In this document: positions 1-64,000 of the stretch, in pieces
Layout of the letters: each line of letters starts with the position of its first letter
Position numbering within the stretch: the first letter of the stretch is position 1
Assembly: GCA_963669155.1 (NCBI GenBank)
Contig: OZ022588.1
Coordinates: forward strand, 10,800,067-10,864,066
Direction: 5' to 3'
DNA length: 64,000 nt
DNA from: Arbacia lixula
Lineage: Eukaryota > Echinodermata > Echinoidea > Arbacioida > Arbaciidae
Notes under the pieces: generated by a model
Database searches by the model: none
What the model saw: the letters and a program-made list of their open reading frames with translations, nothing else
Told to the model about the DNA's origin: nothing
Program-made: the position numbers and the translations under genes

Positions 1-44
1 CACCGGCACAGGTGGGGGAGACTTGTGGCCCTCCCCTCCCCTGG

Positions 45-203
45 TCCCCGTAACATAAAGGTTTGCGATCAATTGCAAATTTGAAAGACGAATTCTGATT
101 GGTTACTGATCAATCTTCTGCACATAGAACGCATGTAACAGTGGTGTTGATTGGCCATTGCCATTTTGCGATTGATTGCAAACCTTCATGTTACGGAGCC
201 CAG
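45..203. mobile_element. short inverted-repeat (MITE-like) element
   Basis: GTAACATAAAGGTTTGCGAT near 48 is answered by its near reverse complement (GATTGCAAACCTTCATGTTAC) near 173-197. The arms are about 35 bp in a unit of about 160 bp with no coding capacity. The interior carries two GATTGG motifs. Confidence 0.65.
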
Positions 204-447
204 ATATGACACATGGGATATATCATACGAAAACCATATGCGATGCAAACATTTGTGGTAAGTTTTAAAAATGGTATTCCTACTTCTCCCCCCCTTCTCG
301 ATCAGAAGTGTGTGTCAATGTTAATGTGTGAATTTTAGTGTGTGAATTTTAGTGTGTGATTAACGTATGTGGGTAGGAATCGGGGAAACAAGGAGAAAGG
401 TTTATTAATGTATACAGTATATAAATAAAGATAGAAGACGGGGGGTG

Positions 448-448
<1 letters not shown>

Positions 449-478
<30 letters not shown>

Positions 479-481
479 AGA

Positions 482-557
<76 letters not shown>
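449..557. repeat. (GA)n microsatellite
   Basis: A nearly pure GA run with a few GGGA interruptions. It produces spurious Ser/Leu ORFs on the minus strand. Confidence 0.98.
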
Positions 558-560
<3 letters not shown>

Positions 561-1996
561 AGCCGAGAAAGAAATGGAACATGCAGAGAATGGGGGCAGG
601 AAAAGTGTCAACCCGGGAAACAAGTACACGGGCGACACGAGGTGAGAATGATTTCTGCAGAGTATGAACGTCCAAGTTCAACGTTTTCTTCTTTCTTTCC
701 TTTACCATCTGGGCTTCATTCCCAAATATAATCGAGTTAGAAACCACTGCTTGTATCTGCGATCCAGCCCATCTTTCACCTTGACCACAATTAGCACACT
801 CCCCTCTCTTCTACTGCGACTGTCAGCTAAACGAATATCACCCACTCTCTGGAAACAAGCAAGAAATAAGCGTAAAACCAAACATATTATGTGAATGGAG
901 GTTTACTACTGTTATTTATTCTACAGGTAAAACTCCTAACATGATTGAGACATGAAATTGATTCGCGAAAGAAAGAACAATCAACTATCAAGAAGAACAG
1001 TGATCAAACTAATAAAGTACCATGTCTTCACTCTTAGCACCTACTATCATTTTACGTAGCAAAATCGCGCATGCTTCGAATTAACCGAGTCATAATTGCT
1101 AATTAGAAGACCAAAACTATAAACACAAACGCATGTACATTCATTGTCATTAGGCATGTACATTTGAATGAATTATGCTTCACTGTATTCATTAAATTTA
1201 AGACATTGTTTTCGATAAACACTCACATTGGAGGGATATCGTTATCGTACTAATCGATACTGGTGTCGTCTTTTCTCTTCTTCTCTTCCTCCTCCTTTTT
1301 TCTTCTTTTTCTTCTCCTTTTTTTTTTTCTTTCTTTGGGTAATAACAAATGACTGAAGGGAATATAAAGAGGCTGTGCATGTTACAGTCTATTGAATATT
1401 CAATATGAATTTATGAGGATGTCTGTGATTTAAATGTGCATACAAAATACACTGTACAAGGTATTGAGAGCGCTGCCTGGATGTTCATAGTTGACTAAAA
1501 AGTTCCGGTAAATTATTCGGCGTTTTTATTTGCTTGTATTTTAAAATATATTTAATGTATTCGTTTAAGTCTTAAGTGTGATAACAGGGTGACTGCAGCG
1601 CATCAAACATGTCGGTTTATCTCATTCTTTAGTACTAGCATGTTTCTTGTCGTTCTTCTTCTCGTTTTCCAGCCTCTCCACTCTTCATATTTTTCTCACA
1701 AACGCGACAGAGTGAGCTAACTGTATTTGCTCACACCGCGTAAAGCAATAGATATTTCCCCCCCCTATCAAAACAGGATGGAGAAGGGAAGAGTGATGGA
1801 AAGATGGGAGGATTTTAGGAATACGTAGGAGTAATGTCATGCATGTCACGTCATGTCATGTGTGGGATGGAAGATGACAGGGAGAATGCCAAAAGGAAGA
1901 CAGGGAATGCGCGGACTGACAATCTATAAACTTACATCCAAGTATGTGACTCATCTGACTGGTGTGGGGAAGATGGTGGGCTTTTCACTCGGGGAC

Positions 1997-1998
<2 letters not shown>

Positions 1999-2056
<58 letters not shown>
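1999..2056. repeat. (GA)n microsatellite
   Basis: An almost pure GA run of about 58 bp. Confidence 0.97.
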
Positions 2057-2059
<3 letters not shown>

Positions 2060-2466
2060 CAAATTAAGTAGGGGTCAGGAAAGGGGATTTTAAGGCAAGT
2101 AAGCAGGTTAGTATGCTAAACAGAAGGAAAGGTAAATTGAAACCAATGACAGAAGCACATTACCTCTAGTCTGGGGGTTGAAGGATGCGCTAAGCATAGC
2201 TCACACAGGGGGAGGGGTGAAGATAGAGAGAGACGGGGGAAGAGGGGGGGGGGGAGGAGGGGGCAGGGGGTCCAGGCAAACTTCTCCAAGAGCTTCCTAA
2301 GTTCCTATCCACCATTCACACATCATAACATAAAGGGGAGAGGGGTGGGGTGGGGAAAATATTGTAAAAGCCTGGCAGGGTCCCCAGGAGAGATTCTGGA
2401 TAATTTGAGCACTGGTGATGAGGATGATTCCAGAAGGATGCAGAGGAGTTTAAACTTGTCAAGACT

Positions 2467-2484
2467 GAAGAGACAGAGAGAGAC

Positions 2485-2530
<46 letters not shown>

Positions 2531-2532
2531 GG
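2467..2532. repeat. (GA)n / GACA microsatellite
   Basis: A GAGACA-type run passing into GA, followed by G-rich sequence. Confidence 0.93.
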
Positions 2533-2789
2533 GGGGAAGGGGGGTGGGGGAGTGCCGATTTAGGCTGGGGTGAAAGGGGGCAAGTGAAGGCCCTATTATA
2601 TGTGAGAGGAGGAACAAGTCGAGGAGGAATGTGGGGGAGGGGAGCCGTAGTGAGGGGGTTTGACCGACGAGTTAGGCTGGGGGGCGAGAAAGGGGCTAGA
2701 CAGAACTCCATTATCTGTGAGGGGATGAGAGAGTTGTTAAAGGGGGGAGGGACGAGGGGTGTAGGGAAACCGTAACCTATCAAGAGTGA

Positions 2790-3930
2790 TAAGAGTCGTC
2801 ATTAGCCTTGGCGACGGTGAGTCTCATCCGACCGCTAGTGAGGAGCGCAAAGGTACCAGCAGCCACACGCTCCACACCACGGACAGAGCAGGAGCCGTCT
2901 CACAAACCTCACTCTCAGCCGCAGCCATGGTAACCACATCACAAGGGTGACGGTCGGAGGAGGGGGAGGGGTGGGAAGAGAGAAGGGAAGAAATGTTGGC
3001 ATATTAATTCAGTCTTAGGGTCGCATCTCCAAGCTAGAGCTGGGATGAAGAGCCGGAGTGAGCACGTAATCCGACGATTTGATTGCGCGCGTATCATTCC
3101 CCGTCGACCCTCCCGAATGTGACGTGTGTTTGCTGGTCGCAATCCGGCGCAAAACAAACTAGCACTGTAAGGGTATAAAGCATGTCAGCTTGGGCTTCCT
3201 CGGATCAGCCATCGTCAAGGTTGGGCAGCACTGAGGTAGCAGGGAACCCACTCAGCGGCAGGGGTAGGCTAAGACTCTCCGTGCTGCTCCCGGATCGGCC
3301 AGAGGAGGCGTCGTGACCTTCGGGGTTAATCCCCGTCACTCATTGGTTTCTGCCTGTCACCTGACCTCTATTCTCACTCGATGACTTAGACCCCCGCTGT
3401 CAGCACGGAGCGAGAACCCAATCCCAATCCCATGATGCCCTCTGCTGCTGCTGCTGACTTCTGGGGTTACGCTGATCCCGAGCCGTAAGACATCCCCCTG
3501 GCAGGGAGGACACCAGTGGGTCGGTCCGGGGTGGGACATTCATAAGGCTCCTTTCTCTCTCTCTCTCCCCGTTTCCCTCTCTCTCCTTGTTTCTCTCTCT
3601 CGTCCTGTTCTCTCTTTCTTCTAGCCCGCGTGTTGCTGACGATGATGTATCGTGCGGGCGATGGGAGCTGGCAAGCGATCGCTGGCACGGATTGCCAACT
3701 GCCAGCTCGCACAATGGAGTCACAGCCCGGGGAAATTAAATTAAGGTGCTCAGTGTTTTGGATGAAATGATCCCGACAAATTAGCCTTGGAGAATAAGGC
3801 AGCGCTCTCTTGAAGTCTTGGTGGTGCAGGATCCCGCTGGAGGCATTAACCCACCTCCGAGCTCCCAGCTCCGGCCGGCCAGACCCGCAGGCAGGAACAA
3901 CGCTGCCGGCCAGCAGGCCTGGTAGGCACA
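2790..3930. promoter_or_regulatory. GC-rich, CpG-containing island, possible promoter or 5' region
   Basis: This 1.1-kb stretch is clearly richer in GC and CpG than its flanks, with many CG dinucleotides and a CT run at 3553-3606. I found no convincing exon. It could be the promoter of a gene lying outside the window, or simply a GC-rich spacer. Confidence 0.25.
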
Positions 3931-5052
3931 TCAGCTGTTTACAACCAACGTAATCGACGACTTCAGGCCTTGAGGGGGCAATGGTGGGCTAGGGGTGGGG
4001 GGTTTACCCATCCATCACGGTAACCGTACAGGCAGTTGGGTCCAGACACTGACAAATTCACCACGCATCGTTTTCTGAGCTTTCGGTTCGCTTTATTATT
4101 ATGAGGTTTGTCCTCCTAACATTCATCTCTCAAACTGAATTATACAATGACACCATGATTGGGCTCTCAAGTTTTGTACCGGGGACCTGATACCCTTGAA
4201 CACAACTCATATCTCGGGATATTTATCCTACCACAAAAAAACAACATGTCATACCTTTGTGCTTCATGCCTTTGGTACACTAGCTAACACATTCTACGTA
4301 GCTTTTATATCATTACAGCTTGATGTATAGTGCTCAAAGTTGTACTTGAAAGTTGTAATCAAGTCATGGTTAGTCACTAAAGCTACCGTAATATAGCCAG
4401 CAGTAGATACACGTACAATATGTAAACCTGCATCAATGAAGCATAAGCATGTTTCAACGATTAACTCACAATAAACACACAAAATTATGTATTAAGCACG
4501 GTATGGCATAGCTCTTACAAAAAGTAATCACAGTAACTTAGAAATAGTCATAGTCCTATATAATCTGATCCCAGTTTTGCATCATTGTGACACCACCACA
4601 ACCACCACCTACATGTGCTAAAGTTTCTTTGAATGCTGCATTGCCCAGGGGTCTTAAACAGATTAACAAAACATAACTGCTGTAAATGATACATATATCA
4701 CGCATGTGCTATGTGAATTACAGAGTAGTACCCATGAGAAAACCCACAATCACCAAGCCAGAGCATTTCACTTGCGGGCTGCAGCGATGTAACAACCTTG
4801 GCTTAAGGGAGGTCAAAGGTCATTCTATGACTGTGCCGCGGCTAATCGTTTCTGCCGGCGTCTATCACTACGGCTCGTTATCAGCCCAGACCCCTAATCC
4901 GTGCCTACTTAATTGCCCCATTGCAATCCTATCCCGGACCTCAGCCAGGTTCAGTCATACGGCGGATGCTGCAGTCGTCAAACAGTCGTTATTTAACCCT
5001 ATAGTGCATAGTGACTACAGTCAGGGACTCTTGCTTACATCTCTCATTATCA

Positions 5053-5211
5053 GGGCCCCGTTGCATAAAATTTTTCATTAATGGCAACTCTGCCATCAAT
5101 GGTATTTACCATGGTAACATCACTTGACAGCCAATCAAATTCAAAGCTTCCAGAGAAATTGCCATTGGTAGGAAAGTTGTCATCAATGGCAGGTTTTATA
5201 CGACATGGCCC
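5053..5211. mobile_element. TTGCATAAAACTTACC foldback MITE, copy 1
   Basis: It starts GGGCCCCGTTGCATAAAATT and ends in the diverged inverse TTTTATACGACATGGCCC. The interior has the family's CCATGGTAACATCACTTGAC and AGCCAATCAAATTCAA blocks. Confidence 0.85.
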
Positions 5212-5236
5212 TGGACATCATTGTTATTGTAGACCT

Positions 5237-5328
5237 GGGTCCCGTTGCATAAAACTTACCATTGATGGTAACTTTGCCATCAATTGCAACTGCTATGGAA
5301 ACCTTGCTTTTTTATACAACAGGGCCCT
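5237..5328. mobile_element. foldback MITE, copy 2, internally deleted
   Basis: Both ends are present (GGGTCCCGTTGCATAAAACT and ACAACAGGGCCC) but the middle is missing, leaving about 92 bp. Confidence 0.8.
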
Positions 5329-6498
5329 TAACAAATCAAAGGAAACACTCTCCCCTAGATCCCATAGGTCTTGTTACATTTTGTTACATTTGAAACGAAC
5401 ACAATCTTGATTGTTTAAAATTATGATCATTTACACTTTTACAACTACATGGCCTGTACTGGGTCTACTCTTACCTCAGCAATAGCTTGTCATAGTTGTG
5501 CTGAATGCATGTATATAGTGACCCCCAAAACCTGTCATTGGTGCAGTAAACATCTGTGACACTGACCGGTGACCTTTGACCTTCAGTGGAAATACAACTA
5601 GAAATCTCAAGTTGAGTGATCGTTTATGAAATACCATGTCAACAACACCTGTGTGTGATTCAATTCTTGTCTCTGTAATACTTACAAACCAAATTTTACA
5701 AACCAAATATCAAATTAATTCACATGTACATAATTCAGTTAATTTCAACAGTATAAATTTACAATAGTTAAATGTACAATCTACACCAGTATTTACAAAT
5801 TCTGTGCATATTAAAAAGATTAAGTTAAGTGTATTTGTCATATTAGCACCTAATCCAATATATTCATGACTACTGACCTTTCTCTGAGATTAAAATAGGA
5901 AATTCTGCTACTGTCTTCAATGTGTACATTGATTTCTAGAAGCAGTATTTTAGATTAAACATGTCAAACATGTGTGTTTCTATTGTTCAAAAGTGAAGGA
6001 ATTATTTTCTGCTTAGTGTAATGCCTTGTATCACTTGAGGTTCATTATCACAATTATCCATAATGGATTCAACATGTATGTTTCTTCATCTTCTCAAAAC
6101 CACATCGTGCATGTCTATGTCTATAATATACATACATTTACCCCCAAAATGAATATATACAACCGGCTCCAGAACTCCTTCACCCATTTTTTTTTGTATT
6201 TGCGTGATAATTCATATACTTACTTTCAAACATATGCATTATTTGAAACCCATATTTACAAATCCATAATTTGGATCACCCCTTGTGACCGAAACATCAT
6301 TAGTATCATGTCATATTTACAAATTTACAGACTTTCATTTTCAAATTTTGTGAAATTAGTTTTGATGACAATCTAAACATTTCTGAAACTTCTGCATCTT
6401 CTGGTACTGTCCATTTCCTGAGTGGAACTAAACCTAAATTTGTGTCACATTCTCAAAAGCTTCCCTTTTTATGCAAGACAAACATGTCTTTGCTTCAT

Positions 6499-6650
6499 TT
6501 TATTGCCATGGAGAAATGAGTTTTGGGGCAAACTGTTTATTTGGGGGGGGGGGGGGCATTTCCCCTCACTTTAACTCCCCCCCCCTTCTTTTCCCTAGTG
6601 GCCACATAGGCTCCCTAAACATGTTAATCATTGGCAGTGAAGAGTTTATT
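6499..6650 (-). terminator. candidate KIF14 poly(A) signals
   Basis: Three minus-strand AATAAA hexamers lie downstream of the KIF14 stop: 6645-6650, 6536-6541 and 6499-6504. The first is about 160 bases past the stop and is the likeliest. A C/G run at 6543-6556 lies between them. Confidence 0.4.
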
Positions 6651-6809
6651 GGAATTTCTTTGGATATGGCCAACACCCTAGGACAAATACAGTGCAACAC
6701 AGAGTATAAATTGCCTATTGGACTAAGAGAGCCAACCCTCTCAGTACCTTCCATCAAAAGTCCCATGTCAATAACAACATAGAATATCGCCTTTCTGGGA
6801 CTGAGAGAG

Positions 6810-7192
6810 TTAACTTGTGTCAGAGGTATCAGAGGAGGCGTACTTGTAGAAGAAAGCTTTCCTATTGAGATGCTCGGCAAACCTGACGTGCTTGCTGCGC
6901 CGCGCCCCGTCCTCTGCCTGCGCGCTGCTGATTCGTGACTGCCTCACGGTGACGCGGATGTAGTCCTGTAGCGCCCTCACATGACTCACGAGCTGCCTGC
7001 TGGCCAGACGTACCAGGTCCCCGGGCCGGCTCGGCCCATTGGAGCTGGAGCTGATGGAGGCGTTGGAGAGCGTGGAGGAGTCTCCATGGTTATTGAGGAG
7101 GTCAGTGGTGGAGGCGGCCTGGGGGAGACGGTTGGCCACTGAGAGCAGGGCGTCGGTTGGTAGGCGGAGCCTCAAGGGGTCAAAGTCGCCAC
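6810..7192 (-). CDS. KIF14: KIF14 exon 26: last coding exon and stop
   Basis: The acceptor is CCCTCTCAG and the stop is TAA at 6810-6812. It codes the last 127 residues: a serine-rich stretch, [20 protein letters not shown], then basic [23 protein letters not shown] resembles a PP1-docking RVxF motif; that is only a guess. Confidence 0.82.
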
Positions 7193-10100
7193 CTGAGAGG
7201 GGGGGTAGACAGGATCACATGCTGCAATTATTGGAGATATTCAATCTTTTGTATTCAAGAAAGCTTCATTTGCATCTCGGCTCAAGAGCTACAAGCATGG
7301 ATGTCAACTGCATTTTCGCAGACAGCCTATCTCACTCTTTGAGATGAGCCTATATTTATGCACATACTATTGATACTACATAAGTAATGCCAGAGTATGA
7401 GCAACTCAAATCACACCTCACAAGCCATCGGCTTTCTGGTGATGCCTTATTTTCATTGTTCATAAAAGTTGTTTATTTTTGTTTGTTAAATGAATAAAGA
7501 ATTGAACTTCAGTGAGCCAAGGTCTGGATTCATGGTCTTGCCTGAGGACTTCTGAGGCTAGGAACCAGATGTAAACCAGGGCCCCGTTGGATAAAACTTA
7601 CCTGTACCATTAATGGTAACTTTGCTCTCAATGGCAACTTCATTGAAAACCTTGAGTTTGATTGGCTGTTGAGCAATGTTACCATGGTAGTTACCATTGA
7701 TGACAGAGTTACCATTAATGGTAAGTGTTATGCAACAGGGCCCATATGAGCACTGAAATACTACTAGTCTGATGTAGGCCTATTGCACCAGTGCAAGAAG
7801 TTCCAGGGCCCTGTTGCATAAAACTTACCATCGATGGTAACTTTTTTTGTGGTAACACTAACAGATTACTCTTGCCGGTTTGTCTTGAGACTGCGAGGAG
7901 CTGCGAAAAGCTCTTGGCGGATTACGTCAACAGACTGGACTCAGACCAAACAATTTACAAGAGAGCATAAACGTCTCGTGAATCAAAGTATCCTCTTCTT
8001 AAAACTGAACGTCTGATTGTAAATCGGATGATGAGCTGCTACCACAGAATGAAAGGGAAGATGGATCAATGGTGGGGCTCTCTGGCACAAAGTGGAATAA
8101 CAGCGTGACAGACAGACAGACAGATAGATAGATAGACGGACAAACGGACAACTCGTATCCTCAATGGATTTGGCAGATGGATTGATGGCCGGAGAGGGAG
8201 CAGGCAGCAATGAGATGTCACTCAAATCTCATATTCCGCATTCAAGCCGCGACACTGATTGACGGGCAGCTAAACAGCGGCCGACGTGCGGGCCGCTATG
8301 CCTTTCACGCTCCCAAGAATCTGGTGTGGGGGACGATGGGATGGTATGGATGGAGCGTACCATTTACAGATAGGGGGGGGGGGGGAGCCTGGTAAAAGAG
8401 CGCAGACGGATGATGATGATGAGCGCTTTGACGCAAGCCGGAGTAATTTGAGTGGGTAGGCGGGATTACTAATCCAGAAGCAAGAGCATTGCAAGACTGT
8501 CAGAAGGAAACTGTACAAACAGATCATGTCGCTCTCTCCCCCTACTTAAATTACACCGGCCTATTAGTAGTACGAGGTAGTGATGGCACGTACACAAACA
8601 GCAAAACACTGTCCTCCTAGTGCAATGTTACCTATGTCACCCATCCACCAGAGTGCAGACCGTTGTATCATCTAACATTGCACGTGATGTATACCCCACA
8701 GATGCCAGTGCAATCGCATTACAGAGCCTGTTGCTACGCACTTAAGGCCTAAAATATGGGCAAAACCAATTGTGTGAGGGCCTGGATTCTGTGGGGGTTT
8801 TTTTGGTCTCATTTAAACATGGCCTTCATTTTTTTACCAGATAGATAATGCAGTGTTTATTATCAGTGAAGGTTTACTGAAAATCTGGCAAAGTAAAATA
8901 AAGTTGTGGTTGTCTGAAATTTTGATTGTGTGATGTCACGTGCGAGGTGCTCTCCCATATGTTGTGTACCAATTTTTGAAAATGTTGATTTTTCTCAAAA
9001 GAATGTGCATCATTTTACTTGTGCATTTGATACATCTTTAGAAACAAGTTTTTACACACATAAATCCTTCATAAAAAAACAGAAAAAGAGCAATTTATGG
9101 AATCATACGCGCACAACATATGGAAGAGCACCTCGCATGTGATGCCACAAAATTGAAATTTTGAAAGATCATAACTATATCATCCTTTGACAGATTCTCG
9201 TGAAACCTTCACTTATATGTTTCTTTCATGTGCCTGCTTTTATTGAAACAAAAATAATTTCAGGGTGAACCATCCCTCCAAACAATATGACCCCCTATGA
9301 TACCATAAATACTGAGAACTCCTGTAGATAGTAAATTGACAATGTGGAATATGGTTCAAGGTGTTGATTTTGTATCAGTCTTGAATTGTGGCCAAGTCAA
9401 CTATTCACTCCTCCGCCCGCCTCCCCTCCTTCCCTCCCCCCCCCTCCCCCCCACCGCAGGTAAATATCTCCCTCACCTGTCCATCCAGCTACAACCCCGT
9501 CATACAGCTCCCTGACGTGGGCTCCCAGGTCGTGCACCTCCCCAGACAGGCCCAAGCAGCGGGCGTAGCCACGGCTGTAGTAGCCGGAGGGGCGCTGGGT
9601 GGAGGCATCCCCCTCCACCGTGCTGGCTAGCTCCAGCTGAGCCTCCTGGGCCTTGTGCAGCAGGATCTTGGCCGAGGTGGAGATGGAGAGGGTCAGGTCC
9701 ACTGGCTTCTTCAGCTCCTGGTGGAGGAGACAAGATGAAATTAATCTCGTTGAGTAACTTGTTTTTCAATAACTGATGAAAAGAAACATTAAAAAACATC
9801 ACATTTCCAAAGCCATTCAAACATACACAGAGCTACCAACATTGAAATTCAACAATCAGGAAGATTTTAGGAAATTTCATCAGAAATCAGGGAGATGTCC
9901 ATCAATTGCATATAACCTATTGACAATAATTTATCAATAATCAGGGAGATTTGGTGATGTGATGAAATCCAGTCCAGTAATATTGCTCTATTTTCAGGGA
10001 GTCTCCTGCAAAATCAGGGAGACTTGGCAGCTCTGCATACATGTAAACAATGTATTGACAGGCATGTATCCATAATATCAATGCATTACCACTGTCTAGG

Positions 10101-13100
10101 GCCCGTTGCATAAAACTTACCATCAACCCTTACTGTGCCAGATAAAATGCAGCTCTATGGAATTTGAGTGAATTAATTAAGAACAAATCTATACACGAGG
10201 CATATTAGGAGTTAATGGTAACTCTGCCATCACTGATAACTACCATGGTAACACAGCTTAACAGCCAATGAAATTCAATGTTTCAATAGAAACTGCCATT
10301 GGTAGCAAAGATACCATCAATGGAAAGTTTTATGCAATGGTGCCCTGGTGAGATACTATTTTACGAAAGAAAAAGAAGTCAGAATTTAGATTCAAGGGCC
10401 CCACTGCATAAAACTTACCATCAATGGTAACTCTGTATTATTCAATGGTAACTGCCATGGAAACCTCACTTAACAATCAAATTCAAGGTTTCCATAAAGG
10501 TTGCAAAGTTACCATCATTGATACGTTTTATGCAACAGGGCTAAGAACTAGAAGAGAGAGGTTGCAGCACTTGGCTAAATGAAGCATCCATCAACAAATC
10601 AGGAAATTTGATTGTATTAGTGCCATGATGCCATAGGGACCTCTCAAATCCCTGGATATGTTCAGCAGCAGTTAGGACAACTAAGGCTGCTCTCACTACC
10701 ACGCTAAAAGGAGGCAAGTCATGTAAGATGATTTTACTGCATATTATTAAACATTTGCCTATAATGTACAGTTTATTTTAAATGAAAGGGCTTTCCAGGG
10801 TTATTTCAATTGGAAAAGAATTAACAAGTGTCAGGTTTACTTCCAGCCTTTTCACATTCATTTACAGCAAAGGAGTATCCTTATATTGGGTGTAAGCTTC
10901 GGTTTATTTTCTAATTTTAAGCATTTATATTTTGAACGCATATCAATTAATAAAACTTTATACTGTGTCAAAATGCCTGCTTCAAGAAAAAATATGCACA
11001 TCATTACTAGAACAGTTACCAAGCTTTAATACAGCCTCTTCATTAAATTTTCTATAATTTTCTTGTGATTAATTTTTATGGTTATTTGAAAGTTGATTAC
11101 AGCTTTGGAAGCTATTAAAAGGACAAGAAGAAAAGAAGCCATGTTCAACAGAAGTAATAAGTAGATTTGATTGATCTGTTGCTTACGTCCTATTAATCTA
11201 TGTCTGGACACATGACACTTTGAGGTCATGTGGACTGGTGATTGGTCTGTGAGTCTGACCCACTTCTGATCACACTGGGGCTGGGGGTTCTAGTCTGCGG
11301 AGTGTGTGAGCATAGACTTAGCACTGCTTCACATCTATGTCTGAATACATAGACTAAGCCCTCTTACTAGGAACAGGGCTTAGATTATGTTTCCAGACTT
11401 AGCTGTTTCCAGAAATAGTTGTGAAATAGTCTGTGCGTCTGACCCACTTCTGATCACACTGGGGCTGGGGGTTCTAGTCTGTGGAGTGTGTGAGCACAAC
11501 ACACAGACTTAGCACTGCTTCATATCTATGTCTGGACACAGAGACTAAGCCCTCTTACTAGGAGCAGTGCTTAGATATTTCCAGACTTAGCTGTTTCCAG
11601 AAATAGTTGTGAAATAGTCTGAGTGTCTGACCCACTTCTGATCACACTGGGGCTGGGGGTTCTAGTCTGCGGAGTTTGTGAGCACAACACACAGACTTAG
11701 CACTGCTTCACATCTATGTCTGAATACACAGACTAAGCCCTCTTCCTTGGAACGGGGCTTAGATTATGTTTCCAGACTTAGCTGTTTCCAGAAATAGTTG
11801 TGAAATAGTCTGAGCATCTGACCCGCTTCTGACCAAACTGGGGCTGGGGGTTCTAGTCTGTGGAGTGTATGAGCATAACACACAGACTTAGCACTGCTTC
11901 ACATCTATGTCTGAATACATAGACTAAGCCCTCTCCCTTGGAGCAGGGCTTAGAATATGTTTCCAGACTTAGCTTTTTCCAAAAATAGTTGTGAAACTGT
12001 TTCTGGCCCATGGATTACACTGAGCATACTACACTCAATCATATGGAGTGCTATATGAATGAAGGTATTGTATTGTACTTTAATATTGCACTTTTTCCAA
12101 CCTTCTGGTTCCATTTGCAGACATAAGACAACTAAGAATATACACGCAAGTTCTGTTACCTGCTTACCAATGAGGAGTATCTGAATTTAAAAAAATAATT
12201 CAAGTATATTCAAATCCCCCCCCCCCCAAAAAAAGGAAAAAAGTGGGAAAGTGATGCATTCTAAATATCTGACAAAATCACTGTGCTACCTCCCTTTCAT
12301 TTCATGGAAAATCTAAAGCCTACATGGTACACAAAATCAGAAGACTTCCCACCCAGAATGTCTACACAGTACACATACGTGTACTATCTATGTTCACAAG
12401 AGTGGATGCCAATAGGGCACGGCACGGGCTGCACAAACCAATTAGCACCTTGCGAATCAATCCCACTAGGGGTGGCCTGAACTATGAATCCATGCCGCCG
12501 CCGCCTAACTTTGTATAACGCGTCCTCAGAAAACTATTTGCCGCAGTCTTTCTCTCATGTGAACTAGAAATATGATGAGCCCGCCAGGCAGCTGGTGTAA
12601 TGAGCTTGGCCGCACTGCCTGGGATTGTTAACACTCTCAACGAAATGAGCAAAGGCCTGTTCACACAAGCCACCTGTATTTGTTCAAATTAACTTACTAC
12701 ACGAAGAGCAAGTAGTTTGGAAGGTGTGTCCAGAAAATTTAATTTGTAGGTGTTTTTTTGGTCGGTTATAATAGTCTTGCAGATTATCCCATGCGGCTTA
12801 TATTTAATATGATTCACAACAAAAAATTGTGTGAATGGTGCTAAATCTGTAGGGTAGATTGCGTTCTTTTGCCAGAAACAGTGTGAATCCCTCAATGAGA
12901 GGGGCAAGGTTTATAAAATAAATTAACACCATTATTTTTGTGGATCTCTGGAGCCAAACTGTAAATAATTTAACACTTTGGGATCCGCGTCAAGATCTTG
13001 GAACCCAAAGTAAAATTTGACAGCAACTACAGTGTAATAATAAATAATGATATGGTATATCATTTCACAAGGGTAGCCTCATCTGCGAGAATACTGCTTT

Positions 13101-14920
13101 TCCTGAGAGCCCTGCATTAGTATCCCAGTCACTAGATCAAAGGATCTTACCAGGTCCCTTGGTTCTTTCCTACAGAGAAACAGAGCAGCTAATGTGGATT
13201 AAAATCGCTTGCTGAAAAACACAAGTGGCAAATTGGCAATCAGAGAAACGATTCCCCTTCACCACAAAACTATGGCCGCGTTGCATAAAGCTCCCCATTG
13301 ATGGTAACATCACTACCATTGGCAACTTCTAAGAAAACCTTGAATTTGATTGGCTGTCGAGTGATGTTACCATGGTAGTTACCATCAAGACATCATTATT
13401 GGTAAGTTGTAAGATGAATTGCTGAGGATTATCTTTAGGTAGAGACAGGGCTGGTGATGACTCCGGGCAGTGAATGGTTAAGGGAGAGGGTTATAGCGGG
13501 AAAGGGTCTAATTGGCTCACGGTAACATCTAATGGCTTCCAGATCACAACCCGGCAAGGCAAGACTAACACGTTAACAAATTTGATTAGGCTTAATTATG
13601 CAGGGGCTAATGAAGTGGTTGTAATATCTCGGTTGGGAGGTTAATTGGGTAGCATCTGTAGTACCTGTACAAGGAGCTTTAAATAACAAACTAACACAAA
13701 CTAGAATCATAGTTGCAATGTGAGTGCATAAGAAAGAGAATAAAATCAATGTTAACTGACACTTTATTTACAACACATCTTGATAGTGGCTGTCTTAATT
13801 CTTTTTGCTAAATATGTGTCTATTGAATATCATTGCAGTGTAGTATTGACAAACGTAACATATCAAATCCATATTTTGAGCTAAAGATGACATTAACAAT
13901 GAGCTGAGCCTTCTGTAACATAATGTGAAGTGCATATATGATAAGAAAACTGAATAAATAGATGATCTGTCTATAATGAATCCAGTTGATGTCTTTTCGC
14001 ATATTGTTTTACTCCATTAAAATTTCAGCGCAAATTTGTTTGTATTCTCAGTAAAATCATTAAGGCAACTTCGGTGAAAATTGGCATGGGCAATGCTTGA
14101 TTTCGTACATCTGCATGTTTCATATAAATGCTTCCTTCTTTTTTTAGTATTTTTTTTACCATTACCTTAATCGACTTGATACCTGAACTATATGAAATCA
14201 ATGTAGATACAGCCTAGTCATTGCTATTGTTTCACCAGGTTTTAAGGAATCTACAATTCACTTTAATTGAATGTCTTCAATGCCATTATCAATAACTTCC
14301 GCTTGAACTATGAAATCTTTCTGATGAATTAGTACACTGATAATGGTTGTTCATATTTTAAATGTATTTGAAACAGTTAACCATGAAATTCTCAGAATTG
14401 GTTATCTTGCCTTGGGATCCATGCAGGCACAGGTTGCAACCTTGTTTGTGATCAGCACATTAAAATTTTGCCATGACAACGCAATGGTAGACGTGCAGAG
14501 ATTTCCGACAAATCATCCCCTAAATTCCTTCTGTAATCCCCCCACCCCCACAACTCACAGACATATACTTATATAGAAAATAAGAAGGAGGAAAAAGTGA
14601 AGTTCCCATTACAATGTATCGCTAATGACTTAGCACATGCCGGTGCCAAGGCAGCTAGGTCCCACTCGCTTCACGCTTCGCTCTCGTTACCCCGTGTTTT
14701 CATTTCTGCGACAAGGCTTTGCACAGGTGCGGGAATGACTGGATGCTTTCTGCGTCTGGCCGTGTCTGGTGTGATCACCCATCCCTGCTTTGAGCTGCTG
14801 CATGGCTCTCAGCCCCTCGTCCCCCAGCCCCTGAGCCCCCGGCACTCCCAGCACGGTGGGGGAGAGGTGAGAGCAGCAAGTAGCACAGCACTGCTCCACA
14901 ATTAACCAGGGGACTGGGAC

Positions 14921-14979
<59 letters not shown>

Positions 14980-16383
14980 CCCCAAATCTTACCTCGCGTT
15001 ACAATTAACGGTTGATCTGCACTTTCTATTTTGACTCATACTCATACTGTATTTCACAATGGCCTGAAGTATTCTGAAGAGGTTTTACCCAAATATTAAA
15101 CCTGGACTAACTTCATGAGATGCCAAATAAAACATGAAACATCATTGTTTCAATATAATTGATTTTGTCCTCAGAATCACTATGGCTTATTGAGTTTGTC
15201 CACATTTAAGCATTACAGCGAATAATGGAAATTACCCATTGTTGTGATTCTGTTATAAAACTGAATTATTTTGTGACAGCATCAGATGATTCAATTTGTG
15301 CCCCATAGAGTAATTAAGTCTACATTTAGTACGCGGTCCAAATAACACCACACATGAGAATACAGGGCCAATGACTTAACTCTCTCACATGGTGTTTTCA
15401 AGGCCTGATGTGTGAACTCTCTCACTACCAATGGCGTGAATATATGTAGTAAGCCAATAGGGTTTTCAAGGCCTGGGTTCCGTTGCATAAAAGTTACCAT
15501 TAATGGTAACTCTGCCATCAATGGTAACTACCATGGTAATGCCGCTCAATAGCCAATCAAATTCAAGGTTTCCATAGAACTTGCCATTGGAAGCAAATAA
15601 AGAACAGTATGAAGGTAGGAAGGAGGGATATGAAGAAAAAAAAAGAAGAATTACATAGTCAACACTAAAGAAATATTTTATGCAAGTTTTTTGGGGGGAC
15701 TAAAAAGGCAATACATGGAGGTATAACAGATTATTTGCCAGATAATGTACAATGTAGATACATACCTGCATAGAGGTATTAGAAGTGTTTTGAGTAGACT
15801 GGCCCCGGAAATGGGAAGAAGAACAAGCGTCTGGAAATACAGGTGCATAGATGAATCACCCGTCCACATTCCAGACATTCTCTGCTAATCCTGCTACACA
15901 TACAGAACCCACATTTGCAAGTATAACATTGATGTGTTCATGATTCATAAACCACAATCTGTTCAACTGGAGACATCAAGATCGTTTTTGTTTGGCAAAA
16001 CAAAATATTGCTCATACTGCCCTTAAAGTCTCACCATTACATTTTCCATAGTGTATTGGCCCTTGGTATTTAGAAATTGCAGATGTCTTCATACAGGAAT
16101 AAATGTTTGACCACTTGTCTGATGAAAGAGGACTTTCAAATCAGACAAAGAGCCCCCCCCCCCCCCCCTCCTTTCAATCACACTAAAACAAAGAAAAACT
16201 CTCCTTCCTTTCCAATCTCATTTTTGTCCACATCTAGATGATTTCACTAATATTTTTTTTTTCTTCAAACAACCTGCTGTTTGTCTCCCCTACTGTTCCT
16301 CTTCCTCCCTCCCCGACTTCCCTTCTATCTCCCCCCCCCCGAATTCCCCATCCCTCACTCAACCTCTCCCTATCTAGCCTCTT

Positions 16384-16414
<31 letters not shown>

Positions 16415-19400
16415 AATTTGTCCTTCCTTCCACCCCCTTCCAATTTCTTAGCCTAGCCCACATTTTCCCTCCCCTCACCCCTATTCTGTACCTCCCCTCC
16501 CCCCCCCCCCATCTGCTCATCCCATCAATACTTCTGACCAATCACACGTGATAGGGCCTGACACACTTGCATCACTTTTGCGTCACGTTACGGAGCAGGT
16601 GCAGAGATAAAAAAACACCCCCCCCCCCCCTTTGCCCGCTCCACCCTACACTCAGAAGTCACACCCAACCTCCGAAGGTTGAATCCCATAATTAGCATTC
16701 TACATTGATCACGGCTATATTAAAGTGCAAAATTTTGCACAATAAAGCACAAGCAATCCAGTTACAATGTACAGTGTAAATACCAAAGTTCCATTGTCGG
16801 GTAATAGTAAAATAGCAGGAGACCAATTACCAACCTACCAAGCACAGTGGTATTTTATAACCCATTGCTCATGGTAGGATTTTCTGACTTTGTGAACCCT
16901 GGTCCAGTTAGGATTTAGGATGTAAAAATTTGACATGGAACTGCAGTGACCAAAGGGGTATGGCTTAATTGTGCCCTATAAGCAATTTGAAGTTTGCTCA
17001 TAGCCTGTCGTCTATTGTACATACAGCGGATAATGCAGGAGTTGTGCTGTTCAGTATCTGAGTGGAGAAAATGTTGTAACAAATGCACAGTAAAATGATG
17101 CATAGATATACTTTTAAGAAAATGGATATTTTCAACAAAAACTGTACACAACATAACTTTCTTATCATTTGACGGATTTTCATAAAACCTGAACTAATAT
17201 GTTTCTTTCTTTCTTCTTTCTTTCTGCCTTTTTTGAAACTTAACTTCAGGGTGGACTATCCCTTTAATTTAAAAGGGCAGATCTTTCAACTTCCCCTCGT
17301 ATGTACGTGTTGTCTCTACAGTTGCGCCTTATCTGAACGTTGTGATGCAACTCACAAGCATCAAAATGCTATCAAGCCTTAATACGTTTTCTTAAGTGGA
17401 AAATAATTGGCATTATCAGTAAATTCCCGCCCCTCCCTAAAAAAAAAAAACAATAAAAACAGAAAAGAAATATTTCTTGAGCAATGTACCCTGTGAGAAA
17501 ATGGGACTGTTATGGTTTCTGAACTTTCAGTGCAATTTGGGGTTGGATCACCCTGAGCCCCTGTCACACTTTTCCATCAGTAATACACCGGTCAGGAACT
17601 CTGCATTTTGGTGAAGTGAGAACGGCACCATGGAGTGGAGCACCAGTATGTGTGCCACTGGAACCTGGTTCAAGGCTATGCCCAGGAGCTAGTCCCAAGT
17701 CCAAATGGCCGCATGCGCCACTAGGGAACAGAGGAAGAAGCCCAATTATCCTCATTCAGAGTACAGACCTTGACTGGACTACTTATACCCTTTTCTCACT
17801 AGGTTTTCTTTAGTCCTGTACTATTTTTTGAAGCTTTTCACACTGGCATTTCTTAGCTCCGTACTATTTCTTAAACCCGACTAGCTGTTCTCACTCGAAA
17901 TCGTTAGCCCCGGACTTTCTCGACAGCTTATGAATATTTATGAGTGTACGTCTTGCACATCTGCTCTTTACCACTCCGCATCAAGGTCACTCGTCCTTCG
18001 GGCGTTATCTGATTGGTCTCGGCGTTTCGGCCTTGAGAGCTGACGCCGCATTTCCTTAGCCCCGTACTATTTTTCGTTTCTGTTCTCACTGGTGCTCTTA
18101 GCCCCGGACTATTTGGCTTGGCCCTGCAATTGCGGTGTTAGCCCTGCTTTTTTGCAGGGCCAAATAATCCCGGATTATTGGTGGGGCTAGCCTACTTTGG
18201 TAAAAACCAATGTGAACAGAAAGTGGTCTAAGCATAGCCCCGTACTAAAGGTGGGGCTAAGGCCCCCCCCTTAGCCCCACCTATAGTAAGGAAATTTTTG
18301 CCAGTGTGAAAAGCATATTAAAAGGATGGTCCACCCTGAAAATAAGTTGGTTTTAATAAAAGCAAAAAAAAAAAAAAAAAACAGTAGTGAAGGTTTGATG
18401 AAAATCTGTCAAAGGATAAGAAAGTTCCGATAGCTTTAAGTTTTGATTTTGTGACCTCATGTGCGAGATGCTCTCCCATATGTTGTGTATTAATTTTGTT
18501 TTCAGTGTTGATTTTCTCATAAGGATCCCATCAATATACCTGTGCATTTGGTACATCATTAGAAACACATAATTACACACATACGTCTATGAAATAAAAT
18601 ATTTCTTCATCAAAAAAAGAAAAAGAGCAATTTATGAAATTATTTTGTACACACCACATGGGAGAGCACTTTGCACCTGGCTTCACAAAATTAAGATTTT
18701 AAAGGATCATAACTTTCTTATGCCTTGACAGATTTCAAACGTTAACTTATAAATGTTTTTTTTTTTTTTTCATGTTCCTGCTTTTATTGAAACCAACTTA
18801 ACTTTAGGGTGAACTCTCCCTTTAATGCACCACCAACTCATGAGCATCAATCTACAAATCAGGCTCCAAGGTATTTTAATGAATGGCTTTTGGAACACCT
18901 GTATCATTTCTAGAGAAAGAGAACTCTCTCAAATTGCACATGGGGCATCTGTTATAGAAAAGCTTTAAACTTGCTTTAAAACAAATTAACACCTGTAAGC
19001 GTGCACTATCGATATTATCAAAGCAGTATTTTAAGATACAAAATTCAGCTTTGAGCTTTAGTTTGCATAAAACCAATCATCACTTTCACTTAATTTTGGA
19101 ATGTTAGCTTAACAAGTGTAGACAATATGATTTTGATTTTAATAATCCAACCATAGCAGTGTATGATTAATTATGTGCTCAGTCATTATGTTTGCATGTT
19201 TGACCCTCACTTTGCCGATGTTACCAAGCACCGCAGTCTCCCCAGCCGCAGGCTAGAGTGTGGTTAAGAAGAAATCCAGATCTAGAAGTGTTTCAACAGA
19301 TCCAGAGTGCATTAACCCAAGTGACTGCCAATTAAGGCCCTGCCCCCGTCTCCTCTGCTGCCCTCTATTGACGAGAATTGACCCGAGCCACTTGCCAAAC

Positions 19401-21807
19401 AATCAGCTGAGTGGCCAAGACCTCCTTATTTCTTTACAGGGGTGCGACAATGCACCTCTATGCTCCTGGTTCTGACCGTGAGTGACGCGGCCTTGCCTTG
19501 AACCTCCAGGTCTCTAAGAGGCAGGCAGGTTTCCACCAATCACATCACTACATTCAATGATAGCAAGTTTCCACCAATCAAATTACCACATTTAATGAGA
19601 GCAAGTTTCCACCAATCACATCACTGCATTCAATGCTAGCAAGTTTCCACCACTCAAATTACCACATTCAATGCAAGCAAGTTTCCACCAATCACATCAC
19701 TGCATTCAATGAGAGCAAGTTTCCACCAATCAAATTATTGCATTCAAAGACAGCATGCACATGTACCAGAGCTACAGCATACTACATAGAGTTCAGACAT
19801 TCATGTGCTTAATAACCATCATTGATACTGGTAATAAAAATGCAGAACCCTCCGGGAATGTAATGTTCACACTGATGAGACTGCCCTAGGTAATTATGAC
19901 CTTCCATGCATGAACTTCATCTCCTTTCTCTATTATTTGATTAGACTTCATCAATACCACTTTTTCTACCCATCCATTTTGGAGAAATAATTTGGTGTTG
20001 CTAAAGATAATATTTTCTCATTGTTATTATATGTCTTAAATATTTTATGTTTACTGTATGTATCAGAAAAAGCACCAGTCCTTTCTTGCTTTAAAGTCAT
20101 TTATCAAGGGACAAAAAGAAATGTATATTTCACCATTAAAAAAAGGGGGTGAGTTTTACATTCTGATCAGCAAAGATTTGATTTCAGTTGATATTAGATT
20201 TTGATATTCAAAGTGATTTTTGCTGCCCTTTAGGTTTTTCTCTATTTTTATTAATTCTTTTTCTCCTTTCTGATGATTTTTCATCCCTCATTTATGTTTA
20301 TGCTGTAATTGAAATTATATTAATAAACACATATGATCAAATATATTAAAACAAAGCAAAAATTCCTTCTTTCTCTGTATATGTACACCATGTAATACTT
20401 ATTTCTTTCTAAAATTTGTGGAATGACCCGCTAAGAACCTAGGTCATTGCACGTCTTAATGATGCTGTAAGTACTACGATGGAGCACCAATGTGGAGACA
20501 GAAACGGGCTACAACACACACACACATACCCATCTCACTCTGCCTCGCTGGAAATGGCTGTGGAGAGGGAGGGCAGGTGGCTTAGCGGAGGGGATATGCA
20601 CCTGTAGCCATGGAGTTGATTTGAAACCAGAGCATTCAGGGCAAGCTGTAGGGCCTCCATCTTTAGAAGGTTTACAGGGCATACTGTACTGGGAAGACTA
20701 AAAGCCTTCAAAAAGGTAACCATGAGCATTCTTCTTGCCAATGGTCTTAAAATCATGTATTGTCCATTTTAGAAACTTGCTGAAAGTTATTTGCCTTCAA
20801 ATGTTCCAAATTTGGAGTAATTAGTGATTACTCAAAATGTTCGGCCCGAGCATTTTGAGGATTTGTGATTTAATTACGAATTACTCCGAATGTGGATCAT
20901 TTGAGGGCAAATCACTTTCAGCAAGTTTCTAAAATGGACAGTACATGAATTTAAGACCATTGGTAAGAAGATTGCTCATCGTCACCTTTTTGAAGGCTTT
21001 TGGTCTTCCCAGTACAGTATATTCCCTTTAACTTTAATCAAATATATAACTTTCTAGTCTTTTGTCGTTGTTGCCTATTCTATAAAATCAAATTTGGTAG
21101 AGTGTTGTGCCTGCGGTTACTTTGTCATGGTCAAAAACACGCTCGGCTGTGTCTCGTGTGTTTAAAGCATGTAAAGTGGCTTTGTGCACAAAATCGATAC
21201 TGGCCCACTCACACCTGCGCATCATTTGAAAACTGACCTAGGACCTACACTGTAGACCAAGCTCACATCAGCCTCTGGACAGGTGGCTGTGTGTGAACTT
21301 CGCTTTAATGTAGGTGAGCACCTGCCCTCTGATAGAGAAGGGGGTGGGGTGGGGAGAGGGAGGGATTGTGGTCACAGATCGTGTGAGTTCAATGAATGGA
21401 CATCATCATGACTCACTTTACAATTGTGTTATTATGATATGTTTTGAAGAAGAACAACAAACAGATCATTGAAACACAAAATAATCTAAAATACTGACAA
21501 AGTTTGCCGTCTTCACAGCAATATATATGCAGCACCTGCCCTCTGATAGAGAGTGGGGCGGGGTGGCAAGGGAGGGGGGGGGGGGGAAGGAGGGATTGTA
21601 ATCACCGATCATGTGAGTTCAATGCATCGTCATCATCATGACTCACCGTATTATTGTGTTATTATGATTTGTTTTGAAGAAGAACAACAAATAGATCATT
21701 GAAACAGAAAATAATCTTAAAAATTGACCAAATTTGTCATTCTTCACAGTAATGCAGTTTCAGATTGATTTGTATGAAAGAGAGAGAGGAAGAGAGAAGA
21801 AGGGAGA

Positions 21808-21851
<44 letters not shown>

Positions 21852-22285
21852 AGAAAAGACAGCTTAGTTTAAATAATAAATAAAAAAATCTTGAACAAAG
21901 AAGATATCAATTAATACAAGATTGAAGATTATCACCAACAAATTGTGACCTAGTTTGATTTGATCAATTACATGTAACTATGTAAGTACAATCAGATCCA
22001 TTGGTTCCTAATTTTCCCAGGCTTCTCTCTATCTTTGCTCTCTGTTACTGTCTGCTATCCTCCCCCTCCCTCCACCTATCCCCCACACCTTCTGTCTCTC
22101 TCTTCGCCCTCACTCGTTCTTTCCTTCTTTTGTGTGTGCGGAAGAAGACTTCCATCCCCATTTCCCTTCCACATTCTTCAACCTCATGCACACTTCGCCC
22201 TGTCCTGACTATTCATCAACATTTCTCTCTCTCTCTCTCCCCCCCCTCTCTCTCTCTCCCCTCCCCTCTCTCTCTCTCTCTCTCC

Positions 22286-22321
<36 letters not shown>

Positions 22322-22334
22322 TCCTCTCTCTCCC

Positions 22335-22382
<48 letters not shown>

Positions 22383-22436
22383 TTTCTCTCTATTTCCCAC
22401 TCACTTTGTATCTCTCTCTCTTTTTCTCTTTCTCCT

Positions 22437-22476
<40 letters not shown>

Positions 22477-24364
22477 CCCCCCCCCCCCCATTTTCCTCCT
22501 TTTCAGTCTTTGTGTAATTATTTTAGCATCTAGGTATTAACCAATGATGTGACATGAAGCTAAATTCTAATCACTCACAGGCATTTAAGTATACGGGAAA
22601 GCACTCAACAGAACCGAGCTCCCACATGGTCTACCACTTCAGTTCATTTCACACTGTAAGTGTATCCTAACTATCATTAAATGGTATCAATAAAACATTT
22701 CAGCCTGGAACTTGAGCATCGCCAGTGCTCTCTCCATCTCTCTCGCCCCATTCTGATTGATGAAGCAGAGAATGTAAACTGTAGGCCAACCTAATTGGTT
22801 GTGGATCCTAATGAATTTAATCAACCTGCATCATCAGAGACAAAGCGTTATTAAGAAATTATCCTGTCACTCCCGTGAAGTAGGGCTGGTATCACTGGGA
22901 TCCTCAATTTAATTAAGTGAAAGTTGGTAAACATCCATAACAGACTCATACAGGCCTCAGAGAAAGAGAGTTAAGGCAAGCAAGTGGTTTTGTCCCACAA
23001 TCACATAAAAACAGACTTAGTATTGAGCATGGTCACTTCATACTTTACCTACTGAGAGCAAGATAACTTTGCCCCATCTTGTTTTAAGTATTTAATAATA
23101 AATAAATGATAAAACATTTCTGTAAAGCCCATCATTGCAATCACTTCACAAGACAGAATAAGATACGCTGGATCCATTATTATAATATTTACAAATACCT
23201 ATGAAGATGTTTCCAAATAATGTTTGAATTGATTGTATATGTTTTTCTGTTTCTGAGGTATCTCAGAATTGCAACTTATATGGAAACCATGAATTTCATT
23301 GGCTTTCAAGCCATGTTTCCATGGTAGCTACCATTGATGGCAAAGTTACCAATAATGGTAAGTTTTATGCAACGGGGCTCAGCTATTAATAAAGACGAAG
23401 CAAAAAGGAGATTGCACTAATACTCAGTACAAATTGTGCAAGCTCAGAGACATATTGAGCTAGATCTGCTAAAACACATTTTCCAGCTCATTTAGGATTT
23501 TCTCCGACACCAGCGGAGCGGGGAAGCGCATCCAATTCTGTGTGCAGCCAGTTATCAAATCTAATCAAAGAGTGAGTCAAGATGGCCACAAGCTGTCTTT
23601 AAAGGCAAATAGGCCTCTTTTCTGCCTTATTTCTTCTAAAAAAATCTTCTCTTAAATAAATTCATTGAATCATATCATCATGTTGCGGAATCCATCCTTG
23701 AAATGGGCGCGATTGGACAATTCTATGAAAATTCATTTACCCGTCGCGTTGCATGGCAACAATTGGCAAAATTTGCACAGCATACTGACAGTATTCTGGC
23801 AAACTAAACCCTAAATCTTGGCTCTATCCCCAGCGTTCATTGAGCGAGGTGTTGCCTCTCGACTCTCCGGGGTCCCGGTCCCGTCCCGTCCCAGGGCTAT
23901 GAACGGCAGCGACAAGCCCAAGGTCGGACGGGGGAATGGTAAAAAGATCTGGTCAGATTACGTCTCAGTGTTTGAATCGCTTCCATTCTTCATGCCTCAT
24001 CAGCTGCTTGGGCTCGCAATAGTACACAGGACTTTTCCTCTCTCTGCTTTTTTTTTTTTTTTTTAATGTGGGGTGAATAACACCTTTCACTTTCTCTTTC
24101 ATTTTTTGGTTGTTGTAACTCTCCTCCTTCTCTCTCCTGTACCTCCCCCCCCCCTCTCTCTCTCTCTCTCTCTTCTTTTCTCATACTTGATTTTATCCAT
24201 TTCTCTTCATCCCCCCTCTCTCTCTGTCTCTTTTCTCTCTTTCTATAATATCCCTCACATTTCCTTTTCTCTGTCTCATACTTTGTTCTCTTTCTCATTC
24301 TTTCTTTCTACTATCTCTCTCTGTACTTTCTTAATTCTTCATTTCTTTATCCCTTTCACCCTCA

Positions 24365-24426
<62 letters not shown>

Positions 24427-27400
24427 TCTCTCTCTCCCCCTCTCTCTACTTCCCTCCCCTTTCCTTTTCTCTGTCTCATACCTGTGTTCTCTCTTTCTTT
24501 TGGTATCTCTCTCTCTCTGTGCTTTATTTTTTCTCTCATGAACTATTTTTTTTTTAAAAAGTCCAGCCCAATTATAATTTGTATACACCTGGTTGCAAAA
24601 GTCATGCAATTGAGGATTTAGCACACATTACATGTATTACTTTTGTAAGACCAGGGCCTTGTTGCATAAAACTTACCATTAATGGTTACTCTATTGGTGG
24701 CAAAGTTACCATTTATTGTAAGTTTTATGCAAAGTTACATGTCTTTGTGTTAAGGTTTGGTTTCTTCCCTTCTCTTGTGGTAGTTAATAGATACTTCAAT
24801 CAAGGCTTTGACCAACTTATCATTAATGCCACAAAATGACACTTGACTACAGCGTAAAAGGGCACAACTACATGGAGAAAATTCTGGGAACTTTGATAGA
24901 AGCAGGACGACAAATAAATCAAGAAAACAAGATGAAAAGAGTACAAATGATAATCAGTAACATGCGATGGTGAAGATCTACCCCCAAAAATAATCATCTC
25001 CACCTAGCATGCAGGCCTTAATCGACTCCAGAAAGATGCTCCAATTTGTGTTTGCAAGGTGATGATGGACAAGAGAAAATTGCTGCTCCACTCCGCCACC
25101 ACCAACGAGATTTTAAATACCGCACCAAACACAAGCCCCACAGATTAAAGATGCATCCCTGGTAATAATGGCTATGATTCAATTCCCTCTTCCAAGCTGA
25201 GATTCCAGACAGAGAGAGAGAGACATCTGAAATATTCAGATGTGTTCTACAAACAAATTATCTGTCTGGAAATCGCAGATGCCTTATGCCGGCCCTCGGG
25301 AAAAATGGCAGGGATTGTGACAGCTAATGAGTGGGGTGGGGGAGGAGGTATCTGGGGAAGAGATCGACCGGTAATCAACTCTAATGATTAATAGGATACC
25401 TCTGCAAATATATCTCTGGCTCATCGCAGTCCAATGATTGGTGGTACAGCTCTATCTCTCTTGACGAGGGTCCCGTGACATTATGAGGTGGGCATGAAAA
25501 AAACCCACATGTATAGGTAATCTTGTTTTAGAGAGAAACAAATTCTCCTCAAACCAAATGTGGATTCAATCATCTGTTTCATGGTTCTTATGATTTGTAT
25601 TTTTAACTCATTCAGAAAGAATACCTTTTTAAAGCAAGACTGATCATTATTTGCTTTTCCAATTGGCAACCCTTTCTTTTTAAATCACATTTTCATCCTA
25701 AAATGGAGCAAACAGCTGGGCATTGGAAATTAGAAAAACATTAAAGGGCATATAGTGTACTGGGAAGGCAAAAACGCCTTAAATATGTGATTGTTAGCAA
25801 TCTTCTTGCCAATGGTCTTAAATTGATGTATGGTCTATTTTAGAAGCTTGCTGAAAGTTATTTGCCCTCAAATGATCCACATATGGAGTAATTAATGATT
25901 AATGATTAACTCCTCAAAATGTTCGGCCCGAACATTTTGAGGATTTGTGATTTAATCACTATTACTCCAAATGTAGATCATTTGAGGGCAAATAACTTTC
26001 AGCAAGCTTCTAAAATAGACAATACATGAATTTAAGACCATCGGCAAGGAGATTGCTAACAATTACATTTTGAAGGCTTTTTGCCTTCCCAGTACAGTAC
26101 ATGCCCTTTAAAAACATTCAATGAAGAGCAATAATTGCGCAAATTTGAAGAGCTAAACCATGATTTCAAAATTTCAGCATGTTCCCAATTTGACCACCAA
26201 TATTTAGTAATCATTTGACGCATATTTCGCTTTGGAAAATCACGATGAAGGTAAGACCTGTTTATCACTAAAAGAGTCATCTTGGGAAGAAATTTACACT
26301 CTTTCTTGTGATCCATCTATTATTATTTATAATACGTATTTATATCAAAAGTTATCTAGGCCTAAACCACATATTTGTGGTACTTGGCCCCAAATACATT
26401 CACACTGGAACAGTTTTCCAATGCAGTTTGCAGATTGAAGCCTGTATTTACATGCGGAGTGCAACGAGGAAGTCGCCATACATGTATGTAATTTGTGAGC
26501 ACACACGCAGTGCTCTGCTCCTCTCAATGGGGACAGACTGTGTGAACGGTCCCATAGAAGTGACATTATGGCAAGCAGTAGCAACAAACCACTTCAGTGT
26601 GAATAGACCTTCAGAAATAGTTTGATGGTTCTTCATCAAGTCCTTGGTTACGTATGTATGTAATGTCTGAGCAGTACTTTGTAAAGGCCTCTCATACCTA
26701 GTTTGGTATCATTTTGTTGGTATTCCCTTTTACTTCATGAAGTGACATTATGGCAAGCAGTAGCAACAAACCACTCCAGTGTGAAAAGACCTTCAGAAAT
26801 AGTTTGATGGTTCTTCATCAAGTCCTTGGTAACATATGTAAGTAATGTCTGAGCAGTATTTGTAAAGGCCTCTCATACCTAGTTTCGTATCATTTTGTCA
26901 GTATTCCCTTTTACTTCATGAATGTACAATCGTCTCATTGGCATAAAGGCTCAAACTGGCTTACAACTGACCAGTCTCAGTCCCAGTATCATAGCTCATT
27001 TTTCTTTTTCATTCAATCCAATTTTACACCTGTAAGTTACATTGTTAGCACTATTCTGGGTCATTTTGATTGCCCCTCTCTCTCCTGTACAAATCCACAA
27101 CTGATGCGCAGCTGCTGCAAATTGTGACAGTATGCCTTTTCATTACTTTTTCTTTTCAAGTGTCTCACAACTTTTGAGACCAAGTTTGAAAAAATTGAAA
27201 CATCCTTTGAGGTTATGCAACATTATGGAATCGCATATCAGACCAAATCTGACAAAAAGTGACAATTTACATGGGTTTGTGAACAAAATACTGCTTTGCC
27301 TATACTGCTCTATTTCACTGTCAATTTTGCCCTCGAGGTGTTTTGCTTGATCCCAATGTTCTTGAAACTCATCAAAATACAAATATCTGTAGAACTTGTG

Positions 27401-30400
27401 TTCACAGAAATAAAGAACAGAAACATGAACAAAAATACAAAAGAAATTGAAATAAAAAGTGAAATGCATACAATGTTATTTTAAAACATTGGAATTTTTA
27501 AGGTTGATTATGCTTCTCAGCATGTGATAAAATTGTTTGATCTTTATACCTATTTTTTTCTAGAAATATGAACAATAAATATGTGAAATACACAAAATCT
27601 AAATTGCATAAATCATAATTAACATGAAATTGAATATTTTTTTCTCAAAAAAAAAAATGCATCCGCACTCTCAACATGAGTCTTAACCTTAATGCAAAAT
27701 GTTGCGTTGATACAGCCTTCTGAGGCCAAGATTTGTGACCCCCCCTAAACAAAACTTGCTTTCAAAAAGCGCAGTCAGAATAGGATTAAAACACAACTAA
27801 TCATTGGAAAAGCTAACAAGGACAATTAACCAACACACATGAAAATAAAATGACAACAAAAACTGAAGGAAATTACAAATCGTTATGAACAAGTCATCAT
27901 AATCACCATCATTACTCTCATCATTATCATAATGATCGTTATATTCATCATCAATATTCTTATTATTATCATAATCATCACAACCATCAACACCGTCATC
28001 ATCATTATCATCATCATCATCATCACCATCACCATCATCATCATCATCATCTACATCATCATCATCATCATCATCACATCATAATTATGATCATGATCAT
28101 CACAGCCATCAATACCCTGATCATTATCATCACCACAACCATCATCATAATCATGAAATAAGTCTGATGGACTTACCCCTTTAAGGTTGTGATCATGAAG
28201 AGTGGAGCGAAGCTGGGTTTCAAAATGACCAATCGCAGCAAGGCTCTCTTGAATGCTCTTGTCAACAAACACATCAGCTCCATTCAAAAAGCCCTGCTTC
28301 AGCCGGAAATCAATCTGGGAACAGAAACACAAAAAGTGAACAATCAACAATCAAACACTCCACATAATTAAAAGCTCCAAATCATTTTAAATTAAGTCAA
28401 ATCAAATCAAATCAAGATGAAACACACAAACAGAGGTCTATGGGATAAACTAGACACACAAAAAACCTTTGATACTTGAAATATAATAAAATGAGTTACA
28501 ACTTGAATGAAGCTAAAATTGACACAGCACAAAGTCAGTTTTTTTTTTTTGAAGCAGGTTTCCTGATAGTTCATCAATCATTATTCTTGTAATAATCCTT
28601 TGAATATTCAATGAAATGTTTACTTTTGGACATACATGTATTCGGACCTAAAATGTTGTGTGTATCAGATCAGTAATTCAGAGCACAACAATGCCCATTG
28701 TGTATTACACCCCTCAATCCACTAGCAACTCCCATCAAAATGTAATTAATAATGCATGATGCTTCTGACAGTGAAGACATTGTGTGATGCACAATGGCCA
28801 ATGCTGTTATTAAAAGTTAAGCTACAGATACAAAATTTGTCCAAACGATAAAGTATCATCAAATATGCAAATGATTATTACAAGAAAAGTAATTGATGAA
28901 ATATCACAAAAACCTGCTCTTAAAATAATTAACATCCCTTGAATAAATGATGTGTCAATTCGAGCTTGATTCAAGTCGTAACTTTTCAAAAGTGTCAAAA
29001 AGTCACATGTATCACTGGTGGTATCGAGTGTGAGTGGACCATAAAGAGATAAGATGAGCAAGGAGATACCTGGCCATCGTCCGCGCCGTCTGCCTGTCCG
29101 ATGGCCCAGCAGGGTGTGTCTGTGAGGAAGCAGAGCTCCCCCAGGAGTCTGGCCGAGAAGGAGACGCTTCGCACCATCTCAGCTACACTGGCCTGAAGCC
29201 CACTGCTGCTGCTGCTGCCACTTGATAATTTCTATAGAGTTGATTAAGCAAAACAGTTGAACTCTCACAAATCGGACATTGTCATCTCTATCTATTTGAC
29301 CTTTGACCTCATATATATTTGACCCCAAATCTGCTTTTGTTACCTCTATTTACCTATTTGTTTTTATAAGACAGTAGATGCACATCTAATGGACCCACAC
29401 GAGATAAGCAAATCATTGATCTCTCACAAATTTGACCTTGCTCTCTATCTATTTTACCTTTAACCTTACATAAATCTAACCCCAAATCTGCTTTTGAAAT
29501 CTCTTTTTGTTTTTCTGCACTGTAGCTGCACATCAAATAAACCTACAAGAGATCAAAAATTCATGCAAATACATGGGAAACTATGAGCATAGTCTTTTGT
29601 CACATAAAATTTTAAAGTGCCTCTTAGAAAACTCATAACAAAAGACCATGTTCATAGTGGGACACTTGCATTATTTTAAAAGCTATTGACCTTAGACCTC
29701 ACATAAATTTGACCCCAAATCTGTTCCTACTATCGCTATCTATTTGTTTTACTATACTTGAGCTACAGACCAAATGGACCCATTTCACCAAAACGTTGAA
29801 CAAACTGCAATCACTGTATGGAGGTGAACTAATGAGCTTGACTTTGTGGTCATATCCTCAGAGGTCAAAGGTCAAGAAACACAGAGTGGAAACACATTAC
29901 ACAGTTTGACTTTGATTGTTGATCTCTCACAGATTTAAATCAAAATCAAATTGAGTAATGTGTTCCAGTAGATTCATACAGGTACATGTACCACGGTAGG
30001 AGTGAATCTGACAAGCACCATTGAGGATAGCATGACAACAACCTGGGCCCTGTTGCATAAAACTTTTTACCATTGATGGTAACTTTGCTACCAATGGTAA
30101 CTTCTATGGAAACCTTAAATTTGATTGGCTGTTGAGCAGTGTTACCATGGTAGTTACCATGGATGAAATAGTTACCACTAGTGGTCAGTTTTATGCAACA
30201 GGGTCCTGGTGAACAACCTGGGCCCTGTTTCATGAAGTTTATGAAACAGGGCCCTGTTCACATTAGAAGTGGAGGTATCAAGCTTGTTTCAAGCAGATGA
30301 AATTAGTCTTTGATATTTCTAGGTTTTCTATCAGTAGGATATTCTAAGCCTGTAAGCACCATGAAACGATTCCATGGAATTAAAAATGCAAGACCTGTTC

Positions 30401-33400
30401 TCTTCTTTGACATTTTGTGGATTCTCCCCGTAAAACCATCGTCAAACACGAACACCAACAAACAATCATTGCCTGTAATTACTCCACGGCAAGCCAAGCT
30501 TCGTTTCCCAGGAGCATAATCAGTCAGTTTATTATTAAATTTTCAGCCACCTGTAATCGAGTTAAAGGCGGCGGTGATTAAATCAACCGCAGCTCATCGC
30601 GCTTGTCATCTTCCAGCGCCAACACTGATGTCACGTCGCCCTCCCATGACGAGCGCTGAACATTCCAGTGAGCTGCACTTTACCCTTCTCTCCCCACGAG
30701 ATGGGTGCAAGGCAACAGAAGCTAATATATCACTAATCATGCTGATATCAATACCATAAAAATGTAGACAGTATGTTTGCTCAATCTTCTTAAACTCATA
30801 CTGCGCATTGTGTGTATGTTTTCACCAGGTAATACATGTAAATAAACTTTTTATGCCTTATAGGGCACAACAAAACCACACCCCTTTGATTACTGCAGTT
30901 CCATCGCAAATTTTGACCTCTTCACCAGACAAGGGTCACAAAGCAGGAAAATCGAACTTTAGGCATTGTGTCAAGCTTCCCATAACTTAACAATTTCCGA
31001 TACGCTTAAAAGCTAAGCTATACATTTAGCAGACAATGATATATTCAGGGGCAATTTAAAAAAAAAGAATTTTAGAGAGCGAGAGAGAGCAATAAGTATC
31101 GATAGTTGACCTGCATCATCTCGTAGACCTGTCGGGCCACTCTCTGGCTACTCTCGCCCAGCTGCCTGGCAAGACCCTGGTTAGCATCGCACTTGTGAGG
31201 GCGCTGTTGTTGCTTGTTGTCGTCCGGCCGCTGGGCCAGGCTGACCCAGAGGCCAGAGAGACCGGTCAGGAGGTCAAGGGACATTGTGGCCTGAAGGAAG
31301 GAGGACTTCAGACTGATGGCCGGCCCTGGCGGTCAATGAGAGAGAGAGAGACAGAGAGAGATGGTCAGCAGGCTTCAACTTTATGACATACAGTAATGGT
31401 CTGCATTCACAAAGGAGCTTACATTAGCTTTATTGGATCTTTTTAAGTGTACGTGCTAAATCGAGCGCATTTCTTGATTATACACCAACATTTTTCTTTA
31501 ACCGTGGTCTAAATCTCAAAACCCTTGGTGAATTTGGGCCAGTATTTTTATGAGCTGCACTGCAGCAAATATGTAACACTTCAAACAAAATTGATAATCA
31601 ATTGCAAACAAATATGGACAAAGGATCTCTGCCAATTAATGACAAGATAAAGAAAAAGAAAGGCAAAAAGGAAAATTAATATTTCATATCATTTTTGCAA
31701 GTCCTGGAACAATGGGGCCTATTTTTCTATGTATGTTGTTAGCAAGAAAATTGTGATTGTTTTGACTCTAAGTCTGAACATCATGATATTTAATGGGTAA
31801 ATGATCATGCCTTTGAACAAGAACCAGGTAATTCAGGCTACAATGAGGGGCAACCTACCAGGTCTTGTGAATGCTTCATCCTTGGCTTCCGACCAGCTCT
31901 TCATCGTATCCATGGCAACCAGGAGACGATGCATGCAGCGGATGGTCCTGTCTGCCACGGTCTGCTCCTCCTCCTCCTCCTCCTTCTGCATCACAGTGTT
32001 CTCCAGGTGATGGAGGCAGGCTGAGGCGATGCCGCTGGGGCTATCGCCATGGGGATGGGATGAAGATGATGTGGAGGTGCGGGGTGCGGGTCGGGGCGCA
32101 TCGGAGCTCCGACTGCGAGATGAACTGCTACTGCTGGTGCTGAAATGAAAGATAAAAGGACCCATTTTTTATCATCTACATTCTACAAGTCTGTGCATAT
32201 CAAATTGATATACAGGATACAGTAAAAATGTCAATATCATTGCATTTTACACATTCAAATTGAAATGCAACATTAAGGAAGATGAGTCTAATTTTCAGAA
32301 TACAGGGATTAAAGAGAATGCACTCTCACAAATAACTTGTATCATTAGGACCCAAAAGATGAATGAATAGATGTAAATAATTTTGGCCTGTCTCTCTTCG
32401 GTTACGCAAATCTTATCATCATATTGAGAGACGAGAAGAACGGTGACAGACTTTTAAAAACACTGAATACATCATATTTCATGTCAAGTTATAGATTCTT
32501 AAACTTCAGATTTGCTACATGGTTGAATCAGTCATGTGAACTCCCGCATGATCTACACTATAATGGGATGAAATAGGAAGGAAATGGAGAGTTTTCTAAA
32601 TGAATATTTACTGCCTGTGTCTGATCGGCGAGTCAAGCGTGAAGTCCGTCTCCCATCTTTCTTCATGACAGGAAAACATTGCCTCAATCTCCTGACTAGT
32701 ACAGTTACCCTGCAATAAAACAAAAATAAGAAAAGGAAAAGAATAATTCATACAATAACATAGGATAAAGGGGTTGTCACATTTTGCACGTACCTGTAAG
32801 GAGATGCAATTTTTGTTCTAACATTCAAGTATGTTATGCTTTGTTGATATGAGATGGTGAGAAGGAGTAGGTTCAGACCACATGTCATATCTTCCTGTTA
32901 AATATTTATGTTCTGCTACACATATTTTGAATTACACAATCAATAGATGGAGCTGCAGCAGTAGCACGTACATTGCTTTTCGCTAATGAAGTAGGTTAGT
33001 CATTAAAATGCATGGATTCTAGGACAATATTTTGATTGAATCTGCCTCATGAAAGAAAAAAAACCCCACAGAAACACACTTCAGAAGTTAGAACAGCAAG
33101 CATTCATGTCCCTCAAAGGTCATTTCAAATTGTAAACTGCACGACCTCATTCTAATAGAAATGACTTATGACAATGTAAACTAGTGGACATTTCAGGCAT
33201 GAATGAGCCATTGACTTATAACACAATGGATGCTTCCATGGTTTAGACCATTTGCAATAGTTCATTGAAATTGTAATCTGCTTCATGCCCTCACTTGAAT
33301 AGAAATGACTTGTGACAATGCAACTAGTTGGCATCTCCGGCTTTTAACACCCTGAGTACCATGTCATGAATGAGCCATTGACTTGTAACACAATAGATGC

Positions 33401-35904
33401 ATCCATGGTCACAAGAGGGTTAGATACCTACCTGAAAAGCCTCCCTCATCTGCAGTAGCCTCTCCTCAAAGCAGGCTAGTGACCAGAAGGTCATCAACCC
33501 CTTCCTGGTGTCATTGACCCTGACCTTGACCTCTGACCTTTGACCTGGGGTCTGCTCATCATGCCTGCTGAATACCTGTGTGGAGAAATACAAAGGTTGA
33601 GGTAGGTACGGTTTTAGTAAACATCTAAGATAGTTAACACTTTTAGATTGCTTCATAAATAATGACAACTCATTCCTATGCACAAATTCAAAACAAAATA
33701 AACCCTACAGTGGCTCAATATCCTGAAAGAAGACAACCATATGGTGTTACCTAAAGTTTAACAATTTCTTGAATAGTATTAATGAAAATAAACTTTATTT
33801 ACATATCATGTGTGAAAGGTGTGAACTTTCTTAGCATTTTTTTTTACTGTAGGAGAAAATTACACAATTTAATATACCAGTTTGTAGTTACACCATAGTT
33901 GGACAGTCCCCTGAATCACATTCAGACATTTTAGAGTGTGCTCATAACAACAATAGAAGCAGGTGCAAATGGTGGAACGTTCTTTCACTTCTTCCTCAAG
34001 CAGTTCTCGGATCTGCATAATCATGGGTATGAACGTGGTCTACCATCTAGTGAATTTCCAATTTAACTGTGTGAGTGGTATGATTGAGTAACCAACCAGC
34101 AATAATCTGTTCATGCGCACATTATAACTACAAACTGGCTGATTGGAAATGGTCTTAAGTGGTAACTCACCAGGTTCCTCTTAAGTTTAGTGCTGACATT
34201 GTTGGCTTCCTGGAGCCACATGGAGAGCTGGAGCAGCTCTCTCCTGGAGCCCAGCCCCCCGCTGCTGGCTCCCCCTACCCCCCTCCTGCCTCCCCTGCTC
34301 CCTCGCTCCCTCTTGGAGGCCTGGAGCCCCTCCACGCTGGCCAGGAGCCGCTCCCGCTCCCTCTCCAGCTCCTGCAGGATCCGGGTCTGGTGGCTGGTGC
34401 CCTGCTCCAGGGCTCTCCGGGCCTCCCTCGTCTCCAGCTCCAGGCGCCGCTGGTGGGCCTCCAGCTCCTGCTGCAACCTCTGTGGAACGACAGGAGAAAC
34501 GACTTCATGAGCATCGTTTGACCCATGACTTCTGTGGAAGGTGCCGTGGTATAGTGTTTATGAAGATCTCAAGGTTCTAGGTTCAAGCCAAGCCATGGTA
34601 CATACAGGGAGAAAAGACCTCATAAGCATGGTTTGACCCGTTACTTCTGCTGACCTTAGACTTATCTTATTACGTAGGTCTTCAATGTGCATTCTCATGT
34701 TATAACTTGCTACATTGTGATATTACTGCATTGCTGTGATATTTTTTGACTTCTTTTCTATCATTTTGTAGGCCTGTGTGTGGGTCCTGGGATATGCGCC
34801 CGGGAAATTAAGCGTTCGCGAAATGGTCAGCGTTGTTGCAAATCACACAAATATCCATACGTGAACTACATCATGTGTACAGTAACTGCCGAGATGAGTG
34901 GATAGGTTGTGCGTACAATGGAAGACTGACCTTGTTTTCTTGCTGAAGCTCCTCCACTCTGTGATCAGATCTCTGCCTCAGATTCTCTTCCTTCTTGTGA
35001 CCCACCAGGGAAACATTCCTCTGAAAAAGATCACAACACATATTTCATGATTTGGGGAAAGAAATGCTCTTACAGTGTATGTTAAATGCTGAGCAGCAGC
35101 GAACCAACTCTGATTGGCCTATTTCGACCTCTCTTCAGAAAGGCTGCTGGTGTGATCAGCAATCTGATACCTGAAGCTTATACTGGGTACAAGTCACAAA
35201 CATCACAAAAATGAGTGTAATTTATAAACCTAACAAGAATTTGTGTCATTTATAATCATAACAGGGTAATGTCGCATATAGGTTTTCAATTAATGTAATT
35301 TGCCATGGAAACTACCATAGCAACATTGATGGAAAGTTATAATAACTGAAAACCTCCATGCAACATGGCCCAGATATATGTAAAACTCAATACAAAATGC
35401 ATTATATGTACATGCCTGCATTTTCATGTTTTCAAATATAGATTTTTTGACTTATACATAGAGGAGAGTGACAGATTGTAACATATCCTTCCTCTAAAAC
35501 TTGTATTTTGCTCTGCTTGCCTTGAAGTCCACCTCATATCTTCTCCACCTATCTTCAACTTCTCCCCTTCTTTTCATCTTCTTCCATCACCTAGTCCAGC
35601 ATTTCTTATCTCTAATTCTTACAATATTTGCTCCCATCTCCTCCTCTGTTCCTCTCCTTCTTTCTACTTAAAGTTCTTTAACACCCTATTCCTTCTTTTC
35701 CTTCACATCAGGAATCTGACAAACCAATGTGAAATAAAAAGGCACGATACTCACCAGTTCACTCTCTAGCTCTTTGATTTTCTTCTCAAAGTTTCTCCTT
35801 TGTGTATCAATCTCCCTTTGAGCTGCTTTCTGTGGGATTGAAGGGAAAACACAAACACACAAACACAAACACATGATGAATGTGGAATTTAACCTCTTTA
35901 CAGA

Positions 35905-35938
<34 letters not shown>

Positions 35939-38900
35939 TATAGATATATACTTCAAAATACATAAAATCCGCTTTTTTACATACTAACAATTGACATCAT
36001 TCATATATTTGAGCCTGTCAGCTGCGAGCAAAGTACATATCAGCTTACCTTAGCTTCCTCAATGCCTCTAAGCATCTCCTTTTGGGTTTGCAGTCTGGTT
36101 TCTTCCTTCTCTGCCTCCAGCCTAACAAGAAAATAACATGGTAAAAAGACGTCTTCATTTTATTCATTCATTTATTAATATTTTAGTATGATTTACCCAT
36201 GGTAGCCCCTTCAGTGGTTAAACACCGTTTTACCCAGGGGGCCCTGCTTTGACATTTTGACATTTAACACAACAGGGTTTACATCAATTCAAACAAATAA
36301 CATTTACAGTTCACCGTGACAAATTTACATCATTATGGAATTTGCATCATTCGAGCAAAATTATGACAAACAAAATTGTATCGTAGACCCATACATGGAT
36401 CAGGCCTATTTTATTTAGGCACAAATTAACTAAGTAACTAGATTATTCATCAGTACGTAATGGTTCACATTTAATGGATAGAATGCATTCTGAATCTTTA
36501 AGTTGTTGATAGTAGGACTTTGGGGCTACCATGAGAAAGGTATTGCTTGAACGACGTGGATAACATTTGAATACAAAACAAAACTGGTCCACTGAAGTGA
36601 TTCAGAGTTCCATTGACCGCGAGTTTAACCTTTAACTCTTTACATACCAAGTGTGTATTTATCATCATTAATGTGCACAAATCAAATAGAGCACAATGTG
36701 TTCATTAGCAGAATAACATCTGCAGGTATGAAATACTTATGTTGTTTCTTTACCTTGCACCCTGTGAGTTGGCTAGTTCGTTGCGAGCAAACTCAAAATC
36801 CACCTTGGTCTTGCTTTGATTCCTGGGTCCTTTCTGCTGGACCTCCTTGGGGTCGTTGAAGCGGAAGTAATAATTGCCAACCACCACTCGATCTCCCTGC
36901 AGAAGGAAGAAAGTCAGCCGATAGGTACAGGAACGGTCACATCAGAGATGCCAACCTCTTGACACAAAAAATCAGACTGAATATCCTCAAAAATCGTATT
37001 TTTGAGTGAAAAATCAGATTTTCACGAAAACTTAACATGACCAGTGGCCTGTTGGCCCCAAGCCAGGAAAATGTTAGAAATATGTTTTACTGGTCACAAT
37101 GGGAAAGTGAAATGTTTGCTCTTTCATCTGATCTTCACTCTTTTCATCCCATACCGACTACAGTTTTACCAATAATGGGACATCTTCGCTGTAAAGCAAA
37201 TGTATAAGTGGCAAGACATGCTATCACAATAGTATGAGAGCATCTATTTGGATCTTAGAATAAAGATCAGCGAAGTCACCTAAACCAGACCTGCCAACTT
37301 CTGGAGTTCAAAAACTGTATTCTTTAATCCAAAATGTTGTATTTTACCAACAAAAAATGTATTTAAAAAAAAAAAAAAAGGATCAATGTCTCTTCTTACA
37401 GTTCCTACATCGGGCATTTTTTATGGAGCATTGGTTGAATATGCATGATTTTGTCATGACTGGTGTGCTCGATGAACCAATGAACATCCCCAAATTGCTA
37501 ATGTGAGATGCTGGTAGGATACTTTACAAAACAGAATGGGCATTTCGCCATTGAATATGGCACACACACAAAATAAGATTTAAAAAAAAAAAAAAAAAAA
37601 AAAAAATTGTTTTTTTTTTTTTTTTTTTTGAAAATCGTATTTTTTAAAGGAAAATCGTACTGTCGTATTCACTTCTAAAAATCGTACTAAATACGACAAA
37701 ATCGTACTGGTTGGCATGTCTGTCACATGATATCAAGAACATCTTAATAAACAACTAGAAAAATTTGACTGTGCGCAGTTGCCCGATGCAGCATGCCTCT
37801 GCCCCCGTACGCAGACACTGAAGTATTGCCAAAATCTTAAATCGTTAGTAACATTTCATCTTCTAATGCATGAAAACTTCCTATTTGGCTATGAAATACA
37901 ACTTAATTGAGTGAGCCCCGTCATATATCATCATTGCACCACGTTTGGTGATATTTGGTCATTGCAATTACATAGTGGAGAAGAGAAAGTGTTGGCTTAC
38001 ATGATGCAGTCTCCTAGCTCTGTGGATCCTGTCTCCGTTGATGTAGGTCTCCGCATCGCTCATCGGTCTGACAGTTGCATAGGAGCCATTGTTCACGAGC
38101 AAGCTATCAAGATGAATGGGAGGACAGAGTGACAAGTGTCAGTCAAACTCATTTTCAAATCAAAATATGACTCAACCTGTTACACATGGTTAGGTTTTTT
38201 GTTTCGTGAGCCTTGGTCCAGTTAGGATGTCAAAAATTTGCCATGGAAAATCAGTAAACAAAGGGGCGTGGCTTGATTACCACCTATGAGGATTTTAAGG
38301 TTTATTCATAGCCTTACATGTATTATTTGCGCAGCAAATTATGCGACAGTCACAGTGCTCTGTATCTGAATTGAGAAAAGCTCAGTAAAGAACATATTAA
38401 CATTACAAGCAGCCTGTCAAGCCTGTATATTGTCATTATTGTAATGTGTTGTAATCATAACAATGTATCCAAAAGTCTATACAATTTTATTTGAAATTCA
38501 TATTATGAGTTCTGTAACAGAGATGGGATTTTAAATCAACATTTATGCATATTCTGACAATGTTCATTTAATTCTGCGCATTGTACAAAATAGCTTGCTG
38601 TTGAGGTTCTGTCTACTTGCAATGACCTTCAGGCATTTGTGTGACATAAACTTGCAACCTACCAGTGATTCTCCCCCACCAGGGCACTGTCCAGATGGAT
38701 GCCGTTGGGGGCGCTCTCCACGCTGCGCCCAATGTGTGTGTCGCCCTCTTTGAGGACGTAGAGGAGAACTTCCGACAGCTGTGGGTCTTCGTTCAGGTTG
38801 ACCAGATTTGGCAGTTGGTTGTTCACCCTGAAGGCTCGTGCTACGTTCTGTACAAGGACATTGGCATAAGATTTACCTCTATTAGTCATTGTTTGATTAC

Positions 38901-41900
38901 CTAAAGTAATGCAATAAGCTAGTAAATTATGTCATTCAAAGGTATTCAAGGAGGTGTATTAAAAAAAAAAGCTTTGATGAAACTTACACAAAAATGATTT
39001 TAGCTTTTGTCTTATGGAATTTCAAACAAGAAATGGACTGAAATTGTAAGTAATGGTAAACTAGAGCACTTCGGCTACCACGCAATATGCCTCCGCCTCT
39101 TTGCTAGAGCCATTTAGATTTATTCTTAGAAGACGTGTATGTTTGGTGGGTAATGTACCATTGAATTCTTTTGTGAAATGAAAATATCATGTTCTGTTTT
39201 CCCATGTTTAGCCTTCTTTGACTTCCAATCTGACCAGTCTGTCTGAATCCATCCTTTTATCAAGTTTGTTCAAAAGGGTTAACCCTATATAGCCCGGGCT
39301 ATTTTGAAATTGCATAGCCCGGGGGGAGGGGCAAAAACAGCCCCCCCCCCCTAAGATCTCGACCGTTGATCGCGCGATCGCGACGAAAATTGGCACGCAC
39401 GTCACCGATGCCGTGATCTCCACAATTCAATTGTCAATTGCACCAAAATTATTCAAATTTCTTTTTTTTTAAATTTTTTTTTTAAAATTAATTAATTATG
39501 CTAATTAAATGCATAAAAATCATAATTTGGTTGTAAATCTTTAAATACAGCCCCAAAACTGCTAGATATAAGTCCAGACACTTTTCTTAGGATTATTATC
39601 AAATTAGGATTTTAAAAAGTGGCAATATCAAAGTTTTTCTTATGTATTTTATTGTTTTTTGAATTTCTTATGTATTTCTTTGTTTTTTCGACTCTATGTT
39701 TTTCATTGTTTTTTGATGGAAATTGTTGGCAACACGATTTCAGTCATAAATAACATGAAATCTATTGTTTTTCATCAGTAAAAATAGAAATAATGATACA
39801 TTTATGAATTTTGGCTAGATACAGAATTTGCATTAAATTTGTACATGAATCACATTTTTGAGCAATTTTTGGTCCGACATGCACATACAAAATGTTACGT
39901 AACTTCGGAACCGTGTACCCCTGTGTCGCAAATTTGATCTTAAAAGTTGCGTGAGACTTGAAGGAAAAATGTCATGAAACGTCGCGGCACGATCTTTTCG
40001 TGTTACAAATTTATTGCGAAAAATGTCGAGGGGGGGGGGGCTGTTTTTGCCCCCCCCCCCCCCCCCCCCCCCCCCCCGGGCTAGATAGGGTTAAGGGTCT
40101 TATAAAGAAAAGTCATGTGACCATGAAAACAGGGCTAAACAGTGTTGTCAAAGGGTTAAACAATGCTTTACAGGAGGAAAGTCACCCTGAATACCACAGC
40201 TAAACAGTGGAGTCAAAGGGAGGGTTTAACAATGTCTCATAAGAGGAAAGTCACCATGAATAACATAGCTAAACAGTGGAGTCAAAGGGTTTAACAATGT
40301 CTTATAAGAGGAAATTCACCATGAATAACATATCTAAACAGTGGAGTCAAAGGGTTAAACAATGTCTTATAAGAGGTCACCATGAATAACAGAGCTAAGC
40401 AATGGACTATCAATGCAGTGAAAGGGTTAAACAATGTCTTACAAGAAGACAGTCCCCCGAACACCACAGCTACATTCCACATTTCAAGTCCATACCTCCT
40501 GCTGTTGAGATTCAAGATTCTTCCTCTTTGCTTGTTCTTCGCTGATCCTCTCTTTCCATGCTTCCTCCATCTCTACCATCCTTCTATGCGATTCAGTTAG
40601 TCGTTCCTTCAGTCCTTCCACCTCATCATTCCTCTTCCTCCGTTCATCCTCGCTGGTTTTCCTTCCTCTGGTTGAGTAGCCCATGGACTTCAATTTCTCA
40701 ATCTCAGTTCTCAGCTCTGTCAAGAAAAAATCAGACAGCATTGGATTCAGATTCAGAATCATTTTATTGGTCCATTTGGAAATTCATTTTGTCGGCATTA
40801 CATGGAGAAGAGAATATGGTAAACACAAGTAGATAATGCACAGCTAGCATGCCACATTTTTCCTTGCAATATTTAGGCAGTTTTTGTTGAATTCATTGGA
40901 TTTTCAGTCAGACATTGACAAAAAAAAACCTTAATTACAAAACCAAAATTCTTTGATAACGCATGTACACTTTATGTCCATGGCATGTACCAGTATGTGT
41001 TGGTCCAGATTAAAATGTATCCCAGTATGAATTTAGTATCCCCGTCTTAATGACACACGTCAAGCAGAAAAACCCCTCTTCTAATCTGATGAGCTTACCT
41101 CGGATGAGTCTTGCATTGGGGTCCTCGTTCACCTTGGCCACGTTGATGATGGAGCGTGCCTGCTTGGCGTATCTGAGCGTGCTCAGCGTCTCCTCGCTCT
41201 GCACGTTGGCCGGGCTCACCGTGGCGATCATGGCTGTCTTTGCGTTGCCTCCAAGACTCTCCCGCAGCAACCTGCCAAGATGGAGTCATCATGAACAGAG
41301 TGTTCACAACTCAAGCACAAACAATGCACCATGTTTCCCCCTGAAGCCAGATGCATTGCTTATGCTTCGTCTTATTTTTTCCTGTAATTTCGGCCAATCT
41401 TCAAATGCTGCCCTGATCACGGCTACATTTTCTCAGTACTTGCTGTGTTTTAATTGAGTTTCGGGGTTTTTGATCCAAATAGTTTTTTTTTTTGCACAAT
41501 CGCTTATAAATTGTGCGCATTCAAAATCTACACATAAAAAAAGAAGACATGCAGCGTTATGATAGTAAGTACTTGGTATTTGAACTGATTCATTCACTAC
41601 ATGAAATATCGACGTAACAGCGATATTTGAGTAATGCAAAAAGTGATATCATGCAGCACTTTCGCCCAATCACCAAGTGAGGACGCTGTCTCAGTAAAGG
41701 ATGAAGACCTTCTCCTTGGGGTTGAGGGACTTGTCTAAGAGGTTAGGTTTAGGGTTTAGGGTAAGGGTTAGAAACCCCGGTAGAACGGTGTTTCTTGTGA
41801 GGAGGAAGAAAGAACCACGCCCACTCACCAAGTAAGGACACTGTCTCTGTAGGGGATGAAGACCTTCTCCTTGGGGTTGAGGGACTTGTCTAAGAGGTTA

Positions 41901-44900
41901 GGTTTAGGGTTTAGGGTAAGGGTTAGAAACCCAGGTAGAAAGGTGTTTCTTGTGAGGAAGAAGAAAGAACCACGCCCACTCACCAAGTAAGGACACTGTC
42001 TCTGTAGGGGATGAAGACTTTCTACTTGGGGTTGAGGGACTTGTCTAGGAGGTTAGGTTTAAGGTTTAGGGTAAGGGTTAGAAACCCAGGTAGAAAGGCG
42101 TTTCTTGTGAGGAAGAAGAAAGAACCACGCCCACTCACCAAGTAAGGACACTGTCTCTGTAGGAGATGAAGGCCTTCTTCTTGGGGTTGAGGGACTTGTC
42201 TAAGAGGTTAGGTTTAAGGTTTAGGGTAAGGGTTAGAAACCCAGGTAGAAAGGTGTTTCTTGTGAGGAAGAAGAAAGAACCACGCCCACTCACCAAGTAA
42301 GGACACTGTCTCTGTAGGGGATGAAGACCTTCTTCTTGGGGTTGAGGGACTTGTCTAAGAGGTTAGGTTTAGGGTTTGGGGTAAGGGTTAAAAACCCAGG
42401 TAGAAAGGTGTTTCTTGTGAGGAGGAAGAAAGAGCCACGCCCACTCACCAAGTAAGGACACTGTCTCTGTAGGGGATGAAGACCTTCTTCTTCGGGTTCA
42501 GAGACTTGTCTGAGAGGGCAGAGATCACTTTCCCCAGCGTCATCAGGGACCGGTTGATGTTAGCCCCTTCCTGCACACAAGGCAACAGGATAAACATAGG
42601 GATAAATGAGCAATAATTCCTCATACCACTTTTATAAAGGGAGTCTATCTCTTTTGCAGGTTGAATATAAATACTACATTAATCCTGTCAGTGCCATGAC
42701 ATAAAAAAGCATACTGAATTATTATAAATTTATTGAAGCCATGGTAATAACATCTGAGCCTCCACCCCCTCCATATTTCATTGAGTCATAACATATTTGT
42801 GCCTATGCTTAAGTCATGTGCTTGAACTAATTCGAAATCGGAGTGGTATGCAAATTAAGACACATATTTGATTATTTTGTATCATAAGAGCATTATATCA
42901 TTCAGGTGAGATTGTGTCACAGTGACTCTTTCTGTTTCATTTTCAGGAGCACAAGTTTACACCCATTTCACTCTTAATTATTTTGGACTCGAAGTATACT
43001 TTACCATTTCCAGGTAAGAATTTGTCAAAATGGCTTTCTTTGTTATATTCAGGAGCACTGCTTTGCATTGTAAGGCCTATATGTAAATTTGTTCACTGCT
43101 TGTAGAATGTTTAAAAACAAAACAGAGTCAAACTCCTTGTGTGCCAGGTGTGCATTTTGTCACCAATATTGCACCTGTTGCCATGGTAGTTACTATTAAA
43201 GGTAAGTTACAATAATTGAAAACCTATATGTAACATGGCCCAGGTGAAGAATTAAGGAGTGTGTGTGTTACCTTGAGCCTGTCGCCCGTAGTGTTGGTAG
43301 CTGCACAGCGCTCGCTGCCAGCCAGGTCGATGATGTTGATCTTGCTGGTCACGCTGTGGATGTGCTCTTCTCCGTCAAACAGCTGCTTCTGAAAGACAAC
43401 ACAAGCAGGCACTCATTGTTGTCAATAGAATCTCACCATCACGTACCCTTGGGGAGGCTTGACCTGAAAACTACGTAACCTTTCTCAGACCAAGGAAGGG
43501 TTTCACCGAGATTTGTACACCACTGGTGACCTGTTCTTGGGTGCCAAATCAGGTTCTCAATGATTTTCATTCCCATCAACTGATCTGATCTTTTTGATCA
43601 AAAATTCTTGCTGTTAACAAGGATCTGAAGACAAACTCTATACTCTGTCAAATTTGATTGGGATTGTAGGAAATTCCCTCCCACTATATTAAAAGATATT
43701 GCTTCATAATTTTGATATTTTTTTCATTGTAGTCTTGCCTAACATTTGAAACAAAGAATGATGACAAACCAAGTTTATAACACTGTGACGCCACATCATT
43801 TTTGGGAGACTATGTCATCCCACATATTTCTCATCTCCTTGATTTTGGTGCAAACCCAATGGAAAGACAGTGTCTCCTTTCATAAAATTCACAAAACCAT
43901 GATTATTTTTCTTTTCTAATCACTGCAATTTATTGATTTTGATATTTTGCGCTGGAGATGAAAATCTTGTTAGTCATACTTTTGTCTTGGTCATCATGAT
44001 GACGAAGACGGAGTGAGAGCGACTGGACTTGTCGTTCATGCCTGTGGCTGCCGTGGCTCGCTGCTTGTTGCCGTTCTCTATCCAGGAGTGGATGTCACCG
44101 TATGAGCTGGCTTGAAATCTGAGTTAGAAATAGCCAAGTCATGAGAATTATCAGCCTGTGCCATGTATAGTAGGATGTGCATACAATATGCAATTTATAA
44201 TTGGATTTATCACATTTTGAATTAGAAATAGCCCAATTATAACAATTGTTGTCAACAAAACAAAGGTGAAATCTACCATAATTTGGATGAAAATAAGCTT
44301 GTGATGCATGCACAGAGAGTGTGCAATGTGTTAGAGCTGCTGGCTAAAACCTGTCACTTTATATTGCAAAACATCTACTACAAGCATCATATTGAGTGCT
44401 TTCACACTGTGATGAATTTGCAATTACAGTTATGTCTTCTGAGGTTTCTCTTCCTATTTAAGTGAATGGATATCATGCAACACTTTCACAGTTATCTGCC
44501 ATCCAAGCTTTGGAAGAGTAGCAAAAACATTCGGAAATAATTCAATGCAAGAAAATGAGGAACTTACTTTGAGAGGCCTTCAACATAAGGACCTTGGGTT
44601 GGATGCTCTCTCACTTTCAGCTGTGGAGAAAGAGGAGAACTAGTATTATAGTCCAAGGTCCTGTTGCATAAAACGTACCGTTAATGGTAACTCTTCCATC
44701 AATGGTAACTACCATGGTAACATCGGTCAACAGCCATTCAAACTCAAGGTTTTCATAGAAGTTGCCATTGGTAGCAAAGTTACCATCAATGGTAAGTTTT
44801 ATGCAACAGCGCCCAGAACTTAATGGGAAGAGAAGAATAACAGATGCCATGCATACAAACCCAGTGATATCGTTGAGACCATTGATATGGAAAATTTGCC

Positions 44901-47900
44901 ATATTATAATGTCAATGTGTAATTTTGATCTTGCACATATTGTATTGTTGCACCAACAGGTTTTTCTTAGGTTTGACATGATTTGGTACTGCTAACATAT
45001 TGATAGAAATACTCAAAGCAAGCCACTTTTGACTTAATAGTTGTGATACACAGGTCTGAATCTCTTGCAAGATGTGACAAGTGACAAGTGACAAGAAGGA
45101 GATGTGGCAGTAGTCCACCTACTCGCAATATGGAATAGAACAGTGGGAGCCATATGAAAATTGTAAAAAGACAAGAGAGAATCAGTGAAGGTAAGGGATG
45201 GTGTGAGTGAAAGGGAGAAAGGGGGAGAGAAAGGGAGAGAGAGAGGGAGAGAAAGGGAGAGAGAAAGTGAGAGAGAGAGGGAAAGAGAGGGAGAGAGAGG
45301 GAGAGAGAGAAAGAGAGGGAGAGAGAGGGAGAGAGAGAGAGAGAGGAAGAGATGGAAAGAGAACAAGAGAGAATATATATGCAAAACTCTTTCCAGCATG
45401 ACATAGATAAATAGTTACTCTGTGGTCTAAATCTAAAAGTCCTTTGCAAATTTGGGCCTCAATATTTATAAAAAAAAATCTTACTGTGATTTTCTTAGGT
45501 GTAGACCGGTCCCACTTCTCTGTCTTCTCGACACTGGGAGCGAGGAGGTCGTGGATCTTCTCGTTGTAGATCTCAAAGAAGCTGACCTCGATCTTGAAGG
45601 AGACTCTGGTCTCCTGGGGATCTTCCACCCGACGGAACAAGTCCTTGCAGAAACGTGGGATGATGCCCCGCTCTTCATTGGACCCCATGATGCTGTGAAA
45701 GAGAGATCAGGATTGAAGATAAACAGCAGCCTTCAAAAAGAGTTGTTTTTCTGCTTTTTCATTAATTTCAATCCTCTGTGAACATCACAATGTCACAAAT
45801 CATGACTACAAATGTAAAAAGAATTAAACAAAGGAAAGAACCCATCAGAAATAAATCTTGTGATAATATTACCAGAGAAATTGTGTACAAGGATTGACAT
45901 TTACACTCAAATGACAACCTAGTCATACTATTGGATTGTCAAAAATCTTGAAAAAAAAACCTTGAGGCGGGAAATTGACCTATTGGTTCTCACAGGAGAG
46001 GCAGAGGGTGAATTTTGTTACCCCCAACACGGAAGGAGGAACAATATGGCGTTGAAAAGATTACACATTCAAATATAATCATGATGCCAACCAGACTAAC
46101 AGAGCACACTCCAAATCGAATATTTGTGAGCATACTAGTACAGTAGGATCACTTACGTGTAGGACTTGCCAGACCCCGTCTGACCATAGGCAAAGAGGCA
46201 AGTGTTATACCCCTCAAAGGCACTGGTCAATAGAGGCTGACCCATGGCTCGGTACACGGCCTCCTGACCAGCAAAGCTTGAGCTAGCTCGGTCCGCTGAC
46301 CAAAAGCAATGGTCATAGCAGAAATGGGTGGCTTGACCGTAGCGTGCCGACATGGTAACCTCATTCCCCTCCAGCTCCAATACGCACTTGACGTCTTTGT
46401 CAGCTTTTTCCCTGTAAAAGCGAGTTTGGGAACTGTTATGGTGTTTGTGTACACGACATATATGACAGGTATATTCAGAGTGGTCCCTTGCTGTGATCAC
46501 GCAGTGAGCGGACTGCGTAGCACCAAGCTTTGGAGCAAGAGTCGAGATTAGTAGTGATTAGATTAATACATTTCAAAAATGGTCATAAACCATTCCAAAA
46601 TTAAACTCGTGCATCCGATTTTCTACCGATCCACTCATGCCTGTGCATCATTTGTGTACTGGTAACCACCCTGGGTGCATTAAACATTGTACACAGAATA
46701 AAGCTACTTTACTATCATGGATACTTCAGAACATTGTAAATCTTGTGTCTAAACAACTTGCACTAAATACTAGAATCTGAGTACACAGTAACAAGAACAT
46801 CCCCATGGAATTCCCAAGAATTTGTTGCATTAAAGGGATGTATAATAATAGGAAACAATCCGGCGATCATTATCCAAACAGGAATTCCTGTACTGACCTG
46901 TCACTGAAAGGCCTGACCCGGACGCCGACCGTCACAGAGAATCCATCACCGACGTCAGAGACATCACTCTCATCAGACCTAGTGGCACTGCTTGCTGAAC
47001 CCCTCCGAGCAGTGCTGGGGGTTCCGAGCTCCACCTTGCTGTAGCACTCAGGCGTCCCCGGGGCTGTGTCAATTCCTCTGGGGGGCCTGGAGAAATAATA
47101 ATACAGTTTTTATTTAGCGCTTACTACGAAACGGTATCATCTCGAAGCACTATACATTGCAAACATATTATTGAGGTCATTGGATGCTTGTAAGTCTTGG
47201 TGATACCTGTCCGATCCCAAGGGATTGTTAAGAATCATGACAGCCAGTAAAGCACACTCATTACATATCCTACCGGGTAACAGGGCTGCCAAACGCAATT
47301 AAAACATTTCAGTATTCTAAAGGCTGAAAATCAGTATTTTGATGGTAAACAGTATTTTCAAATAAAGACAATACAACAACCCGTGAACTAGAACTTATAA
47401 AATTAGTATTTTGTATGAAACCTTCAGTATTCTTCTCAAATTTCAGGATGAAATACTGAACATCAGTACTACTTGGCAGCTCTGGGGTAACCAATTATAC
47501 ACATGAGAGCAGCAATATGGAGTACCAGTAAGTATTTTTGCTGAATTGCACAAGTGCCATGAATGCAGGCTTGAATCTGGGACCTTGACATTTTCAATCA
47601 CAAAACTGTGTTCTCCTTCTTCATGCAAGGGATTTTGTGTCTACCTATAACTGGAAATGTGACATGTGTGTGTGTGTGTGTGTGTGGGGGGGGGGGGGAG
47701 GGAGGGGTTGTGCCCCCCTCCCCCCCCCCCCCCCCCAGCACATGTAGGTTAGCACATGTAGGTTAACACATTCCTTACCTGGTGGGAGTCTTGAACTGAT
47801 GAAAGGGACTGGAGCTGACCACGTGACCAGAGGCGGAGGGTCTGCGGCTGATGAGAGGGCTAGCGCTGGTCCTGTGCCCTGCCGGCCGCTTGTTCTCCTT

Positions 47901-48023
47901 AGTCGTGGTGGTGGGTGTCTTGGTCGGGGTGGACCAGGGGGCGACATGGCGCTTGGGTGTGGGAAGGTTCTCACTGGACTGGCGCTCCGTCAGCACCCTC
48001 TTGGCTGGCCTAACTGGCCCCAT
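6810..48023 (-). CDS. KIF14: KIF14-like mitotic kinesin (kinesin-3 class), complete 25-coding-exon model
   Basis: Microtubule motor of the KIF14 family, which acts at the central spindle and midbody in cytokinesis, where the human protein works with PRC1 and citron kinase. I joined 25 minus-strand exons, all with AG/GT borders and matching phases, into 4362 coding bases (1453 residues). Visible parts: basic Ser/Thr/Pro-rich N-terminus 1-130; motor about 131-515 with P-loop [10 protein letters not shown] (221-230), switch I SSRSH (348-352) and switch II DLAGSE (384-389); neck and coiled coil to about 575; FHA domain about 601-690 (GRS 614-616, SxxxxxxH, YINGDRI); coiled coils about 700-870; C-terminal domain. 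Motor followed by FHA, plus the stretch [15 protein letters not shown], identifies KIF14 rather than KIF1 or KIF13. The human protein is 1648 residues; the shortfall is mostly N-terminal. An in-frame TAG at the exon 1/2 junction supports the ATG at 48021-48023. Confidence 0.93.
7579..7743. mobile_element. foldback MITE, copy 3, near full length
   Basis: The ends GGGCCCCGTTGGATAAAACT and TGTTATGCAACAGGGCCC are inverted repeats. The interior has TTGATTGGCTGTTGAGCAAT and CCATGGTAGTTACCATTGAT. About 165 bp, no ORF. Confidence 0.88.
7806..7845. mobile_element. foldback MITE, copy 4, single end
   Basis: Only one terminal repeat (GGGCCCTGTTGCATAAAACT) is left, about 60 bp after the previous copy. 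Confidence 0.75.
8840..9282. mobile_element. larger foldback element (GTGCGAGGTGCTCTCCCATA family)
   Basis: GAGGTGCTCTCCCATATGTT near 8945 is answered by its inverse CATATGGAAGAGCACCTCGC near 9118. The right end reads CAGGGTGAACCATCCCT. It is related to the copy at 18319-18825. Confidence 0.75.
9477..9717 (-). CDS. KIF14: KIF14 exon 25: C-terminal helical region
   Basis: The acceptor is CTCCTCCACCAG and the donor ACAG|GTGAGG. It codes residues 1247-1327: [29 protein letters not shown], then [20 protein letters not shown]. Phases fit both exon 24 and exon 26 despite the distance. It could belong to a separate gene, but it has no start codon or promoter of its own that I can see. Confidence 0.8.
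9829..10037. mobile_element. TIR element (AGAGCT.CCAA ends)
   Basis: The left end AGAGCTACCAACATTGAAAT is answered by the right end CAGGGAGACTTGGCAGCTCT. The interior repeats AATCAGGGAGA several times. It belongs to a loose family also seen at 36945-37722, 47283-47488 and about 48290-48400. Confidence 0.65.
10099..10345. mobile_element. foldback MITE, copy 5, interrupted by an insertion
   Basis: Typical ends and middle blocks, but about 86 bp of unrelated sequence (about 10126-10211) splits the left terminal repeat from the interior. Confidence 0.75.
10396..10541. mobile_element. foldback MITE, copy 6
   Basis: Ends GGGCCCCACTGCATAAAACT and CGTTTTATGCAACAGGG, with a somewhat shortened interior. 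Confidence 0.82.
11225..12000. repeat. four-copy tandem repeat, about 188-bp unit
   Basis: The block GTCTGACCCACTTCTGAT starts at about 11253, 11437, 11625 and 11816, giving spacings of 184, 188 and 191. Each unit also carries GGGGCTGGGGGTTCTAGTCT, ACTTAGCACTGCTTCA and TTTCCAGAAATAGTTGTGAA. No ORF spans the array. Confidence 0.93.
13273..13412. mobile_element. foldback MITE, copy 7, diverged
   Basis: Begins GGCCGCGTTGCATAAAG and has TTGATTGGCTGTCGAGTGAT; the right end is diverged. Confidence 0.72.
14921..14980. repeat. (CA)n microsatellite
   Basis: CA repeats with occasional CG, about 60 bp. They give a Cys/Val ORF on the minus strand that is not a gene. Confidence 0.97.
15475..15598. mobile_element. 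foldback MITE, copy 8, 3'-truncated
   Basis: The left end GGGTTCCGTTGCATAAAAGT and the CCATGGTAATGCCGCT middle are present; the right terminal repeat is missing. Confidence 0.75.
16153..16640. repeat. C-run and CT-rich low-complexity region
   Basis: C homopolymers at 16153-16168, 16331-16340, about 16498-16510 and 16617-16631, with a CT microsatellite at 16392-16415. No coding signal. Confidence 0.85.
16890..17075. repeat. dispersed repeat family P, copy 1
   Basis: Blocks GGTCCAGTTAGGAT, ACATGGAACTGCAGTGACCA and CTCATAGCCTGTCGTCTATT recur at 38203-38400 and 62990-63190, and reversed at 30852-30922. Confidence 0.7.
17155..17267. mobile_element. partial foldback element, right end only
   Basis: ATTTGACGGATTTTCATAAA and TTCAGGGTGGACTATCCCTT match the right ends of the elements at 8840-9282 and 18319-18825. 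Confidence 0.65.
17790..18318. mobile_element. foldback element with repeated TTAGCCCCGTACTATT motif
   Basis: AGCTTTTCACACTGGCA near 17831 is answered by GCCAGTGTGAAAAGC at about 18300-18314. The interior repeats TTAGCCCCGTACTATTT-like blocks on the left and their inverses (AGCCCCGTACTAAAGGTGGG) on the right. It abuts the next element directly. Confidence 0.75.
18319..18825. mobile_element. foldback element, full-length copy (about 507 bp)
   Basis: Left end AAAAGGATGGTCCACCCTGA, right end TAGGGTGAACTCTCCCTTTA, inverted relative to each other. Inside, GATGCTCTCCCATATGTTGT is answered by ACATGGGAGAGCACTTTG. Two A/T homopolymers flank the interior. Confidence 0.8.
19525..19752. repeat. six-copy 38-bp tandem repeat
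   Basis: GCAAGTTTCCACCAATCA recurs about every 38 bp. Copies alternate between ACATCACTGCATTC and AATTACCACATTC types, so the higher-order period is about 76 bp. There are no spacers, so it is not a CRISPR array. Confidence 0.92.
20676..21031. mobile_element. long palindromic element, copy 1 (about 356 bp)
   Basis: Left CATACTGTACTGGGAAGACT and right GTCTTCCCAGTACAGTATAT are inverse, as are CTTGCTGAAAGTTATTTGCC and GGGCAAATCACTTTCAGCAA. The centre is near 20852 (TGTTCGGCCCGAGCATTTTG). There is essentially no loop and no coding capacity. Confidence 0.92.
21311..21755. repeat. tandem duplication, about 223-bp unit
   Basis: CACCTGCCCTCTGATAGAGA occurs at about 21311 and 21534. Both are followed by a G-rich run, GTGAGTTCAATG, and TTGAAGAAGAACAACAAA. 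Confidence 0.93.
21778..21848. repeat. (GA)n microsatellite
   Basis: GA-rich run ending in about 33 bp of pure GA. Confidence 0.95.
22081..22498. repeat. (CT)n-rich low-complexity tract
   Basis: About 400 bp of CT, CCT and C runs, densest at 22225-22490. Its Ser/Leu/Pro ORFs are artefacts of the repeat. Confidence 0.95.
23271..23380. mobile_element. foldback MITE, copy 9, 5'-truncated
   Basis: Starts inside the family at GCAACTTATATGGAAACC and runs to a good right end GTAAGTTTTATGCAACGGGG. Confidence 0.8.
24145..24520. repeat. (CT)n-rich low-complexity tract
   Basis: CT runs (24155-24172, 24368-24436) with interspersed T-rich sequence. A 14-bp-plus T run precedes it at about 24050. Confidence 0.93.
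24654..24731. mobile_element. foldback MITE, copy 10, mini-palindrome
   Basis: Both terminal repeats remain (AGGGCCTTGTTGCATAAAAC and TGTAAGTTTTATGCAA) with most of the interior deleted. Confidence 0.78.
25741..26111. mobile_element. long palindromic element, copy 2 (about 371 bp)
   Basis: Left end TTAAAGGGCATATAGTGTAC, right end GTACAGTACATGCCCTTTAA. The centre is at GTTCGGCCCGAACATTTTGA, a perfect local palindrome. It differs from copy 1 by point changes and an ATTAATGATTA duplication left of centre. Confidence 0.92.
26557..26921. repeat. tandem duplication, 182-bp unit
   Basis: GAAGTGACATTATGGCAAGC occurs at 26557 and 26739, and the following 180 bp are nearly identical. Few changes separate the copies, so the duplication looks recent. 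Confidence 0.94.
27890..28160. repeat. (ATC)n trinucleotide microsatellite
   Basis: Imperfect ATC/ATT/ACC repeats, purest at about 27998-28075, ending within about 20 bp of the exon 24 donor. Confidence 0.95.
28177..28314 (-). CDS. KIF14: KIF14 exon 24
   Basis: The acceptor is TTCCCAG and the donor AAAGGG|GTAAGT. It codes [20 protein letters not shown] and [15 protein letters not shown]. It is followed by the 18.5-kb intron 24. Confidence 0.84.
28315..29069 (-). other. KIF14 intron 23
   Basis: AT-rich, with a 12-bp T run at 28541. No repeat or gene recognised. Confidence 0.7.
29070..29231 (-). CDS. KIF14: KIF14 exon 23
   Basis: The acceptor is ACTCTATAG and the donor GGCCAG|GTATCT. It codes 54 residues: a polyserine run, then [20 protein letters not shown] and CWAIGQADG. 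Phase is 0/0. Confidence 0.84.
29255..29945. repeat. diverged tandem repeat, about 160-bp unit
   Basis: TTTGACCCCAAATCTGCTTTT-like blocks recur near 29319, 29476 and 29709. They are preceded by CTATTTGACCTTTGACCTCA-type sequence and followed by AGATGCACATCTAATGGACC-type sequence. Copies are substantially diverged. Confidence 0.75.
30045..30206. mobile_element. foldback MITE, copy 11, near full length
   Basis: Ends GGGCCCTGTTGCATAAAACT and TCAGTTTTATGCAACAGGGT, interior TTGATTGGCTGTTGAGCAGT. Confidence 0.88.
30220..30254. repeat. perfect 14-bp-arm hairpin
   Basis: GGGCCCTGTTTCAT and ATGAAACAGGGCCC are exact reverse complements separated by 7 bp. It sits 14 bp after MITE copy 11 and may be a minimal relic of a related element. 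Confidence 0.85.
30852..30922. repeat. dispersed repeat family P, inverted fragment
   Basis: CACACCCCTTTGATTACTGC and CATCGCAAATTTTGAC are the reverse complement of the family P blocks seen at 38203-38400. Confidence 0.6.
31111..31325 (-). CDS. KIF14: KIF14 exon 22
   Basis: Phase rules out the nearer AGs; the acceptor GACCGCCAG after a pyrimidine (CT) run keeps frame. It codes residues 1075-1146, including [20 protein letters not shown] and [17 protein letters not shown]. The donor CAG|GTCAAC is weak, so the 3' border is less certain. Confidence 0.8.
31397..31545. mobile_element. short TIR element (TTCACAAAG ends)
   Basis: In intron 21. GCATTCACAAAGGAGC at the left is answered by CCCTTGGTGAATTTGGGC at the right. 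The right end (GTCTAAATCTCAAAACCC) resembles 45423-45460 and 60140-60170. Confidence 0.55.
31859..32139 (-). CDS. KIF14: KIF14 exon 21: Ser-rich linker and helix
   Basis: The acceptor is TTTCATTTCAG and the donor CCTG|GTAGGT. It codes residues 981-1074: a serine-rich run, a Pro/Ser linker, a six-Glu run, then [20 protein letters not shown]. The linker is probably disordered. Confidence 0.85.
32140..32611 (-). other. KIF14 intron 20
   Basis: AT-rich; nothing recognised beyond splice sites. Confidence 0.7.
32612..32709 (-). CDS. KIF14: KIF14 exon 20
   Basis: The acceptor is TTTTATTGCAG. The best donor is the weak GGCA|GTAAAT. It codes about 32 residues including [17 protein letters not shown]. 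Phase 2 joins exon 21 correctly, which supports the weak donor. Confidence 0.8.
32710..33431 (-). other. KIF14 intron 19 with internal duplication
   Basis: Two copies of a block of about 125 bp (33146-33270 and about 33290-33415) share ATAGAAATGACTT, GACAATG, CATGAATGAGCCATTGACTT and ACACAATGGATGC. The remainder is unremarkable. Confidence 0.75.
33432..33575 (-). CDS. KIF14: KIF14 exon 19: C-terminal domain
   Basis: The acceptor is CACACAG and the donor TTTTCAG|GTAGGT. It codes [10 protein letters not shown], then [20 protein letters not shown] and [13 protein letters not shown]. The VRVxxTxxGxxTFWSLxxFExxL pattern is shared with KIF14 C-terminal regions. Confidence 0.88.
33576..34170 (-). 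other. KIF14 intron 18
   Basis: AT-rich, nothing recognised. Confidence 0.7.
34171..34479 (-). CDS. KIF14: KIF14 exon 18: Arg/Glu coiled coil with Gly-rich insert
   Basis: The acceptor is CGTTCCACAG and the donor AACCTG|GTGAGT. It codes residues 798-900: a strong Leu/Glu/Arg helix, a flexible Arg/Gly/Ser stretch ([17 protein letters not shown]), then [20 protein letters not shown], which resembles vertebrate KIF14. It is very GC-rich compared with its introns. Confidence 0.9.
34480..34930 (-). other. KIF14 intron 17
   Basis: Contains a short diverged duplication (GACGACTTCATGAGCAT at 34498 and AAGACCTCATAAGCAT at 34614, both followed by GTTTGACCC). Otherwise nothing recognised. Confidence 0.6.
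34931..35020 (-). CDS. KIF14: KIF14 exon 17: coiled coil
   Basis: The exon is 90 nt, with acceptor CTTTTTCAG and donor AACAAG|GTCAGT. It codes 30 residues including [18 protein letters not shown], a heptad-rich helix. Confidence 0.87.
35021..35754 (-). other. KIF14 intron 16
   Basis: Carries a diverged half-copy related to the foldback MITE (about 35290-35373, ending CCATGCAACATGGCCCA) and a C/T-rich tract at 35520-35700. Confidence 0.6.
35755..35829 (-). CDS. KIF14: KIF14 exon 16: coiled coil
   Basis: The exon is 75 nt, with acceptor AATCCCACAG and donor GAACTG|GTGAGT. It codes [20 protein letters not shown], which matches the stalk helix after FHA. Phase is 0/0. Confidence 0.9.
35908..35938. 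repeat. (AT)n microsatellite
   Basis: About 30 bp of pure AT in the short intron 15. Confidence 0.96.
36049..36121 (-). CDS. KIF14: KIF14 exon 15: coiled coil
   Basis: The exon is 73 nt, with acceptor TTGTTAG and donor GCTAAG|GTAAGC. It codes [20 protein letters not shown], a charged helix aligned with the KIF14 stalk. Confidence 0.9.
36122..36753 (-). other. KIF14 intron 14
   Basis: AT-rich, nothing recognised. TTTACCCAGGGGGCCC at 36229 resembles an element end but has no partner that I can see. Confidence 0.6.
36754..36896 (-). CDS. KIF14: KIF14 exon 14: end of FHA
   Basis: The acceptor is CTTCTGCAG and the donor GCAAG|GTAAAG. It codes [20 protein letters not shown], the last FHA strand, then [14 protein letters not shown], the start of the next coiled coil. 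Confidence 0.94.
36945..37722. mobile_element. TIR element (AGATGCCAACC ends) with nested copy
   Basis: AGATGCCAACCTCTTGAC at the left is answered by CTGGTTGGCATGTCT at the right. A second left-type end (GACCTGCCAACTTCTGG) lies at about 37296, suggesting nesting. The interior repeats AAAATCGTA blocks and holds A and T homopolymers (37580-37630). Confidence 0.65.
38001..38103 (-). CDS. KIF14: KIF14 exon 13: FHA domain, middle
   Basis: The acceptor is CATCTTGATAG and the donor CATCAT|GTAAGC. It codes [17 protein letters not shown] and ETYINGDRI. The YINGDRI turn is a standard FHA element. Confidence 0.93.
38104..38662 (-). other. KIF14 intron 12 with family P copy 2
   Basis: The repeat spans about 38203-38400 (GGTCCAGTTAGGATGTC, GCCATGGAAAATCAGTAAAC, AAAGGGGCGTGGCTTG). 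The rest is AT-rich. Confidence 0.65.
38663..38847 (-). CDS. KIF14: KIF14 exon 12: FHA domain, first part
   Basis: The acceptor is CTTGTACAG and the donor CACTG|GTAGGT. It codes residues 575-636, with [15 protein letters not shown] and GDTHIGRS, the phosphothreonine-contacting loop of an FHA fold. Confidence 0.94.
39279..40096. mobile_element. 0.8-kb element with C/G-rich inverted ends
   Basis: GTTAACCCTATATAGCCCGG at the left and CCGGGCTAGATAGGGTTAAG at the right are near-exact inverses. Next inside each end lies GGGGCAAAAACAGCCCCCC or its inverse, then long C or G runs. The centre is AT-rich and non-coding. Confidence 0.82.
40097..40455. repeat. tandem repeat, about 63-bp unit, five to six copies
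   Basis: Blocks CTAAACAGTGGAGTCAAAGG, GTTAAACAATGTCTTATAAG and TCACCATGAATAAC repeat from the right edge of the preceding element almost to the exon 11 donor. Confidence 0.9.
40496..40716 (-). CDS. KIF14: KIF14 exon 11: neck coiled coil
   Basis: The acceptor is TTCTTGACAG and the donor CAGGAG|GTATGG. It codes residues 501-574, beginning [14 protein letters not shown], then a Glu/Lys/Arg-rich helix with [16 protein letters not shown]. This matches the coiled coil between motor and FHA in KIF14 proteins. Confidence 0.92.
40717..41098 (-). other. KIF14 intron 10
   Basis: AT-rich, nothing recognised. Confidence 0.7.
41099..41271 (-). CDS. KIF14: KIF14 exon 10: end of motor and neck
   Basis: The acceptor is CATCTTGGCAG and the donor CGAG|GTAAGC. 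It codes residues 443-500: [33 protein letters not shown], then [16 protein letters not shown], the end of the motor and start of the neck. Confidence 0.95.
41671..42445 (-). repeat. five-copy 155-bp minisatellite made from exon 9 and flanking intron
   Basis: CACCAAGT marks copy starts at 41671, 41826, 41981, 42136 and 42291; the true exon border follows at 42446, an exact 155-bp period. Each unit holds about 70 bp matching the 3' part of exon 9 (42449-42519), the donor region, about 60 bp of intron and a TTAGGG-like stretch (TTAGGTTTAGGGTTTAGGGT). On the minus strand, the copies starting at 41826, 42136 and 42291 keep an open KIF14 frame and the GTGAGT donor. The copy at 41981 has an in-frame TAG. 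The copy at 41671 has TGA and a decayed donor (GTGATT). Confidence 0.95.
42449..42570 (-). CDS. KIF14: KIF14 exon 9: relay helix and microtubule-binding region
   Basis: The acceptor is TTGTGTGCAG and the donor ACTTG|GTGAGT. It codes residues 403-443: [20 protein letters not shown], then [13 protein letters not shown]. The 3' 70 nt plus the donor are the source, or a member, of the 155-bp array in intron 9. This is the only copy with the upstream half of the exon, an acceptor and no telomere-like junction, so it is the working exon. Confidence 0.94.
42571..43271 (-). other. KIF14 intron 8
   Basis: Contains a diverged half-copy related to the foldback MITE (about 43170-43244, CCATGGTAGTTACTATTAAA then TAACATGGCCCAGG). 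Otherwise AT-rich. Confidence 0.6.
43272..43388 (-). CDS. KIF14: KIF14 exon 8: switch II
   Basis: The acceptor is TTGTCTTTCAG and the donor CTCAAG|GTAACA. It codes residues 364-402, with [15 protein letters not shown], the switch II signature. Phase is 0 at both ends. Confidence 0.95.
43389..43979 (-). other. KIF14 intron 7
   Basis: AT-rich, nothing recognised. Confidence 0.7.
43980..44118 (-). CDS. KIF14: KIF14 exon 7: switch I
   Basis: The acceptor is TTTCTAACTCAG and the donor ACAAAA|GTATGA. It codes residues 317-363, with [20 protein letters not shown], the nucleotide-sensing switch I (SSRSH). Confidence 0.95.
44119..44567 (-). other. KIF14 intron 6
   Basis: AT-rich, nothing recognised. 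Confidence 0.7.
44568..44620 (-). CDS. KIF14: KIF14 exon 6: small motor exon
   Basis: This 53-nt exon codes [17 protein letters not shown], the motor segment before switch I. It is flanked by TTTCTCCACAG and AA|GTAAGTT. It was found by protein similarity and phase, being too short to stand out as an ORF. Confidence 0.92.
44656..44814. mobile_element. foldback MITE, copy 12, near full length
   Basis: In intron 5. Ends AGGTCCTGTTGCATAAAACG and TAAGTTTTATGCAACAGCGC, with the usual CCATGGTAACATCGGTCAAC middle. Confidence 0.88.
45200..45376. repeat. GA-rich microsatellite tract
   Basis: About 175 bp of GA and GGGA repeats in intron 5, giving false Ser/Leu ORFs that extend the real exon 5 frame. 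Confidence 0.95.
45485..45692 (-). CDS. KIF14: KIF14 exon 5: motor core
   Basis: The acceptor is CTTTCACAG and the donor ATCACA|GTAAG. It codes residues 230-299, with [14 protein letters not shown] and [15 protein letters not shown], both standard kinesin motor motifs. Confidence 0.95.
45693..46156 (-). other. KIF14 intron 4
   Basis: AT-rich, nothing recognised. Confidence 0.7.
46157..46411 (-). CDS. KIF14: KIF14 exon 4: motor N-lobe and P-loop
   Basis: The acceptor is TTTTACAG and the donor TACAC|GTAAGT. It codes residues 145-230, including [23 protein letters not shown] and the ATP-binding P-loop [10 protein letters not shown], whose last Thr is completed by exon 5. Confidence 0.95.
46412..46897 (-). 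other. KIF14 intron 3
   Basis: GTAGCACCAAGCTTTGGAGC at about 46517-46546 is the inverse of TTGCTCCAAAGCTCGGTGCT at about 52493-52512, so a dispersed repeat fragment is present. The rest is unremarkable. Confidence 0.6.
46898..47086 (-). CDS. KIF14: KIF14 exon 3: linker and first motor strand
   Basis: The acceptor is TTTCTCCAG and the donor GACAG|GTCAG. It codes residues 82-145: an acidic/serine linker, then [14 protein letters not shown], the first beta strand of a kinesin motor. Phases match on both sides. Confidence 0.92.
47087..47778 (-). other. KIF14 intron 2 with repeats
   Basis: Contains a possible SINE-like fragment (47094-47230, TTTATTTAGCGCTTACTACG and CGAAGCACTATACATT), a TIR element (47283-47488, GGGCTGCCAAACGC / CTACTTGGCAGCTCTG), a GT run (47662-47685) and G and C runs to 47738. 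Confidence 0.6.
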
Positions 48024-48029
48024 GCTGAC
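47779..48029 (-). CDS. KIF14: KIF14 exon 2: start codon and basic N-terminus
   Basis: The acceptor is CTTCCTTGTAG and the donor CCACCAG|GTAAGG. It codes residues 1-81 from ATG at 48021-48023, beginning [11 protein letters not shown]. The segment is rich in Lys, Arg, Ser, Thr and Pro with several TP/SP pairs (PTPK, STPTKTP, FKTPT), typical of a mitotically phosphorylated, disordered kinesin tail. In human KIF14 the N-terminal extension binds PRC1. It ends in phase 2. Confidence 0.88.
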
Positions 48030-48289
48030 CTACAAGGAAGGACACGTTGAATGAGATCACTTTGAGCATATACAAATAATTATACAAATATCATACACAC
48101 GGGTATGTCTTCTTCTTCTTCCTGTCTTATCCACATTATGGCAGATTTAAATCCAGTTCCTATTACAGATTGCGCACAAATGTACCATCAGCGGTGTGTG
48201 CTAAATTCATCATTTAAAAGATTCATAGCTCACTGCAATATGTATGCAGCAAATTGCTTACCAGTAAACAATTTTGTGCTAATTTCAAA

Positions 48290-48400
48290 TTGGTAAAATT
48301 CAGGATTTCTGGTCAGAAAGTCGTACCACCAATAATCGGATCATTTCCCATAGAAATTAAGGGAAATCTGTACTACTTGGCAAGTTGGCATCTCTGTGTG
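48290..48400. mobile_element. short TIR-family fragment (TTGGCATCTCTG end)
   Basis: Ends in GGCAAGTTGGCATCTCTGTG, matching the family at 36945-37722. The left end is not clear. Confidence 0.4.
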
Positions 48401-48849
48401 ATGCGTGTGGAGCAAATCACACAAAGTCTTACTTTAAGAAACTCTATGTATATCTTATTTTTTTCTTACTTGCATGACATGCAAGTAAAAAAAAATGATG
48501 TGTGTTTCTCGTGGACTTCAGTCACCCTACACTGTCATCACCATTAGTACTGACATGTTTAAAAAATATGTGCTCAAAACAAAACAAATGTTATTCTGGC
48601 ATGTTTATGGACTTTGGAAGATATGAGTAGGATTTTGCATGCTGTGACCTGTCATGCCTGTGTACATAAAAAAATGTACCACCATCATGACCATTTATCA
48701 GAAAGGACTGACTGCCTGTTCAAATAGCATCAGGGATTTACTTATAATCCCCACAAAAAGACGGATGAGTTAAAGTTAAAGTAGTGTGAATAGTCTACAC
48801 GGGCATGTTGGGTAGACCATTTGGATATTTTATTCTTTACTCCTTACCT

Positions 48850-51800
48850 GACATGTCAGGTCAGGTTAGTCCTGCCACTGGTCATCGTGTAATCCAGTGC
48901 TACCTGTTACACGGTCGAGTGCTCGGCGACTAATACGGGCAACCCACGCTAGGGCATTAGCTCTAGGGTGAGGAGGGGGTGCCGGACCCCCTGTCAGAAT
49001 TAAAAACCAGATCTGACTTGAGTTCCTTTAGATCGGGCTGAAGTCCAAGGAACTCATCCGACCTCTACCAATCCACCTTGCCAGTGTGGTAGAGTATGGC
49101 ACACATCCCTTATCATTTATGGATTTAAGATTAAAGAGAGGTCGTAACGCCCATGGCCGGAACGGGCCCAGCTCTAGAAATAGAGCTAGGAATTCGGCGA
49201 CTGCTGATACTTCTGGTGTCAAGCCAAAGTATGACGAGTTGGGTTTAAAGCCGCAAGGAGGACCCAAATCTGATAGAAGAATCATCACGAGCCATACAGA
49301 TTTGTTTATTTGTACATATAATGTAAGGACATTGAGAACAGAGGAAGACCTAGATGCTCTACTGGAGGAAATAGATGATGTATCATGGCACATAATAGGA
49401 TTAGCGGAAACTAGGAGACCAGCGAATCTCATCAAGTTATCAAAGTGTGGACATACACTGTTCACAACATCAGCAACAAACAAAAGTTGCAATGGAGTTG
49501 GATTTCTTGTGAATAAAGAGGTTGAGGAAAATATCATGGAATATAAAGAAGTATCAGACAGGATAGCTTTTGTGAAAGTACAGATCAATAGTAGCCATAC
49601 AATGAAAATTATTCAAGCATATGCACCAACTACCAGTCACACAGATGAAGTCGTTGAAGATTTTTATAGTAAAATTGACAACATAATGACAACAGAATCC
49701 ACAACGTTTACGTTACTTATGGGTGATTTCAATGCCAAGGTTGGAATGAGAAAGGATGACGAGGAGAGTGGTGTAGGCCCATACGGGATCGGAGAAAAGA
49801 ATGAAAGGGGAGAAAGACTACTGGAGTTTGTATCAAGCAGGAACTTGACAATTGGCAATACATACTTCCAAAAACCTACCAAAAACTACTGGACACGGGA
49901 AAGCCCAAATGCAGCAAATCACAACTTGATAGATTACATAATTTGCGATCATCGTAGAATCCTGATGGATGTGGGAACAGTACCAAAGGTGGATACAGGC
50001 AGTGATCACCGACTTGTTAGAGCTAAAGTAAGGATTAACAAGAAAATGGAAAAAGTGAGAAGGGTAAGGAAGCCTAGGAGGAGACATATTAACTTAGAAC
50101 TACTTTCCAGTAAGCAGGAGCAGTTCCAGCTTGAGTTACACAATAGGTTTGAAGTGTTGGCAGATTCAATAGAGAACCAACCATTAGACACTTTCTATGA
50201 GCAAATAACAAGAACAATTATGGATGAAGCGGAAAAGCTAGCTAAGGGGGAGAAAATGGAGGGCAACAATACAGACAAGGAAAGAGAGGAGATACAGAGA
50301 TTGAATGAGAAAAGGAAAGCCCTTAAGCCCTCCAGACAGACATCAACACGTAACCAAGTTGAATATACAGAGCTGAATAAAACAATTCGCAAGATGAGAA
50401 AAAAGCGAAAGAGAAAGATCAGGACCAAGATGGTACGTGAAGTGCTAGAAAACCACAAAGGACCAAAAATCATCAACAGAAAGTTAGAGAGGGGTAAAAA
50501 GCTTCTGTCATCACTGAAAACAAAAGATGGGACAGAAGTTAATGACAAAGAACAGATTACTCAAGCCATTGAGGACTTCTATAGAGAACTCTATAGCACA
50601 GACCAACCCGATTGGAGAGTAAATGAGGACTGGAATGAGAAATCAAATGATGTTCCACCAATACTTAAGGAAGAGGTGAAGAGTGCTTTAGATCAAATGA
50701 AAAGGGGAAAGGCTCCAGGGGAGGACCAAATGACTGCAGATATTTTAAAGTTGGGGGGAGAGGACACCATATCAATCCTAACAAAACTGTTCAACAAGAT
50801 CATGCAAATGGAACAAGTACCTACCCAGTGGAATGAATCAAAAGTTATCATACTGTTCAAGAAAGGGGACATGAAGGACATCAAAAATTACAGGCCCATT
50901 AGTCTGTTGCCTCATATATACAAAATCTTCACACGAATTCTTCTTGCTAGAGTAGAGAAACAGCTTGATGAAAATCAACCACAGGAACAAGCTGGATTTC
51001 GGGCAGGATATAGAACATCAGACCATCTCCACACCTTAAGCCAGATAATCGAGAAGGCAAAAGAATACCGTTTCGACATCTGCCTTGGCTTCGTTGATTA
51101 CGAGAAGGCATTTGACAGCCTAGACCATCAGTCATTATTCAATGCCTTAGGAAAGCAGGTCACAGATGGAAAGTACATTCGCCTAATTAAGAACATCTAT
51201 AAGGACTCCAGTGCCCGTGAACATCTAGAAAGCACTACAACAAATGCCTTTAAAATCCTGAAAGGGGTAAGACAAGGTGACCCCATCTCACCAAAACTCT
51301 TTACTGCAGCTATGGAGGATGTCTTCAGAAACCTTGATTGGTTTTCATTGGGAATAGTCGTGGATGGCGAACACCTGACACATCTCAGATTTGCAGATGA
51401 CATTTTACTTCTTAGCCATACACCTCAGGAACTGGAAAAAATGGTCCGAGAACTAAGTGAAGAAAGTAGAAAAGCTGGACTGAAAATGAATATCACAAAG
51501 ACAAAGGTAATGATGAGCAGTAGATTCAAAGAACACAAAATCACAGTCAGGGGGAGGACTGTAGAAAAGGTAGACAACTACATATACTTGGGCAAAAAGA
51601 TCTCCATTGAAAACGAAACAGCAGGGGAAGTGAATAGAAGGATCCAGTTGGCTTGGGCAAAATTTGGCAAGCTCAACTTTATCTTTCGTGATGAGAAGCT
51701 CCCTCTTTCTCTCAAGAAACAAATTTTCAACCAATGTATCATACCTGTGCTCTCTTATGGAGCAGAAACATGGACCACAACTTTGAGACTGGAGAGAAAA

Positions 51801-52175
51801 CTTAGAGTAACCGAAAGGGCTATGGAAAGAATTATGATTGGTATTACAAAGAGGGACAAAGTTAGAAACCAGGATTTGAGAAAGAAAACTAAAGTACGGG
51901 ACATAGTACAGGAAATTAAATCAAAGAAATGGAGGTGGGCTGGTCATCTGGCCAGGAGGAAAGATGACAGATGGACATATAAATTAACCCCTAATCTGGA
52001 CCCCCAGAGCTAACACCAGAAGAAGAGGCAGACAAAGTAGGAGGTGGATTGACGATATTAGAGAATATGGTAGTGTGACATGGAAACGAACGGCACAAGA
52101 TAGATCAAGATGGAAAAATGATGAGGAGGCCTTCCTTCAGCAGTGGAGAGAAATAGGCTAAATAGAATAGAATTC
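48850..52175 (+). mobile_element. RTE/BovB-like non-LTR retrotransposon in KIF14 intron 1
   Basis: About 3.3 kb, in the opposite orientation to KIF14. A G/C-richer 5' leader (about 48850-49085) precedes one long ORF coding endonuclease and reverse transcriptase. The element ends shortly after an AATAGAATAG tail. The C-terminal pattern after the RT (KKWRWAGHLARR, then in another frame RRGRQSRRWIDDIREYG) is characteristic of BovB-type RTE elements. The borders are approximate because I could not define target-site duplications. Confidence 0.85.
49086..52013 (+). CDS. LINE endonuclease-reverse transcriptase, frameshifted near its end
   Basis: A 975-residue ORF of a non-LTR retrotransposon, which nicks DNA and primes reverse transcription at the nick. 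Endonuclease motifs: TYNVRTLR (about 75), GLAETRR, GDFNAKVG (about 211), LIDYIICD and SDHRLV (about 305). Reverse transcriptase: KNYRPISLLPHIYKI (about 601), VDYEKAFDSLDH, GVRQGDPISPKLF and the catalytic FADD (about 768). It stops at 52011-52013, but the adjacent frame continues the family's C-terminus (WTPRANTRRRGRQSRRWIDD to QQWREIG) and ends at 52161. A one-base indel near 51990 has therefore cut off about 55 residues. No other stop interrupts it, so the insertion is young. Confidence 0.9.
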   Translation: MVEYGTHPLSFMDLRLKRGRNAHGRNGPSSRNRARNSATADTSGVKPKYDELGLKPQGGPKSDRRIITSHTDLFICTYNVRTLRTEEDLDALLEEIDDVSWHIIGLAETRRPANLIKLSKCGHTLFTTSATNKSCNGVGFLVNKEVEENIMEYKEVSDRIAFVKVQINSSHTMKIIQAYAPTTSHTDEVVEDFYSKIDNIMTTESTTFTLLMGDFNAKVGMRKDDEESGVGPYGIGEKNERGERLLEFVSSRNLTIGNTYFQKPTKNYWTRESPNAANHNLIDYIICDHRRILMDVGTVPKVDTGSDHRLVRAKVRINKKMEKVRRVRKPRRRHINLELLSSKQEQFQLELHNRFEVLADSIENQPLDTFYEQITRTIMDEAEKLAKGEKMEGNNTDKEREEIQRLNEKRKALKPSRQTSTRNQVEYTELNKTIRKMRKKRKRKIRTKMVREVLENHKGPKIINRKLERGKKLLSSLKTKDGTEVNDKEQITQAIEDFYRELYSTDQPDWRVNEDWNEKSNDVPPILKEEVKSALDQMKRGKAPGEDQMTADILKLGGEDTISILTKLFNKIMQMEQVPTQWNESKVIILFKKGDMKDIKNYRPISLLPHIYKIFTRILLARVEKQLDENQPQEQAGFRAGYRTSDHLHTLSQIIEKAKEYRFDICLGFVDYEKAFDSLDHQSLFNALGKQVTDGKYIRLIKNIYKDSSAREHLESTTTNAFKILKGVRQGDPISPKLFTAAMEDVFRNLDWFSLGIVVDGEHLTHLRFADDILLLSHTPQELEKMVRELSEESRKAGLKMNITKTKVMMSSRFKEHKITVRGRTVEKVDNYIYLGKKISIENETAGEVNRRIQLAWAKFGKLNFIFRDEKLPLSLKKQIFNQCIIPVLSYGAETWTTTLRLERKLRVTERAMERIMIGITKRDKVRNQDLRKKTKVRDIVQEIKSKKWRWAGHLARRKDDRWTYKLTPNLDPQS

Positions 52176-52248
52176 TTTACAGCAATCTTCCTCATTTTGA
52201 TGGTTACTTTGATGAACTAAGTTTTAGATTAGGGTAGGGATCGGGGAA

Positions 52249-52820
52249 GACAGGAATAACCATCTCATTCGGGGCATTCTTTAATCGAAGGGCGTTCAGA
52301 GGAGCCAGATGCAATCTCAGCAGATCCAACGTCCTACCGAGACTGATTTTTTGGTCTATCTTTAAACCAGCCACAAGAGTATTCAGGTATATATTCTCCA
52401 GAATATGTGCAATACATGTGAGTTTTGAGCGAACAGAATTGTTAAAATTTACTGAGTAGCTACACTAGGCCTAAATCTACACACGACTCTCTTGCTCCAA
52501 AGCTCGGTGCTACGTAGACCGAAAAATCAGTCTCTGTAGGACGTTGGATCCGCTGAGATTGCATTTTGGCTCCTCTGAACGCCCTATTCGGGGTATGTCC
52601 AAAAATGTGATTTCAATTAAAGAATTAGAATGCCCCGAATGAGATGGTTATTCCTGTCTAGGACTAGGTGCTATATAGAGACAGGAATAACCGTCTCATT
52701 CGGGGCATTCTTTGATCTAAATTTTATTTTTGGACTAACCCCTTCAGAGGAGCCAGATGCAATCTCAGCGACCCAACGTCCTACAAGGCTACAGAGACTG
52801 ATTTTTCAGTCTAGCCTTAC
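52249..52820. mobile_element. inverted-repeat cluster (three copies of a 110-145 bp block)
   Basis: The block from GACAGGAATAACCATCTCAT to CCGAGACTGATTTTTTGGTC lies forward at 52249-52360, inverted at 52515-52659 and forward again at 52680-52820. The first two can form a long hairpin. All share CATTCGGGGCATTCTTT or its inverse and GAGGAGCCAGATGCAATCTC. Confidence 0.88.
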
Positions 52821-53260
52821 GTGCTTCACAGCCCGCTCACGATGAGCGGGCTGGTTGCATAAGCACTACACACTAAATCATGTCAAACTCAAAGATCTAC
52901 ATCAAATGTACACCCTTTATGCGTGTCTGATGAAGTATAAATTCTCCTGATCATTGATCAAATTTGCTTTGAAGCATCACATCACACACTCTGACAGTTA
53001 CAGTGACTATAGTAAAGTCATTTGAACAGAATCACACAGTCACAACAACCGCACAGAAACTGAGAAAGGTTTCAACAGAAACAATACACAAACACTCGCA
53101 AATGGGACTATACAGTATAAAGTGAGATAGAGACGGGAAGCAGCAATGATTACGAATAACGTGGCAAATATTTGTTACTATAACTTACGATATTCAACAT
53201 AGATAGAATGACTTCTTAAATTATATTGCTGTTATCATGACAAATTGAGAATATATTGCT
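52821..53260. other. KIF14 intron 1, promoter-proximal part
   Basis: AT-rich, with GCCCGCTCACGATGAGCGGGC (about 52832-52852), a perfect 9-bp-arm hairpin. Nothing else recognised. Confidence 0.6.
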
Positions 53261-53268
53261 TAACTTAC

Positions 53269-53400
53269 CTACAGTGCAAGAAACTGACAATATATCTTCT
53301 AAACAGGACGAGTTTCGCGGGTCTCACGCTCGAACTTTCTTGTTTTCGAAAACCGACGACGGATTCCGACAGCTGATTGGTCAAAGGGATCAGTCAACTT
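53269..53400 (-). other. KIF14: KIF14 non-coding exon 1 (5' end approximate)
   Basis: On the minus strand a strong donor, CACTGTAG followed by GTAAGTTAAG, ends at 53269. Spliced to exon 2 it gives TAG GTC AGC ATG, putting a stop codon in frame just before the start codon, as expected for a 5' UTR exon. The upstream limit is not visible; about 53400 is a guess from the neighbouring PSMB7 start. The donor is direct evidence; its use by KIF14 is inference. Confidence 0.55.
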
Positions 53401-53464
53401 TTCAGATTTTGTTAGTGCGCCACTTACGCCAAATTCGTGTACAGTCAATGATACAGCATCAATC
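53270..53464. promoter_or_regulatory. putative bidirectional promoter of KIF14 (minus) and PSMB7 (plus)
   Basis: Less than 200 bp separates the KIF14 exon 1 donor from the PSMB7 start codon. The stretch has more CpG than its flanks. Visible motifs: CCAAT on the minus strand at 53376-53380 (ACCAATCAGCTG), E2F-like TTTCGCGG at 53313-53320, and TTACGCCAAA (inverse of TTTGGCGTAA) at 53424-53433. No TATA box is obvious. Promoter function is inferred from gene positions. Confidence 0.6.
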
Positions 53465-53526
53465 ATGGCAGCTCCACTACTTGTCACGCCGTCAACCGGT
53501 GGATTTAACTTCGAAAATGTTAGAAG
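53465..53526 (+). CDS. PSMB7: PSMB7 exon 1: start and propeptide
   Basis: ATG at 53465, donor AGAAG|GTGAGT. Codes [20 protein letters not shown]. Confidence 0.93.
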
Positions 53527-56500
53527 GTGAGTAAAATGATGTGTTCAAATGTACATGTATACGGTAATATACATTTAATCAATAAGATGTGTGAAAAGTA
53601 GTCATTATTGTCGGATAGAAAGGATAACATTTTAGATGTTTGTAAACGTAAATTTACCCGTAGACCATTGAAACAAATGTATAATCGTGGGCCCACATAT
53701 TCACTCCGTTGTAAGCACTGTAAGCATCGGTTATGTTGAAAACTAGTCGAGAGGAAACTCCAAACTGCAAACCGAGCTTAGCCAAGGCCTTGTTTGGAGA
53801 ATTTATACTTCATCGGACACACATACTATTGAGTGTGTGCGCACATACTGAAAAGCCATTGAAACCTGTGGCATTATCTACTGGGTTGTCCGAATGTCAG
53901 TTCATCTGCTCAAAGAGAGTCGGACAAAGTCAAAGTGGCCCTCTTGTTTGAAACTTTGATTTCGGTTTGATTGATATTAGACTAGACTAGATATATTTGT
54001 ATTTGATAAGTTACAGTGTATCAGTGTCAGAATTAAAGAAGATATGATGTTGAGTCTATCAAGAAACAGCTCTCAAAAAAGTTCTTGTTTTGAGGATTAG
54101 TAACTATGGATGTTTGAGATATTTTGCTTGACATGAAGATGAAGTAAAACATTTGCGCGTTTATTGCCATTTTTAACTTGGTTAGATCACTGCAATTTAT
54201 TTTATGTTGGGGATTGTGATACTGCGTAGATGAAAGGACTGAACATTGGAATAAAACATGGGGAAGTCATTGATGAAGTCTTTGGCCATGAATTTCCCTT
54301 GATCATATTCAATCTTTTTTTCCTGTTCTATAATTTGCAACAGAAATACAATGTTGGAGAACAAAGGGATGAAGGCTCCCACAGCTGTAAAAACGGGAAC
54401 AACCATTTGTGGCCTCATATACAAGGTATGTACATTTCATCCTTCCTCCTTCCCTTCCCCCTATCCAACAAATACTCCATTGTACTCCCACTTTCTATTT
54501 CAGAATTTTGCAACATGACTACACTAGTTATTTTTTAATTATTTTTTCTTACTCATGTTTCTTTGCATTTTTTCACATGTCGTATTGGCTTCCAAACACA
54601 ATCGATTTACAAACCAGAACATGTCAAAACTTGAACAATAATCACACACAAAATAAGATTATGACAAGATTGGAGGTCTTTTCCTCCCATTCATCACAGG
54701 AAGGAACAGGTATTCTTGACTCTGCAGTAAAATCCACATTTTGATATGTTCGTATTATTTGATATATGTTGTGTTCCTTTGCCAGGATGGAGTCATACTG
54801 GGGGCTGATACCCGAGCAACAGAAGGAACAATTGTTGCAGACAAGAACTGTACCAAGATTCACTACATTGCACCAAATATCTAGTGAGTACTCCAGTAGT
54901 TGACACAGTCCAAAAACAAAAATGTTTACCCTTATGAGGCAGGATTATTTGGAGTCCTCCAGCAACAGAATGGTTGATGACCACAAATGTTTGCATATAG
55001 GGCCTACGTCACTTATGATGTGGTGATGGTATACTCGGTCATCAGGATTTTTAGTTCCAAAAGTTGCATGAGACTGCAAAGAGAAATGTTACGAAAAGCG
55101 CAGTCGTATCTCTCCGCATTTCAGAATGTATGTGCGAAACATTTTCCATCGTACATGAAAAAAATTTATCCTTTGTGCAGCTGTCAAGAGGAATATTTTG
55201 TCTCACTCGAAATTAATCTTATTGGCAATTTGGGTCCCACATGCTATAAATGGACCAATGCATGTTTTTACTCGCACCATTGCATGCTCATTTTTATTGT
55301 ATATATGTGAGCCAACCCAAATCCTGCACCTTGTCACCTCCATTGGCACACGACATTGTTGACATCCCAGTATAGCTTCCAAGGAGCTGCGTTTTGGGAT
55401 TATTGTGACAAGTAATTAAAAAGAAAAAAAAAAGTTTTGCTCTAAGAAGGCCTTTGTCTGGAATGAGCTAATGCGATCCTTTTGACCCTGTTAGTTGCTG
55501 CGGTGCGGGCACGGCTGCAGACACGGAGATGACGACTCAGATGATCTCCTCCAACCTGGAGCTGCACCGTCTATCGACAGGGCGGGAGGGACGCGTCGTC
55601 ACGGCAAACAGGATGCTCAAACAGTTCCTCTTCCGGTAAAATTCTTCTTGTATTTATTTGTATTTTTTCAACCATTTGACATATTTCAAAAAGCCACATT
55701 TTATATAGAGTCGTATAAGATATGAGGATCCTCTGATCCCCACTGAAAGATGATAGAAGTAATTGATTTTGATTGATATGTTCCTTGAAGAGAAGTTTTG
55801 CATGGTGAGAGGTATACAATGATATATAGTCTACCCCCATTTTAATAACACAGACACAAGATTTCTATGTGACAAACTAATTCTTGTGGTCCCAGTTTCA
55901 AATTTGTGCACATACATGTATGTCTATGTGACTTTATATTCAGTATAACAAGGAAATTTACTTGGTTCTGAGCACCTCTTTATAATTTGAGTGGACTGTA
56001 CACTATTATAGCGTTCTTAATTGTTGCGTTTATGATTATCATGTTGAATATATCGTTATTGAGTTATGTGGAAGACAGGAACCAAATGAATTGAATCCAA
56101 TCTGATCCAATCCAATCCAATCCAACAGATACCAGGGGTACATTGGAGCAGCCTTGGTGCTGGGAGGAGTGGACAGCCAAGGGCCGCACCTGTACAGCAT
56201 CTACCCCCACGGCTCCACCAACAAGCTACCCTTCTGCACCATGGGGTCTGGCTCCCTGGCTGCCATGTCCGTCTTTGAGGACCGCTTCCGCCCAGACATG
56301 GAGGTAATTTGGGCTTATTATCGTCAAATGCTGCACTGATCACGGTTACATTTTCTCATTAATTAACATGTTAAAAGTGAGTTCTTTTTTTGCGTAACCA
56401 TCACCGTTTTATTTTGAAAATGTCCGGTGAGAGAGGGAGAGAGATAAAAAGAAAGAAAGCAAGACAAATAACCAGACATGCAGAGACAGATAGAAAAAGG

Positions 56501-57753
56501 AAAAGACAAATGTGTTCCATTACCACTAGAATGTTGGGCTTCTATAACTAAATATCATTCACACATTGTCCATAATAAACTGTTGTGTCCCAGGCTTTAT
56601 ATAGAACATGTGCGATCACCCTCTCATGAATATTCATGTATGCAATGTCCAATGACAGGAAGAGGAAGCCAAGAAGCTGGTGCGAGATGCCATCGCGGCT
56701 GGCATCTTCAACGACCTGGGGTCCGGTACCAACGTTGACCTGTGTGTCATCAAGAAGGGCAAGGTGGACTTCCTTCGCCCATACGATGTGGCCAACAAGA
56801 AGGGTGTCAGGTAGGTCATGGGTCAAGAGGAATCTAACCCCAATAATCAGTTGACTTGAATAAAAGCAGACAAATTAGAGATACAGATTAGTGAAGTGTG
56901 AAAAAAATCAGACATATTAAAGGGAAGTTATTTGTGTAGTAAACTTCTTAATGACTAGCCGTGTAAGTTTGCTCTCTAAATCAAAGGTGAGCAATGGATG
57001 CTCTGGGTTTTTTCTTGTTCATGCACGGTACACAAGAAACAATAAAAATTCCATACAGCTCATTATTTTGGACCAAAACTTTTAATGATAATCATCTGTT
57101 TTTTAATATTTTTCTGAAAGCAAAAGGACGGCAGTGGTAGAGATAATCAAGTATTCTTGAAAAGCTTACTTGCAGCACATCACATTTAGTTTTATTTCCC
57201 TGTCAAAAAGCAAAGGAGAAAAACAAACTTAATTACATGTATTTTCGACTTTACTTCTTCTACCCCTTACCTCAACTTAGTAATGTACAGGAAAGTTTTA
57301 AGAATACTGAAATTAAAAATGAATATGTTGGATTTAAACTTTATCATTTTGTTGTAAAGCAAAAGCATAAATTGTTACATAACACATCAGTTTGAGATTA
57401 CTCATATTAACCATGATTGTGTTGGATTTTCGCTTCATTTCATTGTAAAAAATAAAAGCATAATTAGTATAACAGAACAGAGTTTAAGAATACATGTACT
57501 CTAATTAAAAATAGATGTTGGATTTACCATCAGTTGTTTCTTTGTGGAAATAAAAGCATGATTTGTAATGATGAAAGCATTCATAAATTCACCCTTTATT
57601 CCCCCACTCCATCCTCCTCAACCCCCCCCCCCCCCCTACAGACAAGGAGACTACACATACAAGCGCGGCACTACTGGCGTCCTGAAGAAGACCATCAGGC
57701 AGCTGCCCCTAGAAGTCACCGAGACCAGGGTAGAGACCATGGATACATCATGA
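53465..57753 (+). CDS. PSMB7: proteasome subunit beta type-7 (beta2, trypsin-like), complete
   Basis: The beta2 catalytic subunit of the 20S proteasome, which cleaves after basic residues. Seven exons join in phase: 53465-53526, 54344-54425, 54786-54883, 55495-55635, 56129-56303, 56659-56810 and 57642-57753. They give 822 bases, 273 residues (human 277). Residues 1-39 are the propeptide. Autocleavage at TG|TTICG exposes the catalytic Thr40 (mature Thr1), with Asp56 (GADTRATEG), Arg58 and Lys72 in the canonical positions 17, 19 and 33. GSGSLAA and the long beta2-specific C-terminal arm (ending ETMDTS) are present. The start is ATCATGG, with the family-typical [10 protein letters not shown] downstream. 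All splice sites are GT-AG. No defect seen. Confidence 0.96.
53527..54343 (+). other. PSMB7 intron 1
   Basis: About 0.8 kb, AT-rich. No repeat recognised. Confidence 0.75.
54344..54425 (+). CDS. PSMB7: PSMB7 exon 2: propeptide end and catalytic Thr
   Basis: The acceptor is TTGCAACAG and the donor TACAAG|GTATGT. Codes [16 protein letters not shown], then TTICGLIYK with the catalytic Thr. The propeptide is four residues shorter here than in human. Confidence 0.93.
54786..54883 (+). CDS. PSMB7: PSMB7 exon 3
   Basis: Acceptor TTTGCCAG, donor ATCTA|GTGAGT. Codes [20 protein letters not shown] with catalytic Asp and Arg, then [12 protein letters not shown] with the catalytic Lys. Confidence 0.96.
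54884..55494 (+). other. PSMB7 intron 3
   Basis: The stretch at 55055-55150 (AAAAGTTGCATGAGACTGCA) faintly resembles 39945-40010 in the C/G-ended element. No gene. Confidence 0.5.
55495..55635 (+). CDS. PSMB7: PSMB7 exon 4
   Basis: Acceptor CCTGTTAG, donor TTCCG|GTAAAA. Codes [20 protein letters not shown] and [13 protein letters not shown]. Confidence 0.96.
55636..56128 (+). other. PSMB7 intron 4
   Basis: AT-rich. Ends in a short CCAAT-type run (ATCCAATCCAATCCAACAG) that forms the acceptor. Confidence 0.75.
56129..56303 (+). CDS. PSMB7: PSMB7 exon 5
   Basis: Acceptor CAATCCAACAG, donor ATGGAG|GTAATT. Codes [35 protein letters not shown] and [15 protein letters not shown]. Confidence 0.96.
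56304..56658 (+). other. PSMB7 intron 5
   Basis: About 355 bp with a purine-rich stretch at 56426-56500. Nothing else recognised. Confidence 0.75.
56659..56810 (+). CDS. PSMB7: PSMB7 exon 6
   Basis: Acceptor CAATGACAG, donor GTCAG|GTAGGT. Codes [33 protein letters not shown] and [13 protein letters not shown]. Confidence 0.96.
56811..57641 (+). other. PSMB7 intron 6 with diverged tandem repeat
   Basis: About 57295-57570 holds three diverged copies of a unit of about 85-115 bp sharing TGTTGGATTT, TTTGTTGTAAAGCAAAAGCA-like and AAAAGCATAA blocks. A C run (57622-57636) forms the acceptor tract. Confidence 0.6.
57642..57753 (+). CDS. PSMB7: PSMB7 exon 7 and stop
   Basis: The acceptor is CCCCCCTACAG. 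Codes [20 protein letters not shown], then [16 protein letters not shown], ending at TGA 57751-57753. This is the C-terminal arm that wraps the neighbouring beta3 subunit in the beta2 family. Confidence 0.95.
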
Positions 57754-58221
57754 TTTCCTTGCGTACCTCCATTTTGTTCTCCCGCTGTATATTAATTTTC
57801 ATGTGTCCTGTACATAATGATGTATGTGGACTTCTCTGTAGTAGACTAGTGTGATGAGCAAAGGCTTGTAAAGTACCGCTGTGTTGGGAGTTAGTAACTG
57901 TCGCAAAAGGATTGGATACATGAAGTATGTTTAATCATAACAGTCTGTAAAACAGCGTAACTGTTTGGTTATAGAAGACCATTTTGATGATAAGTGTATT
58001 TTTTGCAAAACCAACATTCAAAGGATTAATGTTAATTACCTTTTAAGTATGTTAGTACTCTGCATCATAAGCAGAATGAACAGAAACACATTTGTAAATG
58101 TAATACTAATTAGGCCATGTGTTCATATTAAATATGAGTTCGAGTTGTATTTTGTTCCCACAATACAAAACTGTTATCTCCTCAACCATGTACACTCGCT
58201 TCATATTCATACTTTGTGAGA

Positions 58222-58227
58222 AATAAA
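58222..58227 (+). terminator. candidate PSMB7 poly(A) signal
   Basis: AATAAA about 470 bases past the stop. Further AATAAA hexamers near 59019 and 59123 could serve longer 3' UTRs. Confidence 0.5.
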
Positions 58228-59904
58228 TGTCAGTGATATACATTGGAAAATTGGGTAAAGGGCAAGGTTTCTTCAAAGAAAACAGGTCATCTCTCAAAGA
58301 TAGACAGAGAGAGACATATACCAACATGTCCCTCATGAACAGGATTCAAATTAAGATTCCTTTTTCCTTTGATAGTTTTCAGCACCTAATATTTGTGCAC
58401 TTCACAAATGTGTATGTTCTTTTTTTTTCCTTCCTATATTGAGTATGCAATGAATATGTGGAAAAAAATAATCCATGTATCATCACGTGTTCTTAATCTA
58501 ATTGTGAGGGAAATAATTGTTATCATCTGTGACTTTTGACATTATGCATTCCTGCAAAGTATTCACTTCTTTAATTACTTGAAGGGTCCATTACATCTTT
58601 AAATTAAGGTGTTTTGAGTTCAATGTCTTCAGAACCTACATTTGTAATAACAAACAAGACTCAACCTCGTGAACTATCTTGAGCATTGATGGTAGTTTTC
58701 ATCATGAAAATCTGCAGGGCAAAACCAGTGGTTTTAGTGGTACTTCATCAGCACTAGTATGATGGTAAAGCATTTGTGTTGATACAGGACCGCACATAAA
58801 ATGAGAGGAAACTGCCCCACTGAACATGCATTCTATTTATAAGACAACTAACTGGTGCCAATTTGCATTTGCTCTATGCATAACAATTGGTACAGTTGTT
58901 AATCAACCATCTAAATATCTCTAGTGATAGTATTTCAGTTTGTAGTTACAGAAAATTGTACAATGTTTCTGTACCTAAATGTGCAACATATCTTATCTCC
59001 TTCTGTAATCCACATTGTGGTGAATAAAGTTCTTTGTATATCAAAACATGATCTGATTGGCATTTATTTAAACTTTTCTATTGTCGAGGGATGCACTGTC
59101 ACTGTAATAATTGATATTTGCAAATAAACTGCTCAGCATGTAATAAGGCAGTAATTTGGATCATTCATGGAGCAATGAAATTCTGATTTTAAAAGCAGAC
59201 AAATCAGAAAAAACGATTGGCAAAGTTTGAGAAAAATCAGCTGCATGTACATGTATATCAGGAAGAAGTTATATGTGTCTAAAAATTGTATTCACTAACC
59301 ATGTAATCTTGCTCTGTAAATGAACAAGTCATGTGGTACTCTGGCACCCGTCTCGTACAATAAGAATAGAGAAAATCACATACTTTACATCATTGTATAC
59401 CAATGGAGTTTCCCATGATGGCCAATGGTCAGAATTCAGTGCTACTCCTCCTGATATTCAAAAATTTACAACTTTTTGTCTGAGTTTTCTCAAACTGTTG
59501 CCAATCCTTTTCTCTCTTATGCAAGTCAACTTATAACCATACTTTCAATAAAAATTAAGAGCAGCATACACTTGTCAAAGTCATATTTTTTCCAAAATCA
59601 AAATTTATTCAAACTTAAAAAATAATAAATAGAAATATACAAATACCACACATTTGGAATGTTCTTTGGCATGATATTGCTTTGGCAATCATGAAATCAC
59701 ACACTTACAATACACATACAAAATAATAAATCAGTCCCTGCTGTTGATAAAATTTCAGATTAAAGAACCACAAATACTGGAGCTTTCCATGAAGTATAAT
59801 ACCTTGTGTTGTGCACCTAATGATGCATAGTTACACGTAAATACATGCAGTTGACATTCAACTAGTATTTTATGTGTAGATATACACAAAGTCCCAAATT
59901 CAAA

Positions 59905-60170
59905 ATGAGTTTTAGATTAACCGGTAGTAGACCACTGTTTAAACAAATTTTGTGGCATATAAGCACATAGGTGCACTAATTATTATGGTTTGGATCATGT
60001 TTAAACCATGGCTTACTCAAATTCATTTGAACCATGGTTAAAACCATTTGTTAATTAACCTTTATGAAGTGTACATACTACTTCAAGTGTACTAATCTGC
60101 TCATATATGCCACAAAAATTGCTTGAACTATTGTTTAAATCTAAAACAGCTTTGTGAATTTGGGCCAAAG
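59905..60170. mobile_element. foldback element (GTTTAAAC / GGCATATA arms)
   Basis: GAGTTTTAGATTAA near 59907 and TTTAAATCTAAAACAG near 60135 are inverse, as are TTTTGTGGCATATA (about 59949) and TATATGCCACAAAAAT (about 60105). AAACCATGG blocks repeat in the centre. Confidence 0.75.
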
Positions 60171-61661
60171 TGCACACAAACATTTTTGGTAAAGGTTCAT
60201 GCAAGATGTAAATTTAAATGTGATGTAAATTTGCATATATTTGTATATAAACTTAGGTGTGCATCCCTGTATATAGGTGTAGATAGTACTGGTATAGGTG
60301 TTGTGTAGAAATTGTTACATTAACAGATATGTTCAGGAAACCATTTTTGCTCATCAGTGCATACATACTCGTAGTGCAGGCATGTTGCATAAGGCATTAA
60401 AAGTAGTTTAACAATGCCCTCGATCAAGGTTTGCAGAAAAATGTTTCAAATGAACATAAATCATGATTATAGTATTCTTGTGACATGGACATGCATTGGC
60501 ACAGAACTCACAGGGAGCCCCTTCATTGGGTACATATGCATGACTGATACTGGAATACATTTTTCTCTTCACTGAAAATAAAAATGTGGTACCCACTTAT
60601 TTCATTTTATATCAATTCAGAGCACTTTAAAAAAAAAAAATTTAAAGATTAAATTGTGTACCGACTCACCAAATACAGTGTAGACTGAGCTGTTCAAGTA
60701 ATTGGCAAATCTGCTCCTTAATTTGGGTCAATGATTTCTTTCTCCGTGAACTGGTCATGAATTGTCATGAGTTGTCACATAATTGGGGAAACTTTGTACT
60801 ACTTCCAACACTAAACACTAAAACATGCATATTTGTGACCACACTTTTACTGATTTTATAACTCACAAATTCGTATCGATAAACTAAAACAAGTATTTTT
60901 TATGCTGGCAATTTTTTTCTTGAAGGCCAGAAGTCTACAACATATAGACTTTATTGAAACAGTGAAATCTATCTTAAATTCCTGTAAGCTTTGCTCAAAT
61001 TCATCAAAATTAATGGAACAAAAAATGAAAAAAGATCCCACTGATTTGAATGAGAAATTTATCGTCCTGCAGTGTAAAAACTTGATCTGTAAATGCCTTG
61101 CATCCACTGAGAAAGAAATAAAAATATAACACAAAATTATTCTGCAGTTTCTTAAATTCCACAGATTTGTACATATTACACATGAAAAACAAGCAAACCA
61201 TTACAATTTTCTTGCATAGACATCATATTTCATACCTAGTCAGCAACTCATCAATCTGCAAATGCTGCATATTATCTGTTTAAATCATGGTTTCTATCAA
61301 ATATTTTCACTTTAAAGTAATTTACCAGTAGACTTCAAATATTACAGTGCAAGATATACCACATTCTATTCAGATAGTGATTCATTATTAGAATACAATG
61401 TTCATTTGAACTAGGCAGTTAATTAAGCTGAAGAGTGGAATATCAAATTTGAATGACAATAATTACGTCAGATGTTATCAAAGATTGAGCTAGAAATAAA
61501 AATTGTCTTAACAAAAATAGCGATTTCTCCCAAATTAATCAAATGGTTTATATAAAGCAGTTGCAGAGATATGTGTGATACATCTTAAGAGATACCCTTG
61601 AGAAAAGCTCTGTGAATTGTTCCAAATAAACAAGATGCTGCAGAGTTGTCATGGAGATGTT

Positions 61662-61889
61662 TTAATATGCTGCAAACTTGACTTTGCCGTTTCGTAGAGC
61701 CATGGGAGTAAGCTGGGCCGAGTCTTCGCGTAGCTGGCTTTTCAATTGTTTGGCGAGTCGAGCCACAGTGATGTTTTTGGGCGACGTCTTAACATTCTTT
61801 CCTCTGCGAGCTGGTTGCTGCTTGACTGCAACGGGCGCCACCTTCACTGGGGAACGGTCATTTATATCGTCCAACCGGTCTTGCAGCTC
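61662..61889 (-). CDS. unrecognised basic protein: last exon
   Basis: Acceptor ATTTGACCAG, stop TAA at 61662-61664. Codes ELQDRLDDINDRSPVKVAPV through LTPMALRNGKVKFAAY. Confidence 0.78.
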   Translation of the reverse strand, partial: ELQDRLDDINDRSPVKVAPVAVKQQPARRGKNVKTSPKNITVARLAKQLKSQLREDSAQLTPMALRNGKVKFAAY

Positions 61890-63547
61890 CTGGTCAAATC
61901 AACATAGACATTCAAATGGAGTTGATAGAGCAACATGTAATAGAATACACCACAGGCTAGTTGGATACATACCCATTTTTTTTTTTGTTTCCCCAAAAAG
62001 CCCTTTCACCAAAATCTAGCCATACCCATTTTTTTTTTTGTTACCCCAGAAAGCCCTAAAATCTAGCCATACCCATTTTTATTGCTTGTAATATGCAAAA
62101 TAAGTGTGAACATGGGTACTACTAGAACATTACAGTTTGCCAATACTTAAAATTTTTCTTTGCGTATGATCTACAGGGATTTTCAGATACTGGACAAAAA
62201 AACGTACCCCGTCACATAACCAAGTAGAATTATTCAAGCACGAGCATGTTACTAACTCCTCATTTAATGTCTTTTTATTCTTTATTGAACTTACAAAAAG
62301 TGTTCATGTATATTACAGAATGCAGTGGAATGAAATCTTTCATAAAGATAGCCATAATGAAAATTGTACGCTATAGTGTATGATTATGCCCAGCTACAGA
62401 TTCTTAATATTTTGTTCTTTATTCTTGTTTCTTTATATTGTGTATACTATCAGACATACATTTGAAAATACACTTTGTTAAAAAAAAAACTCCTGATTTA
62501 TAACACAAATATCAGGTCTCCTAGGATATGCCAGTTGGATAATGATGCAAGACGTACAAGTCTGTTTTCAATCTTTTCACGCATGCACTCAGCCCTGTAC
62601 TGAATAATATGGCATGACTGCCATCACAAACTATGGCAAAACATACCATTTTGGATTTTAGTAGAAATGTCACTTATATACATTGTGATTTTAATTAATA
62701 CAAAATAAACTTGACTTATAGGACATGGCTACAAAGTTTTCAGAAGTGTTGGGCTTCATCAATCTGCATATTTGAGTAATTATTCAACATACCCGGAGAA
62801 TAGTGAGTTTCTTGGCAGTCCTCATGACTTTTGTGTTGGAACTGCGAGGTGGAGTAGGGGCGATGTCGCCAAAGTCCAACTGTCTCTTCACCTTCTTCAT
62901 GGTTACATTCCCCTTCTTCAATATCTTTGGTCTATGAATAGAAAGGGAGTCAACACATGATCAACAATTAACCCTTGCTCACAGTAAGATTTTCAGGCTC
63001 CTTGAAGCCTGGTCTAGCTAGAATGTAAAAAAATTTGTCATGGAAAAGCAGTAACAAAACAGGTGTGAATGAATTGCGGCATTCAAGGAATTTGAAAATT
63101 ATTCATAGTCTATTGTGGTTTATTGTCCGTACTGCAGATTAAGCGTGAGTTGCGCTGCTCAGAATCTGAGTAGAGAAAAGCCAGTCCGCTAATGCGCTGG
63201 CTCATCTTTTAATTAAGAAAATGTTAACTCTTATAATGACCAACAAAATGCTGCTCTCTTTAATTTGGGTATGTTTTTTTGTGTGTAAAATTGTGACAAT
63301 CAATGGCACATGCAGAGTGAAAATTGTGTTGAGAATTGTGAAGTGGTCTACCAAACATTCATAACAATTCTAAGACTTACTTTGGGATGGACTCTGAAGC
63401 AGGAGGGATCTTGGCGATATCGAAGTAGACATACTGAGGCTTGGTTCCCTTGGCAACCGGTGTCTGTCTTGACCTTGGGGAGGGCTTGACAGTTGAGGCT
63501 GCCGGAGACCCCTTGGCTGCAGCGGTCGCACTGCGGGTTTGCCTTGT
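61662..63547 (-). CDS. unrecognised basic protein, C-terminal three exons (5' end outside window)
   Basis: Three minus-strand exons, 63381-63547, 62793-62931 and 61662-61889, join in phase with GT-AG borders and give 177 residues plus a TAA stop. The peptide is rich in Lys, Arg, Pro, Ser and Thr with several SP/TP pairs (KGSP, KPSP, IAPTPP, RSPVK, KTSPK). More structured stretches are GTKPQYVYFDIAKIPP, VKRQLDFGDI, ELQDRLDDIND and ITVARLAKQLKSQLRED. It ends GKVKFAAY. I do not recognise the family. The composition suggests a nuclear or microtubule-associated, cell-cycle-phosphorylated protein, which is inference only. It runs convergent to PSMB7. Upstream exons must lie beyond 64000. Confidence 0.75.
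61890..62792 (-). other. last intron of the unrecognised gene
   Basis: Holds a two-copy tandem repeat (about 61962-62078) of CCATACCCATTTTT with T runs and AAAGCCCT. The rest is AT-rich. Confidence 0.65.
62793..62931 (-). CDS. unrecognised basic protein: penultimate exon
   Basis: Acceptor TATTCATAG, donor CTCCGG|GTATGT. Codes PKILKKGNVTMKKVKRQLDF and IAPTPPRSSNTKVMRTAKKL. Confidence 0.75.
62990..63190. repeat. dispersed repeat family P, copy 3
   Basis: CCTGGTCTAGCTAGAATGTA, GTCATGGAAAAGCAGTAACA and TTATTCATAGTCTATTGTGG align with the copies at 16890 and 38203. Confidence 0.65.
63381..63547 (-). CDS. unrecognised basic protein: third-from-last exon
   Basis: Acceptor GTGTTTGCAG, donor CCCAAA|GTAAGT. 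Codes 55 residues, including SPAASTVKPSPRSRQTPVAK and PQYVYFDIAKIPPASESIP. Confidence 0.75.
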
Positions 63548-64000
63548 CTGCAAACACCGTTGAGAGGAAAGGAAGGAAAATGTTGATCAGGAGCTTAAAG
63601 CAATTTATCCATATCATTTTTTACTCTGGTTTATTAACTGCCATATGCTGACTTTTCAGTTCTTAATTTTTTCCTATCTTGCAGCGGTTTGAGGTGACTT
63701 TTGCAAAACAAAATTTATGACATCAGGCGTGAAAAGTAGCTGCCCAAAATCAAGTGTTGATACCCCCCTCTCCTGGAAATATGAATTACTCATACATGTA
63801 CATACAGTGCTGGGAATATGCAATATTTATGATATACAATAGAAACACAATTGGCGACTTTCATTAACCAATCTCTTGTTGCAGGGTTGTAGGGGCATGC
63901 TATGTTACACAGACATTGCCATGGAAGCCCCTAGAACAATGCCCATTGCAGCAACAAATATGTAGCACACACATTGATTCCATCATTATTCCAACATTAG
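63548..64000. other. intron upstream of the third-from-last exon
   Basis: AT-rich sequence to the window edge. No exon or repeat recognised. Confidence 0.6.

Follow-up and report, generated by a model that had tools for sequence, protein, structure and literature searches.

In a KIF14-like gene of the echinoid Arbacia lixula, the 3' end of one motor-domain exon, its splice donor and part of the adjoining intron recur at regular spacing in the intron downstream. The true donor is thereby followed by several sites that look just like it, which raises the question of whether the copies alter the messages made from this gene, represent a new exon and intron in the making, or are repeat DNA that happens to overlap an exon. 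We examined the locus within a window of 64,000 nucleotides, the whole stretch of DNA that was analyzed (contig OZ022588.1, assembly GCA_963669155.1), and compared it with other loci of the same 607-Mb assembly. Over the 250 residues compared, the COX1 frame of this assembly stays open under mitochondrial tables 5, 9, 13, and 14 but not under table 2; its two AAA codons, at SSN-IAHAGG and RNINTTFF, lie where asparagine is expected, which favors table 9, the code common to echinoderms and flatworms.

The motor exon and its downstream array

Eight exons on the minus strand, running from 47086 to 41099, can be linked through GT-AG splice sites to give a kinesin motor domain with an open frame. 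Among solved kinesins, the best PDB match of this domain was 6wwi_K, a KIF14 structure, at 487 bits, and the next kind of kinesin was KIF13B at 402 bits. By sequence comparison, then, the gene is KIF14-like and belongs to the kinesin-3 family, its motor domain being closer to KIF14 than to other solved kinesins, and the name given to it in the preliminary description holds. The junction from 42449 to 41271, which joins the array-bearing exon to the following one, keeps the motor-domain reading frame open. The other seven of the eight assembled motor exons in the window showed no partial copies.

TABLE 1 Features of the array-bearing exon and its surroundings in window coordinates (a slash marks an exon boundary)
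Feature	Position	Strand	Description
Preceding true exon	43272..43388	-	Open frame joins the array-bearing exon
Intact KIF14-like motor exon, 122 nt	42449..42570	-	Acceptor side 42570; donor TTG/GTGAGT after 42449; frame joins neighbors
Tandem array	41663..42517	-	Tandem Repeats Finder; 5.5 copies of 155 bp, counting the 3' end of the exon itself
Intronic part of repeat unit, 94 nt, first of five	42355..42448	-	Matched only at the KIF14 locus
Copy 1, 61-nt exon end	42294..42354	-	Frame open; donor GTGAGT
Copy 2, exon end	42139..42199	-	Frame open, 2 missense changes; donor GTGAGT
Copy 3, exon end	41984..42044	-	TAG stop; donor GTGAGT
Copy 4, exon end	41829..41889	-	Frame open, 1 missense change; donor GTGAGT
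Copy 5, exon end	41674..41734	-	TGA stop; damaged donor GTGATT for GTGAGT
Following true exon	41099..41271	-	Acceptor cttggcag/GTTGC; open frame

Tandem Repeats Finder gave the array 95% matches and 0% indels, and the exon pieces, starting at 42509, 42354, 42199, 42044, 41889, and 41734, are spaced exactly 155 bp apart. Each unit consists of 61 nt of exon end, the donor and intron, the intronic part measuring 94 nt, and the 61 nt of shared exon are extended by a near-match of about 8 nt (CCTCTYAG). Copies 1 to 4 are complete, and copy 5 matches the unit only up to 11 nt beyond its exon piece. Minisatellites are built of head-to-tail units, each about 10 to some hundred base pairs long and present several times, and this array, with 5.5 copies of 155 bp at 95% matches, is one of them.

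Much of the preliminary description agrees with this anatomy. It had the last 70 bp of the exon repeated, which is right if the near-match is added to the 61 shared nucleotides, and it had an exact 155-bp period, which was recovered both from the six exon pieces and by Tandem Repeats Finder. Its five further copies hold for the four complete ones, the fifth ending shortly after its damaged donor. Three copies were indeed found with both frame and donor (at 42354, 42199, and 41889) and two with stops, one of them without its donor (TAG at 42044; TGA and GTGATT at 41734), and the near-identical decoy donors that it pointed out are those of copies 1 to 4, all GTGAGT.

The differences among the copies were few. 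Among copies 1 to 4, 4 of the 61 exon-like positions and 6 of the 94 intron-like ones are variable, and the four exon-like sites comprise two first, one second, and one third codon position, one of the changes creating the TAG. All four of these copies depart from the true exon and its adjoining intron at 3 of 61 exon and 3 of 94 intron sites, and the three coding differences all lie at third positions. Between copies 4 and 5, five exon-like sites differ, three of them at third positions; this adds nothing to the contrast and leans the other way. Over so few sites, the pattern fits, weakly, a constrained exon beside drifting copies.

The whole array had one match in the 607-Mb assembly, and for the 94-nt intronic part no matches were found genome-wide beyond the five units of the KIF14 array, both match counts being lower bounds. 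Introners and other mobile intron elements leave near-identical copies at many loci. That the intronic part was matched at this locus and nowhere else, by counts that are lower bounds, speaks against a dispersed or mobile unit, and we discarded that candidate.

The region is rich in minisatellites. Tandem Repeats Finder also reported arrays with periods of 191 bp, 38/76 bp, and 65 bp at 11245-11996, 19525-19755, and 40120-40406, respectively. An element with inverted ends (TGTTGCATAAAAC ... GTTTTATGCAACA) lies at 44655-44810 inside a KIF14 intron; translated pieces near 7773, 10290, 24650, and 30040 resemble it by eye, and it looks like a small foldback or MITE-type repeat. An open frame of 993 codons on the plus strand (49032-52010), with an endonuclease-like start, resembles a non-LTR retrotransposon.

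Predicted splicing across the copies

Splice sites were scored with a small matrix built from 17 acceptors and 15 donors chosen by eye from the window and the other loci. The decoy donors of copies 1 to 4 and the true donor all scored 3.0, and the donor of copy 5 scored -2.1. The true donor thus falls below the lowest genuine left-out donor (4.0), which marks the donor matrix as rough. Moreover, the sequence around the donors of copies 1 to 4 does not differ from that around the true donor for at least 25 nt into the exon and 14 nt into the intron. Equal in sequence and in score, these sites could be told apart only by their position and broader surroundings.

The acceptor side looked different. 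Each copy starts at an AG, so a 61-nt mini-exon is possible in principle. The five copy acceptors scored only -0.9 to 0.3, against 2.6 to 12.1 for the 17 genuine acceptors in leave-one-out scoring, and 18 to 23% of all AGs on the minus strand of the window score as high as they do. The matching AG inside the true exon, at 42509, scored 6.0, within the genuine range, which indicates that the copies lost acceptor strength via the sequence that precedes them. The true exon acceptor scored 14.3, but this site belonged to the training set.

We modeled 42 alternatives to the junction from 42449 to 41271, comprising 31 combinations of copies, 5 downstream donors, and 6 inner acceptors, and all 42 meet a stop. 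Each of the five downstream donors, when used from the true acceptor, runs into TGG TGA, and read-through past the true donor does give ACT TGG TGA, as had been claimed from the first inspection. Copies taken as 61-nt mini-exons join as TG/A, and hence TGA, in all 31 combinations, and an inner acceptor in place of 42570 leads to a stop in six of six uses. With copy combinations and downstream donors, the stop lies at or just past the junction. A mini-exon cassette was rejected on these grounds, the 31 stops at the junction and the weak acceptors. In the models, extended exons or mini-exons could only yield mRNA with a premature stop and no new protein; every alternative stops, so their use could at most reduce the yield of good mRNA and could not give an altered full-length protein.

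A lowering of that kind might in itself be the function. Decoy donors or 61-nt mini-exons would then be spliced in part of the transcripts, nonsense-mediated decay would destroy the products, and copy number would tune the KIF14 level. The four decoy donors, indistinguishable from the true one across the exon-intron junction, speak for such a leak, as do the stops in all modeled nonstandard products and the CTAAC-like branch-point motifs that directly precede the copy acceptors. We nevertheless regard a working leak as unlikely: those acceptors are weak, copies 1 to 4 bear no visible constraint over their few variable sites, and similar copies lie beside many unrelated exons, as described below, so that no special role in KIF14 is needed to account for them.

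Exon-edge copies at other loci

A genome search with the kinesin domain gave repeated hits at one exon, and Tandem Repeats Finder, run on the loci, then showed more arrays at exon edges. We therefore surveyed the family-hit exon of 80 loci: 30 kinesin loci out of 126 matches, 30 myosin loci out of 73, and 20 tRNA synthetase loci, the latter being 25 matches minus five (L033-L035, L054, and L057) on two bacterial-looking contigs, C208 and C360. ABC-transporter exons (55 matches listed) lay outside the survey. A partial copy was counted where part of the exon recurred on the same strand within 1.5 kb on either side, over at least 40 bp at 75% identity with 25 bp inside the exon hit. For the control we took segments of the same length from the sequence flanking the exons at these loci; those from one locus are not independent of one another, and other exons may lie among them. 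The tRNA synthetase frames on C208 and C360 contain 1 to 17 in-frame TGA codons each, which suggests that these contigs are bacterial and use TGA for Trp; they may come from a mollicute symbiont or a contaminant of the sample.

Partial copies adjoined 7 of 30 kinesin exons, 1 of 20 tRNA synthetase exons, and 5 of 30 myosin exons, or 13 of 80 in total. The pattern was first noticed in the kinesin set (7/30), and the other two sets gave 6/50. Among flank segments, the corresponding counts were 61/360, 50/240, and 52/360, for a total of 163/960. An earlier run over 50 loci had yielded 8/50 exons versus 57/300 flank segments, and at 85% identity or higher the full survey retained 8/80 exons versus 87/960 flank segments. 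A cross-locus control, with one other locus for each exon, and a reversed-sequence control each returned 0/80. Targeting of exon boundaries was rejected as a candidate, since exons (13/80) showed no enrichment over flanking DNA (163/960). Exon-edge copies were thus present next to roughly a sixth of the sampled exons, a rate similar to that of repeats in the surrounding DNA, and they are a frequent structure in this genome. The earlier view of such arrays as rare finds no support in this genome, given these 13 exons and three arrays that were not counted among them. At such a frequency, the KIF14 array is itself probably silent repeat DNA and no special device of its gene.

Judged by eye from sequence and splice motifs, the copies lie on the acceptor side in 7 of the 13 cases (L008, L009, L015, L019, L029, L070, and L077) and on the donor side in 6 (L003, L018, L052, L073, L085, and L087). 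The matched stretch crosses the splice boundary in 12 of 13, again by eye, that of L009 stopping at the exon edge, and in no case do both copies fall inside the exon. The weakest two of the 13, L015 (75% over 57 bp) and L009 (77% over 60 bp), are less certain. The three arrays beyond the 13 are those of KIF14 (donor side), the first array of L019 (donor side), and L002 (acceptor side, about 8 copies); the latter two sit on exons outside the counted hits.

The kinesin gene at L019 (C21:15808950-15812210) has two exon-edge arrays, at 217-646 and 831-1565. The donor-side array holds about 2.4 copies of 176 bp, and the acceptor-side array holds about 7 copies of 105 bp over the P-loop exon, most of its units having an exonic GTAAGA. 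Further multicopy exon-edge arrays, in kinesin, myosin, and tRNA synthetase genes, are located at L002 (2180-3150), L018 (1222-1578), L087 (648-1591), and L052 (1041-1560).

These structures invite comparison with intron gain. In the potato RdRp gene, a tandem duplication that crossed an exon boundary made a new intron with a donor recruited from the exon, according to Ma et al. (2016, PMC4974935). A duplicate in KIF14 would, by analogy, be turning into a new exon and a new intron. The geometry is the same but mirrored, the true donor being paired in KIF14 with an AG drawn from within the exon. At L019, a true acceptor is paired with the exonic GTAAGA, which scored 7.1, a value reached by 2.3% of GTs, and the potato donor GTAAG likewise came from the exon (PMC4974935). 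The exonic GTs in the units of L008 (score 6.2, reached by 4.1% of GTs) and L002 (score 1.8, reached by 21%) are less striking. As a pair of sites, a KIF14 copy offers a donor equal to the true one and an acceptor-like site well under the genuine range (-0.9 to 0.3 versus 2.6 to 12.1). Frame is lost as well, all 31 combinations joining as TG/A, so no new coding exon could arise without further change; intron gain itself requires no retention of frame, as splicing out of the intron suffices (PMC4974935). Taken together, we consider an intron gain in progress at KIF14 very improbable.

That the array is only a stutter of one exon in the assembly is scarcely credible, since the copies carry different substitutions and the array spans less than 900 bp, and comparable structures are present at independent loci, with other periods and on other sides; the array is real.

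Proposed origin of the array and comparison with known systems

The explanation that we consider probable is a near-neutral minisatellite that overlaps the 3' end of the exon, with the first donor in use. We infer its duplication mechanism, the use of the first donor in cells, and its near-neutrality as follows. A tandem duplication across the 3' boundary of the exon would have taken 61 to 70 nt of exon, the donor, and 85 to 94 nt of intron, and unequal exchange or slippage would then have expanded the duplicate into a 155-bp minisatellite within the intron. The duplication would have been nearly harmless at its origin because the whole-exon copy at the edge of the array keeps the strong acceptor. 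Splicing would use the first donor, at 42449, and the remaining copies would drift as intron sequence. More generally, local tandem duplication, which is common across the sampled DNA, would be indiscriminate, with selection filtering the outcomes to retain one intact exon. The extra donors may carry some benefit or cost.

A broader reading is possible, though doubtful. Tandem duplication across exon edges, touching about one exon in six, would provide a running supply of duplicate splice sites, and splicing would tell identical sites apart by context. Array length, varying between individuals, would set the amount of full-length mRNA of genes such as KIF14, and occasionally an array would become a new intron. 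A genome with edge copies at about one in six sampled exons, on both sides and in varied states of decay, would make this route to intron gain testable in bulk. The same holds for the rate at which duplicate splice sites are used, the side that better tolerates copies, and the way in which splicing picks among identical sites.

Intronic minisatellites, or VNTRs, commonly show an exact period, near-identical copies, and a degenerate end copy. The KIF14 array is like them in all three respects and unlike them in having coding sequence and a true splice site within its unit. It resembles poison exons in that each modeled inclusion of a copy leads to a premature stop, and it differs from them in that the copies lack a good acceptor. 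Among the matches listed from open-license literature, none described, in its title or abstract opening, arrays of this kind in sea stars.

Two published cases of intron gain are closer in kind. Tandem duplication within the reading frame probably accounts for 5 of 31 novel intron positions in Drosophila, and an exon segment that contains a cryptic AG/GY motif can give rise to an intron when it is duplicated, as stated by Lehmann et al. (2010, PMC2891723). Those duplications, as described there, lie inside coding sequence, whereas the KIF14 unit extends across a real boundary, with intron making up over half of it. The potato RdRp case (PMC4974935) is nearer still, because there, too, the duplication crosses an exon-intron boundary and carries one true splice site together with an opposite cryptic site in the copied piece of exon. 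The potato case has two copies on the acceptor side and a new intron supported by 106 RNA-seq reads; the KIF14 array has 5.5 copies on the donor side, and each modeled new product stops. Of the arrays described here, the one at L019, with its exonic GTAAGA, resembles the potato case, and the KIF14 array is its mirror image.
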